Part shown: piece by piece, positions 1-64,000 of the stretch
How the letters are laid out: each line of letters starts with the position of its first letter
Position numbering within the stretch: position 1 is the first letter of the stretch
Assembly: GCA_019359505.1 (NCBI GenBank)
Contig: JAHHHD010000004.1
Location: 62,001 to 126,000, forward strand
DNA from: Drouetiella hepatica Uher 2000/2452
GTDB lineage: Bacteria; Cyanobacteriota; Cyanobacteriia; Elainellales; Elainellaceae
Reading direction: 5' to 3'
Length of the DNA stretch: 64,000 nt
The notes under the pieces: generated by a model
What the model saw: only the letters and a program-made list of their open reading frames with translations
Databases searched by the model: none
Told to the model about the DNA's origin: nothing
Made by a program: the position numbers and the translations under genes

Positions 1-2
1 AA

Positions 3-452
3 GGCGCTGTAGTCGGTCGGTTGCGTCGTCAGGGTCAAAATGTCGGCGTTTTTGCGGCGGCTTCTCAGGCAGTTGCCTTCAACACGGGTAGCACTGAAGG
101 CGGTAATTCGGGCGGCAGCACGACACCACCAGCCGCAACGCTACAGCCCCGCTTTACTAGCCATCAGGAGGGCGATCGGGTGGGCAGCAGTGGCTTTACG
201 CTCGTAGGACAGACCCGTCCCAACGCCACTGTTGATGTCAAGATTGTGGCAGGTGCGTCCATTTTGGGAGTCAGTATTGGCGGACAAACTCTCGTAGATG
301 ATCCGGTCACTGCTGACGCTAACGGGCGATTTCAAGTCCAGGTACCTTCTATTCCAGTATCTGTTCCTGGGCTGCGCTATAGGATTCAGGCAACGGCTCG
401 TGAAGGCAATCAAACTAGCCCCACGACGCAGATTACGCTAAGACAGCAATAG
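3..452 (+). CDS. C-terminal part of an exported protein with an Ig-like domain (5' end outside window)
   Basis: The reading frame is open from the window edge, so this is the 3' part of a longer gene; the TTG at 21 need not be the start. The visible 150 residues have a Gly/Ser/Thr/Pro-rich linker (about 30-50) and then about 100 residues with the pattern of a bacterial Ig-like or Bap-type beta-sandwich: alternating hydrophobic strands, an ADANGRF turn, and a final strand ending in ITLRQQ. Such domains usually sit at the C-terminus of secreted or surface proteins. No catalytic motif is visible. The exact family cannot be named from this fragment; a surface or cell-wall protein is inferred. Confidence 0.6.
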   Translation, partial: GAVVGRLRRQGQNVGVFAAASQAVAFNTGSTEGGNSGGSTTPPAATLQPRFTSHQEGDRVGSSGFTLVGQTRPNATVDVKIVAGASILGVSIGGQTLVDDPVTADANGRFQVQVPSIPVSVPGLRYRIQATAREGNQTSPTTQITLRQQ

Positions 453-613
453 TGCTTCTTGCCTGCAGGGTTCGTGATGCAAACCTTGCAGGCTATCTGG
501 TTTTATGGATGAATTTTTTGAAGGCGCGGAGTGACCCCTTCAAGAAATTCATAGCCAGATTCAGCACTGCTGCCAAGACTATTGATCTAAGGGAAAATAA
601 TCTCAGGGAAAAC

Positions 614-1189
614 ATGAATTTACAGAGATGGCGATCGAATCAGTCTCGTTTGCTCAAGGGCTTCAGCCTGCTGGTCGTAGGGTTAGGGCTACTGGTGCCG
701 AGCGCCACTTCTCCTGCCTTTGCCGCTGAAAAAGTTGTGTTGAAGTATCAAATTTTCCGGCGATCGGTTGCTGTAGCTGATCTGACTCAGTTTGCTGAAA
801 CAGGTGAAACTTCTCGTCCTTTGCGCACCTATCTGCGGATGTCGGGGCAAGATCCCGAAAAAATTCGGGAAACCTTAACTAAACCCGTTGCGGTGAATCT
901 GGTGACACTCGACCGGGTACTAAATAGCTTTGTGGGAGATCTTGCCCTGGGTCAGCTGAGCCAATATATTTACACCTCTTCTCGCCAAGACGACGACAAG
1001 GCAATCCGAGCCGCTCTGGTGCTGTCGGCTAACGGAGACAATGAGATTAGCATTTTGGAAGTTCTGCAAAACTATCCCACCCAAGAAGTGATCCTGGATG
1101 GAGATAAAATTATTGACGCTTACGAAGAGCTACAGGGGTTAAGCAGTACCTTAGACCGCCTCCTAGAAGGGATTCGCCTGTTCAACTGA
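614..1189 (+). CDS. DUF1400-type exported protein
   Basis: The frame is open from 452, but the ATG at 614 begins a convincing signal peptide: basic N-terminus, a hydrophobic stretch (GFSLLVVGLGLLV) and a likely cleavage at AFA-AE, giving 191 residues. The mature part matches my memory of the cyanobacterial DUF1400 domain, including the early IFRRSVAVADLTQFAETGE region and a late L-DRLLEG segment. In cyanobacteria DUF1400 often precedes an alpha/beta hydrolase domain; here it stands alone, with no GxSxG hydrolase motif. It is probably periplasmic. Its function is not established. Confidence 0.75.
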   Translation: MNLQRWRSNQSRLLKGFSLLVVGLGLLVPSATSPAFAAEKVVLKYQIFRRSVAVADLTQFAETGETSRPLRTYLRMSGQDPEKIRETLTKPVAVNLVTLDRVLNSFVGDLALGQLSQYIYTSSRQDDDKAIRAALVLSANGDNEISILEVLQNYPTQEVILDGDKIIDAYEELQGLSSTLDRLLEGIRLFN

Positions 1190-1219
1190 TTTTCACGCCC
1201 TCTTTTACTGGTCTAGCTT

Positions 1220-1417
1220 CTAGTACGCTAGGGTTTCTAGAGTCTCTCGCAAATAGCTGCTGACCAACTGCTCTAAGCTGGAGTTTTGCAGCTGAGCCTG
1301 GGTAAACACCCGCTCAGCGTGCCATCGTTGAAACCCAGAACTTGAGGCGATCGCCCGTTTCAAGCTATCCCAAGTGAGATCTTCAGAAAATTGACTCGGT
1401 GGAGGAGAGGGAACCAT
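1220..1417 (-). CDS. Small hypothetical protein (65 aa)
   Basis: A 65-residue ORF starting at an ATG, with a proline-rich N-terminus (PSPPPSQF) followed by a predicted all-helical segment (WDSLKRAIASSSGFQRW and LEQLVSSYLRETLETLAY). Composition and HIP1 content look like real coding sequence, and it fills the gap between convergent neighbours without overlap. It resembles the short helical conserved proteins common in cyanobacteria, but I do not recognise a family. No membrane segment or cysteine motif is present. Confidence 0.5.
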   Translation of the reverse strand: MVPSPPPSQFSEDLTWDSLKRAIASSSGFQRWHAERVFTQAQLQNSSLEQLVSSYLRETLETLAY

Positions 1418-1587
1418 AGGATATCGACCTCAAGGAAGGAGTAGAGAAAGCTGCGGCTAGAGCTAGCCTTCTAATAGAATAACGTAGCCTCTCTGGTAAA
1501 GTGTGTCAGCTAACACATCTAGCCCGTTTTGCTTCAAGCTTCACTTTGGAGGCTTATGTATAGCGCTACGCGCTTAGCTCCAATGAG

Positions 1588-1693
1588 TTATACCGATTTA
1601 AACGAATTTGTGGGCACATCGAACCTCAGAAGGGGCTTGGCATTGCCAAGCCCGTACCGGGATCTGTCGCGGTTCCAATTCAAATTGGTATTA
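1588..1693 (+). repeat. MITE-like dispersed repeat, copy 1 (pair with 16893-16998)
   Basis: A 106-bp unit bounded by imperfect terminal inverted repeats: ATACCGATTTAAACGAATT at the left, and AATTCAAATTGGTAT at the right, which reads ATACCAATTTGAATT in reverse complement. The middle carries a hairpin, GGCTTGGCA / TGCCAAGCC. A copy with only about three differences lies at 16893-16998. It is too short to encode a transposase, so it would need one in trans. The right end abuts the palindrome at 1690-1734. Confidence 0.75.
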
Positions 1694-1734
1694 TTTTTTG
1701 AGAGCCGCGCGGAGCGCGGCTCTCAAAAAATAAT
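1690..1734. repeat. Perfect long palindrome (GAGAGCCGCGC family, copy 1)
   Basis: Two 21-bp arms around a GGA loop; the inner arm is GAGAGCCGCGC / GCGCGGCTCTC and the outer arm is AT-rich. The same core occurs at 9104-9152, where the outer arms differ but still pair. It could act as a bidirectional terminator because one arm ends in a T-run, but no gene ends directly before it. Confidence 0.7.
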
Positions 1735-1760
1735 TCTTCCTAACTCAATTGCGTAGGGCT

Positions 1761-1853
1761 ATAGCAACCGCCAAGGCGGTTAGGACGGGGACATTGGGGG
1801 TGGGGCGCGAAGCGCCCCACCCCCAATGTCCTCAGCAAGCTGGCGACAGCTAT
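1761..1853 (+). repeat. Family A compound palindromic element, copy A1
   Basis: Layout: a small hairpin AACCGCC-AA-GGCGGTT, then a long palindrome (GGACATT...AATGTCC, with a GC-rich core around GAA), then a conserved tail CTGGCGACAGCTAT. Related copies lie at 25011-25095, 29724-29824 and, inverted, 33435-33524. The element ends 6 bp before the TGA of the ABC ATPase gene on the other strand, so it may shape that mRNA's 3' end. Confidence 0.8.
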
Positions 1854-1859
1854 ACCCAT

Positions 1860-2624
1860 TCAAGACCCAAACAGTTCAGGTTGGCTACCCGACAGAGCCG
1901 CCGAAATCTGACGGCAGTAGTCGTTAAAAAGGAGCGATCGCCGAAACTCCTCGGTGCGGGGTTGGGGAGCCTCGATCGCCACCTCAGCCACCACCCGCCC
2001 CGGACGAGCTGCCATGACCACCACTCGGCTAGAGAGGTAGACAGCTTCGTAGACATTGTGGGTGACAAAAACCACCGTCCAATGCTTCTGGCTCCAGAGG
2101 TTGAGCAAATCGCTATTCAGACGGCTTCGGGTCATTTCGTCAAGGGCACCAAACGGCTCATCCATCAGCAGCACATCTGGACGGGTGACTAAAGCACGGG
2201 CGATCGACACCCGCATTTTCATGCCGCCAGATAGCTCGCGCGGATAGGCGGCTTCAAACCCCTGCAAATCCACTAGCTCGATCGCCTCTGCAACCGCCGA
2301 ATCCGCAGCCCGCTTGGAAATACCTGACAGTTTCAGCGGCAGATACACATTTTCTTGCACCGTTGCCCAAGGCATCAATGCCGCCTCTTGAAACACAAAC
2401 GCCAGCTTCCGTTGCGCTTGCCCGTTGTCCCAATAAATCTGGCCAGTGCTCATTTGCCCCAACCCGGCAATCAGCCGCAGCACCGTGCTTTTGCCGCAGC
2501 CTGAAGGTCCTAGCAAACTCACAAACTCTCCGGTCTGCACCGACAGATCCAGCGCTTTAAGGGCGATCGTGCCGTTAGCATAAACTTTGCTGACATCGGT
2601 GAGGCTAATTACGGGCTGGAGCAT
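1860..2624 (-). CDS. ABC transporter ATP-binding protein, nitrate/sulfonate/taurine type
   Basis: This is the cytoplasmic ATPase of an importer of the SsuB/TauB/NrtD class. From the chosen start the Walker A motif GPSGCGKST is at about residues 39-47, followed by the Q-loop (FVFQEAALMPW), the signature LSGGMKMR, Walker B with LLMDEPFGALDE, and the switch region VFVTHNVYEA. The start was set at the ATG at 2624 (MLQPVISL), which gives 254 aa; the frame stays open upstream but into the neighbouring gene. It lies 40 bp downstream of a Tat-type binding protein. No permease gene is present on either side. The substrate cannot be read from the ATPase. Confidence 0.9.
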   Translation of the reverse strand: MLQPVISLTDVSKVYANGTIALKALDLSVQTGEFVSLLGPSGCGKSTVLRLIAGLGQMSTGQIYWDNGQAQRKLAFVFQEAALMPWATVQENVYLPLKLSGISKRAADSAVAEAIELVDLQGFEAAYPRELSGGMKMRVSIARALVTRPDVLLMDEPFGALDEMTRSRLNSDLLNLWSQKHWTVVFVTHNVYEAVYLSSRVVVMAARPGRVVAEVAIEAPQPRTEEFRRSLLFNDYCRQISAALSGSQPELFGS

Positions 2625-2664
2625 GGCTGTCAGAAGATAGGGCGTAGGTTTGGGGATGCTGGCT

Positions 2665-3771
2665 CTACCCCTTGTAGGCGGCTGTACCCTTGTTGACAAA
2701 CTGGAGCGTATACGCCTGCTTGTAATCCGTGGTTTGTTTGAAGACGCCTTGTGCCACCATGGTGTCAAAGAAGGACTTCCAGCGATCGTCCGTCATAGCG
2801 CCAATGCCGTTGGTTTCGGCATCGCCTGACGTGGCAATTCCGTATTCCTTCATTTTGGCAATGCCAAAGGCAAGCTGATCGTCAGTCATCTCTGGGTTAT
2901 CTTTTTTGATCAGGTCATTGCCCGGTTTTGAGTCACCCTCTAGGTAGCTATACCAGCCTTTGATGGAGGCTTCAACGAAACGCTGTACCAGATCAGGATT
3001 TTGCTGCACTAGCTCCTGCTTGCACTCGATCGTTGTGGAATAGGGATCGTAGCCGTAGTCTGCCAGCAAAAATACCGTCGGTTCAAAGCCTCCTTCCTTT
3101 TTGATGGAGAGCGGCTCAGAGCTGAGGTAACCCTGCTGCACCGAGGCTTTATCTGCCAAGAAGGGGGCAGGGCTGAAGTTGTAGGGGCGTTTCTGACCGT
3201 CAGTAAAGCCGTACTTGGCTTTGAGGAAGGGCCAAAAAGTGACATTTGCAGCCGATGAGATGAAGATTGGTTTGCCTTTCAGATCTTTGAGATCCTTAGC
3301 TCCTGCTTCAGGATGAGCAATCAGAATTTGCGGGTCTTTTTGAAAGATAGACGCGACGGTGACTTTAGGAATGCCTTCTTCAATGGCTTTGATGGCATCT
3401 GAGCCGTAGCCCATGAAAAACTCGATCGCCCCGCCCATCAACAACTGCGTTCCGTTCACCTGGGGACCGCCCATTTTAATCGTCACATCTAGCCCATACG
3501 ACTTGTAGATTCCGGTCGCGATCGCCTGATAAAATCCGCCATGTTCTGCCTGGGCATACCAGTTTGTGCCAAATCCGACTTTTGTTAGCGCTCCTGTGGG
3601 GCTGGGAGAAGCACCCAGATTGGGTGAACTGCTAGGTGAACTCACAGGTGAATTGGCAGCGCAAGCTGTAACTACACCTGTGCCAAGGGCGATCGCGCCA
3701 TATTGAATAAACCTGCGGCGATTAATCTGGGTAATTTTGGGCGATCTGTCTGAGGGGTAGCGTGGTGTCAT
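2665..3771 (-). CDS. ABC transporter substrate-binding lipoprotein, NMT1/SsuA/ThiY-like
   Basis: A 368-aa periplasmic binding protein. Residues 17-22 (NRRRFI) form a twin-arginine motif, followed by a hydrophobic stretch ending in a lipobox-like VVTAC (Cys37), so export by Tat and lipid anchoring are both likely. A Ser/Pro linker follows, then GFGTNWYAQAEHGGFYQAIATG, typical of the NMT1/THI5-like family that binds HMP, sulfonates, taurine or nitrate. The MGGPQVNGTQLLMGG region and C-terminal alpha/beta lobe fit. It is transcribed ahead of the ATPase. The ligand is not determined; a thiamine precursor or organosulfur compound is an inference. Confidence 0.85.
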   Translation of the reverse strand: MTPRYPSDRSPKITQINRRRFIQYGAIALGTGVVTACAANSPVSSPSSSPNLGASPSPTGALTKVGFGTNWYAQAEHGGFYQAIATGIYKSYGLDVTIKMGGPQVNGTQLLMGGAIEFFMGYGSDAIKAIEEGIPKVTVASIFQKDPQILIAHPEAGAKDLKDLKGKPIFISSAANVTFWPFLKAKYGFTDGQKRPYNFSPAPFLADKASVQQGYLSSEPLSIKKEGGFEPTVFLLADYGYDPYSTTIECKQELVQQNPDLVQRFVEASIKGWYSYLEGDSKPGNDLIKKDNPEMTDDQLAFGIAKMKEYGIATSGDAETNGIGAMTDDRWKSFFDTMVAQGVFKQTTDYKQAYTLQFVNKGTAAYKG

Positions 3772-3841
3772 AGTAGTCTAGGCCCTATTTAATCCATAAT
3801 CCTAACTGTGATTTTAGATGCCCTCTTGCTTTCTGTCCGCA

Positions 3842-4831
3842 TCACTTTTGCGATCGCTTTACCACCCACTCCATCACCCGATCGCCCAACTTCACGCCAT
3901 CCAGGCGATCGATCTCCCGAATTCCGGTGGGGCTGGTGACGTTGACCTCTGTTAGGTAGCCGCCGATTACGTCGATGCCGACAAAAAATAGTCCGTCGCG
4001 GCGTAGAGCCGGAGCCACCTGATCGCAAATTTGGCGATCGCGTTCCGTAATTTCCACCTGTGCCGCTCGACCACCAACCGCCATATTGCCACGAAACTCT
4101 TTGCCCGTCGGAATCCGATTCACTGCGCCAATCGGCTCTCCGTCTAGCAAAATAATTCGCTTGTCGCCGTCTTTGGCGGCAGGGAGGTAGGCTTGCACCA
4201 TAATCGGCGTTTTGCCCAAGGTGCTAATTTCGATCAGGGAATTGAAGTTGCGATCGCTGGCTTCAATCAACAAAATGCCTTCTCCCGCCTTGCCGCCTAG
4301 GGGCTTGATTACCGCCATGCCCTGCCGCTCGACAAACTCCCGAATAATTTGCTTATCTTGACTGACGATCGTTTCTGGAATCGCCCCGGCAAACTGAAGC
4401 GCATACATCTTTTCGTTGGCTGCCCGAATGCCGCTAGGTGAGTTGACCACCAGAGTTTTCGCGGGATCAACATAGTCAAGGATATAGGTAGCGTAAAGGT
4501 AAGGAATGGTGACAGGCGGGTCAGTCCGCATGAACACGGCATCCATCTCTTCTAAAGCAACGGAAACGCGATCGCCCAGCGTAAACCAGTCGAGTTTTGC
4601 CACCCACTTGCTGTTTTCAGCGCCGCTCTCCAGACTGCTCTCAAGCTGCACGGGCTTCAGCAAAACAGGCTGGGCGATCGCCCAAGCATTTCCCCTGACT
4701 ACGCTAAGCCCATGAGCTTCTGTAATCCACACCTCATGCCCCAAAGCCTGAGCGGCTTCCATCAGCGCCACGCTGGTGTCATGCCCCGGATCAAGCTTGG
4801 CGATCGGGTCAATAATAAACGCAAATTTCAC
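3842..4831 (-). CDS. gshB: Glutathione synthetase
   Basis: This enzyme makes glutathione from gamma-glutamylcysteine and glycine with ATP. The 329-aa product has the usual GshB length. It opens with MKFAFIIDPIAKLDPGHDTS, carries the ATP-grasp segment KPLGGKAGEGI near residue 175, and ends with the diagnostic NVTSPTGIREIDRL. The start ATG matches the conserved N-terminus. It follows grxC (glutaredoxin) in the same direction with a gap of about 70 bp, the arrangement commonly seen in cyanobacteria, so the two are probably co-transcribed for thiol redox control. Confidence 0.97.
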   Translation of the reverse strand: MKFAFIIDPIAKLDPGHDTSVALMEAAQALGHEVWITEAHGLSVVRGNAWAIAQPVLLKPVQLESSLESGAENSKWVAKLDWFTLGDRVSVALEEMDAVFMRTDPPVTIPYLYATYILDYVDPAKTLVVNSPSGIRAANEKMYALQFAGAIPETIVSQDKQIIREFVERQGMAVIKPLGGKAGEGILLIEASDRNFNSLIEISTLGKTPIMVQAYLPAAKDGDKRIILLDGEPIGAVNRIPTGKEFRGNMAVGGRAAQVEITERDRQICDQVAPALRRDGLFFVGIDVIGGYLTEVNVTSPTGIREIDRLDGVKLGDRVMEWVVKRSQK

Positions 4832-4901
4832 CGCGTAACTCCTTAAAAAAATGGCTCAGCGCTGGGCAGGTCGATCCAAAAGGCAGTTCACTTTCGGGGC
4901 A

Positions 4902-5168
4902 TTAGCCCGCCTCTTGCAGAAGCGGATCAAGACCGCCTTTGGCATCTAGGGCATGAATGTCGTCGCAGCCGCCGATGTGCTGATTGTTGATAAAAATCTG
5001 GGGCACAGAGAATTTGCCGTTTGCCCGTTGCGCCATTTTTTCCCGCGCGACCTCATCCCCATCAATACAATGCTCAGCAAATTCTATCCCTTTGCGGTTC
5101 AGCAGCGCTTTCGCCCGAATGCAGTAAGGACAGGTACTCCAGGTATAAATCTCAACGTTTGCAGCCAT
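4902..5168 (-). CDS. grxC: Glutaredoxin (dithiol, CPYC)
   Basis: An 88-aa class I glutaredoxin. The active site is Cys13-Pro-Tyr-Cys16 after the first strand (VEIYTW). The cis-proline motif VPQIFIN and the glutathione-binding GGCDD follow near residues 55-70, and the length is normal. It reduces disulfides and glutathione mixed disulfides in the cytoplasm. It is the first gene of a probable grxC-gshB operon, coupling a glutathione user to its synthesis. Upstream lie a 14-bp tandem repeat and a small inverted-repeat element rather than another gene. Confidence 0.96.
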   Translation of the reverse strand: MAANVEIYTWSTCPYCIRAKALLNRKGIEFAEHCIDGDEVAREKMAQRANGKFSVPQIFINNQHIGGCDDIHALDAKGGLDPLLQEAG

Positions 5169-5244
5169 AAAATTCCTTGTAGCAATCCTTGTTTATCTTA
5201 ATTCAATCCAGGTTCTAGCTGCTGTTGGGTGCGCTTCACCAGTC

Positions 5245-5314
5245 TCAATGCTCGTTTCTCAATGCTCGTTTCTTGATGCTCATTTCTTGATGCTCGTTTC
5301 TTGATGCTCATTGC
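5245..5314 (+). repeat. 14-bp tandem repeat, five units
   Basis: Five consecutive units of the form TCAATGCTCGTTTC, the last three changed to TTGATGCTC(A/G)TTTC or a partial end. It lies between grxC and the inverted-repeat element at 5339. It resembles the short tandemly repeated repetitive sequences known from cyanobacteria and is one of many 13-16-bp arrays in this window. Confidence 0.85.
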
Positions 5315-5338
5315 CAGCAAGATGCAGCAGTCCTCATT

Positions 5339-5463
5339 AACGCGATGTGCGACTTCTTTTCTAAAGCTCTTGATCTACGCGGAGCAGCCATCTTGCCTGC
5401 CCAGATTCGGACGGGTAAGAAGCCTATCCTACAAGACTTTTAGACCAAGTTGCACATCGCGTT
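5339..5463. repeat. MITE-like element with long terminal inverted repeats
   Basis: The left end AACGCGATGTGCGACTT and the right end AAGTTGCACATCGCGTT are inverted copies with one mismatch. The similarity continues inward (TCTAAAG-CTTG on one side, CAAG-CTTTAGA on the other), giving about 35 bp of imperfect TIR around a 55-bp centre. No transposase fits inside 125 bp. It may be a non-autonomous transposon derivative. Confidence 0.65.
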
Positions 5464-5496
5464 TGTTATGGATTTCATATCGGGGAACTCCTCCCC

Positions 5497-5547
5497 AACA
5501 AAGCCCGAAGAAAGCCTGCCGCAGGCAGGCTTTCTTCGGGCTTTGTT
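5497..5547. repeat. Perfect palindrome, family C copy 1
   Basis: Two 24-bp arms (AACAAAGCCCGAAG... paired with ...CTTCGGGCTTTGTT) around GCA. A conserved flank, AAAATGAGAATTGCTG, follows. The related copy at 17025-17077 has AACAAAGCTCGAAAAAAGCC arms and the same flank on its opposite side. It lies 80 bp before the PPC-domain gene. Confidence 0.75.
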
Positions 5548-5626
5548 TCAAAATGAGAATTGCTGAGTAAGATGGGGCATAATTGACAAAATCTGACTGT
5601 TTTACTGAGATAACGCACTGTTTTCT

Positions 5627-6106
5627 ATGAGATCTTCCATGAGCAAACCCCTCGTCTCGAAATTGAGTCTGCCGCTGCTGGTGCCGATGACCGCGTTGGC
5701 GATCGCCCTGAGCGCATTATCTGCCAATGTCGAATCTGCGGGTGCCCAAACGCCTCTCTATAACCCTATCCAGATGCCAGCCAGCAACGAAGTTTCGGGC
5801 ACACTGACCGACAAAGATATTCCGACGGGTTCTGGCGGCTTTTACCGAGACTATGTGGTGACTTTTGCAGTAGGCGATCAGATTGTACTGGATCTCTCTT
5901 CTGAAGCTTTTGACCCCATTATTGCGCTGATTGCCCCAGACGGCTCGACCGTGAGCGAAAACGATGACGGTCCTGATGGCTCTACTAATTCCCTGCTTTT
6001 TTCTCGCATTACGCGACCGGGAAATTACATCATTCGCGTGAGTCCTTATGCAGGGCAGGGGCTTGGAGACTTCAAACTTAAGCTGACTCGGCTTCGTCCA
6101 ATATAG
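5627..6106 (+). CDS. Exported PPC-domain-like protein
   Basis: A 159-aa secreted protein. Residues 1-40 form a signal peptide with a long hydrophobic core (LPLLVPMTALAIALSAL) and a likely cleavage near AGA-QT. The rest matches the bacterial pre-peptidase C-terminal (PPC) beta-sandwich: the opening SNEVSGTLTDKDIPTG, FAVGDQIVLDLSSEAFDPIIALIAPDG, an acidic SENDDGPDGSTNS loop and a closing PGNYIIRVSPY strand. These domains normally trail secreted peptidases; here the domain stands alone. The start could also be the Met four codons later. It is probably periplasmic or extracellular; no enzymatic residues are seen. Confidence 0.8.
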   Translation: MRSSMSKPLVSKLSLPLLVPMTALAIALSALSANVESAGAQTPLYNPIQMPASNEVSGTLTDKDIPTGSGGFYRDYVVTFAVGDQIVLDLSSEAFDPIIALIAPDGSTVSENDDGPDGSTNSLLFSRITRPGNYIIRVSPYAGQGLGDFKLKLTRLRPI

Positions 6107-6107
6107 T

Positions 6108-6185
6108 GAACCTTTTGCAGATTAAAGTTTTGGGATTAGGTTTGATGGGGCACGGCTCCCACCAAACCTAATTTGTGAGAGGTTT
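6108..6185 (-). repeat. Family B palindromic element, copy 1
   Basis: An outer inverted pair (GAACCTTTTGCAGATTAAAG at the left, GAGAGGTTT at the right) encloses an inner palindrome ATTAGGTTTGATGGG / CCCACCAAACCTAAT. The second copy, in opposite orientation and with tighter pairing, is at 9014-9090. It begins two bases after the PPC-domain gene stop, so it probably forms the 3' end of that mRNA. Confidence 0.75.
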
Positions 6186-6235
6186 AGTGATTATGCCGAG
6201 CAGAAATCCTGATTATCCATTCAACCCTACATTGC

Positions 6236-6778
6236 TTACTCAAATATAGGTGGCCACAAGTCAGACACCGCCACCTCCCATCCTGGAAGTAGCTCAGGCA
6301 CCGTCAGCATGTCGCCATCTCTTAGCGCTATAGCTTCCTGTCCAGCACGATAGATCCTTACCGTTTTGTCGTCAGGGTTCACCAAAATTCCCACTCGCGT
6401 CCCCAATTCTAGAAAGCTCAGGATTTTCGCCTCCAGTTTCGCCACACTATCCGTCGGAGACTTCACTTCCACCACCAGATCAGGCGCTAGTTCAGCAAAC
6501 GATCGCGGACTCCGCCGCAGCCGTTCAGCCACCACAAAAGAAACATCTGGCGCACGAGTATCAGCGTTCGGCAGCGTAAACCCAGCGCTAGAACCTGTTA
6601 CCCGTCCCAATCGATTTGCATCGACATGAGGAAATATCTTGCCCAGCATCCGGCTGGCAACCTCTTCCGACTCATACCCAGACGGACTCATAACAATAAT
6701 TTCCCCACTCACCAATTCCATTCTGAAGTCGGGATGTTCAGCCTGAAGCTTTTGAAGATCCTTAGCTGTCAAGACCAT
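6236..6778 (-). CDS. Uma2-family (DUF820) putative endonuclease
   Basis: A 180-aa member of the Uma2 family, a PD-(D/E)xK nuclease-fold group greatly expanded in cyanobacteria. Visible marks are MELVSGEIIVMSPSGYESEE near the start, APDVSFV for the first catalytic Asp, LVVEVKSPTDS for the Glu/Lys pair, and the closing pattern with VPELLPGWEVAVSDLWPP. It follows an XRE-type HTH gene on the same strand with a 27-bp gap, and the two are probably co-expressed. The biological role of Uma2 proteins is unknown; nuclease activity is predicted from the fold only. Confidence 0.9.
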   Translation of the reverse strand: MVLTAKDLQKLQAEHPDFRMELVSGEIIVMSPSGYESEEVASRMLGKIFPHVDANRLGRVTGSSAGFTLPNADTRAPDVSFVVAERLRRSPRSFAELAPDLVVEVKSPTDSVAKLEAKILSFLELGTRVGILVNPDDKTVRIYRAGQEAIALRDGDMLTVPELLPGWEVAVSDLWPPIFE

Positions 6779-6805
6779 GCTGACCTCCAGTGATTTTGAT
6801 GCAGA

Positions 6806-7051
6806 TTACTTTAACTCAGACTTCGACACTGATTCAGAATCAGGATCTATGTAATCAATCAATTGATCCGGCGTACATTTCAAAGCATGGCAGAGCTTCG
6901 CAACACGCTCAAGCCAAACCAGAGAGTTCCGCCCCTGTTCCCAATTAGAAATTGTAGACTCCGTGACACCCACCTCATCGGCTAATTGCCGTTGGGTCAA
7001 TCCAACACGCTTACGGAGTTCGGCAACTTTAGACACTGGCACTTTTCCCAT
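6806..7051 (-). CDS. XRE-family HTH transcriptional regulator
   Basis: An 81-aa single-domain helix-turn-helix protein: LRKRVGLTQRQLADEVGVTESTISNWEQGRN spans residues about 12-42 and is a textbook Cro/CI-type HTH. The acidic tail DPDSESVSKSELK has no further domain. It precedes the Uma2 gene in the same direction. Upstream, at 7091-7139, nested perfect inverted repeats of 12 bp look like its own operator, so autoregulation and control of the divergent 58-aa ORF are likely. The paired layout resembles toxin-antitoxin or restriction-controller loci, but no known toxin is present. Confidence 0.9.
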   Translation of the reverse strand: MGKVPVSKVAELRKRVGLTQRQLADEVGVTESTISNWEQGRNSLVWLERVAKLCHALKCTPDQLIDYIDPDSESVSKSELK

Positions 7052-7090
7052 AAAGGATTAATACCAATATATTGCCCTAAAAGTCTTTAG

Positions 7091-7139
7091 CTTAAAGTTT
7101 TACCCTTAAAGTATTGACAGCCTTAAAACTTTAAGGGTA
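7091..7139. promoter_or_regulatory. Nested inverted-repeat operator between the HTH gene and a divergent small ORF
   Basis: Two perfect 12-bp inverted pairs are nested here: CTTAAAGTTTTA (7091) with TAAAACTTTAAG (7124), and TACCCTTAAAGT (7101) with ACTTTAAGGGTA (7128). Between the arms is TTGACA (7114-7119), a possible -35 box for the rightward 58-aa ORF. This is the layout expected for an autoregulating dimeric HTH repressor. Confidence 0.7.
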
Positions 7140-7194
7140 GTGTTGGGACTTCCAGAACGTTCAACACAAAACATTTAGCACGGGACATTGCCCT

Positions 7195-7371
7195 ATGTGG
7201 TCAGTTTGGTTCTACACGCCCAACGGTGAGCGTAAATTTGTCGATCGCTTCAACACTGTTCGGCTGAGCGCTCACGTCGAAGCTCGCAACGAAGCAGAAG
7301 CCTACCGTCAAAGATTGGGAAAACTCATCGGCTCACCCAAAAATGTCGTCGTTTGCTTCGAGGTTGTTTAA
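7195..7371 (+). CDS. Small conserved-looking hypothetical protein (58 aa)
   Basis: ATG at 7195 to TAA at 7371 encodes 58 residues starting MWSVWFYTPNGERKF and ending NVVVCFEVV. It has an aromatic N-terminus, a central charged helix (AHVEARNEAEAYRQRLGKL) and a hydrophobic final strand, and contains a HIP1-type CGATCG core. A GGGA sequence about 9 nt before the ATG may serve as ribosome binding site. It is transcribed away from the HTH-Uma2 pair, with the inverted-repeat operator between them. I do not recognise the family. A role linked to the HTH regulator is inferred from position only. Confidence 0.6.
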   Translation: MWSVWFYTPNGERKFVDRFNTVRLSAHVEARNEAEAYRQRLGKLIGSPKNVVVCFEVV

Positions 7372-7430
7372 AATTCTCGATCGCATCTGCTTCGCGATCC
7401 TTACTACAAGCTTTAAGACTCTTTAACCAA

Positions 7431-7501
7431 GCGGGCGATGGGACTCGAACCCACGACGTTCACCTTGGGAAGGTGACATTCTACCACTGAATTACGCCCG
7501 C
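7431..7501 (-). tRNA. tRNA-Gly (anticodon CCC)
   Basis: The minus strand folds as a 71-nt cloverleaf: acceptor GCGGGCG paired with CGCCCGC, a D-arm with AGTGGTAGAAT, an anticodon stem TCACC/GGTGA around the loop TTCCCAA (anticodon CCC), and a T-arm with GGGTTCGAGTCCC. The CCA end is not encoded, as is usual in cyanobacteria. Confidence 0.95.
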
Positions 7502-7518
7502 ATTTCGTAGATCAATGT

Positions 7519-7698
7519 TTATACCAGGTCAACATCATAGCGCACTTCACCCGCGAGTAAGTAAGCAAAAAGAATCCGCCGCCACAACTCCGACTGCTGT
7601 TCATGCTTACTGCCCAACTCAGCAATTTTCTCAATGAGATACTCAATGTCTGATTTTCCCCGTTGCCTAGGAACCGAGACTGCTGACGCGCCCAGCAA
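7519..7698 (-). pseudogene. Possible ORF fragment (about 59 aa, no good start)
   Basis: An open frame ends at 7519 and reads QRGKSDIEYLIEKIAELGS, then HEQQSELWRRILFAYLLAGEV, closing YDVDLV. The sequence looks protein-like (amphipathic helices, aromatic residues), but the only possible start is a TTG at 7698 and an in-frame stop lies shortly upstream. It may be the 3' remnant of a decayed gene. No family is recognised. Confidence 0.3.
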
Positions 7699-7938
7699 TA
7701 GAAACCAGCTTCATACTTTACAGAGGTTTACAGTGGCACCCATGCTGATCAGCTCCCCCGCATTGTAGGCGACAGAAGCTATTACAGAATTGAGCCAACT
7801 CACACCTAAGTGTCTATCCGCTCACACTATTAAGAATCGGACTGCGATAAGGTACAGGTATCGCTAGATATGGGTACCCTGGAATTGAGGCTGTATTCCA
7901 TAGGGGCGATCGCAAAAGTTTAATTTGCACAACTCTAA

Positions 7939-7997
7939 GTCTGCACAACCCTGATCCGCATAACCCCGATCCGCATAACCCTGATCCGCACATTGTC
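7939..7997 (+). repeat. 15-bp tandem repeat upstream of the HD phosphohydrolase gene
   Basis: Units CTGATCCGCATAACC, CCGATCCGCATAACC and CTGATCCGCACATTG follow each other, preceded by a degenerate GTCTGCACAACC. The array lies in the presumed 5' leader or promoter region of the gene at 8122. Confidence 0.85.
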
Positions 7998-8121
7998 AAA
8001 GTCAAAATCGTTAAAACAAAACTTTCCAACACAGATTCTTTAACACAAACTGATCCATTGGGCTGATGCGAGTCCTAGCCCGATTTTCGCCCCCCCTGAC
8101 TCAGATAAGGGAGTATCCAGA

Positions 8122-9003
8122 ATGTATAACGCTACTGAGCTTTTGATTGATGACTTCGTGCGCCAGCTCAAAGAGGGCTACCGTCGCACCTATGGCGGCT
8201 GGAAGCACGATTATGAAGACATTATTGGCTGGGTCGGAGCCATGGCGTTAGAAAACATCGCCAATAGCGATGCGCTCTACCACAACGTCGAGCATACAAT
8301 TTTAGTGACGCTGGTCGGGCAAGAAATTCTGCGGGGACGGCACATCCGCGAGGGTGGCGTATCTTGCGAAGACTGGCTGCATTTTGTGATTGCCCTGGTT
8401 TGTCACGACATAGGCTATGTGAAAGGAGTCTGCCGTAACGATCAGGAAACCTGGTACGACAAAGGCAATGGTGAAATGGTGTATTTGGCACCGGGCTGTT
8501 CCGATGCTAGCCTGACTCCCTATCATGTCGATCGCGCCAAGCTATTCGTAGAAGAGCGGTTTGGCGGACACAGCCTAATTGATGCCAGTCGGGTAAAGCA
8601 AAATATTGAGCTGACGCGGTTTCCAGTTCCCAACGCCGAAGATCATCAGGACACTCTAAACTTTCCGGGCTTGATTCGCGCTTCAGATTTGATCGGGCAG
8701 CTCAGCGATCCGCGCTACCTGAAAAAAATTGGGGCACTGTATTACGAATTTGAAGAGACGGGTGTTGCGAAAGCTCTGGGATATCGGCATCCTGGAGATT
8801 TGCGGCAGAATTACCCCAAGTTTTACTGGAATGGCGTGTATCCTTACGTCAAAGATGGGTTGCGCTATTTGGAGCTAACGCAGCAAGGTAAACAGGTGAT
8901 TGCCAATCTTTATTCCAATGTCTTTGTGGTGGAGCATGAACCCATGAGTGCCGACTACAATCCAGACAAAGCTCACCACGTTGATAAAGCGGTTTCTGCT
9001 TAG
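8122..9003 (+). CDS. HD-domain metal-dependent phosphohydrolase-like protein
   Basis: A 293-aa protein with the HD-type metal-binding signature: His54 and His58 in ALYHNVEHT, then His95-Asp96 in LVCHDIGY, as in PDEase and other HD-superfamily phosphohydrolases. Later residues (LIRASDLIGQLSDPRYL near 190-205) could supply the last Asp ligand. AAGGGAG lies a few bases before the ATG. The protein appears cytoplasmic, with no signal peptide or sensor domain. Cyclic nucleotide or nucleotide hydrolysis is possible but the substrate is unknown. It is a single gene followed at once by a family B palindrome. Confidence 0.85.
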   Translation: MYNATELLIDDFVRQLKEGYRRTYGGWKHDYEDIIGWVGAMALENIANSDALYHNVEHTILVTLVGQEILRGRHIREGGVSCEDWLHFVIALVCHDIGYVKGVCRNDQETWYDKGNGEMVYLAPGCSDASLTPYHVDRAKLFVEERFGGHSLIDASRVKQNIELTRFPVPNAEDHQDTLNFPGLIRASDLIGQLSDPRYLKKIGALYYEFEETGVAKALGYRHPGDLRQNYPKFYWNGVYPYVKDGLRYLELTQQGKQVIANLYSNVFVVEHEPMSADYNPDKAHHVDKAVSA

Positions 9004-9013
9004 TTCACGCTTA

Positions 9014-9090
9014 GACCTCTTGCAAATTAGGTTTAGTGGGGCGCAGCTCCCACTAAACCTAATCCCAAAGCTTTAATCTGCAAGAGGTTC
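9014..9090 (+). repeat. Family B palindromic element, copy 2
   Basis: Outer arms GACCTCTTGCA / TGCAAGAGGTTC and an inner palindrome ATTAGGTTTAGTGGG / CCCACTAAACCTAAT. It starts 10 bp after the HD gene stop. The copy at 6108-6185 is inverted relative to it and likewise follows a stop codon at once, suggesting a role at mRNA 3' ends. Confidence 0.8.
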
Positions 9091-9103
9091 GTTGAGTTAG
9101 GAC

Positions 9104-9152
9104 GAGATATTTTTTGAGAGCCGCGCGGAGCGCGGCTCTCAAAAAATATCTC
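9104..9152. repeat. Perfect long palindrome (GAGAGCCGCGC family, copy 2)
   Basis: 23-bp arms around GGA. The inner 11 bp (GAGAGCCGCGC) equals copy 1 at 1690-1734, but the outer arm reads GAGATATTTTT rather than ATTATTTTT, with matching change on the other side. One flank, TTGAGTTAGGA, is also shared with copy 1 in inverted order. Confidence 0.75.
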
Positions 9153-9227
9153 ATTGGATCTAAATGCGTAGCGCTCCATAAAACCAGCAGTGCCAGAATG
9201 CGAAAGGTAGAGCTTCAGTTAGCCCGA

Positions 9228-10619
9228 TCAGATTTTCGCGGGTGAAATCAGCCATCCTTTCTCAGTTTTGGTCAGATTAAACGCATTGCAAGCCGCCAAA
9301 AAGGTAATGTATCGCTGCTTGATATTGAGGGTCTGCAACACTTGCTTGATGGTTTGACCATAATCTATCTGAAAATAGGTGTGAACCTCGGAGATCGAAA
9401 TAGCCTCCTTTTTAGACTGGGCGATCAAGTCTTCCAAAATGCTGAGCAGTGCCTCTTCCAGATGCTCTGCTGAGGTAATAATCTCATAGACTTTGGCTTC
9501 CTCCTCAGGCTGTAAAGAGGCAACAGGAATGGTTCCTGGCTGCGGCGGAATAAACAAACAGATATGGAGTTCACCTCTTTCAAAAAATTGGTGAACCCTA
9601 AACAACTGGGGATTTTCTAGAAAAATATCCTTGACGCGCTTGCCCGACTGAATCCGCGTCACGTCGCTGAGGGTCATGCCGTGGGCAGCGGCAAATAGCG
9701 AAGAAATGCGCGATAGTTTCACCCAAGGAGTTCCCGTAGCCTCATGTTCAGCTTGAATAATTTCCTTCAGCCAGATTAGAGTTCGGGCGATCGTCGGTAC
9801 TTCCCGAATCGCTTCAAGGCTGTAGGTTTCGGTTTTTCCCGTTACCGAGTTGCGCACAATCAGCATTTGTGCCCGCTTGCGAACCGAGAACACCGTCAGT
9901 CCATGAGCTTGCAGGGCATTTTTGAGATGGCTCAAATCCTGATCAGAGGAGCAGATAAATACGGCTTTGGCATGGGGATAATGGACGAAAATGGAGGAAC
10001 CGATCGCCGTCATCTTCATGTCTGCGCTATTCTTACCCAGCGGCACATGAATCAACTGGTAGCCGCGAGCGTGAAACGCCGCATCATATCTGCCCATCGT
10101 GCGCCAGTTGGCAAAGGCGATCTTGATGGGAATCGAGTAATCACAGCTATGTTGCAAAAAGCGCTCTTCTTCAACAGAAAGCTTGATATTTTCGGCATCC
10201 AGCAGCAGAATAGCGATCGCTTTTTCCTGCGGCTTGTCGTCCTGTGATCGATCCTCCTGCGGTTCACCGTCAACCGGGATGAAAAACGCGGCTTTGATCC
10301 GCTCAATTTTCTCTAGCAGCGATCGGTAAATATTGAGCTTGAAAAACTCAGGGACAAATACCGCCCTCAAGATCTTTTCAATTTGCTGGGTCAATGAATC
10401 GGGCGATCGTTCTACTCCCTTAACAATTTGCGTAGAGACAGCCTGAATAAAATCTGATTGCCGCTGAGGCTGATTCCAGTCAAGTGAACGATACTTTTCA
10501 ACCAAAAAATTCATCTGCTGCTGCTGCACAAACACGATCGCCTTGTGGATCAGCAGGCTAATTTGATGACTCATTTGTTGAATGGCAGTCGTATCGTCCA
10601 CAAATACCTCAAAACCCAT
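9228..10619 (-). CDS. NYN-domain (PIN-like) putative ribonuclease with a LOTUS/OST-HTH region
   Basis: A 463-aa protein. Residues about 1-110 are helical and unrecognised. A NYN/LabA-type domain follows: LLLDAENIK (Asp141, Asn144), an internal Asp200 in GKNSADMKM, and FICSSDQDLSHL (Asp226, Asp228), the acidic set expected of PIN-fold nucleases. Residues about 285-365 look like an OST-HTH/LOTUS RNA-binding domain (PWVKLSRISSLFAAAHG ... RVKDIFLENPQLF). A second helical tail (390-455) may hold another such domain. RNA cleavage or binding is predicted from family knowledge. It is monocistronic; targets are unknown. Confidence 0.85.
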   Translation of the reverse strand: MGFEVFVDDTTAIQQMSHQISLLIHKAIVFVQQQQMNFLVEKYRSLDWNQPQRQSDFIQAVSTQIVKGVERSPDSLTQQIEKILRAVFVPEFFKLNIYRSLLEKIERIKAAFFIPVDGEPQEDRSQDDKPQEKAIAILLLDAENIKLSVEEERFLQHSCDYSIPIKIAFANWRTMGRYDAAFHARGYQLIHVPLGKNSADMKMTAIGSSIFVHYPHAKAVFICSSDQDLSHLKNALQAHGLTVFSVRKRAQMLIVRNSVTGKTETYSLEAIREVPTIARTLIWLKEIIQAEHEATGTPWVKLSRISSLFAAAHGMTLSDVTRIQSGKRVKDIFLENPQLFRVHQFFERGELHICLFIPPQPGTIPVASLQPEEEAKVYEIITSAEHLEEALLSILEDLIAQSKKEAISISEVHTYFQIDYGQTIKQVLQTLNIKQRYITFLAACNAFNLTKTEKGWLISPAKI

Positions 10620-10878
10620 AGATGGGGATAGTCAAACAACCAAAAACCAAGGCTGCGCTCCTGCCGCAAAATTAGGCAAGAAACGATCCAAAAAGTAGCT
10701 TCATATTATGGAGCAACTCCTGCAAAAAATCGATGTGAAAAGTGGATGTGAAAACGCCATAGCCAATAGTACCTTTGCAACCTCTGAATAGAGCATATTG
10801 GGCGAAGCTTCAGAAAAATTTGCGGCTCCCCCTCAGATGCCCTATCTCCTCCATAATGATAAGAAGACACTTTACATA

Positions 10879-10938
10879 GCTTCACCTTCGGGCGCTTCAC
10901 CTTCGAGCGCTTCACCTTTGAACGCTTCATCTTTGCAA
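10879..10938 (+). repeat. 15-bp tandem repeat in the ubiD leader, four units
   Basis: GCTTCACCTTCGGGC, GCTTCACCTTCGAGC, GCTTCACCTTTGAAC and GCTTCATCTTTGCAA run consecutively and end 24 bp before the ubiD ATG, so they are probably in its 5' untranslated region. Confidence 0.9.
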
Positions 10939-10962
10939 GCTTTATTTTTATAAGACTGAATT

Positions 10963-12471
10963 ATGGCGAGAGATCTACGGGGCTTTTTGAAACAGCTTGA
11001 ACAGAGAGGGCAATTGCGCCGCATCAGCGCTCTAGTTGATCCCGATCTGGAAATTGCCGAAATTTCTAATCGTCTATTGCAGCAGGGCGGCCCAGCTCTG
11101 TTGTTTGAGAACGTCAAAGGCTCTCCCCATGCGATCGCCATCAACGTCATGGGCACCGTGCAGCGCATTTGCTGGGCAATGAATATGGAGCATCCCGAAG
11201 AGTTGGAGACTCTGGGCAAAAAGCTGGGAATGCTGCAACAGCCTAAACCTCCTAAGAAAATCTCTCAGGCGATCGACTTTGGCAAGGTCTTGTTTGATGT
11301 GGTTAAGGCTAAACCCAATCGCGACTTTTTTCCGCCCTGCCATCAGGTGGTGGTAGAAGGTAACGATCTCGACTTGAACACCGTGCCGATGATTCGTCCC
11401 TACAGCGGTGATGCGGGCAAGATCATTACTCTAGGTCTGGTGATCACGCGGGACTGCGAGACAGGAACCCCCAATGTCGGCGTGTATCGACTTCAGCTCC
11501 AGTCCAGAAACACGATGACGGTGCATTGGCTCTCGGTGCGAGGGGGCGCAAGGCATTTGCGCAAGGCGGCAGAGCGGGGGCAAAAACTGGAGGTGGCGAT
11601 CGCCCTAGGGGTCGATCCGCTGATCATCATGGCAGCCGCAACCCCAATTCCCGTTGACCTTTCCGAGTGGCTGTTTGCCGGACTATACGGCGGTTCGGGC
11701 GTGAATCTGGCAAAGTGCAAAACTGTCGATCTAGAAGTGCCCGCCGATTCTGAATTTGTCCTAGAGGGCACCATTACTCCTGGCGAAGTGTTGCCAGATG
11801 GTCCTTTTGGCGATCACATGGGCTACTACGGCGGCGTAGAAGATTCGCCGCTCGTGCGATTTCACTGTATGACCCATCGCAAAGATCCAATTCACCTGAC
11901 CACCTTCAGCGGTCGTCCACCCAAGGAAGAGGCAATGATGGCGATCGCCCTCAACCGCATCTACACGCCGATTTTGCGGCAGCAAGTCTCCGAAATCGTG
12001 GACTTCTTTCTGCCAATGGAAGCGCTCAGCTACAAGGCAGCCATTATCTCGATCGACAAAGCCTATCCGGGACAAGCCCGCCGTGCAGCCCTAGCATTCT
12101 GGAGTGCTTTGCCGCAGTTCACCTACACCAAGTTTGTGATTGTGGTGGACAAGAGCATCAACATTCGCGATCCGCGCCAGGTCGTGTGGGCGATTACGTC
12201 CAAAGTCGATCCCGTGCGTGATGTCTTCATCCTGCCCGAAACTCCGTTTGACACCCTAGATTTTGCCAGCGAGCGGGTCGGCTTGGGCGGACGCATGGGC
12301 ATTGATGCCACCACAAAAGTTGCGCCCGAAACCGATCATCCTTGGGGAGCGCCGCTGGAGGCTGATCCGGCAGTAGCGGCGATGGTAGAGCGGCGTTGGG
12401 CAGAGTATGGCTTGGCCAACTTGAAGTTGGGCGAAGTCGATCTCAACTTATTTGGCTACGATATTCGTTAA
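10963..12471 (+). CDS. ubiD: UbiD-family decarboxylase
   Basis: A 502-aa member of the UbiD family, prenylated-FMN-dependent decarboxylases that act on 3-polyprenyl-4-hydroxybenzoate (quinone synthesis) or other aromatic acids. It begins MARDLRGFLKQLEQRGQLRRI, as the family does. It contains IITLGLVITRDCETGTPNVGVYRLQ and the strongly conserved DGPFGDHMGYYGG segment near residue 280 that carries catalytic acidic residues. Length is normal. In cyanobacteria the gene is usually placed in plastoquinone synthesis; that role is inferred. A kinase-like gene follows after 6 bp and is probably co-transcribed. Confidence 0.93.
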   Translation: MARDLRGFLKQLEQRGQLRRISALVDPDLEIAEISNRLLQQGGPALLFENVKGSPHAIAINVMGTVQRICWAMNMEHPEELETLGKKLGMLQQPKPPKKISQAIDFGKVLFDVVKAKPNRDFFPPCHQVVVEGNDLDLNTVPMIRPYSGDAGKIITLGLVITRDCETGTPNVGVYRLQLQSRNTMTVHWLSVRGGARHLRKAAERGQKLEVAIALGVDPLIIMAAATPIPVDLSEWLFAGLYGGSGVNLAKCKTVDLEVPADSEFVLEGTITPGEVLPDGPFGDHMGYYGGVEDSPLVRFHCMTHRKDPIHLTTFSGRPPKEEAMMAIALNRIYTPILRQQVSEIVDFFLPMEALSYKAAIISIDKAYPGQARRAALAFWSALPQFTYTKFVIVVDKSINIRDPRQVVWAITSKVDPVRDVFILPETPFDTLDFASERVGLGGRMGIDATTKVAPETDHPWGAPLEADPAVAAMVERRWAEYGLANLKLGEVDLNLFGYDIR

Positions 12472-12477
12472 TTTCCT

Positions 12478-13344
12478 ATGTGGCACACGATCGCGCCTCA
12501 CATTAACCAAGCCATTAGCCAAGCTACCTGCCAAGATTTCCAGATTAGCGATCGCCAATCGGTCAGCGGCGGCAGCATTAACCAGGCATACCGGGTTGCT
12601 GATAGGCACCAAACCTACTTTGTTAAACTCAACCAAGCTAGCCAGATCGCTATGTTTGAGGCTGAAGCCTTCGCGCTTCAACAGATCGCAGACTCTCATA
12701 CCATTCGAGTACCGCAGCCAATCTGTCACGGCATAGCCGAGAGTTCATCCTATCTCGTACTAGAATGGCTCGATCTCAGCTCCGGCAATGCCCAATCTTG
12801 GGAACTCATGGGGCGAAATCTCGCCGCAATGCACCGAGTCACGAGCGATCGCTTTGGCTGGCATCATGACAATGTGATTGGCTCCACCCCTCAACCCAAT
12901 CCCTGGACATCAACCTGGGCAGAGTTTTTTACCCAGCATCGCCTGGGCTATCAATTTCAGCTTGCCCAGCGTCGCGGCGGCTATTTCCCTCAGCAGGAGA
13001 AACTTTTGGCGATCGTCCCCGAAATTCTGACCCACAGCCCCTTGCCCTCGCTGGTGCATGGTGATTTGTGGTCGGGCAACGCAGCAGTCACGATGGCAGG
13101 AGAGCCTGTGATTCTCGATCCGGCGGCATACTATGGCGATCGCGAGGTTGATCTGGCAATGACTGAGCTGTTTGGCGGCTTTCCGGCACCTTTTTATAAG
13201 GGCTATGAAGAGGTTTGGGCGATCGATCCGGGCTATCCACGGCGCAAAACTCTTTACAACCTCTATCACATCCTGAATCACTTCAATCTGTTTGGGGGCA
13301 GCTATGAATCTCAGGCAAATCGGATGATCGCAGCCCTGATTTAA
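12478..13344 (+). CDS. Fructosamine-3-kinase-like protein
   Basis: A 288-aa protein of the fructosamine/ketosamine kinase family (aminoglycoside-phosphotransferase fold). Visible marks are the Gly-rich SVSGGSINQAYRV, the ATP-binding lysine in YFVKLN, the catalytic loop LVHGDLWSGNAAV and the metal-binding VILDPAAYYGDREVDLAM. The family phosphorylates sugar adducts on protein amines, leading to their removal. The ATG lies 6 bp after the ubiD stop, so it is likely in one mRNA with ubiD, though no functional link is obvious. No signal peptide is seen, so it is cytoplasmic. Confidence 0.92.
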   Translation: MWHTIAPHINQAISQATCQDFQISDRQSVSGGSINQAYRVADRHQTYFVKLNQASQIAMFEAEAFALQQIADSHTIRVPQPICHGIAESSSYLVLEWLDLSSGNAQSWELMGRNLAAMHRVTSDRFGWHHDNVIGSTPQPNPWTSTWAEFFTQHRLGYQFQLAQRRGGYFPQQEKLLAIVPEILTHSPLPSLVHGDLWSGNAAVTMAGEPVILDPAAYYGDREVDLAMTELFGGFPAPFYKGYEEVWAIDPGYPRRKTLYNLYHILNHFNLFGGSYESQANRMIAALI

Positions 13345-13408
13345 GGAACCCCTTTTTGAGTTGAATCGTCAGCTAAGGTATCACACTACAAGATTCAGAG
13401 GGTTCTCT

Positions 13409-13534
13409 ATGCGACCCGCCACACTCTATACTCTCAGCGCTGGACTCAGCATTCTCGTCGCGATTATCGTGGCTACAGGATGGGCGATCGCCCCACTGCC
13501 ACTCGATCAATCCCCTACTCAGGTACAAAAATAA
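13409..13534 (+). CDS. Small single-span membrane protein (41 aa)
   Basis: ATG at 13409, preceded by AGAGGG about 8 nt upstream, opens a 41-codon ORF: MRPATLYTLSAGLS, then a hydrophobic ILVAIIVATGWAIAPL stretch, then a polar tail ending TQVQK. One transmembrane helix is predicted by eye. Its 3' end overlaps the convergent gene's stop by 20 bp. Size and shape are like the tiny photosynthetic or cytochrome-complex subunits, but the sequence matches none I know. HIP1-like content (GGGCGATCGCC) supports that it is native DNA. Confidence 0.5.
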   Translation: MRPATLYTLSAGLSILVAIIVATGWAIAPLPLDQSPTQVQK

Positions 13535-14297
13535 TGTCTGACTCTGGCTGAAAAATGTAGCTATAGTCAAAACAAAGCGCATTGCCATGCCGAATCACGC
13601 TAAACCCAAAGCTAGAGGTCATTTCTGTCGTGAAAGTGGCAATCACCAGCTCTATGAGTTTCTTGGGCGATATTTCAGGCTGCTGAACAAAGTAGTTCCG
13701 TTTGGCAAAAAACACGCCTTCATCTTTAGGGACAACAATGCCGTTGATGCGATGGGCATGTTGAATCGGTCTAATGTAAACGTTGATAAATTCATCCTGG
13801 CTTCGTTGCAGCCGATAAAGCCGCTCATGCTGGAGCCAGCTCATACAAAACATCATCTTTAGCAGCTCAAACCCCAAGATGTAATTGAACACATTGTTGC
13901 GTTCCTCGGAGCTAAAAACCAGTCTCAGCGCTGATTGAAGGTATTGATCGGGCTGTCTCCGGGTGTCTTGAGCAGAGTGAATATAGAACTGCTTGATGTA
14001 GCTCCGCAAAACTGCTTCTGATAACTCAGTTTGGATATGGAAATCACTGAGGTATTGCCCAACGCGCTGTTTTGTTTCCTGATCTTCCAACTTGCGCGAA
14101 ACCAAGCCGTCAGCCGTATAGTCATCTAGAAATTCTGCCTGAATTTCGGGTGTAGAGGCACACATGAGATGACACAAAGACAGCATATAGCGCCGCTGAT
14201 GCCAGGACAGACTTTCTACCCAAACACGCGCTTCTGCTGGCAACTTTGCCAGGATACTATCAACGTCTCCATTCACCTGTGCGATCGCCCGATTCAT
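13515..14297 (-). CDS. Hypothetical protein (about 260 aa)
   Basis: The frame is open from an ATG at 14429, but the Met at 14297 (MNRAIAQVNGDVDSIL) starts a more protein-like sequence and was preferred; the longer 304-aa form is possible. The product is soluble and helix-rich, with several aromatic/charged stretches (WHQRRYMLSLCHLM, FVQQPEISPKKLIELV) and a C-terminal beta-like GFSVIRHGNALCFDYSYIFQ. I do not recognise a domain. It lies downstream of sigA on the same strand, but the sigA terminator at 14469-14497 separates the two units. No signal peptide is evident. Confidence 0.65.
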   Translation of the reverse strand: MNRAIAQVNGDVDSILAKLPAEARVWVESLSWHQRRYMLSLCHLMCASTPEIQAEFLDDYTADGLVSRKLEDQETKQRVGQYLSDFHIQTELSEAVLRSYIKQFYIHSAQDTRRQPDQYLQSALRLVFSSEERNNVFNYILGFELLKMMFCMSWLQHERLYRLQRSQDEFINVYIRPIQHAHRINGIVVPKDEGVFFAKRNYFVQQPEISPKKLIELVIATFTTEMTSSFGFSVIRHGNALCFDYSYIFQPESDIIFVPE

Positions 14298-14468
14298 AGC
14301 GCTAAACCCAGCTTCCAGGAATTGCAAGTCGTCAGCTCTAGTCTGCCCAATCTCAGGAATCTGCAATCGTCTGTAAGTAGGCTGCCGCGCGCTGCATTGT
14401 TTCGGCAGAGAGACTAGAATTCTCAACATGACTGAGCACAGCGACTGGCGACAGCCATACTACAGACG

Positions 14469-14497
14469 TAAAAAACCTACCAGTTGCTCTGGTAGGT
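14469..14497 (-). terminator. Rho-independent terminator of sigA
   Basis: On the minus strand ACCTACCAG and CTGGTAGGT form a perfect 9-bp stem around a 5-nt loop, followed directly by a run of T. It lies about 70 bp after the sigA stop and is the clearest intrinsic terminator in the window. Confidence 0.9.
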
Positions 14498-14569
14498 CTG
14501 TAAATTTCAAAAACTTAATCAATGAAGGGAATTTTTTCCGTAATTCACTCATTGAAGAATGAAGTCACC

Positions 14570-15709
14570 CTAGCGGATGTATTCCTTAAGAACGCTGTTG
14601 CGATTGGGATGACGCAGTTTGCGCAAGGCCTTCGCCTCTATTTGGCGAATTCGCTCACGAGTGACGTTGAAGATTTGACCGATCTCCTCAAGCGTCTTCA
14701 TGCGTCCATCGTCCAGACCGTAGCGCAGACGCAGAACGTCGCGTTCGCGGGGGCTAAGGGTACCCAATACGCTCTCCAGATCTTCGCGGAGCAGGTTTTT
14801 CGACACCTGGTCTTCAGGCGTTTCGCCATCCGATTCGATGAAATCGCCCAAGCGAGAATCTTCTTCTTTACCGATCGGAGTTTCCAAAGAGATAGGCAAC
14901 TGAGCCGACTTGGCAATGAACCGCAGCTTCTCGATCGTCATTTCCATCCGAGTTGCAATCTCTTCTTCCGTTGGCTTACGCCCCATTTCTTGAGAGAGCA
15001 GCTTAGTAGTTTTTTTGATCCGAGAAATGGTTTCGTACAGATGAACAGGGAGACGAATGGTGCGAGACTGATCGGCGATCGCCCGCGTAATTGCCTGACG
15101 AATCCACCAGGTGGCATAGGTCGAGAACTTGTAGCCCTTTTCGTGATCAAACTTTTCAGCTGCCCGAATTAGACCCAAGCTACCTTCCTGAATCAAATCT
15201 TGGAAGGACAAGCCTCGATTCATGTACTTCTTGGCGATCGACACCACCAATCGCAGGTTAGACTGCACCATTTTCTCTTTCGCCCTGCGCCCTTCATAGA
15301 GGCGACGACGGAACTTCGGCAAAGTTTGGTTGACCTCATTTGCCCACAGTTCCATGTTGCGCTCGAAGTCCTGTACCGGACGATCGAGACGCTCAGACAG
15401 GCGATCGCGAATCCGCTCTAGTTCCAGAAGGTCTGCAATCTTTCGCGCTAACTCAATCTCTTCATCAGCCCGAAGCAGACGAATCCTGCCAATTTCTTGG
15501 AGGTATAGCCGAATTGAGTCTTCGGTATAGTGCTTCTTCTTTGCGGGCGCCCGACGACGGGAAGCTCCCTTCGCCGCCTTAGTGTCTTCCTCTCCAGGTT
15601 GGGCATCTGAGTCGTCTCGATCGTCTCCGTCATCTCCTATTAAGGCATCAAGATCTTCCGCCTCAGGTTGATCTAGTTCCAGTTCGAGTACGCCATTTTG
15701 TTGGGTCAT
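14570..15709 (-). CDS. sigA: RNA polymerase primary sigma factor SigA (RpoD)
   Basis: The start at 15709 is set by AGGAG seven bases upstream and gives 379 aa; the frame opens 16 codons earlier. The acidic N-terminal part ([15 protein letters not shown]) leads into region 1.2 ([16 protein letters not shown]), region 2 with [17 protein letters not shown] and the promoter-melting [19 protein letters not shown], region 3, and region 4 with [10 protein letters not shown] and [20 protein letters not shown]. This is the group 1 (housekeeping) sigma factor that directs most transcription. It is followed by a strong terminator and preceded by an 0.9-kb gap that presumably holds its promoters. Confidence 0.97.
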
Positions 15710-16625
15710 GCCGCGCTCCTCATGCTCCTTGGTGTCAGATAATCTCAGGTCAATCAATACAAGGAAATTGACGAAATTCCCTCTTTCTAACAGATTTCTT
15801 TCTGGCTAAGCTATTTTGCAAAAAGCGAAACATCTGCCAGTAGAATCTACAGAAAATGCAGAATCCACAGAAAACAGGTTCAGTAGATTATTGTTCATAG
15901 CTATCCTTCGGCACATCTCACCTCACCACAGCCACACGAGAGCGCTGGGCAGAAGCAACCCATTCGGAATTCTTTGCCTGTAACGGATGATGCTAATATC
16001 TCTCCGATTGTAACTTTTCTCACAAAACTTGCACGTCTTTTTCGCACGTTTTGTCACAGCCATGTGACGGAAATGCTTGAAGTTGGCGTGAAGCGATCGC
16101 AATAATGTTCAATTCAGGATTAAAATCTAGCATTCAAGAGTGACTTAACAAAAAATTTGCGACTTAGGTACCCAGTCAGATTTACCGAGTTAGATGTTAA
16201 ACCGTCCTGCTTCTGTCGCACTACGAGATCCCAACTACGAGACCTCACCATGGGACAGCGCTAAACTATGCGGCAGATATAACGAAGGCATGTAGCCTAC
16301 ACTCGCTATTTTAATAAGTTCAGCACAATTACATACAAATTGCCTAGAGATGAAAACTATGAGTTTTTGTGCTAGCTCCGGCTCAAAACTTTTCGCTAAT
16401 TAAAGCTGGACGTTATGCAGGTCGGGCTTTAGATGAGCTAAATGCCAAATACCTTGATGCTAAATGCCTTAATAATTAGTAATACTTATTAGCAGAAGTA
16501 ACATTAGCTTCATGTTGAGTGTTTATTAGGCTCTTCAGTTAATTCATGTATTCTCTCAATACAAAATTTACGGTAAGACCTTCAAAAACTCGCAATCGAA
16601 AAAGCAAGGTGAAATCCCATCAAAA
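15710..16625. other. Long intergenic region upstream of sigA and the Trp-rich gene
   Basis: About 900 bp without a credible gene. It is AT-richer than its surroundings and lies between divergent genes, so it should hold both promoters; sigA genes of cyanobacteria often have several start sites. A GCGATCGC is present near 16095. A 33-codon ORF at 16194-16295 is the only short reading frame noted and has no support. No tRNA, repeat family or known RNA motif was recognised. Confidence 0.5.
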
Positions 16626-16889
16626 ATGTCTAAAAAGCAGAAGTTTCCCTACTTAGTGGGTTCTAAGTGGACGGCACAACAAACCACCTGGGGATGGCGA
16701 CATTTTCAGGTGATGAACCGTAAAAATCAGGGTCAGTGGGTATTTGCCGAAATGGTCGCAGCTTGTGATCCAACCGTTCGATTTTGGCTTAATGCCCAGC
16801 AGTTTAAGGATCGACGGCTGTGGCAGTCCGGTTGGCAATCGCTGCAAGAGATGACGGAAGCAGATTTGACAGAAGCTGATGTCAAGTGA
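16626..16889 (+). CDS. TIGR02450-family Trp-rich protein
   Basis: An 87-aa protein with eight tryptophans, beginning MSKKQKFPYLVGSKWTAQQTTWGW and continuing RHFQVMNRKN ... WVFAEMVAACDPTVRFWLN. This matches the small Trp-rich family TIGR02450, common in cyanobacteria and some marine proteobacteria. The closing helix has a degenerate five-residue repeat (MTEADLTEADVK) that reflects short repeats in the DNA. The protein is soluble and of unknown function. The gene stands alone and is followed within a few bases by a MITE-like repeat. Confidence 0.85.
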   Translation: MSKKQKFPYLVGSKWTAQQTTWGWRHFQVMNRKNQGQWVFAEMVAACDPTVRFWLNAQQFKDRRLWQSGWQSLQEMTEADLTEADVK

Positions 16890-16892
16890 TTC

Positions 16893-16998
16893 TTATACCG
16901 ATTTAAACGAATTTGTGGGCACATCGAACCTCAGAAGGGGCTTGGCACTGCCAAGCCCCTACCGGGATCTGTCGTGGTTCCAATTCAAATTGGTATTA
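16893..16998 (+). repeat. MITE-like dispersed repeat, copy 2
   Basis: 106 bp, near-identical to 1588-1693 in the same orientation; the three differences seen are C/T in the hairpin loop, C/G at the hairpin end and T/C near the right arm. Here the internal hairpin is intact (GGGGCTTGGCA / TGCCAAGCCCC). It begins 4 bp after the stop of the Trp-rich gene. Confidence 0.75.
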
Positions 16999-17024
16999 GA
17001 CAGTATGCAGTAATGCTCATTTTG

Positions 17025-17077
17025 CAACAAAGCTCGAAAAAAGCCTGCCTACAACGGGCTTTTTTCGGGCTTTGTTG
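17025..17077. repeat. Near-perfect palindrome, family C copy 2
   Basis: Arms CAACAAAGCTCGAAAAAAGCC and the matching GGCTTTTTTCGGGCTTTGTTG (one mismatch) flank a 10-nt loop. The conserved flank, seen at 5548 as AAAATGAGAATTGCTG, appears here on the left in reverse complement with small changes. One arm contains a T6 run, so a terminator function is possible. Confidence 0.7.
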
Positions 17078-17157
17078 AGCGCGAACTCTCCGATATAAAA
17101 ATTCCGATATAAAAATAAGGAGAACTACTGGGCAGTATAGTTTTAGTAGACTTTAAG

Positions 17158-17793
17158 CTACAGGTCGCCCTCTACTGCACCCGCACGGCAATCGGTCAGC
17201 CAGAGTCGAATCGCCTGAGCGATTACGCCCTGACTCGCATCTTGTGGTGCAGAGGTAAGGTGCTGGGTGGGTTGCTGCTGAGTAGGATAATCCCCGATCG
17301 CCGAAAACATCAGCACAAGCTGCCAGCTATAGCTCTGCGTTTGAGTGAGAAACAGCCAGTGATAATGCTGAAGCTTAACTGCTTCACCTGAAGCATATTG
17401 GCGTTCTAGAGTTGTGAAAAAAATCTGCGGTGGCTCGCTGAGTGAAGGTTCGCCGGATGAGGATTCGTTCAATAAGCGATTAGAGTTGAGCGGCAATGCC
17501 TGATAGTCGGGTTGCCCAGCCAATAAGACATATCCTGGTGTATCCGGGTCATTTTCTCTACGGGCAGCGGGGGGCGTGAGATAAGCCCTCTGATTGACTC
17601 GATTGGCGTAGCTAGGCAAATCGCGCAGCAGCAGTGGCATCAAATCTTCTAGTCGATCAGGACAGGCGATCGCTCGTCGGATAGGGTTTGAAGCCGCCTG
17701 AGCCACACTGCATAGCCACAGGCTGCCGATTAACCCTGTGCCGATCAATCCAACGATCCTTCCCAAGACTCTAATTTTCCCAATTCGCGGCAT
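17158..17793 (-). CDS. Exported hypothetical protein downstream of panB
   Basis: The ATG at 17793 gives 211 aa with a clear signal peptide: basic MPRIGKIRVLGR, the hydrophobic IVGLIGTGLIGSLWLCSV, and a likely cleavage at AQA-AS. The frame extends upstream into panB but that part is a shadow. The mature protein includes ACPDRLEDLMPLLLRDLPSYANRV and a later YHWLFLTQTQSYSWQLVLMFS strand pair; I know similar proteins as cyanobacterial conserved hypotheticals only. It starts 8 bp after the panB stop and is probably translated from the same mRNA. No catalytic motif is visible. Confidence 0.75.
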   Translation of the reverse strand: MPRIGKIRVLGRIVGLIGTGLIGSLWLCSVAQAASNPIRRAIACPDRLEDLMPLLLRDLPSYANRVNQRAYLTPPAARRENDPDTPGYVLLAGQPDYQALPLNSNRLLNESSSGEPSLSEPPQIFFTTLERQYASGEAVKLQHYHWLFLTQTQSYSWQLVLMFSAIGDYPTQQQPTQHLTSAPQDASQGVIAQAIRLWLTDCRAGAVEGDL

Positions 17794-17801
17794 TTTTAGA
17801 C

Positions 17802-18611
17802 CTATTTTTGGGTATCTGGTTTTCGGGTATCTGATCCAGGAAACTGATGTTCGCGCACTTCGGTACAGAAAGCCTGAGCTGCCTGAGCGATCGTTTCCCG
17901 CAAGTTGGCATAAGCCCTGGCAAAAGGCGGACTCCAATCCGATAAGCCCAGCAAATCTGCCGTCACCAACACCTGACCATCACAATGGGCACCTGCTCCA
18001 ATGCCAATTGTCGGGATGATGAGTTTTTGGGAGATGCGTAGCGCCAGATCATCTGGGATATGTTCTAGCACGATCGCAAAAGCTCCAGCTTGCTCTAGAG
18101 CGATCGCCTCCTGCAAGATTCGCTCTCCAGCTTCTGACGACTTGCCCTGCTGACGAAAACCGCCAAACTGATGCACAGACTGCGGCGTTAAACCTACATG
18201 CCCCATCACCGGAATTCCAACTTGCACCAGCCGCGCCACGGTTTGCACCATTAAGGGATAGCCGCCCTCTAGCTTAACGGCCTGTGCTCCCGTTTCTTTG
18301 AGGATGCGACCTGCCGATCGCATTGCCTGTTCTGGGCTTTCTTGATAAGTCATGAACGGCAGATCGACCACGAGAAGCGCCGCTTTTACGCCTCGTCGCA
18401 CGGCTTTGGCATGGTGAATCATCTCCTCCAGCGTTAGAGGAATGGTCGTGTCGTAGCCCAGGGCAACCATGGCTAGAGAATCGCCCACCATGATCACATC
18501 CACCCCGGCTTGATCGATCGCCTGGGCAATCAAGTAATCCCAGGCAGTCAAAACGGTAATGAGCCGTCCTTCTTTCTTGTAGCGAGTGAGCTGTTGCGTG
18601 TTGACTGCCAT
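17802..18611 (-). CDS. panB: 3-methyl-2-oxobutanoate hydroxymethyltransferase (ketopantoate synthesis)
   Basis: A 269-aa enzyme that transfers a hydroxymethyl group from methylene-tetrahydrofolate to alpha-ketoisovalerate, the first step to pantothenate and coenzyme A. Diagnostic segments are [54 protein letters not shown] and the late [17 protein letters not shown]. Length and start fit the family. It precedes an exported hypothetical gene with 8 bp between them. Cytoplasmic TIM-barrel enzyme. Confidence 0.96.
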
Positions 18612-18669
18612 AGAAAAGGCTCCCTGAGGAGTTGGGGGCGAAGCTTAAATTTTACCAAACCGTAGCCCC

Positions 18670-19857
18670 CTAGCCTCTCGGCACATAGTCCACAGCTTGC
18701 TCTGCCGGAGTCAGATCTTCCCAAGCCAGATCGCGGCGTAGCACCTTGCCGCCAGGTGAGGCAATGAGCTTGGGTAATTCCTGCTGGTTGACTCGCTCCA
18801 TCGTGGAGGCATCAAAGGTGGTGTAGCGTGTGTGTGCGGATGCTGAATCGATATCAACGATCGTCAAAGTTTTGCGAGGGGGCAGGTCGCCATTGAGCAA
18901 AGGTCGCACACCAGAACCCAAGATGCCGCAATGCAACAGCTCAAGCTGACCCTTGTGCCCCGGATAATAGGCGTGATCATGTCCGCTAACGTAGGTATGA
19001 ACCTGGTGGCGCTCTAGGAGCGATCGCAGTCCTTCCGCGTTTTCCAGATACTCACCCGGATCAGCTCGCCCGACCGTGATGCCATAGAGCGGCAGATGTC
19101 CTACTACAATCCGTAGTTTTGCTGCCTTTGCTGCGGGACTCGATAAACTTTGCTCTGCCCAAGCCAATTGATCAGCCGGAATCTGAGCGCTAGAGGCATC
19201 CCAGATCAAAAAGAAAATATCCTTTTGCTGGAAGGTGTAGTAGAAAGGAAACTTGGCGCGATCGACAAAGTTTAGCCCCGGATCATGCTGAGGCTGATTC
19301 CAGTAGTCGTTTGCCAAATCGCGCTCCGCGCCAAACAGCAAGCCGCCATTGATTGCCTGAGCCGAAGAAGCATCATGATTACCCAAGGTAAAGCCGTAGG
19401 GAATTTTGGCGGTGCGCAGAGGTGCGCTGACATGCTGATCAAACGCTGCCCACATCGCTTCAATCTCCGAGCGCGTCAGCGAAGGCTGCTGTCCGGCAAC
19501 CATGTCGCCGCCACACAGCACCAGATCGGGCTGCCAAGAGGGGATTCGGGCGATCGCGTTATCTACCTCTACTTCATAATCCGTAGAGCCATATTGACTA
19601 TTGAGGTCGCTAATGACGACAATCCGCACGTCCCCTCTAGGGGGATTAAGGGGATCGGTGATCTCAGGCACCGCACTTGGGCTAGGAGCAGCCACAGGGT
19701 TCTGGCTGGCTGGACTGCTGTATTCATTGAGATCAATGGAGCTACGAGCCTCAGTCAGTGCGCTTTGACCTGCTGCCCATCTCTGAGCCACGACAGATAA
19801 GCCCACCCCGCCAAAGGCTCCACCCAACAACAAAAACTGACGGCGATTTAGCGGCAT
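18670..19857 (-). CDS. Tat-exported metallophosphoesterase
   Basis: A 395-aa calcineurin-like phosphoesterase. Residues 4-9 (NRRQFLLLGG follows the Met) form a Tat signal with a hydrophobic core, and an AG-QS cleavage is plausible. A Ser/Pro linker leads to metal-binding motifs: VVISDLNSQYG (D), LVLCGGDMVAG (GD), GNHDASS (GNHD), VVGHLPLYG (GH) and SGHDHAYYPGHKG (GHxH). It should fold with two metal ions and act in the periplasm on phosphoesters or nucleotides; the substrate is unknown. It neighbours panB but is separated by about 60 bp. Confidence 0.9.
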   Translation of the reverse strand: MPLNRRQFLLLGGAFGGVGLSVVAQRWAAGQSALTEARSSIDLNEYSSPASQNPVAAPSPSAVPEITDPLNPPRGDVRIVVISDLNSQYGSTDYEVEVDNAIARIPSWQPDLVLCGGDMVAGQQPSLTRSEIEAMWAAFDQHVSAPLRTAKIPYGFTLGNHDASSAQAINGGLLFGAERDLANDYWNQPQHDPGLNFVDRAKFPFYYTFQQKDIFFLIWDASSAQIPADQLAWAEQSLSSPAAKAAKLRIVVGHLPLYGITVGRADPGEYLENAEGLRSLLERHQVHTYVSGHDHAYYPGHKGQLELLHCGILGSGVRPLLNGDLPPRKTLTIVDIDSASAHTRYTTFDASTMERVNQQELPKLIASPGGKVLRRDLAWEDLTPAEQAVDYVPRG

Positions 19858-19879
19858 AGGGCGATCGGCTCTTTCAAAG

Positions 19880-20533
19880 CTAGGTAGATTGAGATTGACT
19901 TCGCAAAAGGTTGAAACCTAACGCAATATACACGCATCCTGCAATTCGTTCCAGTTCTTTCATCACTCTTGTTTCCCTTCGTAGCCTTCTGGAGGCAGTT
20001 GCAGCAAACAGTGCAACGAGCAAGCACCATAACGTACCGCCTACAACAAAAACAGTGCCCAGAAAGAGAAAGGGTAATGCGCCAAGTTGAGCTGTTGGCA
20101 CCACAAACTGAGGCAGAAAGGCAAGAAAGAAAATGGCTACTTTAGGATTCAGAACATTGGTCAAAACGCCCTGACGATAAATTTTCCAGCAACTTACTGA
20201 ATGGAGTTCTGAAACGGTGTGAAATTCAGGAGTTACTGAGGGTCGAGATTTTTTCAGCAGAGCTTGAACACCGAGGTAGATCAGGTATGCTGCTCCAACA
20301 AACTTAACGGTCAAAAACGCCCAGGCTGAGGTTGCCAGGATAGCAGATAATCCAAATGCTGCAAATAATGTGTGAATCAGTATTCCCGTACTAACCCCTA
20401 ATACTGATATCCAGCCTGCTTGGCGACCTCGTGCAATACTTTGGGTGAGAATATACAAAGTATCTGATCCTGGCGTGATCCAGAGTAGAAAACTGGAAAA
20501 GAGAAACGCCGATAAATTATGAGTCCCAAGCAT
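19880..20533 (-). CDS. LysE/RhtB-family amino-acid exporter
   Basis: A 217-aa inner-membrane protein with about six hydrophobic helices. The N-terminal AFLFSSFLLWITPGSDTLYILTQSI holds the family's TPGPx-like motif (here TPGSDT), followed by RQAGWISVLGVSTG and GAAYLIYLGVQALL, both typical of LysE/RhtB. NPKVAIFFLAFLPQF in the middle is also diagnostic. Such proteins export amino acids or derivatives by proton exchange. The substrate is not predictable. It lies 22 bp upstream of the metallophosphoesterase gene in the same direction. Confidence 0.9.
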   Translation of the reverse strand: MLGTHNLSAFLFSSFLLWITPGSDTLYILTQSIARGRQAGWISVLGVSTGILIHTLFAAFGLSAILATSAWAFLTVKFVGAAYLIYLGVQALLKKSRPSVTPEFHTVSELHSVSCWKIYRQGVLTNVLNPKVAIFFLAFLPQFVVPTAQLGALPFLFLGTVFVVGGTLWCLLVALFAATASRRLRRETRVMKELERIAGCVYIALGFNLLRSQSQST

Positions 20534-20559
20534 ATTGATTGTTTAAATATCAAAGAATA

Positions 20560-21141
20560 TCAAAGACTTGCAAAATCAATATTCTCATAGAGATCAGTAA
20601 TTTGGATTTGAACTTCAAATGTGTTGAGGGACAACGTGATATTGAGATCATCGTATTCTGAGAACAGCCATTGATTGGCAGCCGTCTTTACATGGTGTTC
20701 TACATGAATGCGATACTGATCGATAAGGAGATATTCACAGAAGTTTTCGATCGCCCGGTAAGCAGAAAACTTTTCGCCATGGTCATAATCTTGTGTCGAT
20801 TGAGATAACACTTCAGCTATGAAGCAAGGATTCATGATGGTATCGGTTCGTCTAGGCTGGAGTTGCAGCGGCTTTTTGACAACCATGACATTAGGGTAGG
20901 TATAGAGATTGCGATGCGGAATCCAAAGCCGTTGATCGGCACCAAAAAATCGATAAGCTTTCCCTCGCAAAGCAGATTTTAGAAGGGTTATAAGGTTAAT
21001 TGCTAGTTCGTTATGGGCAGGTGTACCCCCTGCCATGAGCCTAATTGCTCCACCGACATATTCATGGCGTTCCTCTGAGACAACTTCAAACTCTAGATAC
21101 TCTTCGCAAGTGTAGGTTTGCTGTTCAAGTGCCTGTGTCAT
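20560..21141 (-). CDS. Uma2-family (DUF820) putative endonuclease
   Basis: A 193-aa Uma2 protein, the second in the window. It begins with YTCEEYLEFEVVSEERHEYVGG, contains NELAINLITLL, the Asp region YTYPNVMVV and FIAEVLSQSTQDYDHGEKF with the catalytic Glu, then ENFCEYLLIDQY. The usual ExK is here AEVLSQS, which is also common in the family. Composition is more AT-rich than the neighbours. It lies 26 bp upstream of the LysE gene but no functional link is apparent. Its function is unknown beyond fold-based nuclease prediction. Confidence 0.88.
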   Translation of the reverse strand: MTQALEQQTYTCEEYLEFEVVSEERHEYVGGAIRLMAGGTPAHNELAINLITLLKSALRGKAYRFFGADQRLWIPHRNLYTYPNVMVVKKPLQLQPRRTDTIMNPCFIAEVLSQSTQDYDHGEKFSAYRAIENFCEYLLIDQYRIHVEHHVKTAANQWLFSEYDDLNITLSLNTFEVQIQITDLYENIDFASL

Positions 21142-21335
21142 AGTGGAATTCCGACTCCTGAAACTTCATGTCCCAATTCTGCGATTCTGACCTATGGACT
21201 GCCATTTGGAAGTCTATGTTTTAGAGATCTATTCGTTTGAAGCTATATTTCTTAACCTTATTCTCCGACATCTAAGGCAAAATCGAGGTGGACAAGAAAT
21301 AGAGTCAGCATTGCCTTACTTTAAGGGAACCCGCT

Positions 21336-22124
21336 ATGTCGCAACCACCTGACGATCGCTCAACAGAACTACCTTTGCAGCCCGTAGAACCTGCCGAACC
21401 TGTTCATGGCACTATCCAGTCTGGCAATAAAGCCCAATCTGGCAGTCAAGTCAAGTCCAGCAATAAAGTTGCGGCACTTTTTCGGATGCTGGGGCAGATC
21501 TTAGGCATTGTGCTTGCTGCGCTGCCGTTGGCGTTTAATCTTCTGCGTCAGCTTGCCCAGCTTGGATTAAAAGGGCTGAGAAGTATTCAGGTTTGGTGGG
21601 TCGCCACTTTGCCCAAAATCCGATCGCGCCTTCCAGAACCCTGGAAAACTAAGCTGCCTGAGCAGATTTTAACGGCGATCGCTCTCCTCTTTCTCTTGTC
21701 TTTCCTGTCGGTCACACTGGCGCTGCTGCCCGGAAAGCCTCCTTCCTTGGTCAAAGCTCCTAGCTCTAACGTGCCGAATCTGCCTAATGAGCCAGCGCCT
21801 GTGAGGCTTCCCAATGCCGTCAGCCTAAATAAGCTGACCAAAATCCAGGATCAGCTCGCCGAAATCACAGCATCCTATGCTGAAGGTCTGGTGGAATCTG
21901 TGCAGGTCGATCGCCATAGTCGCCTGAAAGTGACAGTCGGCGATGCTTGGTATGCTCTGGAGCCAGGACAGCAGGATAAACTTGCCAATGAGGTCTTGAA
22001 GCGATCGTACAAACTGAAGTTTGATCAGCTCGAACTCACTGATCCAGAAGGAGTGCTTTTGGCTCGTAGCCCTGTAGTCGGTTCGGGCATACTGATGCTG
22101 GAAAGGGTCAGTCCTGGAATCTGA
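21336..22124 (+). CDS. Membrane-anchored hypothetical protein
   Basis: A 262-aa protein. The first 45 residues are Pro/Glu/Ser-rich and disordered. A hydrophobic segment (ILGIVLAALPLAFNLL) precedes a basic region, and a second strong transmembrane helix (ILTAIALLFLLSFLSVTLALLPG) lies near residue 115. After a Pro-rich linker comes a soluble domain (LTKIQDQLAEITASYAEGLVESVQVDRHSRLKV ... DAWYALEPGQQDKLANEV) with the look of a small alpha/beta domain exposed to one side of the membrane. I recognise it only as a cyanobacterial conserved hypothetical type. A Uma2 gene follows in the same direction after 56 bp. Confidence 0.8.
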   Translation: MSQPPDDRSTELPLQPVEPAEPVHGTIQSGNKAQSGSQVKSSNKVAALFRMLGQILGIVLAALPLAFNLLRQLAQLGLKGLRSIQVWWVATLPKIRSRLPEPWKTKLPEQILTAIALLFLLSFLSVTLALLPGKPPSLVKAPSSNVPNLPNEPAPVRLPNAVSLNKLTKIQDQLAEITASYAEGLVESVQVDRHSRLKVTVGDAWYALEPGQQDKLANEVLKRSYKLKFDQLELTDPEGVLLARSPVVGSGILMLERVSPGI

Positions 22125-22180
22125 ATCTTGGGGTGCCCAAAAACCTTTTAGAGTAAAGTTGCTTATCGGGAGGGCGGACA

Positions 22181-22879
22181 ATGCTGCCATCTGACCTGAA
22201 ATCTAGATTGCCGAGCAGTGACGAATTAGTTGATTCGGACGATTTTCCTGTGGATAACGAGGAGCAGAATTTTATCCCCAACGTGTTGCTGTTTCTCTTG
22301 GAACACGTTTGGAAACACCGGAATGACTGGTTTTTTGCGGTAGACATGGGGGTTTATCACACGACCGGAGCGCATCCCAAAGTGCCCGTGGTGCCTGATG
22401 GTTTTCTGAGCTTAGGCGTGGAGCGGCGTAAGGGCAGTAAAGCGCGCAAGAGCTACATTACGTGGGAAGAAAATGGTATTCCGCCTATCTTGGCGTTGGA
22501 AGTCGTGTCTCAAACCCCAGGCGGTGAGTACGACGAGAAACTAGAGATTTATGCCAGATTGGGCGTATTGTACTATATAGTCTACAATCCGCAATTTTGG
22601 CGGCGCGATGGGCATCTACCGTTTGAGGTTTATCGATTGGTCAACGATGTTTATGAGTTACAGGTTGGCGAACCGTTTTGGATGCCGGAAATAGGGTTAG
22701 GAGTTGGGCGCTGTCGATTGCCAGCCGATCCCTTGGAGCGAGAGGTATTGAGCTGGTATGACTCGAAAGGCGATCGCTGGCTGAGCGAAGCAGAGGCAGA
22801 ACGACAAAGAGCAGATGCGCAGCAGCAAAGAGCAGACCAGCTAGCCGAACGACTGCGACAGCTCGGAGAGGAGATCTAG
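22181..22879 (+). CDS. Uma2-family putative endonuclease with C-terminal coiled coil
   Basis: A 232-aa Uma2 protein. The nuclease-fold core shows VVPDGFLSLGV (Asp), ILALEVVSQTPGGEYDEKLEIYARLGVLYYIVYNP, and a final WYDSKGDRWLS. Residues about 205-232 are a charged repeat (EAEAERQRADAQQQRADQLAERL) that should form a coiled coil, a common tail in the cyanobacterial Uma2 proteins. Its core begins with a 35-residue polar lead-in. It is convergent with the antiporter gene, whose stop lies 7 bp away. Role unknown. Confidence 0.9.
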   Translation: MLPSDLKSRLPSSDELVDSDDFPVDNEEQNFIPNVLLFLLEHVWKHRNDWFFAVDMGVYHTTGAHPKVPVVPDGFLSLGVERRKGSKARKSYITWEENGIPPILALEVVSQTPGGEYDEKLEIYARLGVLYYIVYNPQFWRRDGHLPFEVYRLVNDVYELQVGEPFWMPEIGLGVGRCRLPADPLEREVLSWYDSKGDRWLSEAEAERQRADAQQQRADQLAERLRQLGEEI

Positions 22880-22886
22880 ACTCAAT

Positions 22887-24791
22887 CTAATCCCCCAGAT
22901 CTAGAGATAATGCCGCCATCGGGATTTCCTCGACACGCGGCAGTTTTTCGGCGATTAGGAGCGGCTGACTATTGCTGCCAGAAAGCTGGCGGAGTAGCTT
23001 CGGTCGTGGATCATGCAGCAGATAAATGATCCGATCGCCCATCTGCCACTCTTCGGCACTGGGAATCACCATAAGGCGATCGTCTCGTTCCATCAAGATG
23101 GGAATCAGCTCTTCAGCCCGGATTAGCGCCCTGAGATGAGCCTGCTGGAACTGGAAGCTGTCTTCCCGCAGCGTTGTTTCGCCTAGCTTTACGGCTTTAT
23201 CGGTCAAGTAGCTATTCCAGGTCTTGAGGGAAATTTGGGCAGCAAAGGCTTGCTGCACTTTAATGACGCTGCCGTTAGCTTGCAAATCGCCACTTGGAAA
23301 AACCGCCAGCACTCTAGGCGGCTGAAATTCTTCAGCGGCACGCTGAGCCAGCACCAGATTTACCTCACCATTATTCGTCATGGCTAGGAACGTCCCGGCT
23401 GTTGCCAGACCTGCCTCCTCTAAGACATTGGCATCTAAAGCGCTGCTTGAGAAAACCTTGAAGCCCTCTTGTTCAGCTTGTTGACAAGCTTCAGGATCGG
23501 TGTCGATCAGCACAACAGACTCGTTGCGATCGCGGAACATCCTTCCGACCAGCAAACTTAGCGGATTGCAGCCCACAATCACAGCTCCAGTTGCCTGAGT
23601 TGAAGTCACTCCCAGCAGCCGCGCCACCCAACCCGCCGTTAGACCCTGCAAAAACACAGTCGAGAGAATCGTTAGAAACACTAGCGCTTTAATCGAAGCG
23701 CCGCCGTTGATGCCGCGTTCGGTCAGCACGATCGCAAATAGAGAAGCCACCGAAGCCGAGACAATGCCTCGCGGAGCCACCCAGCATAGAAACAGCTTTT
23801 GTCGCCAGTTGAGTCCGCTATTCCAGGTGCAGCACCAGATGTTGACGGGGCGCACCACAAACATCAGAGCAGCAACGGTGAACAGTGCCCCTTCTCCAAG
23901 GGCAAAAATACTGGCGATCGATAGCTCAGCTGCCAGCAGCACAAACAGCACCGACACAGCAAGCACCGTGAGCTGACTTTTGAATCGCCGCAATAGCCGC
24001 TCTTCAGGTAGGGAATAGGAACTCAAGACCAGTCCGGCAACCACCATCGTCATTAATCCCGACTCGCTCTGAATCAGCTGAGCCGTGCTAAACAGCCCCC
24101 AAACCCCTGCCAGCACCACTAAATTCTTTAAATCATCAGAGAGTGTCTTTGCATGTTTAAGCACCAGCCCCAGCCCCCAGCCGCCGATCGCCCCGATGCT
24201 TCCGCCAATACCCAACCGCAGCAGCAGACCGCTAATCACCGACAGCGGATCAGCATCGCCGTTGAGAATAATATCCAGCACCACAACCGCCAGAATTGCG
24301 CCCACCGGATCAATCAAAACGCCTTCGCCCTCTAGCAGCGTTGCAATGGAGCGATCGACCTTCACCTGTTTGAGCAGCGGGCTAATCACTGTCGGGCCAG
24401 TGACTACGACCAGCGCCGCATAGAGAAAGGCGATCGCCCAAGGAAATTCGCTCAACCAGTGAGCCGCCATGCCGCCACCCATCAGCGTAATCAGCGATCC
24501 AAACGTCACCAGATTGCGCAAACTGCCTGATACTCTACCCAAATCACGTAGCTCTAGATTAAGCCCGCCTTCAAACAGAATTAGCGCTACGGACAGCGAA
24601 ACAATCACTTCTAGCCCGGTGCCCAGCAAGTTAGGATGCAATACGCCAATGCCATCTGTACCCAGAACCATGCCAAACAACAGCAAAAAAACGATGCTGG
24701 GGACTTTCAAATAGTCTGCCAGGACTTGAGCACTGATGCCCGCAATTACGGTAATGACGATTTGCAGGGTAATCTCAGGAGCCGCATCCAT
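22887..24791 (-). CDS. Cation/proton antiporter (CPA1/NhaP type) with RCK (TrkA) domains
   Basis: A 634-aa membrane transporter. About 12 hydrophobic helices fill residues 1-400, with the conserved VALILFEGGLNLEL region and a probable ion site VVVTGPTVISPLLKQV followed by EGEGVLIDPVGAILAVV. A TrkA-N type nucleotide-binding domain follows (AVIVGCNPLSLLVGRMF ... VVLIDTDPEACQQAEQEG), then a TrkA-C-like region (LGETTLREDSFQFQQAHL ... IIYLLHDP). It should exchange Na+ or K+ for protons under nucleotide control. The gene is monocistronic and convergent with a Uma2 gene. Confidence 0.93.
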   Translation of the reverse strand: MDAAPEITLQIVITVIAGISAQVLADYLKVPSIVFLLLFGMVLGTDGIGVLHPNLLGTGLEVIVSLSVALILFEGGLNLELRDLGRVSGSLRNLVTFGSLITLMGGGMAAHWLSEFPWAIAFLYAALVVVTGPTVISPLLKQVKVDRSIATLLEGEGVLIDPVGAILAVVVLDIILNGDADPLSVISGLLLRLGIGGSIGAIGGWGLGLVLKHAKTLSDDLKNLVVLAGVWGLFSTAQLIQSESGLMTMVVAGLVLSSYSLPEERLLRRFKSQLTVLAVSVLFVLLAAELSIASIFALGEGALFTVAALMFVVRPVNIWCCTWNSGLNWRQKLFLCWVAPRGIVSASVASLFAIVLTERGINGGASIKALVFLTILSTVFLQGLTAGWVARLLGVTSTQATGAVIVGCNPLSLLVGRMFRDRNESVVLIDTDPEACQQAEQEGFKVFSSSALDANVLEEAGLATAGTFLAMTNNGEVNLVLAQRAAEEFQPPRVLAVFPSGDLQANGSVIKVQQAFAAQISLKTWNSYLTDKAVKLGETTLREDSFQFQQAHLRALIRAEELIPILMERDDRLMVIPSAEEWQMGDRIIYLLHDPRPKLLRQLSGSNSQPLLIAEKLPRVEEIPMAALSLDLGD

Positions 24792-24923
24792 AAATCAGAG
24801 TTACAAAATCAGGAACGTTAGAAGCAGACAAAAAGATTTGCTTGAAGCTTTTACGAAAAGTCTTGACCTTAAACCTCCACTTCATTTATACCCATAGGAT
24901 TCTGGGCATTACTCAATCTGGGC

Positions 24924-24973
24924 ATGAATTTTTTGGGAAAGGGACGCTCCGTAACCTTTCCCAAAAAATTCAT
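24924..24973. repeat. Perfect palindrome upstream of the antiporter gene
   Basis: 19-bp arms (ATGAATTTTTTGGGAAAGG and its exact complement) around a 12-nt loop GACGCTCCGTAA. It is AT-rich outside and GC-rich inside, like the palindromes at 27900-27943 and 1690-1734, but the sequence is unique in the window. Confidence 0.75.
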
Positions 24974-25010
24974 ACATAAAATCAGAAACGCCTGATTCTG
25001 ATATGGCAAC

Positions 25011-25095
25011 CGCTAGGGCGGTTAGGACAGGGACATTCTTGGTGGGGGGCGAAGCCCCCCACCAAGAATGTCCTAAGCAAACTGGCGACAGCTAT
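25011..25095 (+). repeat. Family A compound palindromic element, copy A2
   Basis: Same layout as A1: AACCGCTAGGGCGGTT hairpin, then a long palindrome with GGACATTCTTGGTGGGGGGC and its complement around GAA, then the tail CTGGCGACAGCTAT. The core CTTGGTGGGGGGC differs from A1 but both arms changed together. It ends 5 bp before the mltA stop. Confidence 0.85.
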
Positions 25096-25100
25096 GGAGA

Positions 25101-26282
25101 CTACTCTCTGAGCAGTAAATAATAAAGCTGCCCGTTGCTGTTGATTAGCCCCGCCCGATCGCCCGCCTGGGAACCCGTACCCATAAACACATCCACCCGT
25201 CCGGCTCCTCGAATAGCACCCCCTGTATCCTGATCCAACACATAGCGAGACGCAGGCTCTAGTACAAGCTGTCCTTGACTATTGGTAGGCAGCTGCGTCT
25301 GGATGAACGCCAATGCTCCGGGCGGCATTAGAGATTTGTCGGTGGCGATCGATCGTTCTGCCGTCACGGCTAAACCCAAACTGCCTGTTGCAGGTGCGCC
25401 GCCCGTTTCTTCAAAGAAGATAAACCGATTGTTTCGCGGCAAATACAAATCAAGATCGGCTGGATTGTCCCGAAAGTATTGGATCAAACGCGGTAGGGTT
25501 AGCTCCTCCAGCTTAAATTTGCCCGCATCCACCAAGGCTCGTCCTATGCTGACGTAGGGATAGTCCGTGTGCCCTGCCACGCCCACCGACATTGTGCCGC
25601 CCTCTTTGAGCTGGAGCCGAGCCGAGCCTTGCACCTGCACCAGATAGGCCTCTAGGCGATCGCGTAGCCAGACCAGCTCTAATCCTCGCAGCTTTCCCTG
25701 AGATGCTTGCAGCCCATCTGCACCTTCGAGCTGAAGTCGCGTAGGCTGAGGGCGTGACCAGTCCCTCATGTTGGGCGGCAGGCGATAGAGCGGATAGCGA
25801 TACTCTGCGGTGGGCACTCGGCTAGCCGCATAGGTCGGTTCAAAATAGCCCGTGAACCCCACGGTTCCCTGCCCGTCCTTGCCCACGGATTGATAGAAGA
25901 CAAACTCTTGTATCACTGACGCTTGAAGCTCTTCAGGCGATCGTGCCCCCAGCAACAGCTCTCGAAACCGCTCTAAGCTCCGATAGACCCGATCAGCCGT
26001 AAAAGCTGGAATCGCATATTGCCGATAGGCGGTTCTAGCTGCCGGACTCGCCAGATAGGTAAGGGAACGATCGATCGATTGAATTAGCGCTGAGCGATCG
26101 CCAGAATTGCCACCTGTTCCCCAAAGGCGATTGTCTAGCCCCTGGGCTAAACCAGGCGAGGCGACAGGCTGCAAGGGTAAGCCCTGCTCTGAGCGAATCG
26201 GTGAGGCTGAAACGGTGAGGACGGCAAAAAGCGTCAGGCAGAAAAGGAGCGATCGCATTATGAATTTCAAATGACGGGTCAA
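25101..26282 (-). CDS. mltA: Membrane-bound lytic murein transglycosylase A
   Basis: A 393-aa exported enzyme. A signal peptide (RSLLFCLTLFAVLTVSASP) is followed by the MltA barrel domain: GTVGFTGYFEPTYAAS, LVQVQGSARLQLKEGGTMSVG and AGHTDYPYVSIGRALVDAGK. The 3D domain closes the protein with PASRYVLDQDTGGAIRGAGRVDVFMGTG, which carries the catalytic Asp region. It cleaves peptidoglycan glycan strands to 1,6-anhydro sugars during wall growth. A lipobox is not evident. It lies 33 bp downstream of the TIGR04222 gene in the same direction. Confidence 0.93.
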   Translation of the reverse strand: MTRHLKFIMRSLLFCLTLFAVLTVSASPIRSEQGLPLQPVASPGLAQGLDNRLWGTGGNSGDRSALIQSIDRSLTYLASPAARTAYRQYAIPAFTADRVYRSLERFRELLLGARSPEELQASVIQEFVFYQSVGKDGQGTVGFTGYFEPTYAASRVPTAEYRYPLYRLPPNMRDWSRPQPTRLQLEGADGLQASQGKLRGLELVWLRDRLEAYLVQVQGSARLQLKEGGTMSVGVAGHTDYPYVSIGRALVDAGKFKLEELTLPRLIQYFRDNPADLDLYLPRNNRFIFFEETGGAPATGSLGLAVTAERSIATDKSLMPPGALAFIQTQLPTNSQGQLVLEPASRYVLDQDTGGAIRGAGRVDVFMGTGSQAGDRAGLINSNGQLYYLLLRE

Positions 26283-26315
26283 AGTTTCGAGAAAACAAGC
26301 TACTCGTCAATAATT

Positions 26316-27800
26316 TTAGTCTCCACCGCCACAGCCGCCACAGCCGCCTCCGCTATCTCCACCGCCGCTATCGCCCCCACCGCCGCTATCGCCCCCGGCA
26401 TAACCACCCTCTCCACCACCGCCACCAGCGGATACTGGAATCAATAGCTGCTTTAAGCCAACCATCTCGTTTGGCAAAACGGATGCTCCCCAAAGTGCAA
26501 ATGCCAGCGGCAGCTGAGGATCGGCAGGATTAACGACTGTTGAGCGAATATGACCCTGGAGCGATTGGAAAACGCGATCGCCGTAACGACTGCGGCGAAC
26601 CGGATTTCGCCAAAATGCTAACCCAATGATCGCCACAATCATACACATCATGATTAAAAATCCCACAGGCTTGCCGCGCGAGAGACCTATCCCAATCTTG
26701 GCAATGCCCAATCCGAGGAGAGCAGCAATCAAGAGAGCTGGATAAGTTTGGGCTTTAAAGGATTGGTCTTTGCTAACCAAAAGCTCAAGCTGGCACAATC
26801 GATCTTGAACCGCATGGTTTGCCTGAGTTGCAGCACTCCGGACTTTAACAAGCCGTCCATCTGACGCGATCGCATTGGCAACGGCACGTTCCATAGGATG
26901 GGACAGCCCTTTGACAGGTTGATTTAGGGTCAGGCTACTCTGTCCCGATTGCACAGTGACATATTCTTTTTGGATTAGACTCGCGATCGCCGTATCCACA
27001 ACGCGGCTTTTACCTTCTGCAAGATAAGCTGTTTCATAAATATCGAGCGATACAGGTCGCTGTTTTGGATCGCCATCCGGTAGGCGCAGAAAGGCTCGGA
27101 GGCGAGCGGCTAAGATGATGACGACCGTTGACAGCAGCAGATAAAAAGTTAGAAACTCTGCGCCTCCAAAGTCCAATGGATTAGGCAAGTTAGCAGCCTG
27201 ACAACCCGCGATCGCAAATGTCAAAGTGAACCCAAGAGCTAAAACTGCTGCCTGCTGTAGCTGGAGCAGCTGAGCTTGAGGTTTCCAGCTCACAGATAGC
27301 TTAGGCACAAGCCAGTTTTTTTGCGTGTTGACCCGAACAAAATGCAAGTCGCGCCCAAATCGATCCTTGGGTGCAGACCAGATATCAACTGGGGGTGCTT
27401 GACCCCAAAACCGCTCGTAGCTTTCTAATGTCCTGCCATACCAATCATCAAACTTTGTCTGCTCAGAGCTGCCGCCGCGAGTTGGCTCGTGATGCAGCGG
27501 GGTTTGCAGAACTTTTGGACAAAACTCCTGCCAATACGATCGCGTGTAGCTCAAATGCAAATGCCAGACCTGATCCACCTGATCGGATGGCGTAACGGGA
27601 TGCCCTGCTGCGATCGCCAGAAAGACAAATCTCTTATATTCCTCAATTACTCTCTGAGCATAATCCCGCGACCAGCCGTTCTCTCGCGCTAACCGTTTGC
27701 TAAAGGATAGGGGAGACTCCGGTTGATCTAACGAAAAGTGCTGAATCCGCTGATATAGCTTTGTTTGCTGAGCATCCATTCTGTTCAATGGATCATTCAT
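26316..27800 (-). CDS. TIGR04222-domain membrane protein with Gly/Cys-rich tail
   Basis: A 494-aa protein. The N-terminal part (residues 1-150) is soluble and contains PSDQVDQVWHLHLSYTRSYWQEFC, which resembles the glycine-rich-domain-containing family region of unknown function. Two groups of hydrophobic helices follow (about 190-240 and 360-400), enclosing a cytoplasmic LDIYETAYLAEGKSRVVDTAIASLIQ segment typical of TIGR04222. The last 35 residues are nearly all Gly, Ser, Asp and Cys (GGCGGCGGGD), also a TIGR04222 trait. Function unknown; it sits upstream of mltA, so a cell-envelope link is possible but unproven. Confidence 0.85.
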   Translation of the reverse strand: MNDPLNRMDAQQTKLYQRIQHFSLDQPESPLSFSKRLARENGWSRDYAQRVIEEYKRFVFLAIAAGHPVTPSDQVDQVWHLHLSYTRSYWQEFCPKVLQTPLHHEPTRGGSSEQTKFDDWYGRTLESYERFWGQAPPVDIWSAPKDRFGRDLHFVRVNTQKNWLVPKLSVSWKPQAQLLQLQQAAVLALGFTLTFAIAGCQAANLPNPLDFGGAEFLTFYLLLSTVVIILAARLRAFLRLPDGDPKQRPVSLDIYETAYLAEGKSRVVDTAIASLIQKEYVTVQSGQSSLTLNQPVKGLSHPMERAVANAIASDGRLVKVRSAATQANHAVQDRLCQLELLVSKDQSFKAQTYPALLIAALLGLGIAKIGIGLSRGKPVGFLIMMCMIVAIIGLAFWRNPVRRSRYGDRVFQSLQGHIRSTVVNPADPQLPLAFALWGASVLPNEMVGLKQLLIPVSAGGGGGEGGYAGGDSGGGGDSGGGDSGGGCGGCGGGD

Positions 27801-27899
27801 ATGTACCTCAACTCAATGCAGTTTGGATACATTACTTTTCCCAAAAACTCACGGTGCTGCTGACTTCAAGCACAGGTTTTTTGAGGGTAGTCTTCAAAA

Positions 27900-27943
27900 G
27901 GTATAAATTTTTGAGATCGCACGCGATCTCAAAAATTTATACC
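27900..27943. repeat. Perfect palindrome between TIGR04222 and glcD genes
   Basis: 21-bp arms GGTATAAATTTTTGAGATCGC and complement around AC. The centre holds a CGATCG-like HIP1 fragment on each side. It lies 27 bp after the glcD stop and could end its transcript. Confidence 0.75.
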
Positions 27944-27970
27944 CAGATTAGCCGATACCAAACTTTTCTC

Positions 27971-29446
27971 TTAAAACTTCTCTACAGAGGGAAACTGCTG
28001 ATGCGCTCTTGCCGCTTCGCCACAGGTGCGCGGGGTGGGGAAAATCTTTTCCGGATTCGCCAGACCTTTAGGATTAAACACCTGCCGCACCCAAATCATC
28101 GTTTCCATATCAGCCTCAGTAAACATTTCCGGCATATAGCAGCGCTTGTCAGCTCCGATGCCATGCTCTCCAGAGATACTGCCCCCCACCCTGACGCAGA
28201 GCTTGAGGATTTCGCCGCCTAGCTCCTCTACAGCTTCCAGTTCACCAGGAATCGCGTTGTTGTAGAGAATCAGCGGATGCAGATTGCCGTCCCCGGCATG
28301 GAAAACATTGGCAACCCGATAGCCGTGCTTTTGGCTAAGCGCCTCAATTTCTGCTAGGACATAGGGCAGCTTGGTTCGAGGAATCACCCCATCCTGCACA
28401 TAATAATCTGGACTAATTTTGCCGACGGCGGCAAAGGCGGCTTTGCGCCCTTTCCACAGGGTCAGACGTTCTTGGGAGTCTGTGGCAGAGGTAATGTTTC
28501 GAGCGCCGTTTTGCCGACAAATTGCCTCCACACGCTGGCTATTCGCCACTACTTCCACATCCAATCCATCTAGCTCAATGAGCAAAATAGCCGCTGCATC
28601 TCGCGGATAGCAGTTGGCGGCAACCACATCCTCAACGGCATTGATGCTGAAGTTGTCCATGATTTCCATGCCGCCCGGTAAAATACCCGCGCTAATGATG
28701 TCCGACACCGTTTGCCCTGCGGCTTCGACATGGGTAAAGTCTGCCAGCAAAACACGGATGGCTTCTGGAGCTTTGAGGATACGGAGCGTGATTTCGGTAG
28801 CGATGCCTAGCGTCCCCTCTGAGCCGACAAAAACCCCGGTTAGGTCATACCCCGGCATTTCAGACATACCGCCTACGTCCGCGATCGCCCCATCCGGCAA
28901 TACCAGCTTCAGCCCCAAGACATGATTTGTCGTCACACCATATTTCAAGCAATGCACCCCACCAGAATTCTCGGCAACGTTACCCCCAATCGAACAGACA
29001 ACCTGGCTAGAGGGATCGGGCGCATAGTAGAAACCTGCACCGCTGACGGCTTGCGTCACCCAGTTGTTGATCACTCCTGGCTGCACGACTACCCGCTGAT
29101 TTTCAAAATCAATTTCTAGGATTTGGTTCATCAGCGCTGTGACAATGAGCACGCAGTTTTCGACGGGCAAGGCTCCTCCCGAAAGCCCGGTGCCTGCTCC
29201 ACGGGCAATAAAGGAGATGTGATGGCGATCGCAAATTTTTACAATCTCTGCCACCTGCTCAGTCGTTCGAGGCAGCACTACCACCGCCGGACGCTGGCGA
29301 TAGCTGGTCAACCCGTCGCACTCATAAACCAGAAGCTCTTCTTTGCGCTGCACAACGCCTCTGGCTCCCAAAACAGCTTCAAAATCTCGTATGACGGCTT
29401 GCCAATTTATGAAAGGTGGCGCGTTAGCTTTGTCAAGGGTAATCAT
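27971..29446 (-). CDS. glcD: FAD-linked oxidase, glycolate dehydrogenase subunit GlcD-like
   Basis: A 491-aa flavoprotein of the GlcD/FAD-binding type 4 family. The FAD-binding PCMH domain shows RPAVVVLPRTTEQVAEIVKIC, ISFIARGAGTGLSGGALP, DPSSQVVCSIGGNVAENSGG and the FVGSEGTLGI motif. The C-terminal domain has NVFHAGDGNLHPLI and SGEHGIGADKRCYM, as in D-lactate and glycolate dehydrogenases. In cyanobacteria it is a candidate for photorespiratory glycolate oxidation. No glcE or glcF partner lies next to it. D-lactate as substrate is an alternative. Confidence 0.92.
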   Translation of the reverse strand: MITLDKANAPPFINWQAVIRDFEAVLGARGVVQRKEELLVYECDGLTSYRQRPAVVVLPRTTEQVAEIVKICDRHHISFIARGAGTGLSGGALPVENCVLIVTALMNQILEIDFENQRVVVQPGVINNWVTQAVSGAGFYYAPDPSSQVVCSIGGNVAENSGGVHCLKYGVTTNHVLGLKLVLPDGAIADVGGMSEMPGYDLTGVFVGSEGTLGIATEITLRILKAPEAIRVLLADFTHVEAAGQTVSDIISAGILPGGMEIMDNFSINAVEDVVAANCYPRDAAAILLIELDGLDVEVVANSQRVEAICRQNGARNITSATDSQERLTLWKGRKAAFAAVGKISPDYYVQDGVIPRTKLPYVLAEIEALSQKHGYRVANVFHAGDGNLHPLILYNNAIPGELEAVEELGGEILKLCVRVGGSISGEHGIGADKRCYMPEMFTEADMETMIWVRQVFNPKGLANPEKIFPTPRTCGEAARAHQQFPSVEKF

Positions 29447-30175
29447 AAGGATTTATTTGGCATAATGGCTGATATTAAGCGGCGGAAAATACGGTTGCCC
29501 GCAGCAGCGTTACGGTTCAACAGTGTTCTAGTGCTCTAAACGCTTTTTGAGAAAAAACGCTAAAACGCTGAACAAGAGAAGTTTCTCTTTAAATATCCTA
29601 CCTGTGCTGCTATTGATTTCAAATTTGGATGATGTTGTCTATAAGATGCTTGCCAGAAGTGAGGTATGCTAAATCTACTTTGTATCAAGGCATCACAAAC
29701 TGCGATTTCAACGCTGGATAGGTGTAGCAACCGCCAAGGCGGTTAGGGCGGGCGCATTTTGGTTGGGTGGGGCGCTTAGCGCCCCACCCAACCAAAATGC
29801 CCTAAGCAAACTGGCAACAGCCGTAACACCTCTGAATCTAATGCGATCGTTTCCGGAATCTATTCTTGAATCTGTTAGTGCCCATAAGCTTTAAAGTTGC
29901 CATTAAAGCGCTCTTATTTTGTGATTAATCAATGGGTTGGATTTACTGCTCTAAGCTTAAAGGTTTTATGATTTTTGCTTTAATTTTAACCTATGCCAAA
30001 GGATATAGATATCGTTGAGAATTCTGGCTCGAGATGAATCAGGTTCTAGAGTCTTCAGAAAATGCTTTCAATTGCTGATCTGCCTTACCTAATATTAAGT
30101 ATCTACTCTACTTCTAATTCAGATTCAAGCTACTTGTCTATCCTGCATTTGCCGTGCTGAGCTGTTCTCAAACCT
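29447..30175. other. Intergenic region between divergent glcD and the CPA2 antiporter gene
   Basis: 729 bp with no credible gene. The only structured object is the family A element at 29724-29824. The part from 29825 to 30175 is AT-rich (for example ATTTTGTGATTAATCAATGG near 29915) and presumably holds the promoter of the antiporter gene. No riboswitch or RNA motif was recognised. Confidence 0.5.
29724..29824 (+). repeat. Family A compound palindromic element, copy A3
   Basis: AACCGCCAAGGCGGTT hairpin, then an extended palindrome whose arm reads CATTTTGGTTGGGTGGGGCGC, longer than in A1 and A2, with a TTA loop, then the tail CTGGCAACAGCCGTA. Both arms carry the extension, so the palindrome has been kept while its sequence changed. 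Confidence 0.85.
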
Positions 30176-32434
30176 ATGTCCAATACTATTGTTCTTGTCT
30201 TATTTCAGGTACTTCTGGTAATTGGGCTATCGCGACTGGTGGGATTGGGGTTTCGCTGGATTCGGCAACCGCTGGTTATCGGTGAAATTGTGGCTGGGAT
30301 TATGCTTGGGCCTTCCTTATTTGGGCTGGTTGCTCCCCAGTTAGCAACGACATTATTTCCAGCTGAAACCATCCCATTCCTAGACATCCTGTCTCAAGTC
30401 GGGCTAATTTTCTTCATGTTCTTGATTGGCTTAGAGCTTAACCCTAAGTACCTTCAAGGACAGATGGAAAAAGCTGTGCTGATTTCCCACGTCAGTATTG
30501 TAGTGCCCTTCTCTTTAGGCTCTCTTCTGGCACTGCTTTTGTATCCTCTAGTGTCAAACGCCAGCGTTTCTTTCACGGCGTTTGCTCTATTTTTAGGGGC
30601 GGCAATGTCTATTACGGCATTCCCTGTTCTGGCAAGAATCCTGACTGAAAATAATTTGCAGGGCACTCGACTTGGCACTTTGGCGCTGACCTGTGCGGCC
30701 GTAGATGACGTTACTGCCTGGTGTTTGTTGGCGTTGGCGATCGCTGTCACCCGCACTAATAGCGTGATGGCAGCAATTCCGACTCTGATTGCGTCTGCGC
30801 TCTATATTGGCTTTATGTTGACCCTAGGGCGGGCATTTCTTAAGCGTCTGGCAAGGCTGTATGAACGTACGGGCAAGCTATCTCAGCTAACGCTGGCTTT
30901 GATCTATATGGGGGTCGTGGCTTCGGCACTGATTACTGAAATCATTGGCATTCACCTCATCTTTGGCGCTTTTCTAATAGGCGCAGCAATGCCCAAAAAC
31001 GAAGGGCTAACGCGAGAGCTGGCTGAAAAAACTGAGGATTTTGTCCTAACGTTTCTGCTGCCTATCTTTTTTGCCTATAGCGGTCTGCGGACTCAAATTG
31101 GCTTGCTCAACCGTCCTGAGCTTTGGCTGCTCTGTTTGGCAGTGCTGCTGGTTGCCATTGTGGGTAAGTATGTGGGCACCTATGTGGCTGCGCGAGTATC
31201 GGGGATGGGTTCTCGTGAATCTTCGGCTCTGGGATGGCTGATGAATACACGGGGGCTGACCGAACTCATTGTGCTGAACATTGGTCTGAGCCTGGGCGTA
31301 ATCTCGCCGCTGCTGTTCACCATGCTCGTGATCATGGCGCTCGTAACCACCTTTATGACCTCGCCTTTGCTGGAGTGGACTTTCCCGAAACGCTTGATTC
31401 AACAGGACATGGCAAAATCCCCTGTCCTAGAAACTGTGCCGCTGAACAATGCGCCAACCTATCGCATCTTGGTTGCTGTGGCTAATCCCAGTACACAGAG
31501 AGGTCTGGTACAGCTGGCGATCGCAATCGCAGGTGCGAACCTACAAACCGCCATCATCAATCCACTCAGCCTGATTCAGCTTAAGGAAGAATACGCTTTT
31601 GAGAGTATGCCGATCGAGGCAGAGCGTCAAATTGCGGCAAGGCAGGCACAGCTTCAGCAGCTCGTTCAGAGTTTAGAACCCGCTATTCGTCCGCTCGTGC
31701 ATCCCATTGTGCGCATTGCCAACGACGTAGCGCGAGAAACGGCTGAAATTGCGGCGCTTGAGCAGGCTGATCTGATCCTGTTGGGTTGGCATCGTCCTGC
31801 CTTCAACAGCAATCGTTTGGGAGGACGGGTCGGGCAAATTCTCAGTACGGCAAAAACTGATGTAGCGGTATTTATAGATCTTCCTCGCGAAGAAATAGGC
31901 TTTGATACGCTGTTGGTGCCCTACATGGTGGGTACCCACAACGACCTGGGTCTAGAGCTAGCCATTCGGATTTTGGTCAATCGTCCGACTTGCTGCCTAA
32001 CGGTGTTGCGAGTTACCCAGCCCGATCGCGCGGTAGGCGAGTTTAGCTACGAATTTCGGACGGTGATGCAGCAGTTGCCGCCCCATATCTGCGATCGGAT
32101 TAACCTCACCGTGGTTACCTCTGTCGACACGGTACAAACAGTGGTCGAAGCTTCTAAAAATGTAGATTTAACCATTGCCGGAGCGAGCCGAGAGTGGGGA
32201 ATTGAGCGCCAGACGCTGGGTCAGTATACTGACGAGCTAGCGGTGAAGTGTCAGTCGCCGCTCCTAATTTTGCGGCGCTACAGCCAGGTTACAACTCACC
32301 TAGCAGCTATTCTCAATTCAGATTCGACTTCAGCGCTGAGCCGCGACCCGGCAGGCAGTGATCCTTTGAGCGAAGACCCGCCAAAAAGTAAAGACTCATC
32401 AGAACGTAAAGATCAGTCAGGAGCTAGAACATGA
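30176..32434 (+). CDS. CPA2-family cation/proton antiporter with C-terminal universal-stress-like domains
   Basis: A 752-aa protein. About 12 transmembrane helices span residues 1-400 (VLLVIGLSRLVGLGFRWI; GEIVAGIMLGPSLFG; LFFMFLIGLELNPKYL read with the family's ion-site region TCAAVDDVTAWCLLALAIA). After residue 425 the protein turns cytosolic, with two alpha/beta regions: ILVAVANPSTQRGLVQLAI with ADLILLGWHRPAF, and LLVPYMVGTHNDLGLELAIRIL with VDLTIAGASREWGI. These look like tandem UspA-type domains. The Ser/Asp-rich end is disordered. It probably exports K+ or Na+ in exchange for protons. Its stop overlaps the next ATG by 4 bp. Confidence 0.93.
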   Translation: MSNTIVLVLFQVLLVIGLSRLVGLGFRWIRQPLVIGEIVAGIMLGPSLFGLVAPQLATTLFPAETIPFLDILSQVGLIFFMFLIGLELNPKYLQGQMEKAVLISHVSIVVPFSLGSLLALLLYPLVSNASVSFTAFALFLGAAMSITAFPVLARILTENNLQGTRLGTLALTCAAVDDVTAWCLLALAIAVTRTNSVMAAIPTLIASALYIGFMLTLGRAFLKRLARLYERTGKLSQLTLALIYMGVVASALITEIIGIHLIFGAFLIGAAMPKNEGLTRELAEKTEDFVLTFLLPIFFAYSGLRTQIGLLNRPELWLLCLAVLLVAIVGKYVGTYVAARVSGMGSRESSALGWLMNTRGLTELIVLNIGLSLGVISPLLFTMLVIMALVTTFMTSPLLEWTFPKRLIQQDMAKSPVLETVPLNNAPTYRILVAVANPSTQRGLVQLAIAIAGANLQTAIINPLSLIQLKEEYAFESMPIEAERQIAARQAQLQQLVQSLEPAIRPLVHPIVRIANDVARETAEIAALEQADLILLGWHRPAFNSNRLGGRVGQILSTAKTDVAVFIDLPREEIGFDTLLVPYMVGTHNDLGLELAIRILVNRPTCCLTVLRVTQPDRAVGEFSYEFRTVMQQLPPHICDRINLTVVTSVDTVQTVVEASKNVDLTIAGASREWGIERQTLGQYTDELAVKCQSPLLILRRYSQVTTHLAAILNSDSTSALSRDPAGSDPLSEDPPKSKDSSERKDQSGART

Positions 32435-32985
32435 GCCGTATTTCTCATTCCAGGCATATCCTATTCTATGTGGCGATTATTGGCTCAGTCCTGACACTCT
32501 TCCAGATGGTTAGTGTCTATGGTGAAGCTAATCTCAAAGCGCCTCCTGACCTCAATGGTCGCTATTTCAGCGCCTCAGCGCCACCGGGCTGTCGAGAGGG
32601 CGATCGCTTAGTATTAACGCTTCAACAGTCTGGCATTTATGTCAACGGAATTTTGACGCTGGAGCCAGCCGATCTGGTTCAAACTCCTCAAAGCACAGAC
32701 GCCACCTCTGAGGAGAAATTTTCGCTGACGGGACTTTGGAAGCCGGAACAGATTAACTTATCGGGCGAGACAGATGCGCTAATGAGCTGTGCTGTTGAAG
32801 GTGGGGCGATCGGAACAGGTGCGGCGATCGCGCTACAGGGTCAGGTCGCTCCTACTTCGTTCACCGGAGAGATGACTTATGGGTCGCAGACCGGAGTTCA
32901 GACTGGAAAGGTAGCGTCTACAGCGCAAACCTGGCAGTTCACAGCACAGCGTCAGGCGCTTGCGAAGCCGAAGGAAGTTCATTAG
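32431..32985 (+). CDS. Exported hypothetical protein coupled to the antiporter gene
   Basis: A 184-aa protein with an N-terminal membrane anchor or signal peptide (HILFYVAIIGSVLTLFQMVSVYG) and a beta-rich body: PDLNGRYFSASAPPGCREGDRLVLTLQQSGIYVNG, MSCAVEGGAIGTGAAIALQG, and a final AQTWQFTAQRQ. Two cysteines (PPGC and MSCA) could form a periplasmic disulfide. I do not recognise a family. The ATG overlaps the antiporter stop codon (ATGA), so the two are translationally coupled, and a role with that transporter is a reasonable inference. Confidence 0.8.
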   Translation: MSRISHSRHILFYVAIIGSVLTLFQMVSVYGEANLKAPPDLNGRYFSASAPPGCREGDRLVLTLQQSGIYVNGILTLEPADLVQTPQSTDATSEEKFSLTGLWKPEQINLSGETDALMSCAVEGGAIGTGAAIALQGQVAPTSFTGEMTYGSQTGVQTGKVASTAQTWQFTAQRQALAKPKEVH

Positions 32986-32993
32986 TCACAGCG

Positions 32994-33296
32994 CTAGATC
33001 ACCCAGTGTCCTCTACGGCGCAATAGCTGTTCGCGCAAAGCGTCCCCAAGCTGCTCTTCTGAAATGAGCTGCCGCTCTATTAAAACTTCGCCTAATTTTT
33101 TTGAGTAAAGCATTTGAGCCGCCAGAGCAGCGCCGAGCTGGGAGGGCAAGACCATGCGATTTTTGAGCAAGATCCGGCCCAACTGAGTAGAGTGGCGAGC
33201 GGCAGGTGTTTCTACGGCGATCGCCAAATCTTGTTCTATAACGTCTTGCTCGATTCGAGGGGCGAGGATGACAACGGGGGGGCGCTGGGGAAGCAT
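32994..33296 (-). CDS. Small protein with a GspE/PilB N-terminal-like (MSHEN) segment
   Basis: The start at 33296 is supported by AGGAG about 7 bases upstream, giving 100 aa. After a 45-residue lead (VVILAPRIEQDVIEQDLAIAVE) comes LGRILLKNRMVLPSQLGAALAAQMLYSKKLGEVLIERQLISEEQLGDALREQL. This looks like the two-helix repeat found at the N-terminus of type II secretion or pilus ATPases (LGELLVE-G-ITEEQLEEAL pattern), some of which bind c-di-GMP. No ATPase domain is attached. A regulatory or adaptor role is only a guess. Confidence 0.7.
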   Translation of the reverse strand: MLPQRPPVVILAPRIEQDVIEQDLAIAVETPAARHSTQLGRILLKNRMVLPSQLGAALAAQMLYSKKLGEVLIERQLISEEQLGDALREQLLRRRGHWVI

Positions 33297-33434
33297 GGGG
33301 ACGCTCCTAAAAGTTAGAAAGGTGGAATGAAATGCTGAGAGCATTTGTTGTTACAGAGGCATTCGCCATTACACACTATTCAGGGCAAATCATAGAAATT
33401 ATGCATTTATCGATCTGATTTACCGATCTGTTTT

Positions 33435-33524
33435 GGCTGTCGTCAGTTTGCTGAGGGCATTTTGGGTGGGGCTCGCAGCGCCCCACCCAAAATGCCCCGT
33501 CCTAACCGCCTTGGCGGTTGCCAT
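33435..33524 (-). repeat. Family A compound palindromic element, copy A4 (inverted)
   Basis: In reverse complement: AACCGCCAAGGCGGTT hairpin, then GGCATTTTGGGTGGGGC paired with its complement around GCTGCGA, then the tail ending GACGACAGCC. The right flank, ATGAGAATTGCT, resembles the flank of family C palindromes. It lies in the 383-bp gap between the MSHEN-like gene and ppk1; the rest of that gap shows nothing recognisable. Confidence 0.8.
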
Positions 33525-33727
33525 GAGAATTGCTATTCAATCATCACTTGTTGAACAGCAGAAAACCTTGCTTTGAGGGGTCTGACCCCATCGGCTATTA
33601 GGACAGATTTTCATAACAACTTCATAACTTAGACTGATCATTCAGAGCCGCAGCTACGCTATCCGCATTGAGTTGTAAATTTGCTCTCATTGACTTCAGA
33701 AGCAGCCAAGACACTCACTTCAGCTCT

Positions 33728-35914
33728 TTACTTCAGCTCTAGAGACTGAATTGCCGCCTGCATAAAAATAGCCTGAGAATCTTGCTCTGTGGGCTGCGAT
33801 CGCGGTCTGCGGCGGATGTATTGCCCGTCTGCCTGAAGTTCCCAGACGCGGCGATTGTCTGCCAGCATGATGCCCAGCATCGCGGCTACTTCTTTAACCA
33901 AACTTGGATCTTCGAGCGGTACCACCACTTCAACCCGGCGATCGAGGTTACGGGGCATCCAATCCGCACTGCCGATATAAATCTCTTCTTTGCCGTCGTT
34001 GTGAAAGTAGCAGATGCGGGAATGTTCGTGAAACCGTCCGATAATGCTGATGACCCGAATATTTTCGCTGATGCCGGGAATGCCGGGACGCAGACAGCAG
34101 GTGCCCCGTACCACCAAGTCAATTTTGACCCCAGCTTGAGAGGCTTGATAAAGCGTCTGAATCATTTGGGGATCAACCAGAGCATTCATTTTGGCAACGA
34201 TTCTTCCATGCCGTCCGCGTTTACTATGTTCAATCTCTCGGCGAATCAGGCTAACGAGGCGATCGCGCAGATCAAACGGAGCTACTAACAGCTGGCGATA
34301 GGTTTGTCGATGGGAATAGCCGGTCAATGAATTGAATAAATCAGTCAGATCTGCTCCTAGACTTTCTCGACAGCTCAGCAGCCCCAAATCGGTATAGGTG
34401 CGAGCCGTGCGGTGATTATAGTTTCCGGTACCAATATGCACATAGCGGCGAATAATTTCGTGGGGAGAAGCGCCACTACTCATCTCTCGACGTACCACCA
34501 AGGTAACTTTAGTATGAGTCTTTAAACCCACTACGCCATACACCACATGCACCCCTGCACTCTCTAACTTGCGTGCCCACTGAATATTGTTTTCTTCATC
34601 AAAACGGGCTTTTAGCTCAATCAGCACGGCAACTTGTTTACCGTTTTCAGCCGCCACGATTAGAGAAGTAACGATCGATGAATCCCCAGCCGTACGGTAG
34701 AGCGTCATCTTGATCGCTAGAACATCGGGGTCGATGGCAGCCTGAGCAACGAAAAGCTGCACTGACGTACTGAAAGAGTGGTAGGGATGATGCAGTAAAA
34801 TGTCCTGCCGCCGAATCACAGAAAAAATATCTTCTCGGTGCCTGTTCTTAGTGACAGACTCTTCGGGGTTCAGCCCTTTCACCTTTTGCAAAGGAGCAGG
34901 GGTAAGGGGTGCCCAGTGAAGATTTTTGAGCCGGGGGATCGGCAATGAAGCCAAGCTCATCAGGTCGCTAAGCCCCATCAAACCCTCTAAGTCATAGACA
35001 TCGCGCTCGCAAAGATCTAGCTCTTGCATCAAGGTTTTCCGCAGATTGCGCGGCATAGAAGCCTGCACCTCCAGGCGCACCGCCACGCCACCCCGATTGC
35101 GGTTACGCAACTCCTGCTCGATCGCCAGCAGTAAGTCATCGGCCTCTTCCTCAACCAGCTCTAGGTCAGTGTTTCGCGTCACACGAAATAAGGAATAGCC
35201 CATAATTTTCATGCCTGGAAAAAGCGCCGCCAAGTTATGGGCTATCACCTGCTCTAGCGGCAAGCCTGTCCAGACGGTGAGCCGACCTTTGCGCCGATAC
35301 CAGAGCGATCGCGGCAAGGCAATAAATCGAGACAGGACAGCAGGCAACTGCACCCCGACAAATTCTCTGACTCCCGTCTCCATATTTTTGACGGTTACTG
35401 CCAGATTCAGACTGAGGTTGGAAATATTGGGAAAAGCACGGCTCTGACCCAAGACCACTGGCGTCAGGACAGGCAAAATTTGCTTCTCAAAATGCCCCTG
35501 GAGGTAAAGCTGCTGGTCAGGATTCAGCTCGGCATAATTCAACAGGTAAATCCCTTTTGCCGCCAGCTGAGGATGAAGAGACTGCTCAAAATACTGCTGA
35601 CAATGGCTTAGGACAGGCTGCAACCGCTGAGCGATCACCCGGAGCTGTTCTAAGGGAGTCAGCCCATCAGGCGAGTGCTGGCTCACCTGAGCTTCCACCT
35701 GCTGCTTCAAAGCCGCCACCCGCACCATAAAGAACTCGTCTAGGTTAGAGCTAAATGTTGCGATTAGCCGCAAGCGCTCTAAAAGGGGAGTTCGAGGATC
35801 AATGGCATTTTGTAAAACGCGAGAATTAAAGTCTAACCAGCTCAGCTCCTGATTAAAGTAAAGCTGAGGATCGGCTAGCCTCAGTTCTGGCGTGACTTTT
35901 TTGCGCTTAGGCAT
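33728..35914 (-). CDS. ppk1: Polyphosphate kinase 1
   Basis: A 728-aa enzyme that reversibly polymerises the ATP gamma-phosphate into polyphosphate. It starts with LYFNQELSWLDFNSRVLQNA, typical of Ppk1, with SNLDEFFMVRVAALKQQ following. The phospholipase-D-like C-terminal domains show the catalytic His motif in GLKTHTKVTLVVRR and the second in FHEHSRICYFHNDGKEEIYIGSADWMPRNLDRR. Length is normal for the family. It is a single gene on the minus strand. Cytoplasmic or membrane-associated; it should govern phosphate storage and stress reserves. Confidence 0.96.
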   Translation of the reverse strand: MPKRKKVTPELRLADPQLYFNQELSWLDFNSRVLQNAIDPRTPLLERLRLIATFSSNLDEFFMVRVAALKQQVEAQVSQHSPDGLTPLEQLRVIAQRLQPVLSHCQQYFEQSLHPQLAAKGIYLLNYAELNPDQQLYLQGHFEKQILPVLTPVVLGQSRAFPNISNLSLNLAVTVKNMETGVREFVGVQLPAVLSRFIALPRSLWYRRKGRLTVWTGLPLEQVIAHNLAALFPGMKIMGYSLFRVTRNTDLELVEEEADDLLLAIEQELRNRNRGGVAVRLEVQASMPRNLRKTLMQELDLCERDVYDLEGLMGLSDLMSLASLPIPRLKNLHWAPLTPAPLQKVKGLNPEESVTKNRHREDIFSVIRRQDILLHHPYHSFSTSVQLFVAQAAIDPDVLAIKMTLYRTAGDSSIVTSLIVAAENGKQVAVLIELKARFDEENNIQWARKLESAGVHVVYGVVGLKTHTKVTLVVRREMSSGASPHEIIRRYVHIGTGNYNHRTARTYTDLGLLSCRESLGADLTDLFNSLTGYSHRQTYRQLLVAPFDLRDRLVSLIRREIEHSKRGRHGRIVAKMNALVDPQMIQTLYQASQAGVKIDLVVRGTCCLRPGIPGISENIRVISIIGRFHEHSRICYFHNDGKEEIYIGSADWMPRNLDRRVEVVVPLEDPSLVKEVAAMLGIMLADNRRVWELQADGQYIRRRPRSQPTEQDSQAIFMQAAIQSLELK

Positions 35915-35980
35915 AATTTGAACTAGGCAGAGCTTATGAAGTTAGGTACAGCTTGGACTCAGGCACAGCCGCAACATACT

Positions 35981-36019
35981 GCTGAACTATACGGCTGAAC
36001 TATACGGCTGAACGATGAA
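35981..36019 (+). repeat. 13-bp tandem repeat
   Basis: GCTGAACTATACG occurs twice and a third unit starts GCTGAACGATGAA. It lies between ppk1 and the small gene at 36030. Confidence 0.8.
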
Positions 36020-36029
36020 AGAGGTTGCA

Positions 36030-36236
36030 TCAAAACTCTTCTTGCTCAATACCAATCCACCATTCGCCCAAGTTCATCACATCCTGATGAATATCTGCTA
36101 AAGCCTTGGCATATTCTTCATCAGAGAGCTGAGACTTGCGTTCCTGCAGTTTTTTCAGCCGTAGCTGTGCCAGAAGCCAGGGCTTAGAGATGCCATTGGT
36201 CGATTCAATGTATTGAGCTAGGTCGTGACTATTCAT
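36030..36236 (-). CDS. Small hypothetical protein (68 aa)
   Basis: A 68-residue acidic helical protein: MNSHDLAQYIESTNGISKPWLLAQLRLKKLQERKSQLSDEEYAKALADIHQDVMNLGEWW. The pattern of an amphipathic helical pair followed by a Trp-rich end looks like a genuine conserved short protein of cyanobacteria, but I cannot name the family. There is no membrane segment. It stands upstream of ppk1 on the same strand, separated by the 13-bp tandem repeat and about 110 bp. A link to polyphosphate is not supported by anything but position. Confidence 0.6.
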   Translation of the reverse strand: MNSHDLAQYIESTNGISKPWLLAQLRLKKLQERKSQLSDEEYAKALADIHQDVMNLGEWWIGIEQEEF

Positions 36237-36445
36237 ACAGAAATAAAAAACTTTGCCCTGGGATGAGATTTTCGCGCTATCGGCGCTCGATCGTACTCTA
36301 GTCCACAGCTATCTCTAGTCCATAGCCATAGAGGTTAGCACCTGACTCTGACCTCAGGTTTTAGTGAGTCATCTACATTACCACTAATTTCACGATAGGT
36401 TATGGCTTCAGAGGAACCGTCTTGATAGATATTCTCCAAAATGTA

Positions 36446-36472
36446 ACGGACAGCTAGAAAATAGCTGTCCGT
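36446..36472 (-). terminator. Stem-loop downstream of sodB
   Basis: ACGGACAGCTA and TAGCTGTCCGT form an 11-bp stem around a 5-nt AT-rich loop, about 100 bp after the sodB stop. There is no T-run, so it may be a transcript-end stabiliser rather than an intrinsic terminator. The remainder of the 339-bp gap shows nothing else. Confidence 0.45.
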
Positions 36473-36575
36473 AGTCTCGCATCAGATTAGGAAATTGCGA
36501 TGTTCGCAAGCGAACTTGCTAAATGGTCACCGATATGTGAGTTCAGCAATACGAAGCTGCCAAGAAGAAGAGAGA

Positions 36576-37178
36576 TTAAGCTGCGGCTAGATTCGCGGCG
36601 GCAAAGTCCCAGTTCACTAACTGATCCAAAAAGTTTTGGATAAAGTCAGGGCGCTTGTTTTGATAATCAATGTAGTAAGCGTGCTCCCAGACATCTAAAG
36701 TCAGCAGAGGAACCTGGTTCAGAGGAATCGGGTCTTCTGCGTTGGGGGTTTTGATCACCTTCAGTGCGCCATTGTCTAACACAAGCCATGCCCAGCCGCT
36801 ACCGAACTGCGTAGCTGCCGCAGTTTTGAAAGATTCCTTCAACTTGTCAAACCCACCCAAATCGCTATCGATTTTAGCCGCCAAGTCGCCTGTGGGAGCG
36901 CCGCCGCCGTTGGGCTTCATGCTGTTCCAGAAAAAGGTGTGGTTCCAAGCCTGAGCCGCATTGTTGAAAATACCAGCCTTAGCAGGGTCTTTGGCAGAAA
37001 TTTTGATCACTTCCTCCAAGGATTTATCTGCGAGTTCAGTATCTTTGACCAAGTTGTTGAGGTTGGCAACATAGGCAGCGTGGTGCTTGCCGTAGTGGAA
37101 CTCGAAAGTTTTGGCAGACATGCCATGTGGCTCTAGAGCGCCGGGATCGTAGGGAAGTGGGGCTTGTTCAAATGCCAT
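36576..37178 (-). CDS. sodB: Iron superoxide dismutase
   Basis: A 200-aa Fe/Mn-type superoxide dismutase. It begins with AFEQAPLPYDPGALEPHGMSAKTFEFHYGKHHAAYV (first metal His in FHYGKHH), then NNAAQAWNHTFFWNSMKP with the second His, and near the end LLTLDVWEHAYYIDYQNKR with Asp and His ligands. The AQ-G/FG signature AATQFGSGWAWLVLD suggests iron. The Met at 37178 fits the family N-terminus; ten in-frame codons upstream are not needed. It destroys superoxide in the cytoplasm. Monocistronic. Confidence 0.96.
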   Translation of the reverse strand: MAFEQAPLPYDPGALEPHGMSAKTFEFHYGKHHAAYVANLNNLVKDTELADKSLEEVIKISAKDPAKAGIFNNAAQAWNHTFFWNSMKPNGGGAPTGDLAAKIDSDLGGFDKLKESFKTAAATQFGSGWAWLVLDNGALKVIKTPNAEDPIPLNQVPLLTLDVWEHAYYIDYQNKRPDFIQNFLDQLVNWDFAAANLAAA

Positions 37179-37415
37179 GGTGTTTCGTTCCTCTCGTGTG
37201 TCGGTCAAACGAAGCCCCTACCTGGAAAGAGCTGGAGTGAAGAACTTAACCCCAGCACCTTCAAAGTCTGGGTTCAAATCGGTGCATCGGCTTCAGTACA
37301 TTGACTGAGCAAATGCTTCTTTGTATATCCTATCTCAAAACATCTTTTAGGTACGAACCTACCCCTTGAGCATCGAAATCCGGCTATCATAGCGATTGTC
37401 GCATCGGCTACAGCT

Positions 37416-38852
37416 ATGGGCAGACAACGTTCAATTTTGGCGCTTATTTTGGTTTTGGCGATCGCTGCGATCGTCGTCCTGGTCAAAGTCCCCGTGCGGC
37501 TGGGCTTAGATTTGCAAGGCGGCTCTCAGCTCACGCTTCAGGTGCAAACCACCGAAACCGTTACAGAAATTACTCCAGACAAGCTTGATGCCGTCAAGCG
37601 CGTCGTCGAAAACCGTATTAACGGTCTAGGAGTCTCTGAGTCGATCGTTCAAACCGTCTTACCGGACAAGCTCGTCGTTCAGCTTCCGGGAGTCAGCGAT
37701 CCGGCTCAGGCAGAGCGGGTGCTAGGCGGCACGGCTCAGCTCGATTTCCGGGAGCAGATTCCGGGAACCGAAGCTCGTTTGCCAATTGAGTTTCAGGTGC
37801 AAAAGCAGAAAGAAGATGAGCTGAAAGCGCTTCAGGACAGCAAAGCCGACAAAGCCCAAATTGATGCCAAGAAAGCCGAAGTAGATAGTAGTGCTAAGGT
37901 GCTTGCCGAGTTGTTTAAGCCATCGGGACTCACAGGCGAAGGGCTAAGGAACGCCTTTCCTCAGCCTGTAGGGGGCGATCGCTGGGAGGTGGTGCTGAAT
38001 TTCAGCGATCAGGGCGGCGAACAGTTCGCACAACTCACTAAAAATGTTGCAGGTACCGGGCGCAGTTTGGGAATTTTCCTAGACAATCAGCTTCTTAGCG
38101 CACCCACAGTCGCCGCTCAGTACGCCGAAACTGGAATTTCGGGCGGCACAGCCACAATTACTGGCGGCTTTGACACGAAAGAAGCCAGCGGACTCGCCAT
38201 TCAGCTTCGCGGCGGGGCGCTACCCGTGCCCGTCGAAATCGTGGAGAACCGCACCGTCGGGGCAACCCTCGGACAAGACAGCATCCAGAGCAGCATTTAT
38301 GCTGCCGTCTTGGGTCTGGCATTGGTCCTGGTTTTCATGGTGGTCTATTATCGCCTGCCCGGTTTAATTGCCGATCTGGCGCTGCTCCTGTATTCGCTGT
38401 TTACGCTGGCGTTGTTTAATATGCTGGGCGTAACGCTGACCCTGCCTGGAATCGCGGGATTCATCTTGAGTATCGGTATGGCAGTAGATGCTAACGTGCT
38501 GATTTTTGAACGCACCCGCGAGGAGCTGCAAGCTGGCAAGACGCTCTATCGCTCTGTGGAGTCCGGATTCTATCGCGCTTTTTCCAGCATTCTGGATAGC
38601 AACGTCACTTCACTGATTTCCTGTCTAGCGCTGTTTGTGCTGGGTACAGGCTTAGTCAAAGGCTTTGCGCTGACCCTGGCTCTGGGGATTGGGGTGAGTA
38701 TGTTTACGGCGCTGACTTGCAGCCGCACTTTCCTGATGCTGTTGGTGCTTAGCTACCCGGCTCTCAGGCAGAAGCCCGAACTCTTCAGCCCCAATGTTCC
38801 CCCCTCCAGCAAAACTCAGCCCAATAAAATCCAGCCAGAGAAAGCATCATGA
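37416..38852 (+). CDS. secD: Protein translocase subunit SecD
   Basis: A 478-aa inner/thylakoid-membrane protein that assists Sec export using the proton gradient. The N-terminal helix ([19 protein letters not shown]) is followed by [17 protein letters not shown], the conserved LGLDLxGG motif. The large periplasmic P1 region includes [14 protein letters not shown] and [19 protein letters not shown]. Five more helices include [27 protein letters not shown], the family's hallmark. Its stop overlaps the secF ATG by 4 bp, so the pair is translationally coupled. Confidence 0.97.
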
Positions 38853-39814
38853 AACTGCAAATTATCCGCCAGCGATCGCTCTGGTGGACTCTTTCCTCAG
38901 CGATTATCCTCAGCGGCATTGTTGCCATGATCATCTCCTGGAGTCAGCTCGGCGCACCCCTTCGCCCTGGTCTTGACTTTGTGGGCGGTACCCGGCTTCA
39001 AATCGAACTGGACTGTGCTGTGCCTAGCAACTGTGCTAAGCCAATCGATCCGGCATTGGTACGAGAAGTACTGGCAGCTCAAGGGCTAGAAGGCAGCACA
39101 ATTCAGGTTTTGGGCGATGAAAAGCAGGCGCTGTCTATCCGCACTTCGGCGCTCAGCGTCGATCAGCGGACTCAGCTTGAAAAGACGCTCACAGAAAGAA
39201 TTGGCGCATTCGATCCTCAGAAAACTCAGATTGATACGGTGGGGCCAACGCTGGGTAGACAGCTTTTCACCTCTGGCCTCTTGGCATTGCTGCTGTCTTT
39301 CGTAGGCATCGGGCTTTACCTGAGCTTCCGCTTCCAGCTCGATTACGCTGTTTTCGCGATCGTTGCTCTCTTGCATGATGTTCTGGTTACGGTGGGCATT
39401 TTCTCAATGTTGGGGCTGGCGCTGGGCATTGAAGTTGATAACCTGTTTATCGTGGCGCTGCTGACGATTGTTGGCTTCTCGGTAAATGACACGGTCGTGA
39501 TCTACGATCGCATCCGAGAAACGGTTCAGACCAGCGGCGATCGCTCCATCAACGACATTGTCGATGCTGCCGTCAACCAGACCTTAGCGCGATCGATCAA
39601 CACAACGCTGACGGTGCTTTTGCCCCTCGTTGCCATCTTCTTTCTGGGGGGCGAAACCCTTAAGTATTTTGCCCTAGCCTTGATTATTGGCTTCTTAATG
39701 GGAGCCTACTCCAGTATTTTTATTGCTAGTACGCTGTTAGCCTGGTGGCGAGTGCGATCGGGGCAGGAAATTCAGGATGGCGGCAAAGATCAGCTTGTGG
39801 GTGCTGAAGAGTGA
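38849..39814 (+). CDS. secF: Protein translocase subunit SecF
   Basis: A 321-aa partner of SecD. The first helix is [20 protein letters not shown], followed by [15 protein letters not shown] with the conserved DFxGG motif. The membrane half contains [46 protein letters not shown] (hallmark VNDTVVIxDR) and [33 protein letters not shown]. It ends with a short polar tail. It works with SecD and SecYEG. An M3 peptidase gene follows after about 160 bp on the same strand, with no evidence for co-transcription. Confidence 0.97.
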
Positions 39815-39976
39815 ATTAAAACTCCCAGGCGACGTTTCACACAAGGCGATGTTGTACGCAAATAGTCTTTGCCTCCACAGTTGCACAGGTAAAACCTACT
39901 CCATGCCCCCAGTGCTAAAGTGAAGAAAGCGCCCCAACCTGCGCTCAGTGCCATCTTGAAAGAGCCTACGTTACAT

Positions 39977-42070
39977 ATGAACGCGATCGCCACAACTCCT
40001 GAAAATCCCCTTCTCGTCGGCAAAGGACTTCCTCCGTTTGAGGTTATCCAGCCTGAACAGGTGGTTCCTGCCATTACGCAGCTTTTGGCAGAACTAGATA
40101 CCCAGTTGACTGACCTGGAAGCCCATGCGGTGCCGACCTGGGAAGGCTTGGTGCAGCCCCTAGAGCAGCTTGAGGAGCGCATCGGCTGGAGTTGGGGTAT
40201 TGTCGCGCACCTGATGGGCGTGAAAAATAGTCCAGAGCTACGACAGGCGTATGAAACGATGCAGCCGGAAGTCATCAAATTCTGGAATCGCCTCAGCCAG
40301 AGTCAGCCCCTCTACCAGGCGTTCAAAGCCCTGAAGCAGAGTGCCGAGTGGCAAACCCTATCCGCAAGTCAGCAGCGCATTGTGGAGTCGGCGCTACGCG
40401 ATGCCCAGCTTTCGGGAGTCGGATTGGAGGGCGAAGCTAAGAACCGATTTAATGCGATTCAGCTGGAGCTTGCCGAACTCTCGACCCGTTTTTCCAATCA
40501 CGTCCTAGATGCAACTAAAGCCTTTAGCCTGACCCTAACCCAGCCCGAAGAAATTGCTGGACTGCCGCCCAGCTGGACATCTCTTGCCGCCCAATCTGCC
40601 CGTGCCGCCGGAGACGAAACGGCAACCCCTGAGTCAGGTCCCTGGCGATTGACCCTCGACTTCCCCAGCTACCTGCCCATAATGCAGCACAGCCAGCGCC
40701 GCGACTTGCGAGAGAAAGTCTACCGGGCTTTCATTAGCCGTGCCTCTAGCGGCGAGTTGAACAACCAGCCTTTGATCGACCGCATTCTGGAGCTACGCCT
40801 AGAGGAATCGAAGCTGCTGGGCTACAACAGTTTTGCCGAGGTTAGTCTGGCGGCAAAGATGGCTCCCAGCGTTGAGGCTGTCGAAAAGCTGTTGGAGGAG
40901 CTACGCAGCGCCAGCTATGAGGCAGCTCAGAAAGAGCTGGAAGAACTGCGCCAATTTGCGATCGCTAAGGGCGAAACCGCCGAGTTGCAGCCCTGGGATG
41001 TCACCTTCTGGGCAGAACGCTTGCGAGAAGAAAAGTTTGCCTTCAATGCCGAAGAGCTGCGCCCCTACTTTCCGCTGGCTCAGGTTCTAGACGGACTGTT
41101 TGCCCTCTCCCATCGCATCTTTGGCGTGACCATTATCCCCGCCGATGGCGAAGCTCCGGTGTGGCATCCCGACGTGCGCTATTTCCAGGTTGCAGATGAG
41201 CAGGGAGAAGCGATCGCCCATTTCTATCTTGATCCCTACAGCCGTCCGGCAGAAAAGCGGGGCGGAGCCTGGATGGGGGACTGCATGAGCCGTTCCAAGG
41301 TATTGAAGGGCGATTCGGCATCGCTGCGGCTGCCCGTTGCTTACCTGGTCTGCAACCAAACGCCGCCCGTAGACGACAAGCCTAGCCTGATGACCTTTGG
41401 CGAAGTGGAAACGCTGTTCCATGAGTTCGGGCATGGGCTGCACCATATGCTGACTCAAGTGGACGATGCTAAAGCCGCCGGGACGCGAAATGTGGAATGG
41501 GATGCGGTCGAGCTACCCAGCCAATTCATGGAAAACTGGTGCTACGATCGCGCTACTCTGCTCAGCTTGGGCAAGCACTACCAGACGGGGGAATCTTTGC
41601 CAGAAGAATACTATCAGAAGCTCTGGGCGGCTCGTACCTTCATGAGCGGTAGCGCCACCCTGCGACAGATTCACTTTAGCTGGGTCGATCTAGAGCTGCA
41701 CCACCGCTACCGTCCGGGTCAGGGTGAGACGGCAGCAGATGTGCGCCAGCGGATTGCCCAAAACACGACCGTGATGCCACCCCTGCCGGAAGATGCCTTC
41801 CTTTGCGCGTTCGGACATATCTTTGCCGGAGGCTATGCGGCAGGATACTACAGCTATAAGTGGGCGGAGGTTCTCAGCGCCGATGCCTTTGCTGCCTTTG
41901 AAGAAGCTGGACTAGAGGATGAAATGGCGATCGCTCAAGTGGGTCGGCGCTACCGCAATACGGTTTTGGCGGCGGGAGGTAGCCAGCATCCGATGGAGGT
42001 GTTCAAAGCTTTCCGAGGACGCGAACCCAATACAGCGGCTCTCCTGCGCCACAACGGTCTGGCGGCATAG
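39977..42070 (+). CDS. prlC: M3-family oligopeptidase (oligopeptidase A-like)
   Basis: A 697-aa zinc metallopeptidase of the thimet/oligopeptidase A family. The ATG at 39977 (MNAIATTPENPLLVGKGLP) fits the family N-terminus; nineteen codons upstream read as leader. The catalytic motif is LFHEFGHGLHHML, near residue 485, followed by the third zinc ligand region VELPSQFMENWCYD. GAWMGDCMSR and FGHIFAGGYAAGYYSYKWAEVLSADAF are also typical. It degrades short peptides, such as cleaved signal peptides, in the cytoplasm. It ends 57 bp before gpsA. Confidence 0.95.
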   Translation: MNAIATTPENPLLVGKGLPPFEVIQPEQVVPAITQLLAELDTQLTDLEAHAVPTWEGLVQPLEQLEERIGWSWGIVAHLMGVKNSPELRQAYETMQPEVIKFWNRLSQSQPLYQAFKALKQSAEWQTLSASQQRIVESALRDAQLSGVGLEGEAKNRFNAIQLELAELSTRFSNHVLDATKAFSLTLTQPEEIAGLPPSWTSLAAQSARAAGDETATPESGPWRLTLDFPSYLPIMQHSQRRDLREKVYRAFISRASSGELNNQPLIDRILELRLEESKLLGYNSFAEVSLAAKMAPSVEAVEKLLEELRSASYEAAQKELEELRQFAIAKGETAELQPWDVTFWAERLREEKFAFNAEELRPYFPLAQVLDGLFALSHRIFGVTIIPADGEAPVWHPDVRYFQVADEQGEAIAHFYLDPYSRPAEKRGGAWMGDCMSRSKVLKGDSASLRLPVAYLVCNQTPPVDDKPSLMTFGEVETLFHEFGHGLHHMLTQVDDAKAAGTRNVEWDAVELPSQFMENWCYDRATLLSLGKHYQTGESLPEEYYQKLWAARTFMSGSATLRQIHFSWVDLELHHRYRPGQGETAADVRQRIAQNTTVMPPLPEDAFLCAFGHIFAGGYAAGYYSYKWAEVLSADAFAAFEEAGLEDEMAIAQVGRRYRNTVLAAGGSQHPMEVFKAFRGREPNTAALLRHNGLAA

Positions 42071-42127
42071 CGCATCCAGGCTCTACAATTGGCGAGTCGC
42101 ATCGGCAAGTTGTAGGGGCGGGTTTTC

Positions 42128-43093
42128 GTGAGTGTAGCGTCTACAGATCAGGCAGGACAGGTAAAAGCTGAAGCGACGATCGCCATTCTAGGGGCAGGTG
42201 CCTGGGGTTCGGCATTGGCATCTCTGGCGGCGATCGGTGGTCATCCAGTGCGGCTGTGGTCGCGACAGAGTGAACAAATGCTGGGAGAGGCGATCGCAGG
42301 AGCGCAAATCATTGTGTCTGCGGTATCGATGCGGGGTGTGTCTGATACGGTTTTGCGGCTCCAGTCGGTGGGGCTAGCCGAAACCGCCATTCTGGTTAGC
42401 GCTACCAAGGGCTTAGATCCGGCAACGCGACGAACACCTGCCCAAATATGGCAAGCCGAATTTCCTCAGAATTCGGTGGTGGTACTCTCAGGCCCTAACC
42501 TGTCTGAAGAGATTCGGCAGGGCTTGCCCACGGCAACGGTGGTTGCCAGTCAGGACATGGCGGCTGCCGAGCAGGTGCAAGCAGCATTTGCCTCCGATCG
42601 CTTCCGGGTTTACACCAATACCGATCCGATCGGCACAGAGCTAGGCGGAACCTTGAAGAATGTGATTGCGATCGCTGCCGGAGTCTGTGACGGTCTACAT
42701 TTGGGCATTAATGCGCGATCGGCTCTGATAACGCGATCGCTTGCTGAGGTGATTCGCATCGGCACGCATTTAGGAGCACAACCCGAAACTTTCTTTGGGC
42801 TGTCGGGTCTGGGGGATCTGATGGCGACTTGCAGCAGTCCGCTTAGCCGCAACTACCGCGTAGGCTATGGCTTGGCTCAAGGCAAATCCCTAGAGCAGAT
42901 CTTGCAGGAATTGCAAAGTACGGCTGAGGGCGTGAGCACCAGCAATGTCTTGGTTGACTTAGCTCAGCGTGAGGGGATTCCGGTGCCTGTCTCCTGGCAG
43001 GTTTATCAAGTGCTCAACGGCAAAACCACGCCGCAAAGGGCGCTGGCAGCGCTGATGGATCGCGATCTCAAGGCAGAGATCGATTTGTTCTGA
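42128..43093 (+). CDS. gpsA: NAD(P)-dependent glycerol-3-phosphate dehydrogenase
   Basis: A 321-aa enzyme with a GTG start, making sn-glycerol-3-phosphate for glycerolipid synthesis from dihydroxyacetone phosphate. The nucleotide-binding motif IAILGAGAWGSALASLAA is at residues about 18-34, then VLVSATKGLD-type ILVSATKGLDPAT, VVLSGPNLSEEI, the catalytic-lysine region GTELGGTLKNVIAIAAGVCDGL and LSGLGDLMATCSSPLSRNYRVG. The N-terminal segment between the glycine motif and the SAV motif is shorter than in many GpsA proteins (WSRQSEQMLGEAIAGAQIIVSAV), losing the usual YLP-containing region, a feature common in the cyanobacterial type. Confidence 0.93.
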   Translation: MSVASTDQAGQVKAEATIAILGAGAWGSALASLAAIGGHPVRLWSRQSEQMLGEAIAGAQIIVSAVSMRGVSDTVLRLQSVGLAETAILVSATKGLDPATRRTPAQIWQAEFPQNSVVVLSGPNLSEEIRQGLPTATVVASQDMAAAEQVQAAFASDRFRVYTNTDPIGTELGGTLKNVIAIAAGVCDGLHLGINARSALITRSLAEVIRIGTHLGAQPETFFGLSGLGDLMATCSSPLSRNYRVGYGLAQGKSLEQILQELQSTAEGVSTSNVLVDLAQREGIPVPVSWQVYQVLNGKTTPQRALAALMDRDLKAEIDLF

Positions 43094-43119
43094 GCTGAAA
43101 TGGGCTGGAGCGATCGCCC

Positions 43120-43875
43120 TCAGACGGCTTCAGGAGGCTGCATCTCTACTGAGGGCATCAGGTTTTGAGCCGTTGCAGGTAGCTCCAGGCAATAGCCCGC
43201 GCCGTAGACGGTTTTGATATAGCACGGATGGCGTGGATCTGGCTCTAGCTTGGTTCTCAGGTGACGCACATGCACCCGAATCGTTTCAATATCGTCATTA
43301 GGGTCATACCCCCAGACTTCCTTAAGAATCTCGCTGGGCGAAACCGTTTGACCATGCCGTTGCAGCAAGCAGTGCAGCAACTCAAATTCTAAATGCGTCA
43401 GCTTGACGGTTTTCTCAAACCAGATGGCTTCCAAGCGCTCTGGCACCAGCGTTAGAGATCCAAAATTCAGGATTTCAGTATGCTTGGCGGCTTGAGGAAT
43501 GCGATCGGTGCGCCGCAGCAATGCCCGAACCCTAGCCAGCATTTCCTCTAGCTCGAAGGGCTTGGTCATGTAGTCATCTGCCCCTGCATTAAAGCCCTCT
43601 ACCTTATCGTGGGTTTGACCCAGAGCCGTCAGCATCAGCACGGGGATGTCGGCAGTGCGCTCATCGCGCCGCAGACGCTGGCAGACTGTAAATCCATCCA
43701 CTTTAGGCAGCATTAAGTCAAGCATAACCAGATCGGGCAAAAGCTGAAGCGCCAAAGCCTGACCCTTGATGCCGTCTGGGGCTTGGCTGACATCGTAGCC
43801 CGCCATTTCCAAATTTACGGCAACTAATTCTGAGATTGCTGGATCATCATCAATGACGAGAATACGAGGCATCAC
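43120..43875 (-). CDS. rpaA: OmpR-type response regulator RpaA
   Basis: A 251-aa response regulator. The receiver domain begins [31 protein letters not shown], with Asp53-type phosphorylation site in [13 protein letters not shown], then VLMLTALGQ and [20 protein letters not shown]. The winged-helix DNA-binding domain follows ([71 protein letters not shown]). The sequence closely agrees with remembered RpaA, which carries circadian output from SasA and affects phycobilisome coupling. The separate RpaB protein is the main alternative. It faces trpA across a gap that holds a tandem repeat and a palindrome. Confidence 0.85.
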
Positions 43876-43980
43876 TAAATTTAAAATTGATACGATTTAT
43901 AGCCTAAAAAGCAGTAGAAATACAAAGATTCCTGTAAAGATTATAAACAAGGATTCTAAATACTTTCTAACGAAGCTGAA

Positions 43981-44033
43981 TCTGCCACAGTGAGATCTGC
44001 CACAGTGAGATCTGCCACAGCGAGATCTGCGAG
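43981..44033 (+). repeat. 15-bp tandem repeat between rpaA and trpA
   Basis: Units TCTGCCACAGTGAGA (twice), TCTGCCACAGCGAGA and a diverging fourth starting TCTGCGAGATTC. They precede the palindrome at 44046, within the 328-bp divergent promoter gap. Confidence 0.9.
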
Positions 44034-44045
44034 ATTCGAGCAGCA

Positions 44046-44100
44046 ATTCTTTGTTGGGGGAGTTCGCGCTCTGAGGGCGCGAACTCCCCCAACAAAGAAT
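44046..44100. repeat. Perfect 24-bp-arm palindrome between rpaA and trpA (family C-like flank)
   Basis: Arms ATTCTTTGTTGGGGGAGTTC... and exact complement around a 7-nt loop. The right flank reads AATGAGAGCTGCTGAG, akin to AAAATGAGAATTGCTG next to the palindrome at 5497. It is about 60 bp upstream of the presumed trpA leader. Confidence 0.8.
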
Positions 44101-44203
44101 CCACAATGAGAGCTGCTGAGATTCAAGGGCAATTCCCCTTTCCTAACCGAAGTCCCGTAAAATAGGGGACGGTTAAAGATCTCAGCATTAAAACATTCTA
44201 GAT

Positions 44204-45001
44204 ATGGCTTCTGTTTCTAGCTGCATCAATGCGCTCCGTGATCGCGGTCAATGTGCGCTGATTCCCTTCATTACGGCAGGCGATCCTGACCTGGCAACCA
44301 CGGCAAAAGCTCTAGAATTACTCGATCGCAGTGGCGCAGATCTGATTGAGTTGGGCGTGCCCTACTCTGATCCCTTGGCAGACGGGCCCGTAATCCAAGC
44401 GGCAGCGACACGCGCTCTTCAGCAGGGCACGCGTCTAGAGGATGTGCTGAAAATGCTGACGGCGCTTAGCCCCAGGCTCAAGTCGCCGATCATTCTCTTC
44501 ACCTACTACAATCCCATCCTTAACCGGGGCATAGAGGCATTTCTGCAAGATGTGGCAGCAGCAGGAGTTAGTGGTCTAGTGGTACCAGATCTGCCTCTAG
44601 AAGAGGTGGAAAGTCTGTCAAAAGCCGCTGCTAAAGCCGAGATTGAGATCATCTTGCTGGTGGCTCCTACTTCACCCAAGGCGCGGATTGAAGCGATCGC
44701 CGCTCAGTCTCAGGGCTTTATCTATCTGGTCAGCGTCACGGGCGTAACGGGCATCCGCACCGAGATTCAGTCGCGAGTACAAGATTTGCTCACCGAACTA
44801 CATGGCGTAACCGACAAGGCGATCGGCGTGGGGTTTGGCATTTCTCAGGCGAGTCAAGCTAAGCAGGTGATGGAATGGGGCGCAGATGCCGTAATTGTAG
44901 GTAGCGCCTTCGTTAAGCGGTTAGCTGAAGGCTCTCCTGAGCAGGGACTACAGGCGATCGAGAATTTCTGCCGCACGCTTAAGGCGGCTATCACAGAATA
45001 G
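44204..45001 (+). CDS. trpA: Tryptophan synthase alpha subunit
   Basis: A 265-aa TIM-barrel enzyme that splits indole-3-glycerol phosphate and passes indole to TrpB. Conserved segments: [16 protein letters not shown], the catalytic-Glu region [50 protein letters not shown] and [23 protein letters not shown]. Length and start are normal. It is monocistronic here, as is common in cyanobacteria with scattered trp genes, and is followed by a terminator hairpin. Confidence 0.97.
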
Positions 45002-45005
45002 AGTT

Positions 45006-45037
45006 CAAACAAAAGGCTGAGCAAACAAAAGGCTGAG
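45006..45037 (+). repeat. 16-bp tandem duplication after trpA
   Basis: CAAACAAAAGGCTGAG occurs twice in a row. The duplication copies the left arm of the trpA terminator, so the transcript has two alternative left arms for the same hairpin. Confidence 0.85.
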
Positions 45038-45056
45038 CAATTTACTCAGCCTTTTG
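45028..45056 (+). terminator. Terminator of trpA
   Basis: AAAAGGCTGAG and CTCAGCCTTTT form an 11-bp stem with a short loop, ending in a T-run. The flanking A and T runs make it able to act in both directions, also ending transcripts of the convergent small gene at 45100. Confidence 0.85.
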
Positions 45057-45099
45057 CATCCAATTGTTCTGGCACCAAAATCTGAAATCTAGCAGAGCG

Positions 45100-45312
45100 C
45101 TAGGCTTCGTCATAGGCTTCTAGATCAAGCAAATAGATGTAGGACTCTACCATTTCTGGACGGTGAAACGCGATCGCTCGAAGCAGATGCCAATCGTTTA
45201 ATCCTTCAAAAGCATTGCTGTATTCGTCTTGCTCTAGCCGTATAGCCAGATCTGCAATCTCTTGTTCAGTAATACTGACGACATGCTCTTCTGAAATATG
45301 CAACGTTTTCAT
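45100..45312 (-). CDS. DUF2555-family protein (70 aa)
   Basis: A 70-residue protein: MKTLHISEEHVVSITEQEIADLAIRLEQDEYSNAFEGLNDWHLLRAIAFHRPEMVESYIYLLDLEAYDEA. The GLxDWHLLRAIAFxRPExVxxYxYLLDLEAYDEA block is the signature of DUF2555, a family confined to cyanobacteria and plastid-bearing eukaryotes as far as I recall. It is acidic, soluble and of unknown function. It is convergent with trpA and probably shares its bidirectional terminator. Confidence 0.88.
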   Translation of the reverse strand: MKTLHISEEHVVSITEQEIADLAIRLEQDEYSNAFEGLNDWHLLRAIAFHRPEMVESYIYLLDLEAYDEA

Positions 45313-45391
45313 CGCTAACCCCCTCAGTTTTGCGGATCGGTATCACTGCTGTACAGAGCTACCTCTCTACATCCTACTCGCTACTCCGTGG

Positions 45392-46036
45392 TTATTCGGT
45401 TCGTGTCCCGATTTCTTCCACGAAACTTTGCATATGGCTTAACACAATCGGCTGAATTTCATGCCCCATGTCTTGCTCGTAATATTGCACCCTGACCCCC
45501 AGCTTCACCAAGATCTCATGCACTTGTTGAGCTGCCCTTAACGGCACTACCTGATCTTGACGACCATGAACGATTAAAACCGGAGAAATGGGTGCCGCAA
45601 GCTTGTCCACTTCTAGAGGAGCATGGAGATAGCCACTGAGAATCATGAGCGCGGCAAAGGGCAACTGCAAGCCAATATCCAGAGTCATCGCTCCGCCTTG
45701 AGAAAATCCGCCCAGGATTGTTCGGCTTAGGGGAACTCCTGTAGTTGACTCTAGCGATCGCAGCCATTCCATCAGCTCCAAACGGCTTTTTTGCAGCTCC
45801 GGCTGCTGCCGAAACTCCGGGCGACTGAAAAAGCTGTAGTCATTGGGCAGTCCATACCACATTCTTCCCTCAGATGAGTAAGGATGGGGAAACGGCGCTT
45901 CTGGAAAGAGAAACTGATAGTCGGGCAAATCCAGATAGTTTGCCAGAGTTGCTACGTCTTGAGCATTGGCTCCCCAGCCATGCAGCATCACCAGCAGTCC
46001 TTTGGGCTGGACGCTTTTTGCGGCAATAGAAATCAC
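45392..46036 (-). CDS. Alpha/beta hydrolase (carboxylesterase/phospholipase type)
   Basis: A 214-aa cytoplasmic serine hydrolase. It opens KGLLVMLHGWGANAQDVATLANYL (oxyanion-hole HGWGAN), contains the nucleophile motif GGFSQGGAMTLDI (Ser about residue 113), the Asp in VLIVHGRQDQVVPL and the His in QDMGHEIQPIVL. This is the carboxylesterase/lysophospholipase (YpfH-like or EstB) family. Substrate unknown. A small acidic gene lies 50 bp upstream on the same strand. Confidence 0.92.
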   Translation of the reverse strand: MISIAAKSVQPKGLLVMLHGWGANAQDVATLANYLDLPDYQFLFPEAPFPHPYSSEGRMWYGLPNDYSFFSRPEFRQQPELQKSRLELMEWLRSLESTTGVPLSRTILGGFSQGGAMTLDIGLQLPFAALMILSGYLHAPLEVDKLAAPISPVLIVHGRQDQVVPLRAAQQVHEILVKLGVRVQYYEQDMGHEIQPIVLSHMQSFVEEIGTRTE

Positions 46037-46086
46037 TTTTAGAGCCAGAATTCTACTCCTTTAGGTAAGCTCAGCACTGCGATCGA

Positions 46087-46335
46087 CTATAGAGTTTTTT
46101 CATCAAGAAAAGCATCTTCACCTAAGCTGATTCGGCGTACGCAGCCGTCTTGAATCGCGTCTTGCAGTAGGCAGAGCAAGGAGCGATCGCGCGCTCCCAA
46201 TTTTCCACATATCAACAGCCACCGCACCTGAGCTTCTGCACCGGGAGTTAGTTCGCCAAACTCCAAAGCCGCTCGGACAATGGGTTCCACAAGATTTGTT
46301 TCAAGGTGGGCGCAATCAGACGACGTGACTATCAT
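46087..46335 (-). CDS. Small hypothetical protein (82 aa)
   Basis: An 82-residue ORF: MIVTSSDCAHLETNLVEPIVRAALEFGELTPGAEAQVRWLLICGKLGARDRSLLCLLQDAIQDGCVRR. It is helix-rich with scattered Cys residues and a GARDRSLL segment. Composition is consistent with real coding sequence. I do not recognise a family. It is upstream of the alpha/beta hydrolase gene with a 50-bp gap and could share its transcript. Confidence 0.55.
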   Translation of the reverse strand: MIVTSSDCAHLETNLVEPIVRAALEFGELTPGAEAQVRWLLICGKLGARDRSLLCLLQDAIQDGCVRRISLGEDAFLDEKTL

Positions 46336-46370
46336 GGTGTGCCTGCGAACAGGATAGAGGGACGACTGTA

Positions 46371-46415
46371 ACTAAGGCTTCAAAAACTAAGGCTTCAAAA
46401 ACTAAGGCTTCAAAA
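46371..46415 (+). repeat. 15-bp tandem repeat, three perfect units
   Basis: ACTAAGGCTTCAAAA occurs three times in perfect succession. It lies between the small gene at 46087 and the deacetylase gene at 46509, neither of whose coding regions it enters. Confidence 0.95.
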
Positions 46416-46508
46416 TGATCTGTGTGAGTTCCTCAACATCTGAGGTGGCGGATAGCTAGCGTAATGTGTGAATCTTGCAACGAATCTTGCAACTGTCTCT
46501 CCTGATCT

Positions 46509-47240
46509 TTACCCTGCCTTTTGAGAAGGCGATCGCTCTTGCCACAGTTGATCGATCGTCACAAAGCTATAGCCCTGCTGCTGCAATCGTGGAATCAACT
46601 GCGCGACTGAAGCGGCAACATCTTCACCACCACAGGAGCCATCATGCAGCACAACCAACGAACCGTTCTGTATCTGCTGAACCACTCGTGCAACTGTCAC
46701 ATCTATTCCAGGTCGCACCCAGTCCTCTGGCACGACGCTCCACATCACCGGGCGATAGTGCCATTGAGCTAAATAATTCAACGTCTGGGGCGTAAACACG
46801 CCGTTGGGCGGACGCACATCTCGAATATTTTGCCGCACGTAGGTTAGGTCGATCTGACAGGCTTGAGCGATCGCCCTCTGGGTTGCCTCTAGAGATTGTT
46901 TCAGTTCCTGCTCTGACAGCAGCGGAAATGAGGTGTGGCGATAGCCATGTAAACCAATCCAGTGATCCTGCTGCCAGGTCGCCAGGGCTACCTCTGGCGA
47001 TCGCTCCACACAAGCGCCCAGCCAAAAAAAGCTGGCTCGAACCTGATATTGCGCTAGCACTTCTAGAAGCTGCGGCGTAAATTGCGGATGAGGCCCATCG
47101 TCAAAGGTGAGGGCGATCGTCTTGGCATTGCCCCTGCCTGCCCAGAGACAGCCTGGGAAAGTAGGCTTAAGGAACTTATGGATGAAGGGATAAATCGGTG
47201 CAAACTGCATAAATACTATTGTACTGATTGCAAGGAGCAA
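46509..47240 (-). CDS. Polysaccharide deacetylase
   Basis: A 243-aa NodB-fold enzyme with an N-terminal membrane anchor (LLAISTIVFMQFAPIYPF). The motifs are TIALTFDDGPHPQFT (catalytic and metal Asp), HGYRHTSFPLLSE (two metal His), VRPPNGVFTPQ (Arg) and VVLHDGSC near the end. The family removes N-acetyl groups from peptidoglycan, chitin or exopolysaccharide. Here it is presumed to act outside the cytoplasmic membrane. It lies near mannose activation and LCP genes, consistent with a cell-envelope region. Confidence 0.93.
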   Translation of the reverse strand: MLLAISTIVFMQFAPIYPFIHKFLKPTFPGCLWAGRGNAKTIALTFDDGPHPQFTPQLLEVLAQYQVRASFFWLGACVERSPEVALATWQQDHWIGLHGYRHTSFPLLSEQELKQSLEATQRAIAQACQIDLTYVRQNIRDVRPPNGVFTPQTLNYLAQWHYRPVMWSVVPEDWVRPGIDVTVARVVQQIQNGSLVVLHDGSCGGEDVAASVAQLIPRLQQQGYSFVTIDQLWQERSPSQKAG

Positions 47241-47297
47241 AACTTACTAAGCTGACTGCTCAGCCATAGCTCAGCTCAAAATCATATAGCTACGAAA

Positions 47298-47771
47298 TCA
47301 TGCTTCGCTTCTGGTGCTGTAAGCATGAGTAGCGTTGCTAGCGCCACAGCAGTCCATCGTCCTGTGGGTGACGCTGTAGCTCGTAGCAATTCCGTAAGTT
47401 TGCCTCGCCCAGGCCGACTGTACCACTGAAGTCAAGACATCTCGATTCAAGGGTTTGACCAGAAACCCGTCTAACCCTGGATTTTCCTCCTGGTATAGCC
47501 AGCTCGGCGCATAGGAATCGGTCAACGCAACGATCGTGGTTTTACGAACATCCGATCGCCGTCGCAGCTCATGAACCGGGTTCGACCAGCTTGGCTGATT
47601 TCCTGCCAGGATAATCAAATAGGGGGAAGCCTGACTCATTTTCGCGATCGCCTGAGCGGTTGAATGAACCGCAACCCAGGTGTATCTCAATTGAGTGAGC
47701 AAAAACTCTAGCCCTTGAAGAGAGTCAAAGTCTTGGCTTAAAACCAAGACATAGCTTTGTAGTGATTTCAT
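47298..47771 (-). CDS. Degenerate receiver-domain protein (pseudo-receiver)
   Basis: A 157-aa protein with a response-regulator receiver layout: VLVLSQDFDSLQGLEFLLTQL, then LIILAGNQPSWSNPV where the phospho-acceptor strand normally ends in a conserved Asp (here Ala-Gly-Asn), TTIVALTDSYAP (Thr/Ser position kept), and the Lys motif GFLVKPLNRDVLTSVV (kept). The acidic pocket of the first strand is reduced to SQD. So phosphorylation by a standard kinase seems unlikely; it may bind partners in a constitutive state. A Ser/Thr/Cys-rich tail follows. It is downstream of the manC-type gene. Confidence 0.75.
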   Translation of the reverse strand: MKSLQSYVLVLSQDFDSLQGLEFLLTQLRYTWVAVHSTAQAIAKMSQASPYLIILAGNQPSWSNPVHELRRRSDVRKTTIVALTDSYAPSWLYQEENPGLDGFLVKPLNRDVLTSVVQSAWARQTYGIATSYSVTHRTMDCCGASNATHAYSTRSEA

Positions 47772-47833
47772 ACCAGGTAAGACACGCTGCTTGACAATAT
47801 AGCTCTTTGTCTTTACCGCATTTTCACATGGTC

Positions 47834-47873
47834 AAATGCCCAAAGTCCTTCATTGCCTAGACTTTGGGCATTT
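47834..47873. terminator. Stem-loop between the manC-type and pseudo-receiver genes
   Basis: AAATGCCCAAAGTC and GACTTTGGGCATTT form a perfect 14-bp stem with a 12-nt loop. It ends in ATTT on both strands and could terminate the manC-type transcript on the minus strand, but no strong T-run follows. Confidence 0.6.
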
Positions 47874-47952
47874 AACCGCAATTAATAGCTTCCAATTCTC
47901 TTAGTCTTTACAGCGCTCTGTCTTTACAAATGGCAATCTCTAGTGGCAATCT

Positions 47953-49014
47953 CTAGAGCAAGTCTGTCAATTTAGGATTCGCCTGGATTTGCTTCAGCAC
48001 CTGTTTGATATCTTGAGTGCGGTCTTTCTTAACAATCAGTGTCACCTTGCCATCTCGGACAATAACGGTGTCTTCCAGTCCGATCGTCACAATCAGATCT
48101 TCTTCATCAGAAGAGTAAAGCAAAGCTCCCTGAGTATCGAGTCCGATATGCTGGGCTAGCTCTACGTTGGGTTTCCCATCCTTTAGCAGGCGATCGATCG
48201 CATTCCAATCGCCCAAATCGTCCCAGCCAAAGGAGACAGGCAGAACATAGGCTTTCTGGGTTTTCTCCATGACTGCATAGTCAATGCTGAGCTTGGGTAA
48301 CTTGGGATAGCAAGCCGCGCCCTGCTCTTCTAAAGGCAAGAGAATTTCGGGTGCGTAAGCGCGCAATTCGGCAAGCATCACCCCGGCTGGAAAAATGAAC
48401 ATCCCGCCATTCCAGCTAAACCGACCTGTGGTGAGAAACTGCTCGGCAGTAGCCAGATCCGGCTTTTCGGTGAAGCGACTGACTTTATAGCCTGGGAAGG
48501 GCTGTGCCTCTGCGCCATACAAGCCCACCTTCTCACCCTGCTCAATGTAGCCGTAGCCTGTCGAAGGATAGGTGGGCGCAATGCCGAGTGTGGCGATCGC
48601 CCCCTCTGTTTTTGCCAGCTCCGAAGCCGCCGCCAGCGTTTCACGAAAAGCCGCTTCATCGTCAATCCAGGCATCAGCCGGGAAAAAGCCAATCATGGCA
48701 TCTTCCCCGTGGCGACGGGCGATCTCTAGCGTTGCCCAGGCTACAGCAGGCGCAGTGTCCCGCCCTTCAATCTCCACCAGCAGATTCTCGGTCGGCAACT
48801 GGGGCAGCTGTTCTTGAACGCCGTTTTCTAAATGGCTAGCGGTGATCACCCATAATCCTTGCCAGCCTCCTGCTAAATCTAGAAGGCGATCGGCAGTTGC
48901 CTGGAGTAAGCTCTTGCCGCTACCATCCAGACTCAAAAATTGCTTCGGGCGCTGTTTGCGGCTGAGGGGCCAAAAGCGCTCTCCTTTCCCACCAGCAAGG
49001 ATTACAGGGATCAT
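47953..49014 (-). CDS. manC: Mannose-1-phosphate guanylyltransferase
   Basis: From the ATG at 49014 the product is 353 aa and begins MIPVILAGGKGERFWPLSRKQRPKQF, the GDP-mannose pyrophosphorylase signature; 41 codons upstream in frame are unlikely to be translated. GYGYIEQGE, FTEKPDLATAEQFL, WNGGMFIF, and the late DYAVMEKT with SFGWDDLGDWNAI follow. It lacks the C-terminal isomerase domain of the bifunctional type. It forms GDP-mannose from GTP and mannose-1-phosphate for exopolysaccharide and glycan synthesis. Confidence 0.93.
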   Translation of the reverse strand: MIPVILAGGKGERFWPLSRKQRPKQFLSLDGSGKSLLQATADRLLDLAGGWQGLWVITASHLENGVQEQLPQLPTENLLVEIEGRDTAPAVAWATLEIARRHGEDAMIGFFPADAWIDDEAAFRETLAAASELAKTEGAIATLGIAPTYPSTGYGYIEQGEKVGLYGAEAQPFPGYKVSRFTEKPDLATAEQFLTTGRFSWNGGMFIFPAGVMLAELRAYAPEILLPLEEQGAACYPKLPKLSIDYAVMEKTQKAYVLPVSFGWDDLGDWNAIDRLLKDGKPNVELAQHIGLDTQGALLYSSDEEDLIVTIGLEDTVIVRDGKVTLIVKKDRTQDIKQVLKQIQANPKLTDLL

Positions 49015-49181
49015 AGCTGTCTTCAACCGTTTTTTAGAATTCCGCCCCATCCTATCAGGGTTTTTCTCGCTTCCCTGCCTAAAAAAGCGGCTTTTTATGG
49101 CATCTTTAAGCTTAGCTAAGGGATTATGAACATTCAAAGCCTGCGGATGATGGAACTCCGGGACGATCGCCTCAGTCCAGA

Positions 49182-49238
49182 ATGCTAGTCAGACAGATGC
49201 TAGTCAGACAGATGCTAGTCAGACAGATGCTAGTCAGG
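49182..49238 (+). repeat. 15-bp tandem repeat (ATGCTAGTCAGACAG units)
   Basis: Three perfect ATGCTAGTCAGACAG units and a fourth partial. The CTAGTCAGACA part is also the repeat inside the downstream LCP gene (49651-49695). Confidence 0.95.
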
Positions 49239-49426
49239 GTTTCGCATATGGGAGAACATAAATTTTGCACTCTAAAGACCGTCAATCTGAAGTGGAATGC
49301 TTTTGTCTCCAAGGAAAGATAAGGATATGCTCATCAGCAAGCTATAATCTCGGAATGTTAAACACAAAACTACATATAGGTGTAAAGCTGCATCTATATT
49401 CTCTTGGGCGGAATAAGCTGTAGTGC

Positions 49427-49495
49427 CTTGTAGTTTTAGGAACCTGTAGCTTTAAGAACCTGTAGTTTTGAGAGCCTGTAGTTTTGAGAGCCTGA
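49427..49495 (+). repeat. 16-bp tandem repeat
   Basis: About four units of the form CCTGTAGTTTTGAGAG, with slightly diverged first units (CTTGTAGTTTTAGGAA and CCTGTAGCTTTAAGAA). It lies about 50 bp upstream of the LCP gene start. Confidence 0.9.
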
Positions 49496-49548
49496 AAGTA
49501 TAAACGTTCACTATTTTTGAACTTTTAGTCAGGTAGTTTGCATTACAG

Positions 49549-51027
49549 ATGCGGAATCTGAGGTTTCGCAGCCTAAGTGAGTGGGAGAATCTAAAGTTGG
49601 AAAACAAAGCTGGTTCGCAGCAAAGCTCGGTTAAAGTCCCTGGTCAGGCTGTTTCTAGTCAAACGATTTCTAGTCAGACCAGTTCTAGTCAGACAAGCGG
49701 CAACCGTGTCACAGTTTTTGTTCCTCCCGCTGTATCCCCAAATCCACGATTTGGCTTTATGCCTTGGCTATTGCGCAGTCTGATGCTGGGCGGAACAGCC
49801 GTGCTTTCAGCAGCTGTGGGAGGGCTGTTAGCACTGACTACGCCCTTGCCAGCGGCGATCGAGCCTCAGAGCAGCAAGCCTGTATCCCTAGAAAATATCT
49901 GGCAGCAGGGTCTGGGGGGATATCGCATCGATCGCCCCATCAACATTTTGGTCATGGGCATCGATCTACCACTAGACCTGCCAGACAATGCAGTTTCAAG
50001 CGATGTCTTTGCAGGACGGAGCGACACCATGCTGCTGCTACACGTCGATCCGGCAAGTCAAACGGTGAGCGTTCTATCGATTCCCCGCGATACACAGGTG
50101 TCCATTCCAGGAGAGGGCGTTGAGAAAATTAATTACGCCAACGTGGTGGGAGGTTCTAAGCTGGCGGCTCAAGTGGTTAGCCAAAATCTGAGCGGTGTGA
50201 CCATCGATCGCTATGTGCGGGTAAGTACAGAGGCATTCCGAGGGCTGGTTGATTTGTTAGGGGGCGTGCGGGTATTTGTCCCAGAAGACATGAAATACAC
50301 TGACGAAACCCAGCGTCTTTATATCGATTTGAAACAAGGATGGCAAACGCTAGATGGCAAGCAGGCTGAGCAATTTGCCCGTTTCCGCCAGGATGATAAA
50401 GGCGATATTGGACGGGTGCAGCGGCAGCAGCAGCTGATTCGTGCCTTGCGGGAGAATCTAGCCAGTCCGGCGATGGTGACTCGTTTGCCTCAGGCGATCG
50501 CGCTATTTCAGAAATACATTGACACGAACTTATCGCCAGAGGAAATGCTGTCTCTCGCTAGCTTTGGGCTGGGGTTGCAAAAAGACAATCTGCGGATGGT
50601 AATGCTGCCCGGTCGCTTCAGTACACCTGATGAATTTGTCGCCAGCTACTGGTTGATGGATGAAACCGCCAAAGATCAGGTCATGAATGAATTCTTCAGC
50701 ATCAGCTCGATTGCGGATGTGGGTCAGCAAAGTAACTTCACCAACACCCGGATTGCAATTCAAAACGCCTCCAGCGATCCCGAATTGGGCGGTCGTGCTG
50801 CGGCATATCTTCAGTCTCAGGGATTTAGCAATGTTTACGTCGTGGAAGATTGGCCCGATCGCCAGCCTCAGACCCAGATTATCGTGCAGCGTGGCGATCT
50901 CCAAGGCGCAACTCTGTTAGAAAATATGCTGGGGATCGGTCAAGTTGTTTCTGCCTCTACGGGCGATTTGCAATCTGACTTTACGCTGCGCATCGGAGAC
51001 GACTGGGAAATGCGATCAAAAGTTTAG
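49549..51027 (+). CDS. LytR-CpsA-Psr (LCP) family protein with C-terminal LytR_C domain
   Basis: A 492-aa membrane-anchored enzyme. Residues about 34-50 hold an in-frame SSQT repeat (three five-residue units), then a transmembrane helix (SLMLGGTAVLSAAVGGLLALT). The LCP catalytic domain starts at INILVMGIDLPLD, with AGRSDTMLLLHVDP (conserved Asp and Arg), VSVLSIPRDTQVSIPG, KINYANVVGG and RFRQDDKGDIGRVQRQQQL. A C-terminal LytR_C domain (RIAIQNASSDPELGGRAAAYL) closes it. LCP proteins attach anionic polymers or polysaccharides to peptidoglycan. In a region with manC and a deacetylase, exopolysaccharide attachment is likely. Confidence 0.92.
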   Translation: MRNLRFRSLSEWENLKLENKAGSQQSSVKVPGQAVSSQTISSQTSSSQTSGNRVTVFVPPAVSPNPRFGFMPWLLRSLMLGGTAVLSAAVGGLLALTTPLPAAIEPQSSKPVSLENIWQQGLGGYRIDRPINILVMGIDLPLDLPDNAVSSDVFAGRSDTMLLLHVDPASQTVSVLSIPRDTQVSIPGEGVEKINYANVVGGSKLAAQVVSQNLSGVTIDRYVRVSTEAFRGLVDLLGGVRVFVPEDMKYTDETQRLYIDLKQGWQTLDGKQAEQFARFRQDDKGDIGRVQRQQQLIRALRENLASPAMVTRLPQAIALFQKYIDTNLSPEEMLSLASFGLGLQKDNLRMVMLPGRFSTPDEFVASYWLMDETAKDQVMNEFFSISSIADVGQQSNFTNTRIAIQNASSDPELGGRAAAYLQSQGFSNVYVVEDWPDRQPQTQIIVQRGDLQGATLLENMLGIGQVVSASTGDLQSDFTLRIGDDWEMRSKV

Positions 51028-51232
51028 TCAGCTCAAAAATAATTTCAAAGCATAATAATCTGTCATTGACTGGCAATAGGGCTGGCTTATCGCTGAAACT
51101 CTTGGTAAGTTAAGGTTGCTGACTCCGTATATCTGGCACATGAGCAGCGGACTGAGCCTAGGTTTCCCCTAAACTAGAGCTTTACCTAGCCAACTGGTCA
51201 AGTCTAGGGACGCAGTTTTCTGGAGGTTTTTA

Positions 51233-52825
51233 ATGAACGTTTTGCTTCTGTATCCCCTGTTTCCCAAAAGCTTTTGGTCGTTTGAGAAAACCATTGAGCT
51301 GCTGGGTCGTAAAGCGATGCTGCCGCCCCTAGGATTGATTACGGTGGCGGCGATCTTGCCCCAAACCTGGGATTTTAAGCTGGTCGATCGCAACGTTCGA
51401 GAAGTCACTTCAGCCGAGTGGGAATGGGCGGATCTAGTCATTCTTTCGGCAATGATTGTGCAGAAAGAAGATTTGCTAGAGCAGATTCGAGAAGCAAAAC
51501 GTCGCGGCAAACGGGTTGCCGTGGGGGGGCCTTATCCGACGGCGCTGCCTCACGAAGTCTCTGAAGTGGGGACAGACTACCTGATTCTGGATGAAGGGGA
51601 AATTACGCTGCCGATGTTTGTCGAGGCGATCGAGCGTGGGGAAACCTCTGGTACGTTCCGAGCCAATGGCGAAAGACCAGACGTGACAATTACGCCTGTG
51701 CCGCGGTTCGACCTACTGGAATTTGATGCCTATGCTGAAATGTCGGTACAGTTTTCGCGCGGCTGTCCCTTCCAGTGCGAGTTTTGCGACATTATTGTTC
51801 TGTATGGCCGTAAGCCCCGCACCAAGGCTCCTGAGCAGTTGCTCAAGGAACTCGATCGCCTCTATGAGCTGGGCTGGCGGCGCAGTATTTTCATGGTGGA
51901 TGATAACTTTATTGGCAACAAGCGCAACGTCAAGCTGTTTCTGAAGCAGCTGTTGCCCTGGATGGTGGAACATCAGTATCCGTTCTCGTTTGCCACGGAA
52001 GCCTCGATCGATCTGGCGCAAGACCAAGAGCTGATGGACAGCATGGTGGAATGTAATTTTGGTGCCGTGTTCTTGGGCATTGAAACCCCCGATGAGGCTA
52101 GCCTGACGCTGACCCAAAAGCATCAAAATACGCGAGATTCCCTCAGCGATGCGGTTCATGCGATTACGCGATCGGGGTTACGGGTAATGGCAGGGTTCAT
52201 TATCGGCTTTGATGGCGAAAAGGCAGGGGCGGGCGATCGGATCGTGCAGTTCGTTGAGCAGACTTCTATCCCGACAGCAGTATTTAGCATGTTGCAGGCA
52301 TTGCCGGACACAGCGCTGTGGCATCGACTCGAAAAAGAGGGGCGAATGCGTAACCAGTCTGGCAATATCAACCAAACGACGCTGATGAATTTTGTGCCGA
52401 CTCGTCCCCTAGAGGAAATTGCCCGTGAGTATGTCCGGGCGTTCTGTGAGCTGTATGATCCGGCTAAGTTTCTCGATCGCGCCTATCGTCATTACCTGAT
52501 TTTGGGTGAGGCGACCTACCCCAAGAAAGGTAAAAGACCTCAGAAAGCCGTCAATTGGGTGATGATTCGGGCGTTCTTGACGATTTGCTGGCGGCAGGGC
52601 GTAGTTCGCAAAACCCGCTGGCAGTTTTGGCGCAATCTCTGGAATATGGGGCGCTACAATCCGGGCGGCGTGGCTCCCTACCTGGCAGTCTGCGCTCAAA
52701 TTGAGCATTTCTTGGAGTACCGCGCGATCGTCACCCGCGAGATTGAGTCTCAAGTTGCCGAGTTTTTGGCGCAAAAGGCTCAAACCGAGGTTAAAACTGA
52801 GGTTAAAACTGGGGCGATCGTCTAG
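51233..52825 (+). CDS. B12-binding-domain radical SAM protein (DUF4070 type)
   Basis: A 530-aa protein. Residues 1-140 form a cobalamin-binding-like Rossmann domain (MNVLLLYPLFPKSFW, LPPLGLITVAAILP, VAVGGPYPTAL). The radical SAM motif is CPFQCEFC in SVQFSRGCPFQCEFCD, near residue 180. FMVDDNFIGNKRNVK and GAVFLGIETPDEASL, MAGFIIGFDGEK are typical of the hopanoid/lipid-modifying B12 radical SAM group. The C-terminal 180 residues are basic and match DUF4070. Lipid or hopanoid modification is possible; the substrate is unknown. Its end carries a 12-bp in-frame repeat (EVKT). Confidence 0.92.
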   Translation: MNVLLLYPLFPKSFWSFEKTIELLGRKAMLPPLGLITVAAILPQTWDFKLVDRNVREVTSAEWEWADLVILSAMIVQKEDLLEQIREAKRRGKRVAVGGPYPTALPHEVSEVGTDYLILDEGEITLPMFVEAIERGETSGTFRANGERPDVTITPVPRFDLLEFDAYAEMSVQFSRGCPFQCEFCDIIVLYGRKPRTKAPEQLLKELDRLYELGWRRSIFMVDDNFIGNKRNVKLFLKQLLPWMVEHQYPFSFATEASIDLAQDQELMDSMVECNFGAVFLGIETPDEASLTLTQKHQNTRDSLSDAVHAITRSGLRVMAGFIIGFDGEKAGAGDRIVQFVEQTSIPTAVFSMLQALPDTALWHRLEKEGRMRNQSGNINQTTLMNFVPTRPLEEIAREYVRAFCELYDPAKFLDRAYRHYLILGEATYPKKGKRPQKAVNWVMIRAFLTICWRQGVVRKTRWQFWRNLWNMGRYNPGGVAPYLAVCAQIEHFLEYRAIVTREIESQVAEFLAQKAQTEVKTEVKTGAIV

Positions 52826-52898
52826 TCAGGTTGAGCTACTTCATCTCTTGGTGAAGACAATACCGAGAGATAGACTGTTAGTATTTTCAACTGAGTAG

Positions 52899-53372
52899 AT
52901 GCATTACAGAACAGCCGATGAACGTGATGTAGTTACCCTCGCAGAGATGCGGTGGGAATTTCAGGTTGAGGACAATGACTGCTCCCCTATTGTTAGCAAA
53001 ACTGAATTTGTAGAAGTTTGCAGTGATTTTCTTCGACAGGGGTTGATCCAAAAGAACTGGGTCTACTGGATAGCCGAGTTAGAGAGAGAAATCGTTTCTC
53101 ATATCTTTGTGCAACGGGTTAGGGGAATTCCCAGACCCTTTTGGCTAAACAATGCCTATGGCTATGTTTCCAATGTCTATACCAAGCCTGCCTACCGCAG
53201 ACAGGGGATTGGAAGCCAATTGATGCAGCAAGTGCTGAATTGGGCAAGGCATCAAGAGATTGATGTTCTTATCGTGAGCATCAGCGAAGAGAGTATAACG
53301 TTCTATGAACGTGCAGGTTTCACTGCAAAGAACGAGTGGATGGAATGCCTAGTTAAAAACTATCCTGGTTGA
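52899..53372 (+). CDS. GNAT-family N-acetyltransferase
   Basis: A 157-aa acetyltransferase. It contains YRTADERDVVTLAEMRWEFQ, AELEREIVSHIFVQRV, then VSNVYTKPAYRRQGIGSQLMQQVLNWARHQEID with the acetyl-CoA motif RRQGIGSQLM, and ESITFYERAGFTAKNEW. Acceptor unknown. Its base composition is more AT-rich than the neighbouring radical SAM gene. Its last 20 bp overlap the 3' end of the convergent Roco-type gene. Confidence 0.9.
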   Translation: MHYRTADERDVVTLAEMRWEFQVEDNDCSPIVSKTEFVEVCSDFLRQGLIQKNWVYWIAELEREIVSHIFVQRVRGIPRPFWLNNAYGYVSNVYTKPAYRRQGIGSQLMQQVLNWARHQEIDVLIVSISEESITFYERAGFTAKNEWMECLVKNYPG

Positions 53373-56300
53373 TGACCTTGATGCCGTCAAAGTCTTCAAA
53401 TTTGAGTAGAGTGCGACTCCGCTTCATTTTTTCTTGGATGGCTTGCTTGATCCCTTGCTCTATATTGAGCCAAGCATCGTCTGGGTCTGACCATTTGGGC
53501 ACGGGTTTCAGGTCGGTTGGCAGCGCCTGAATGTGGTTAAAGGAGACAGCATTCCAATCTACGCCCGATCGGATCAGGATGGGAATGACGATCGCTTCAC
53601 CTGCTTCATAGCGTTCTAAGGCGCGAGTCATTTCAATTTTGTAGCAATAGTCTGAGGCAAGAAAATCAGGGCTAACCAGCAGCAAAATAATATCTGCCTG
53701 TTCTAGATTCCGATCGAGTTCGTCCTGCCAGTCTGTACCCGCAGGGATACGGCGATCGTGCCAGGGTTGGATTAAGCCCTGTCGTTGCAAGAGCTTCAAG
53801 CGGATTTCTAGCGTATCCCGGAGAACTTCATCCTTGTGCGAGTAGCTATAGAACAGCCGTAGCGCCTGGGTGCGGATGCCTGTCTCTGGTCTTTTTCTGC
53901 GAGTCCCGTCTAGATCAATCTCTCCCAGCAGCTTTCGGGCATTCAGTTTGATGATTTTGCCATTGACGACTTCGGTGAAATCGTTTGAGTTGGCTTCTTC
54001 CCGGACAACCAAATCTTGATAAGCCAAAACTACTTCTGGATGGGAGGGCACTGGAACTTTTGCCTGGGGTATGAACTTAAAACTGCTGTGAATCCGTTCA
54101 AAGTCTGACCGAATCACGGCTAACAAACGGCGGCGGCTGGTCATTGCGCCATCAACGCTAATGGTGACGCAACGATCCTGGCGATCGGCTTTGACCAATG
54201 CCCGATTGCCCTCAAACTCTAGAATGGCACCTGTGCGCCAGCGGAGGCGGGACATACTCAAGACATGGGTGCGTACAATGAAGCGGGGCAAAAGTCCTTC
54301 CGGCAAAATAGGATATTCGTAGCGAAAGTTGAGGCAGTCTTCGAGGTTGAAGTCTTCGGCTTCGGGAGGCTGCTGTTTATCGAGCAGATCGGGAATCAGA
54401 TAGCGGTGTTCGTCTTCCTGGAAGGGAAAGCACAGCTCAAACTTGCGCATTAGCTCTAGCAAGAAACCGTGCCGTGCCGGAGGATAGTTTTGGCAGTCGA
54501 GAATATTTTCAAGGCTGGCTAGCGCTAGTTCACCTTTGTTATCGGTTATGTCATGGGCGTTGAGCAGTTTATAGATGCCGTTAGTGACCCAGTGGGGATT
54601 GAGCACATGGGTATCCCGCAGGCGAGGATCATTTTTATAGTTGAGGGCAATGCCAAGGCTGTGGAGATGGACGGCTAGAGAATTTTGGGCGCTGGAGTCG
54701 GGTTCACCATCTTCCTGGCAAATCCTGCGATATTCTTCAAAAGGGATGTAGTTGTCTGTCATGCTGGAGAGCCGATTTTTGATCGCCACCCAGCTTGTGG
54801 GGAAGGCATCTCGGAGATGTTCTAAGCGATCGGTTTCTCGATCGATCGCCTTTTGCAGGTCTTTCAGCCCAATTTCAGCTTCACAGTCGGTGGCAATAAA
54901 CTCCCGAATGGCGGGAAACTTTTGCTTCAGGGCGCTGCGATTGACATCAAAGGGATGCTCTTTGACTTTGTTCAGCACGACGATGACAGGAGAATCTCCT
55001 CCGAAGCTCTGGATTAGCTCTAGCCAGTATTCGGCATCGGCGTCTTCATGTCCTTGACGACCGTTGAGCACCAGCAGATAGAGGCTGCGCTCGGTGAGGA
55101 AAAACTGGTGGGTGGAGTGGGTGATTTCCTGTCCGCTAAAGTCCCAGACGTGCAGCTTGATGTCTTCGGTGTTGTGCAATCGCAGTTTCCATTGGGTAAT
55201 CTGGATGCCTTCGGTTTTCTTGGAGTCAAGATTAAATTCATTGCGAATCAGGCGATCGACCAGGGAGGTTTTGCCCACGTTGCCAAAGCCAACCAGAATT
55301 AGCTTGGCTTCGTTTAAGGGTTGGCGATCGGCTTTGGTACGGAAGTAGTAGTTGAGAATATCTTGGGGATTGGCTAAAGTCGCTCCCTCTTCTGCCTCTT
55401 CATAGGTGGCGCCAAGAATCTCATTGGAAATGCCGAGTTGATCATTGCCATGGAGCAAGAGCGCCTGTAGATTTGGGAGTTCGCCTAGGAACTTTGGTAA
55501 GGCTATGAGTTGATTGCTATTGAGATCGATTCTTTGCAAATTGGTGAGCCGACCTATGAATTCCGGTACCGTCGTCAGTTGATTGTTGGAGAGGAGAAGC
55601 TCTGCCAGATTTTTGAGGTTGCCCAAGGACTCTGGTACTGTCGTCAGTTGATTGTTGTCGAGGTAAAGCGCCGTCAAATTAACGAGGTTGCCCAAGGATT
55701 GCGGTACCGTCGTCAGTTGATTGTTGTAGAGGAAAAGCACCGTCAAATTAACGAGGTTGCCCAAGGATTGCGGTACTGTCGTCAGCTGATTGTTATAGAG
55801 GTTAAGCGCCCTCAGATTTTTGAGGTTGCCCAAGGACTCTGGCACCGTCGTCAGTTGATTGTTGGAGAGGAAAAGCACTGTCAAATTAACGAGGTTGCCC
55901 AAGGACTCTGGTACCGTCGTCAGTTGATTTTTGGAGAGGAAAAGCTCTGTCAGATTAACGAGGTTGCTCAAGGACTCTGGTACCGTCGTCAGTTGATTGT
56001 TGAAGAGGTAAAGCTCTATCAGATTAACGAGGTTGCCCAAGGACTCTGGTACCGTCGTCAGTTGATTGTTGGAGAGGGAAAGCATCGTCAGATTAACGAG
56101 GTTGCCCAAGGACTCCGGTACCGTCGTCAGTTGATTGTTGTAGAGGAAAAGCATTCTCAGATTAACGAGGTTACCCAAGAACTCTGGTACCGTCGCCAGT
56201 TGATTTTCGTAAAGGTAAAGCGTCGTCAGATTAACGAGATTGCCCAAGGACTCCGGTACCGTCGTCAGTTGCAAACCAGATAAATCCAGTTCAGTAGCTT

Positions 56301-56595
56301 CGGTTGAAATTGCCTCCTGAATCCGCCGTTTTGCCTCAGCCAGAGCTGCGTCTTGCAATTCCTCCTCTAACACAATCTCTTCTGGACACAGCCCCAACAC
56401 TGCCGCGATCGCCGCAATATTAGCCGCACCCACCCGCTTACCCCGTTCAGGATGCCACAATCGCCCGACTGTATCGGCGCTCACTCCGGCTTGTCGTGCA
56501 ATGGCAGCCGTAGTCAAATTAAGCCGTGCTTTGGCGGCGTTGAGTCGGTTTACTCCATCTGGGCTGGCTAAGAAAGTGCGAGAGTTAGAGGGCAT
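53353..56595 (-). CDS. HTH-LRR-Roc-COR-TIR multidomain protein (Roco family)
   Basis: 1080 aa. Order: HTH of the Cro/LacI-like type at about 20-75 (TTAAIARQAGVSADTVGRLW); about twelve 23-residue leucine-rich repeats at about 98-385 (LTTVPESLGNL units); a Ras-of-complex GTPase from about 430 with the P-loop GFGNVGKTSL, DFSGQE and VLNKVKEH; a COR region to about 860; a C-terminal TIR domain from about 913 (LRLFYSYSHKDEVLRD ... ADIILLLVSPDFLASDYCYKIEM, whose Glu is placed like the NADase Glu). Roco GTPases act as signalling switches; TIR domains of this sort can cleave NAD. An immune or stress effector is inferred. LRR units are near-identical at DNA level. Confidence 0.93.
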   Translation of the reverse strand: MPSNSRTFLASPDGVNRLNAAKARLNLTTAAIARQAGVSADTVGRLWHPERGKRVGAANIAAIAAVLGLCPEEIVLEEELQDAALAEAKRRIQEAISTEATELDLSGLQLTTVPESLGNLVNLTTLYLYENQLATVPEFLGNLVNLRMLFLYNNQLTTVPESLGNLVNLTMLSLSNNQLTTVPESLGNLVNLIELYLFNNQLTTVPESLSNLVNLTELFLSKNQLTTVPESLGNLVNLTVLFLSNNQLTTVPESLGNLKNLRALNLYNNQLTTVPQSLGNLVNLTVLFLYNNQLTTVPQSLGNLVNLTALYLDNNQLTTVPESLGNLKNLAELLLSNNQLTTVPEFIGRLTNLQRIDLNSNQLIALPKFLGELPNLQALLLHGNDQLGISNEILGATYEEAEEGATLANPQDILNYYFRTKADRQPLNEAKLILVGFGNVGKTSLVDRLIRNEFNLDSKKTEGIQITQWKLRLHNTEDIKLHVWDFSGQEITHSTHQFFLTERSLYLLVLNGRQGHEDADAEYWLELIQSFGGDSPVIVVLNKVKEHPFDVNRSALKQKFPAIREFIATDCEAEIGLKDLQKAIDRETDRLEHLRDAFPTSWVAIKNRLSSMTDNYIPFEEYRRICQEDGEPDSSAQNSLAVHLHSLGIALNYKNDPRLRDTHVLNPHWVTNGIYKLLNAHDITDNKGELALASLENILDCQNYPPARHGFLLELMRKFELCFPFQEDEHRYLIPDLLDKQQPPEAEDFNLEDCLNFRYEYPILPEGLLPRFIVRTHVLSMSRLRWRTGAILEFEGNRALVKADRQDRCVTISVDGAMTSRRRLLAVIRSDFERIHSSFKFIPQAKVPVPSHPEVVLAYQDLVVREEANSNDFTEVVNGKIIKLNARKLLGEIDLDGTRRKRPETGIRTQALRLFYSYSHKDEVLRDTLEIRLKLLQRQGLIQPWHDRRIPAGTDWQDELDRNLEQADIILLLVSPDFLASDYCYKIEMTRALERYEAGEAIVIPILIRSGVDWNAVSFNHIQALPTDLKPVPKWSDPDDAWLNIEQGIKQAIQEKMKRSRTLLKFEDFDGIKVINQDSF
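55470..56290 (-). repeat. 69-bp tandem repeats encoding the LRR array
   Basis: Each unit encodes 23 residues and shares, at DNA level, GGTACCGTCGTCAGTTGATT and CAAATTAACGAGGTTGCC on the plus strand. Sequence identity between units is high enough that synonymous sites match too, which points to recent duplication or gene conversion rather than old LRR divergence. The two ends have more diverged units. Confidence 0.85.
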
Positions 56596-56710
56596 GGGTT
56601 GCGATCGCGGAGTAGGGCAGCCTCTCTGTCGGGGCTATCCCATCCGTTATACCTTCAGCGACATGAATTCTCAAATATTTCAGGCGATCATTGCCCTCAC
56701 AGCTCTTGCG

Positions 56711-57232
56711 CTAACTTGCAGGTTCAGATTCCACCGAGTCAAATACTTTTCGCAAAATTGCTAATCCGGCTGACAGGCTCAAAAGCTGCTCTTCTGTGAG
56801 GGGCTGCATCAGTTCGGCGATCGTGTCTCTAGTTTTTCCCCGGCTCTGCTGAAGCTGATTCGAGCCAACTTCTGTAAGGTTCAGCATCACCTGGCGGCGC
56901 TTCTGCGGATCGTCTATGCGGCTGAGAAATCCTCGCTGTACCAAGCGATCGGTCATAGCAGAAGCCGTTGCTCGCGTCACGCCCAGATGTTCGGCAACTT
57001 CTGATAAAGATGAGTTGGGATGACGATTAAGAAAGCCCAAAACCCGAAACTGAGGCACTGACAGCAGAGCCGCGTTTTGCCCTCGCATTTCGGTGCGGAT
57101 AAATTGCATAACCGCCGGAATAGTTTCCATTAGCTCAGTCGCGCACTGGGTAGCTTGCGGCGTGGCTTGTGGAATAACGGGTGGCGCTGGGCTGCTGTCA
57201 GCGTTTTCTGGAGTATGGGATTCCAAACTCAT
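56711..57232 (-). CDS. MarR-family transcriptional regulator
   Basis: A 173-aa winged-helix repressor. A Pro-rich lead of 35 residues precedes LMETIPAVMQFIRTEMRGQNAALLSVPQFRVLGFLNRHPNSSLSEVAEHLGVTRATASAMTDRLVQRGFLSR, the DNA-recognition part, with wing DPQKRRQVMLNLTEVG. It lies divergently from a drug-type ABC exporter, with a palindrome AACTAACAGTTAGTT in between. It likely represses that exporter and itself until a ligand binds. Confidence 0.92.
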   Translation of the reverse strand: MSLESHTPENADSSPAPPVIPQATPQATQCATELMETIPAVMQFIRTEMRGQNAALLSVPQFRVLGFLNRHPNSSLSEVAEHLGVTRATASAMTDRLVQRGFLSRIDDPQKRRQVMLNLTEVGSNQLQQSRGKTRDTIAELMQPLTEEQLLSLSAGLAILRKVFDSVESEPAS

Positions 57233-57345
57233 GCGATCGCAAATCTCCTAAAAGGAAGTATCGGCTAGTGTAGCGAGAATGCCTTGATTCCTGCGAATCA
57301 GGCTATCTAACTTAGGGCGTTAGCCAGAAATTAAAATGTATGCCA

Positions 57346-57375
57346 AACTAACAGTTAGTTGGGCTAACTAAATTT
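57346..57375. promoter_or_regulatory. Probable MarR operator
   Basis: AACTAACAGTTAGTT (57346-57360) is a perfect palindrome with a central A. A related half-repeat, CTAACTAAATTTA, follows. The spacing between the marR gene and the ABC gene fits a shared operator for divergent promoters. Confidence 0.7.
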
Positions 57376-57444
57376 AACACAAGTCGTCATCCAGGTGAGT
57401 CGGGCTATGGCGCTGGGAAATCCAAGCAGGAGGGAATCAACAGA

Positions 57445-58341
57445 ATGGGTGTAACAGAACAAACCAATCGACAGCAAAATTGGGAGGATCAGCCGCCGCT
57501 ACAGAGCGATCGCCCCATCATCATTCAAACGCAGATGCTCGGCCGATCTTTCGACCAGGTGATCGCGGTTGATGCGCTCAATCTCTCGGTAGAAGCAGGG
57601 GAAATATTTGGGCTTTTGGGGCCTAACGGCGCAGGTAAGAGTACGGCAATCAAAATGCTGACAACGCTGCTGCCGCCCACTTCCGGTCGGGCAACTATTG
57701 CAGGATTCGACCTGATTCGACAGTCAACTCAGGTGCGGCGGATGGTGGGCTATGTGCCGCAAGCCCTCTCGGCAGACGGTACGCTGACGGGTTATGAAAA
57801 CCTGCTGATCTTTGCCAAGCTGTACGATATTCCTCGGCGATCGCTCAAACTCCGCATCACGGAAGCTTTAGAGTTCATGGGTTTACAGGACGCATCCCAT
57901 AGACTGGTCAGAACTTACTCAGGCGGTATGATCCGACGGCTAGAAATTGCCCAATCGATTCTGCACCAGCCGCCCGTGGTGTTTCTGGATGAGCCAACCG
58001 TAGGACTTGATCCGATCGCCCGGAGTGCCGTCTGGGACTTGATGCTAGAGCTGAAGAAAGCCTACAGCATGACGATTTTACTCACCACGCATTTCATGGA
58101 AGAGGCTGATAGCCTGTGCGATCGAGTAGCCATTATGGATCATGGCAGAGTCGTGGTCACGGGTACGCCCGCTGCGCTGAAAGATTCGCTGAACAGTGAA
58201 TCACTGAACGGCAAGTCACTGAACGGCGCAGCAGCAACGCTGGATGACGTATTTATTCACTACACAGGCAATCTACTAGAAGCAGGAGGAAACTTTAGTG
58301 ACACTTCAAGAGTCAGGCGCACCACAAAGAGATTGGGATAA
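57445..58341 (+). CDS. ABC exporter ATPase (DrrA/daunorubicin-resistance type)
   Basis: A 298-aa cytoplasmic ATPase. Walker A GLLGPNGAGKSTAIKML is near residue 58, then the Q-loop GYVPQALSADGTLTG, signature TYSGGMIRRLEIAQS, Walker B PPVVFLDEPTVGLDPIARS and LLTTHFMEEADSL. This matches the DrrA subfamily that powers lipophilic drug or lipid export. Near the C-terminus a five-residue in-frame repeat (SLNSE, SLNGK, SLNGA) comes from a 15-bp DNA repeat. Its last 44 bp overlap the permease gene's GTG start. It is probably controlled by the divergent MarR protein. Confidence 0.94.
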   Translation: MGVTEQTNRQQNWEDQPPLQSDRPIIIQTQMLGRSFDQVIAVDALNLSVEAGEIFGLLGPNGAGKSTAIKMLTTLLPPTSGRATIAGFDLIRQSTQVRRMVGYVPQALSADGTLTGYENLLIFAKLYDIPRRSLKLRITEALEFMGLQDASHRLVRTYSGGMIRRLEIAQSILHQPPVVFLDEPTVGLDPIARSAVWDLMLELKKAYSMTILLTTHFMEEADSLCDRVAIMDHGRVVVTGTPAALKDSLNSESLNGKSLNGAAATLDDVFIHYTGNLLEAGGNFSDTSRVRRTTKRLG

Positions 58342-59161
58342 GCGGAACGAGAGCGTGACTCGTAGCGGTTCCGTTAGGGGGATGAGAGCGATCGCCAACT
58401 TAATCACAAAAACTCTGGTGATTACAGAAGTCGAGGTACGAAAGCTGCTGCATGACCCCACCGATCTGCTGTTGCGTGCCGTTCAACCTGCCCTATGGCT
58501 GCTAATTTTTGGGCAAGTGTTTACCCGCATCAGAGCTATTCCCACAGGCAGCCTGAGCTACATCGATTTTCTGGCTCCCGGCATTCTGGCGCAGAGCGTC
58601 CTGTTTGTGGCAATTTTTAGCGCTATCAGCATTGTATGGGAGCGAGATTTGGGCATTGTCCACAAGTTTCTTGCCAGCCCTACTCCCCGTGCCGCTTTAG
58701 TTCTGGGCAAAGCCCTGTCTGCTGGAGTACGTAGCCTAGTGCAGGTGGTGATTGTTTATTTAATCTCTTTCCTCTTAGGCGTACAGCTAAATTTTAATCC
58801 TCTGGCGCTATTGGGCGTTGTGCTAATTGTGCTGCTAGGAGCCGCCTGCTTCTCTCTACTTTCGCTGATGGTCGCCTGTTTGGTCAGAACGCGGGAACGG
58901 TTGATGGGCATGGGGCAGCTCATGACTATGCCGCTGTTCTTTGCCAGTAACGCCATCTACCCGATCGCCATGATGCCAAACTGGCTGCAAGCAGTTTCTC
59001 ATCTGAATCCACTGACCTATCAAGTAGATGCGCTGCGCAGTTTGATGATAGCCGGCGGCTCTAGTATTTATGGATTGGGGCTGGACTTCATGGTGCTAGG
59101 GATCACGGCAACCCTGATGACGCTAGTATGCGCCCGTCTTTATCCTCGCCTGGTGCTGTAG
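58298..59161 (+). CDS. ABC-2 type exporter permease
   Basis: A 287-aa membrane protein. The GTG start at 58298 is supported by AGGAGG 8 bases upstream inside the ATPase gene; an ATG at 58382 is a second candidate. Six hydrophobic helices follow a polar lead: LLRAVQPALWLLIFGQVF, YIDFLAPGILAQSVLFVAIFSAISIVWERDLGIVHKFLASPTPRAALVLGK, VVIVYLISFLLGV, LIVLLGAACFSLLSLMVACLV. This is the DrrB pattern, pairing with the ATPase as a two-gene efflux system. Substrate unknown; antimicrobials, lipids or pigments are possible. Confidence 0.93.
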   Translation: MTLQESGAPQRDWDKRNESVTRSGSVRGMRAIANLITKTLVITEVEVRKLLHDPTDLLLRAVQPALWLLIFGQVFTRIRAIPTGSLSYIDFLAPGILAQSVLFVAIFSAISIVWERDLGIVHKFLASPTPRAALVLGKALSAGVRSLVQVVIVYLISFLLGVQLNFNPLALLGVVLIVLLGAACFSLLSLMVACLVRTRERLMGMGQLMTMPLFFASNAIYPIAMMPNWLQAVSHLNPLTYQVDALRSLMIAGGSSIYGLGLDFMVLGITATLMTLVCARLYPRLVL

Positions 59162-59301
59162 AGTTTGCGGAGGTAAGCTACAGGGGTTCACTCGCCTCCA
59201 ATGAGTGCCGATCGCTGTCCTAAAGTGCAGGGTGAACCGATCGCCCAGTTTTGATGCTGGCTTTCTCTCAACAGAGTAGGAAACCTTAGGAAACCTCCGG
59301 T

Positions 59302-59649
59302 ATGCGCACTGAAACCTTCATCGCCCTTCTGTCTTGGTGTTTCTGGCTTACTCTCCTTTTGACGATCGCTTTGATCGTCATTGTGTCTGTGAAACGCTAC
59401 TGGACTCACCGTGAGAAAAGGCGTCTAATGGCTATGATGAGTGCCCTGGGACTTTGGCTGGTGTTGTCTTTGGGAGTGCTGATTATGCTGAGTCTCTACT
59501 CATGGGCAGCAATACACACGATCGAAGATAACCCACCTATAAAGCTTGAGCTTGCCACAGTCAGTATTGTAGGGACGATCGCCCTGCATATGCTGGTGGG
59601 ATGTGTCCTGGCTTATTGGGCAGGGCGAGGAATGAGATCGCTACGTTGA
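59302..59649 (+). CDS. Small membrane protein with three hydrophobic helices (115 aa)
   Basis: A 115-aa protein: helix 1 ETFIALLSWCFWLTLLLTIALIVIVSV, a basic loop RYWTHREKRRLMAMM, helix 2 LGLWLVLSLGVLIMLSLYSW, and helix 3 IVGTIALHMLVGCVLAYWAG. No known family. It lies between the ABC exporter permease and the convergent glnT-like gene, 140 bp after the former, and so is probably a separate unit. Confidence 0.65.
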   Translation: MRTETFIALLSWCFWLTLLLTIALIVIVSVKRYWTHREKRRLMAMMSALGLWLVLSLGVLIMLSLYSWAAIHTIEDNPPIKLELATVSIVGTIALHMLVGCVLAYWAGRGMRSLR

Positions 59650-59670
59650 GAGTGAGCTGCGTTGATGTGG

Positions 59671-60975
59671 CTAGCAATCCAGCGTGGTCTCTAACTCCCA
59701 GGGCGTAACGCAAGCGCTGTACTGATGCCATTCTTGATGCTTGAGCTTTAGATAGGCGGTAATGCAGGATTCACCTAGCGATCGCCTCAACACCTGATCC
59801 GATTCTAAACACCGCAGTGCATCTAATAGGTTCCCTGGCAGCGCCTTCACCTGATCAACAGGCAGGGGATCGGTGTAGCTATTATTATCTCGTCGCACTC
59901 CTGGATCACGTTGTTCGACAATGCCATCCAGCCCTGCGGCACTCAAAGCGGCGGGCAGTAGGTAGGGATTTGCAGCGCCATCGGGTAGTCGAAACTCAAA
60001 GCGACCCGTATCCGGGATGCGGATCGTGTGCGTCCGATTGTTACCGCTATAGCTGGCGGTGTTGGGAGACCAAGTTGCACCTGATGTCGTGACGGCAGCA
60101 TTGATACGTTTGTAGGAGTTGACCGTTGGGTTGACGATCGCACAAAGCGCTTCCGCCGAATTCAAGACTCCGGCAATGAACTGGTAGCCGAGTTTTGAAA
60201 GCCCCAATTCTCCCTGCGGATCGTCAAATAAATTTTCTGTTCCAGCAATGTCCCAGATAGAGAGATGGGTATGACAGCCATTTCCGGTCAGATGGGCGAA
60301 GGGCTTGGGCATGAACGTGGCGCGAAGACCGTGCTTTTCGGCAATCGCCTTCACCATGTACTTAAAGAAAGCATGGCGATCGGCGGTGACGAGCGCATCC
60401 GCGTACATCCAATTCATCTCAAACTGACCATTCCCGTCTTCGTGATCATTCTGGTATGCGCCCCATCCCAGTGAAAGCATGGCATCACAGATTTCACGGA
60501 TCACGTCATAGCGACGCATCAAGGATTGCTGATCGTAACAGGGCTTGCTCTGGCGATCGCGCGAATCTGAGATCTGTTCACCCTCGGCATTCAGCAGAAA
60601 GTATTCACATTCTACGCCCGTCCGAATCCGATAGCCCAGTTCTTCTGCCTGTCGCAAGACGCGCTTAAGCACTACTCTAGGAGCCTGTTCTATAGGCTGC
60701 CCGGTGACGGTGTGCAGATCTGCTGGCATCCACGCTACATCAGGTTGCCACGGGAGCTGAATCAAGCTATCTGCATCCGGAATTGCCAGCATATCCGGAT
60801 CGGCAGGGGTCATGTCTAGCCAAGCCGCAAACCCGGCGAATCCCGCGCCATTCGTGGCCATTTGATCAATGCTTTCAGCGGGAACTAGCTTCGATCGCTG
60901 CACTCCAAATAAGTCGGTGAACGAAATCAAGAAGTAGCGAATGCCCTGATCACGAGCAATCTGAGACAGCATCAT
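59671..60975 (-). CDS. glnT: Type III glutamine-synthetase-like (GlnT) enzyme
   Basis: A 434-aa protein of the glutamine synthetase superfamily, type III/GlnT group. The chosen ATG overlaps the preceding stop by 4 bp (ATGA), supporting coupling; an ATG one codon later is equal. It contains IRYFLISFTDLFGVQRSKLVPAESI near the start, GVECEYFLLNAEG (catalytic Glu), GNGQFEMNW, and NGCHTHLSIWD, then NRTHTIRIPDTGRFEFRLPDGAANPYL. Family members ligate ammonia or amines to glutamate, or make gamma-glutamyl amides of methylamine. Here it closes a desaturase / MetX-like operon, so an amine other than ammonia is possible. The true main glutamine synthetase of cyanobacteria is GlnA. Confidence 0.9.
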   Translation of the reverse strand: MMLSQIARDQGIRYFLISFTDLFGVQRSKLVPAESIDQMATNGAGFAGFAAWLDMTPADPDMLAIPDADSLIQLPWQPDVAWMPADLHTVTGQPIEQAPRVVLKRVLRQAEELGYRIRTGVECEYFLLNAEGEQISDSRDRQSKPCYDQQSLMRRYDVIREICDAMLSLGWGAYQNDHEDGNGQFEMNWMYADALVTADRHAFFKYMVKAIAEKHGLRATFMPKPFAHLTGNGCHTHLSIWDIAGTENLFDDPQGELGLSKLGYQFIAGVLNSAEALCAIVNPTVNSYKRINAAVTTSGATWSPNTASYSGNNRTHTIRIPDTGRFEFRLPDGAANPYLLPAALSAAGLDGIVEQRDPGVRRDNNSYTDPLPVDQVKALPGNLLDALRCLESDQVLRRSLGESCITAYLKLKHQEWHQYSACVTPWELETTLDC

Positions 60976-61970
60976 AGGTCTGTTTGGAGTAAGGTTTGAA
61001 TCTTCGATCGAATAAAGGCGGCATCGACTGGATTTTGATAGGGATTCCCGGCTCGATGTCCCCAAATGGACGGAATCGGATGATACTCGGCGTTAGGAAT
61101 CAGCGCGGCTTCTGCGGCACAGTCTTCAGGGGTAAAGTACAAATCGGTTGTTGCAGGCATCACAAATGTTTTGGCTTGAATAGCATTCAAAGCCGCTTGA
61201 TAGTTGCCCTGGTAGCGAGAATTATCGCTCACATCGCAATGCAGCCACGTATCAATCATTGCCAAAAGGTTATGCGGATCGCGCTGCCGATAGCCAGCTT
61301 CCCAGGCTCGAACCAAATAATCTTCGAGTGAAGAATAGCCTAGCTTGTAGTAAATTCCCTCTCGGTAGAAGGCTTGGGACGCTGCCCAACTTGCGTAAAT
61401 GCGGGCGAAGGCTGGAAATCCGCGATCGGGAATTGCTTCAAATCGCGTTCCTGTCCAGGCGGGATCAGCCGTGAGGGCAGCGCGTAAGCTCTGGAGAAAA
61501 ACCTTATTATGATCGGTGGTGCGAGCCGTGCCGCAGAGAGCCGCAATCCGCTGAACGCGATCGGGATATAGCGCGCCCCAGTGGTATGCCTGCTGTGCGC
61601 CCATCGACCAGCCATAAATGAGGGCAAGCTGCTCAATCTGAAACACTTTCTGCAAGAGCTGCTGCTGTGCACGAACATTATCAACATGGCTGAACCGAAT
61701 CTCTAGCCCGCGATCGCTATTGCTGGGCGAAGTTGAAAGCCCGTTCCCAAACATATTGGGGATAATCACAAACCACTGAGTTGGATCTAAGATACCGTCA
61801 GAGCGAATTAACCAATCAATATCAGAATGCTGCGCACCGTATGAAGTTGGGTAAAGAATAGCATTAGTGCGATCGACATTCAAGTTCCCATAGGTTTGGT
61901 AGATGATCTGCGCTTCAGGAAGCGTTTCACCACAGTGAAGCACAAAATTCTTGAGCGTGAATGGAATCAT
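60972..61970 (-). CDS. MetX-like alpha/beta-hydrolase (homoserine O-acyltransferase family)
   Basis: A 332-aa protein. It begins VLHCGETLPEAQIIYQTYGNLN, contains NMFGNGLSTSPSNS, the nucleophile motif LIYGWSMGAQQAYHWG (Ser in GWSMG), an Asp in TTDLYFTPEDC and a His in IPSIWGHRAGNP, the acid-base layout of the MetX family. True MetX has GGSMGG and acetylates homoserine; this one has GWSMGA, typical of the variant group whose substrate is unknown. Its start overlaps the desaturase stop by 4 bp, and its stop overlaps the glnT start by 4 bp, so it is the middle gene of a tightly coupled operon. Confidence 0.88.
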   Translation of the reverse strand: MIPFTLKNFVLHCGETLPEAQIIYQTYGNLNVDRTNAILYPTSYGAQHSDIDWLIRSDGILDPTQWFVIIPNMFGNGLSTSPSNSDRGLEIRFSHVDNVRAQQQLLQKVFQIEQLALIYGWSMGAQQAYHWGALYPDRVQRIAALCGTARTTDHNKVFLQSLRAALTADPAWTGTRFEAIPDRGFPAFARIYASWAASQAFYREGIYYKLGYSSLEDYLVRAWEAGYRQRDPHNLLAMIDTWLHCDVSDNSRYQGNYQAALNAIQAKTFVMPATTDLYFTPEDCAAEAALIPNAEYHPIPSIWGHRAGNPYQNPVDAAFIRSKIQTLLQTDL

Positions 61971-62944
61971 GCTTCGGAAAGATTGGATACGATATCACGA
62001 TTGACTTTGACATAGCCTGAATCGACGTGGGCGAGATATTGCTTAACCTGCTGGTGAGTCTGGGGAAGCTGATGAAAGGGAATTGACGGATAAAGATGAT
62101 GTTCTGCATGAAACGGCATATTCCACATGAGGAATCCCAGCGGGAATAGCGTCATGGTCGATCGCGTATTTGTAAATGGATTGCGATCGTAACTGCATCC
62201 TGTATGTTCTGCCAACAAGACGAATCGTAGAATCGGCTGTCCTATGAACAGTGGAAAGAGCCAGTACAGCACAAACCAAGGTTGATGAGCGGCAATCGAG
62301 ATGAGGATGGCGATCGCGTAAACTGTAAGCTGCAATCGGGTTGAGCGAATGACTTCCGCACGGGCGCTCTTGGGAATAAACGGATAGCTGTCCAACTGTC
62401 CTAGAGCCACACGGGTATGAGACTTTAACTTTCCCCACCACCAGGGCAAACCGCTAATCGTGATCAGATAGTCTTTGAAGGTTTGCGGCACCGGATCGCT
62501 TAGCTCTGGATCTTTGTCGGGATCTTGGGCATAGCGATGGTGCCACTTATGATATCGCCGAAAGAAGGCGCTGTTATAGAATGACAGTAGACCTGCGACC
62601 CAACAAACCGCGTCATTAAGGACATTGTTGTCAAATGCGGTGCGGTGCGAACATTCATGTAAGGGTGCAAACATCGCCGCAAAACCAAATCCGTAGAGGA
62701 TTAAAGCCGGGAGTGCGATCGCCCAATGTCCAAAGCTTGTGCCCCAAACATATCCGCTAATGCCCAGAATCAGAAAATGTGAGGCAAGCTGAAGAGCGCC
62801 TTTGGTTGTCGATCGCCGATTCAGTCCTTTCAATGTGTCGATGGTGAGAACGGAACGGATTTCCGGTGCAGTAGACTCAGAAGTAGTAGACTCAGCGCTA
62901 GTAGACTCAGAAATAGGCAGAGACTCAGAAACAGCTAGGTTCAC
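61967..62944 (-). CDS. Membrane fatty-acid-desaturase-family enzyme
   Basis: A 325-aa integral membrane di-iron enzyme. Residues 1-30 hold an in-frame SESTTSEST-like repeat encoded by 15-bp DNA units. Helices such as HFLILGISGYVWG and ALPALILYGFGFAAMFAPLHECSH are followed by three histidine boxes: HECSH, HKWHH in FFRRYHKWHHRYAQDPDKDPEL, and HAEHH in NMPFHAEHHLYPSIPF. This is the fatty acid desaturase fold, here closest to the short group that also includes enzymes acting on small molecules. It opens the operon ending with the GlnT-like gene and is divergent from a GntR regulator. Confidence 0.9.
   Translation of the reverse strand: MNLAVSESLPISESTSAESTTSESTAPEIRSVLTIDTLKGLNRRSTTKGALQLASHFLILGISGYVWGTSFGHWAIALPALILYGFGFAAMFAPLHECSHRTAFDNNVLNDAVCWVAGLLSFYNSAFFRRYHKWHHRYAQDPDKDPELSDPVPQTFKDYLITISGLPWWWGKLKSHTRVALGQLDSYPFIPKSARAEVIRSTRLQLTVYAIAILISIAAHQPWFVLYWLFPLFIGQPILRFVLLAEHTGCSYDRNPFTNTRSTMTLFPLGFLMWNMPFHAEHHLYPSIPFHQLPQTHQQVKQYLAHVDSGYVKVNRDIVSNLSEA
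62871..62915 (-). repeat. 15-bp in-frame tandem repeat in the desaturase N-terminus
   Basis: On the plus strand GTAGACTCAGAAGTA, GTAGACTCAGCGCTA and GTAGACTCAGAAATA repeat, giving a Ser/Glu/Thr-rich repeat in the protein. As 15 is a multiple of 3, expansion keeps the frame. Confidence 0.85.
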
Positions 62945-62961
62945 GGTTTATCTTCCTTCCA

Positions 62962-62977
62962 ACTTGTTATAACAAGT
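62962..62977. promoter_or_regulatory. Perfect 16-bp palindrome, probable GntR operator
   Basis: ACTTGTTATAACAAGT is fully self-complementary and lies 18 bp upstream of the desaturase start and about 50 bp upstream of the GntR start, between the divergent genes. GntR/HutC-type regulators bind such palindromes, so this is the likely control site for both units. Confidence 0.8.
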
Positions 62978-63027
62978 CTAATTGTTCAGAAATTGCAACA
63001 CTGTATTTGAGGCTACCGAATTTCAGC

Positions 63028-63726
63028 ATGATTCCTTTGCATTTAGCAATTTCTGAGCAACTGCGCGATCGCATTCTCGCTGGACAGTATCAATTAGGCG
63101 ACCAGCTGCCGAGCGAACATCAGTTAATGGCTGAGTTTAAGGTGAGTCGAATCACGGCAAGGCGGGCAATTTCAAACTTAACGCAGCAAGGCTTGATCAC
63201 GGTGCAGCGAGGAAAAGGCGCGTTTGTTGCCACTCAGCAGAAAGTAGCTTATCTGCTTTCGAGTCCTCTATTGCTGGAAGCAGACATGGCGCGACAGGGC
63301 GTAGAAATTACCGTAAGAACCCTATTTTTTGAGCCAGTGACGGTTCCAGACGAAGTTCGGAAAGTTCTGAAGTGTTCGATCGCCCATCTCCAAAAAAAAG
63401 TATTGTCGTTTAACGGCATTCCAGGCTGCGTAGATATTACCTATATCCTGCCGGAGTTTGGTGAAGTATACGAAAAAGATCTGCGTGAGCAACTGACTTT
63501 CACCACGTTAGAGCAACAGGGGATTCAGGTCAAAAAGATTGATGCGGTGATTGAATGTACACAAGCAGACTATGAAACTAGCGAACAGCTAGAGGTGCCA
63601 TTGGGACACCCGCTGATCGTTTATCAACACACGGCATATACCGAGAAGAACTGCGCGATCGTCTACGGTGAATCAATCTCACGAGGCGATCGCTTTTGTT
63701 ACTCGGTGCGAATCGATCGAATATAG
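63028..63726 (+). CDS. GntR-family transcriptional regulator with UTRA domain
   Basis: A 232-aa regulator from the ATG at 63028 (MIPLHLAISEQLRDRILAGQY); a TTG at 63007 would add seven residues. The winged helix is LGDQLPSEHQLMAEFKVSRITARRAISNLTQQGLITVQRGKGAFVA. From about residue 90 a UTRA-type effector domain follows (VEITVRTLFFEPVTVPDEVRKVL ... GIPGCVDITYILPEF ... PLIVYQHTAYTEKNCAIVYGES). It lies divergently from the desaturase operon with a palindrome between them. It probably represses the operon until a small metabolite, perhaps the pathway's substrate, binds. Confidence 0.93.
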   Translation: MIPLHLAISEQLRDRILAGQYQLGDQLPSEHQLMAEFKVSRITARRAISNLTQQGLITVQRGKGAFVATQQKVAYLLSSPLLLEADMARQGVEITVRTLFFEPVTVPDEVRKVLKCSIAHLQKKVLSFNGIPGCVDITYILPEFGEVYEKDLREQLTFTTLEQQGIQVKKIDAVIECTQADYETSEQLEVPLGHPLIVYQHTAYTEKNCAIVYGESISRGDRFCYSVRIDRI

Positions 63727-63937
63727 TTTTTTCTCTGTTGAGTACAATATTTAGCGCTTCTAAAAAACCTTCTCAGCCATGTGGCGGATCGAGAAAACAC
63801 GGGAATGCTGAGTAAAGTGCCCGTAAAGGGGCTTCAAAGAGTCTGTGAAAGTTGCGGGATGTCCCGGCAGAAGTTGGAGCGATCGCGTCATAACGGATAG
63901 GGGAAGCCATAACAGAAGTTATTTAGAGATTGTATTT
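63727..63937 (+). promoter_or_regulatory. GC-rich leader upstream of the last partial gene
   Basis: About 210 nt with several potential hairpins: GCCC-GTAAA-GGGGC near 63820, and a CGGGA-TG-TCCCG palindrome near 63865, followed by GCGATCGC. No known riboswitch could be matched by eye (guanidine, cobalamin, glutamine and others were considered). It may be a structured 5' leader or simply a promoter region. Confidence 0.35.
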
Positions 63938-64000
63938 ATGCCTAAAACAGAGATTAAATCTAGCCAAGCTCATCCAGCGACAAGTGAGCCAAAGCCTGCT
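63938..64000 (+). CDS. N-terminus of a gene running out of the window
   Basis: ATG at 63938 opens a frame that continues to the window edge: MPKTEIKSSQAHPATSEPKPA. The 21 visible residues are polar, Pro/Ser-rich and not recognisable. A long leader precedes it. It is transcribed in the same direction as the GntR gene, 211 bp downstream, so it may be part of the same regulated locus, but nothing else can be said. Confidence 0.45.
   Translation, partial: MPKTEIKSSQAHPATSEPKPA

Follow-up and report, generated by a model that had tools for sequence, protein, structure and literature searches.

The window, by which we mean the whole stretch of 64,000 nucleotides of Drouetiella hepatica DNA that was analysed, contains four copies of a palindromic element (family A), all present at the places where an earlier note on this DNA had put them (Table 1). 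Each copy sits between neighbouring genes, as that note had also claimed, and these genes are ordinary: 8 of the 9 reading frames scanned beside the four copies have Pfam matches, with a FAD oxidase and a sodium/proton exchanger as neighbours of copy 3 and a polyphosphate kinase as neighbour of copy 4. Two of the copies do abut stop codons, minus-strand genes ending a few bases past copy 1 (an ABC ATPase gene, at 1860) and past copy 2 (an MltA gene, at 25101). A mechanical 147-codon TTG frame (1749-2192) runs across copy 1 and was taken as spurious. Across the window, Rfam at the gathering threshold gave only a tRNA and no known RNA family for the palindromes.

Table 1. Positions of family A features in the window and of related loci elsewhere.
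Feature	Position	Strand	Remarks
Copy 1, whole MITE	1762..1852	+	TA duplications 1760-1761, 1853-1854
Copy 1, core arms	1789-1808 / 1812-1831	+	loop GAA
Copy 2, whole MITE, TGGC...GCTA	25004..25094	+	sequence; empty site in G002:C839
Copy 2, left end, small hairpin AACCGCTAGGGCGGTT, part of left terminal inverted repeat	25008..25023	+	
Copy 2, core hairpin	25031..25073	+	arms 25031-25050 / 25054-25073, loop GAA 25051-25053
Copy 2, right terminal inverted repeat TAAGCAAACTGGCGACAGCTA	25074..25094	+	
Copy 3, whole MITE, longer core	29725..29823	+	flanking dinucleotides TG and TA
Copy 3, core, 22-bp perfect arms	29754-29775 / 29779-29800	+	loop TTA
Copy 4, whole MITE	33434..33523	-	flanking dinucleotides CA and AA, no TA left
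Copy 4, core, 18-bp arms	33480-33497 / 33455-33472	-	7-nt loop 33473-33479
Cyanobacterial loci with the left end bracketing IS630-like frames			L013, L030, L045, L064, L069, L085
RAYT-type fragment, L252	G000 C82:91948-92229		NCBIfam, above cut-off

The coordinates first given cut into the element, and the copy listed from 25011 is delimited by its ends as in Table 1. The flanks described as common to all four copies are shared but not identical, since the left hairpin of copy 2 carries two changes relative to the consensus and the tails of the 29724 copy (CTGGCAACAGC) and the 33435 copy (CTGACGACAGC) carry one each. In all four copies the central arms vary in sequence and length and yet pair, as had been noticed; in copy 2 the core pairs at 20 of 20 positions, and stem columns 30 and 40, like the variable columns 31/32, carry two-sided changes.

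Other repeats lie in the same window. A MITE of a second family (family B), with a GAGAGCCGCGC-loop hairpin, lies in the region 1650-1762 and directly adjoins copy 1 as well as further repeat-like sequence (TACCAATTTGAATTGG...), apparently through nested insertions. A lone right end of family A (CTGGCGACAGCCATA) at 14445-14459, with no left end or core in the preceding 125 bases, is probably a decayed copy.

Family A elements are MITEs with IS630-type ends

Family A palindromes are non-coding IS630 (Tc1/mariner)-type MITEs of about 91 bp with imperfect terminal inverted repeats on either side of a core hairpin, whose stem measures about 20 bp and whose loop is 3 nt long. What the earlier note had treated as two conserved flanks are the two different ends of one element rather than independent motifs: the left terminal inverted repeat, TATAGCAACCGCCAAGGCGGTTAGGAC, and the right end, which reads TATAGCTGTCGCCAGTTTGCTTAGGAC when reverse-complemented, are identical at 19 of 27 positions (our own count, from the consensus). 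Among 116 copies collected from the same genome, TA adjoins the left end in 80 and the right end in 84, being found at both ends in 55 and at neither in 7. Flanks other than TA are CA or TG in 27 of 36 cases on the left and 22 of 32 on the right, and the first bases after the flanking dinucleotide are TAGC in 55 of the 116 copies and TGGC in 44.

Copy 2 lies between TA (25002-25003) and TG (25095-25096), the latter read as a decayed TA. Its empty site could be seen in the same-genus genome G002, which has TTCTGA-TA-GAGCC where the window has TTCTGA-TA-[element]-TG-GAGAC. The aligned gap in G002 exceeds the element because a second long palindrome (ATGAATTTTTTGGGAAAGG...CCTTTCCCAAAAAATTCAT, window 24925-24974), located just upstream of copy 2, is missing there too. 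In a further same-genus genome, G003, the stretch matching the site of copy 1 is 240 bp shorter and that matching the site of copy 4 about 123 bp shorter; at the 25011 site, G003 has a longer, diverged stretch, which speaks neither for nor against an empty site. In G002, the 29724 region aligned poorly, with no element seen, and the 33435 region was not alignable.

The same left end, and with it the IS630-type terminus, is common to other species: at six cyanobacterial loci it occurs in inverted pairs, 958-1001 bp apart, around IS630-like frames (Table 1), and NCBIfam model NF033545 confirms IS630 in all three loci scanned (L013, L030 and L085). These belong to ten inverted end-pairs, eight of which were translated (L019 and the 131-bp MITE L081 were left out) and three scanned against NCBIfam; one of the eight, L027, shows no IS630-like frame. 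A Gloeothece plasmid has a 28-bp match to the end, at the margin of an annotated IS630 transposase. In the element's own genome, two IS630 copies, at C21 and C47, have the ends TATAGCCGTAGCC..TTAGGACG and TATAGCTATAGCC..TTAGGACG (also written TATAGCCGTAGCCAACTAAGTTAGGACG / TATAGCCGTAGCCACCTTCATTAAGACG at C21 and TATAGCTATAGCCAGCCTAGTTAGGAC / TATAGCGGTAGCCACCTCCATTAGGAC at C47); these ends have the same plan as the MITE ends, to which they are similar, not identical. The exact AACCGCC..GGCGGTT end was found as own end at none of 20 own IS630 loci in a scan at up to 3 changes, the sole match of which was an ordinary MITE copy near one of them (L130). Judged from these sequences, the likely mobiliser of family A is a resident IS630 transposase.

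The left-end 16-mer AACCGCCAAGGCGGTT has 222 sites at up to 1 mismatch in the own 6.4-Mb genome and 0 in a reversed-pattern control, so that the palindrome family is not a product of chance; the 426 sites at up to 2 mismatches count most sites twice, because the complement of the 16-mer lies only 2 mismatches away. Of 39 other genomes, 8 contain a match, with a maximum of 4 sites each. A 95-base consensus query found nine matching places in G002, eight in G003, and none in G001 or G004; in the own genome, 40 of 380 candidates were scored with this query, and one listing of stretches comprised at least 78. The stretches fetched from the 6.42-Mb genome total 1.64 Mb and yielded the 116 copies with both ends; about 0.95 Mb of this is near-contiguous (53 copies) and the rest was mostly picked around known sites (63 copies). 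One of 117 matches (L091 5640) was a second start of a copy already included and was dropped from all counts. Exactly 85 bp separate the inner ends in 76 copies, all of them distinct, and the 40 of other lengths were left out of the pair counts and included in the scan for flank extension.

Strong hairpins number 262 in 1.64 Mb, about 160 per Mb (L090-L129, L180-L199, L210-L229 and the window, in part chosen around matches). Composite copies, with a second hairpin module (CATGGATTTAACAAGATGTAATTCTTGGGGTAGGGGCTTAGC...) behind the core, occur in L104, L106, L111, L125, L127 and L128, and the stretches read contain nine copies of this module. Four loci of G002 and G003 (L151, L157, L158 and L161) carry elements with the same stem base (TTAGGACATTT...) or a similar one, three of them having different end sequences, as would be seen if cores and ends were exchanged or drifted separately.

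Copies are strongly intergenic: 10 of the 116 have their midpoint in a greedy ORF of at least 100 aa, and such ORFs cover 79% of the 1.64 Mb (gene calls are ORF-based and crude). With these ten and four copies without both neighbours left out, 102 remain for the counts of placement. Within 30 bp of a stop codon lie 31 of the 102, versus 10.3% of TA sites in element-free gaps, and between convergent genes lie 25, versus 16% of intergenic bases, while near starts (up to 30 bp) there is no enrichment (13 of 102 versus 13%). This placement fits the view that 3' insertions are tolerated, an argument made about pneumococcal repeats in passages of an earlier study (PMC3049150).

Co-variation of arms, orientation of loops and overwriting of flanks

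The copies were collected, their cores aligned and their covariation tested, as the earlier note had proposed, and across the 76 copies of equal length the arms co-vary above shuffle. The core stem comprises 20 pairs, hence 1,520 cells, of which 1,335 have the consensus pair, 105 a two-sided change that pairs, 37 a change confined to the left side, 42 one confined to the right side, and one a double change that does not pair; two-sided pairing changes stand at 105 against 79 one-sided ones. When right arms were dealt to other copies, none of 10,000 shuffles reached the observed pairing (80 mismatches; lowest shuffle 205), a value which, like that of the Fisher test below, ignores relatedness among copies and is not a true probability. 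The result does not hang on the two most variable pairs, without which 43 two-sided cells are left (shuffle mean 5.1, maximum 14, in 2,000 shuffles that likewise ignore relatedness), and 28 distinct alternative pair types are found over all 20 pairs.

The small AACCGCC..GGCGGTT hairpin of the same 76 copies has 0 two-sided and 47 one-sided changes plus one double non-pairing change, and shows no signal (6,437 of 10,000 shuffles at or below the observed value). Since it is part of the same molecules, with the same relatedness, and has no compensation, it serves as an internal control. Departure from the consensus per site is 7.7% in the flanks and 9.6% in the arms, so the arms are not simply conserved, and the 79 one-sided changes are common enough that correction is incomplete. 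Transitions and transversions stand at 26:17 among two-sided core changes (columns 31/32 left out), 69:9 among one-sided changes and 155:80 in the flanks, a contrast that was not used because it is confounded by position, 64 of the 79 one-sided changes being in base and loop-side pairs. Some copies have arms equally longer or shorter on both sides, for example copy 3 (93 bp) and a copy in L182 (77 bp); among the 40 copies that are not 85 bp long, 24 have odd and 16 even lengths, an excess too weak to be used alone.

Two-sided changes are distributed unevenly along the stem. In mid-stem, the two most variable pairs left out, they outnumber one-sided ones 29:14, and in the 7 bp on the loop side the ratio is 7:35 (Fisher p 2.6e-6 versus mid-stem, relatedness ignored). 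The two base pairs of the stem have 7 two-sided and 29 one-sided cells, so that the two-sided signal is limited to the interior of the stem.

Both orientations of the loop are present: GAA in 33 copies and its reverse complement TTC in 20, with further such pairs at TCC/GGA (4/1), GCA/TGC (7/1), TAA/TTA (4/1) and TTT/AAA (3/1), plus one ACA and no TGT. Opposite loops were found on identical arms. In addition, one flank equals the opposite flank in reverse complement in four of the 116 copies (L099, L120, L124 and L219), whose perfect arms measure 39, 29, 29 and 29 bp, respectively, with 0 mismatches, when the other 112 copies reach at most 22. Comparison with the consensus indicates overwriting in both directions, L124 and L219 having a copy of the right flank on the left side and L120 one of the left flank on the right side.

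The picture is the same, on fewer changes, for family B (left end CCCTACGTAATTGAGTTAGGAC, right end GGATCTAAGCGCGTAGCGC). Its 46 copies in the stretches include 30 of one length, and the 16 of other lengths were left out of the pair counts. None of 10,000 arm shuffles reached the observed pairing (18 versus a lowest value of 22), loops are GGA in 15 copies, TCC in 14 and GTA in one, and all nine changes in the three loop-side pairs are one-sided; the arm changes are few, 8 two-sided and 18 one-sided. In Coleofasciculus S288, a different core is associated with the same left end as family A, with GGT as the loop at three loci and ACC as that at a fourth.

Origin of the symmetric arms

Co-variation between the arms of a hairpin is usually taken as strong evidence for a functional RNA. 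The earlier note had offered two causes for the coordinated changes, template-switch copying and selection on the fold. The first is supported by the two-sided changes, the inversion of loops, the gradient from loop to base and the overwritten flanks; the second lacks support. We regard it as highly probable that family A is a non-autonomous IS630-type MITE, moved by an IS630 transposase in trans, whose arms are rewritten by replication template switching, a process that is reportedly known from E. coli reporters as well.

In this explanation, the transposase, probably that of resident IS630 copies, would have moved family A in trans into TA sites, mostly between genes, and the core arms would have been rewritten by template switching after or during dispersal. 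The replicating strand would fold back at the loop, use the loop-proximal base pairs as primer, copy the opposite arm outward and then switch back, which would make the arms exact complements again and sometimes leave the loop inverted; occasionally the copied tract would pass the stem base into the flank. If arms are re-copied by template switching, co-variation needs no selection for a folded RNA, and a fold-back primer on the loop side together with a limited copy tract would give the gradient between mid-stem and loop side. From the mutation patterns we infer the fold-back geometry of priming, and the rewriting appears to have taken place after insertion, in situ, rather than around transposition. 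When 15 loci of G002 and G003 were compared with the 1.64 Mb of the own genome, no site was occupied in both, and hence no switch from ancestor to descendant was seen at one locus; in this search the flanks of 8 of the 15 loci matched and seven were inspected (L154, with a 69-base match, was left out), one of them (L152) matching on one side only. Contigs C54 and C35 are syntenic with C861 and C345 of G002, respectively, with elements in both genomes at different places.

Dispersal of source copies that were already symmetric explains part of the variation, notably at pairs 31/57 and 32/56, where common alternative alleles are shared by many copies, as subfamilies would produce. That such founder variation is everything, i.e. 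that several already-palindromic source elements were amplified and no arm is rewritten now, we consider very unlikely, because the 37 copies with perfect cores have 24 distinct arms, 21 of them seen once, because both loop orientations occur on identical arms, and because each of the flank-overwriting forms is found in a single copy. Moreover, a process that makes each source palindromic would still be needed.

Also very unlikely, in our estimate, is compensatory selection, in which the transcribed hairpin has a function, such as protecting or ending messages, and second changes were selected after one-sided mutations. The fold is very stable, the copies are enriched near stop codons as described above, and the one-sided changes are what would be expected of intermediates. 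However, selection on RNA predicts an excess of G-U mismatches in the sense of the transcript, and neither the 32 copies between same-direction genes (11 G-U versus 21 A-C, binomial p 0.11) nor the 32 copies up to 100 bp after a stop (15 G-U versus 21 A-C, p 0.41) differ from an even ratio, which argues against it; overall, the 76 copies have 37 G-T/T-G and 33 A-C/C-A mismatches. The two loop orientations (33:20), the poor compensation of loop-side pairs (7:35), the uncompensated small hairpin (0 versus 47) and the overwritten flanks, which look like tract changes made in one step, also count against it. Nor do the elements resemble intrinsic terminators: a T-run (at least 5 T in 10) follows the stem in none of 76 plus-strand and one of 76 minus-strand readings, 1 of 152 in all, and a role of family A in message ends, though possible, has no support. 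Selection on an RNA fold is thus unsupported by transcript-sense wobble, loop orientation, the small hairpin or T-runs.

A REP/REPIN system mobilised by a REP-associated tyrosine transposase, the enzyme for which the earlier note had suggested a search, would account for small palindromes at high copy number between genes, and one RAYT-type fragment does exist in the genome (C82, 95 bits versus an NCBIfam cut-off of 80), but this reading is extremely improbable given elements of about 91 bp that carry TA duplications and two non-identical inverted ends, a left end that brackets IS630 transposases elsewhere, the assignment of three of four scanned Y1 proteins to IS200/IS605, and no part of family A within 1.5 kb on each side of six of seven Y1 loci including the RAYT-type fragment (L251, overlapping L249, was left out). 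The Y1_Tnp search and NCBIfam lend it no support.

Returning to template switching, the many copies and the internal control hairpin suggest that the co-variation of family A arises from DNA copying. The family would thereby provide, in a bacterium, a natural assay of template switching with many copies, informative on tract limits, loop inversion and direction, and a caution for the discovery of RNA families in repeat-rich genomes. We are evenly divided over a stronger proposal, that the genome keeps its mobile palindromes straight purely by mutation. Under this proposal, template switching would rewrite every insertion where it stands and in either direction, priming from a zone of a few bp on the loop side, converting a tract of about 11 mid-stem pairs and occasionally running over into the flank. 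If this is true, near-perfect hairpins with 3-nt loops would be a mutational attractor at which unrelated MITE families arrive without selection, and in bacterial repeats, arm co-variation alone would be no evidence that an RNA is functional.

Comparison with known mobile elements and template switches

ISY100 of Synechocystis, an IS630/Tc1-mariner element, is cyanobacterial and duplicates a TA target, like family A, and the published passages on it describe terminal inverted repeats of about 24 bp that are thought to be sufficient in cis (PMC2170065). Family A differs in having no transposase gene and other end sequences, and its mobility is deduced from sequence. RUP of Streptococcus pneumoniae is likewise a folded MITE with IS630-type ends, 107 bp long, with 110 copies in one genome and over-representation between convergent genes; it is AT-rich and belongs to a different host with a different sequence, and the passages that deal with it mention neither arm rewriting nor loop inversion (PMC3049150). 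Cyanobacterial MITEs such as Nezha and those of Anabaena sp. 90 share with family A their short length, multiple copies, mostly intergenic location, inverted ends and folding, but the Anabaena elements are classed, in the part of that report concerned with them, as unrelated to the IS ends of their genome (PMC3542288), whereas family A has IS630-type ends.

REPs are described in the relevant sections of one study as units of 20-40 bp that bear either a GTAG or a CGTC tag, those with GTAG being linked to RAYT-type transposase genes; GTAG-tagged REPs, cyanobacterial families included, are similar to family A in being intergenic palindromes with complementary stem variants (PMC3733652). At about 91 bp, and with TA duplications and IS630 ends, family A is outside that definition.

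The MITE type and template switching are thus each known in principle. No report of the two together in a bacterial MITE was found in print: titles, abstracts and passages of the open-licence PMC literature yielded none on family A or on arm rewriting in such an element. Homogenization of arms and inversion of the spacer are published marks of template switching, which the accessible passages describe in yeast genes and in RNA genes (PMC8604942, PMC8794818). There, as in family A, two-sided changes, loop inversion (including GAA to TTC) and arm extension are found, and the comparison was of genes along trees (PMC8604942, PMC8794818). Family A, in contrast, offers a single mobile hairpin that is present in many copies within one bacterial genome, together with an internal control hairpin and a gradient of position.
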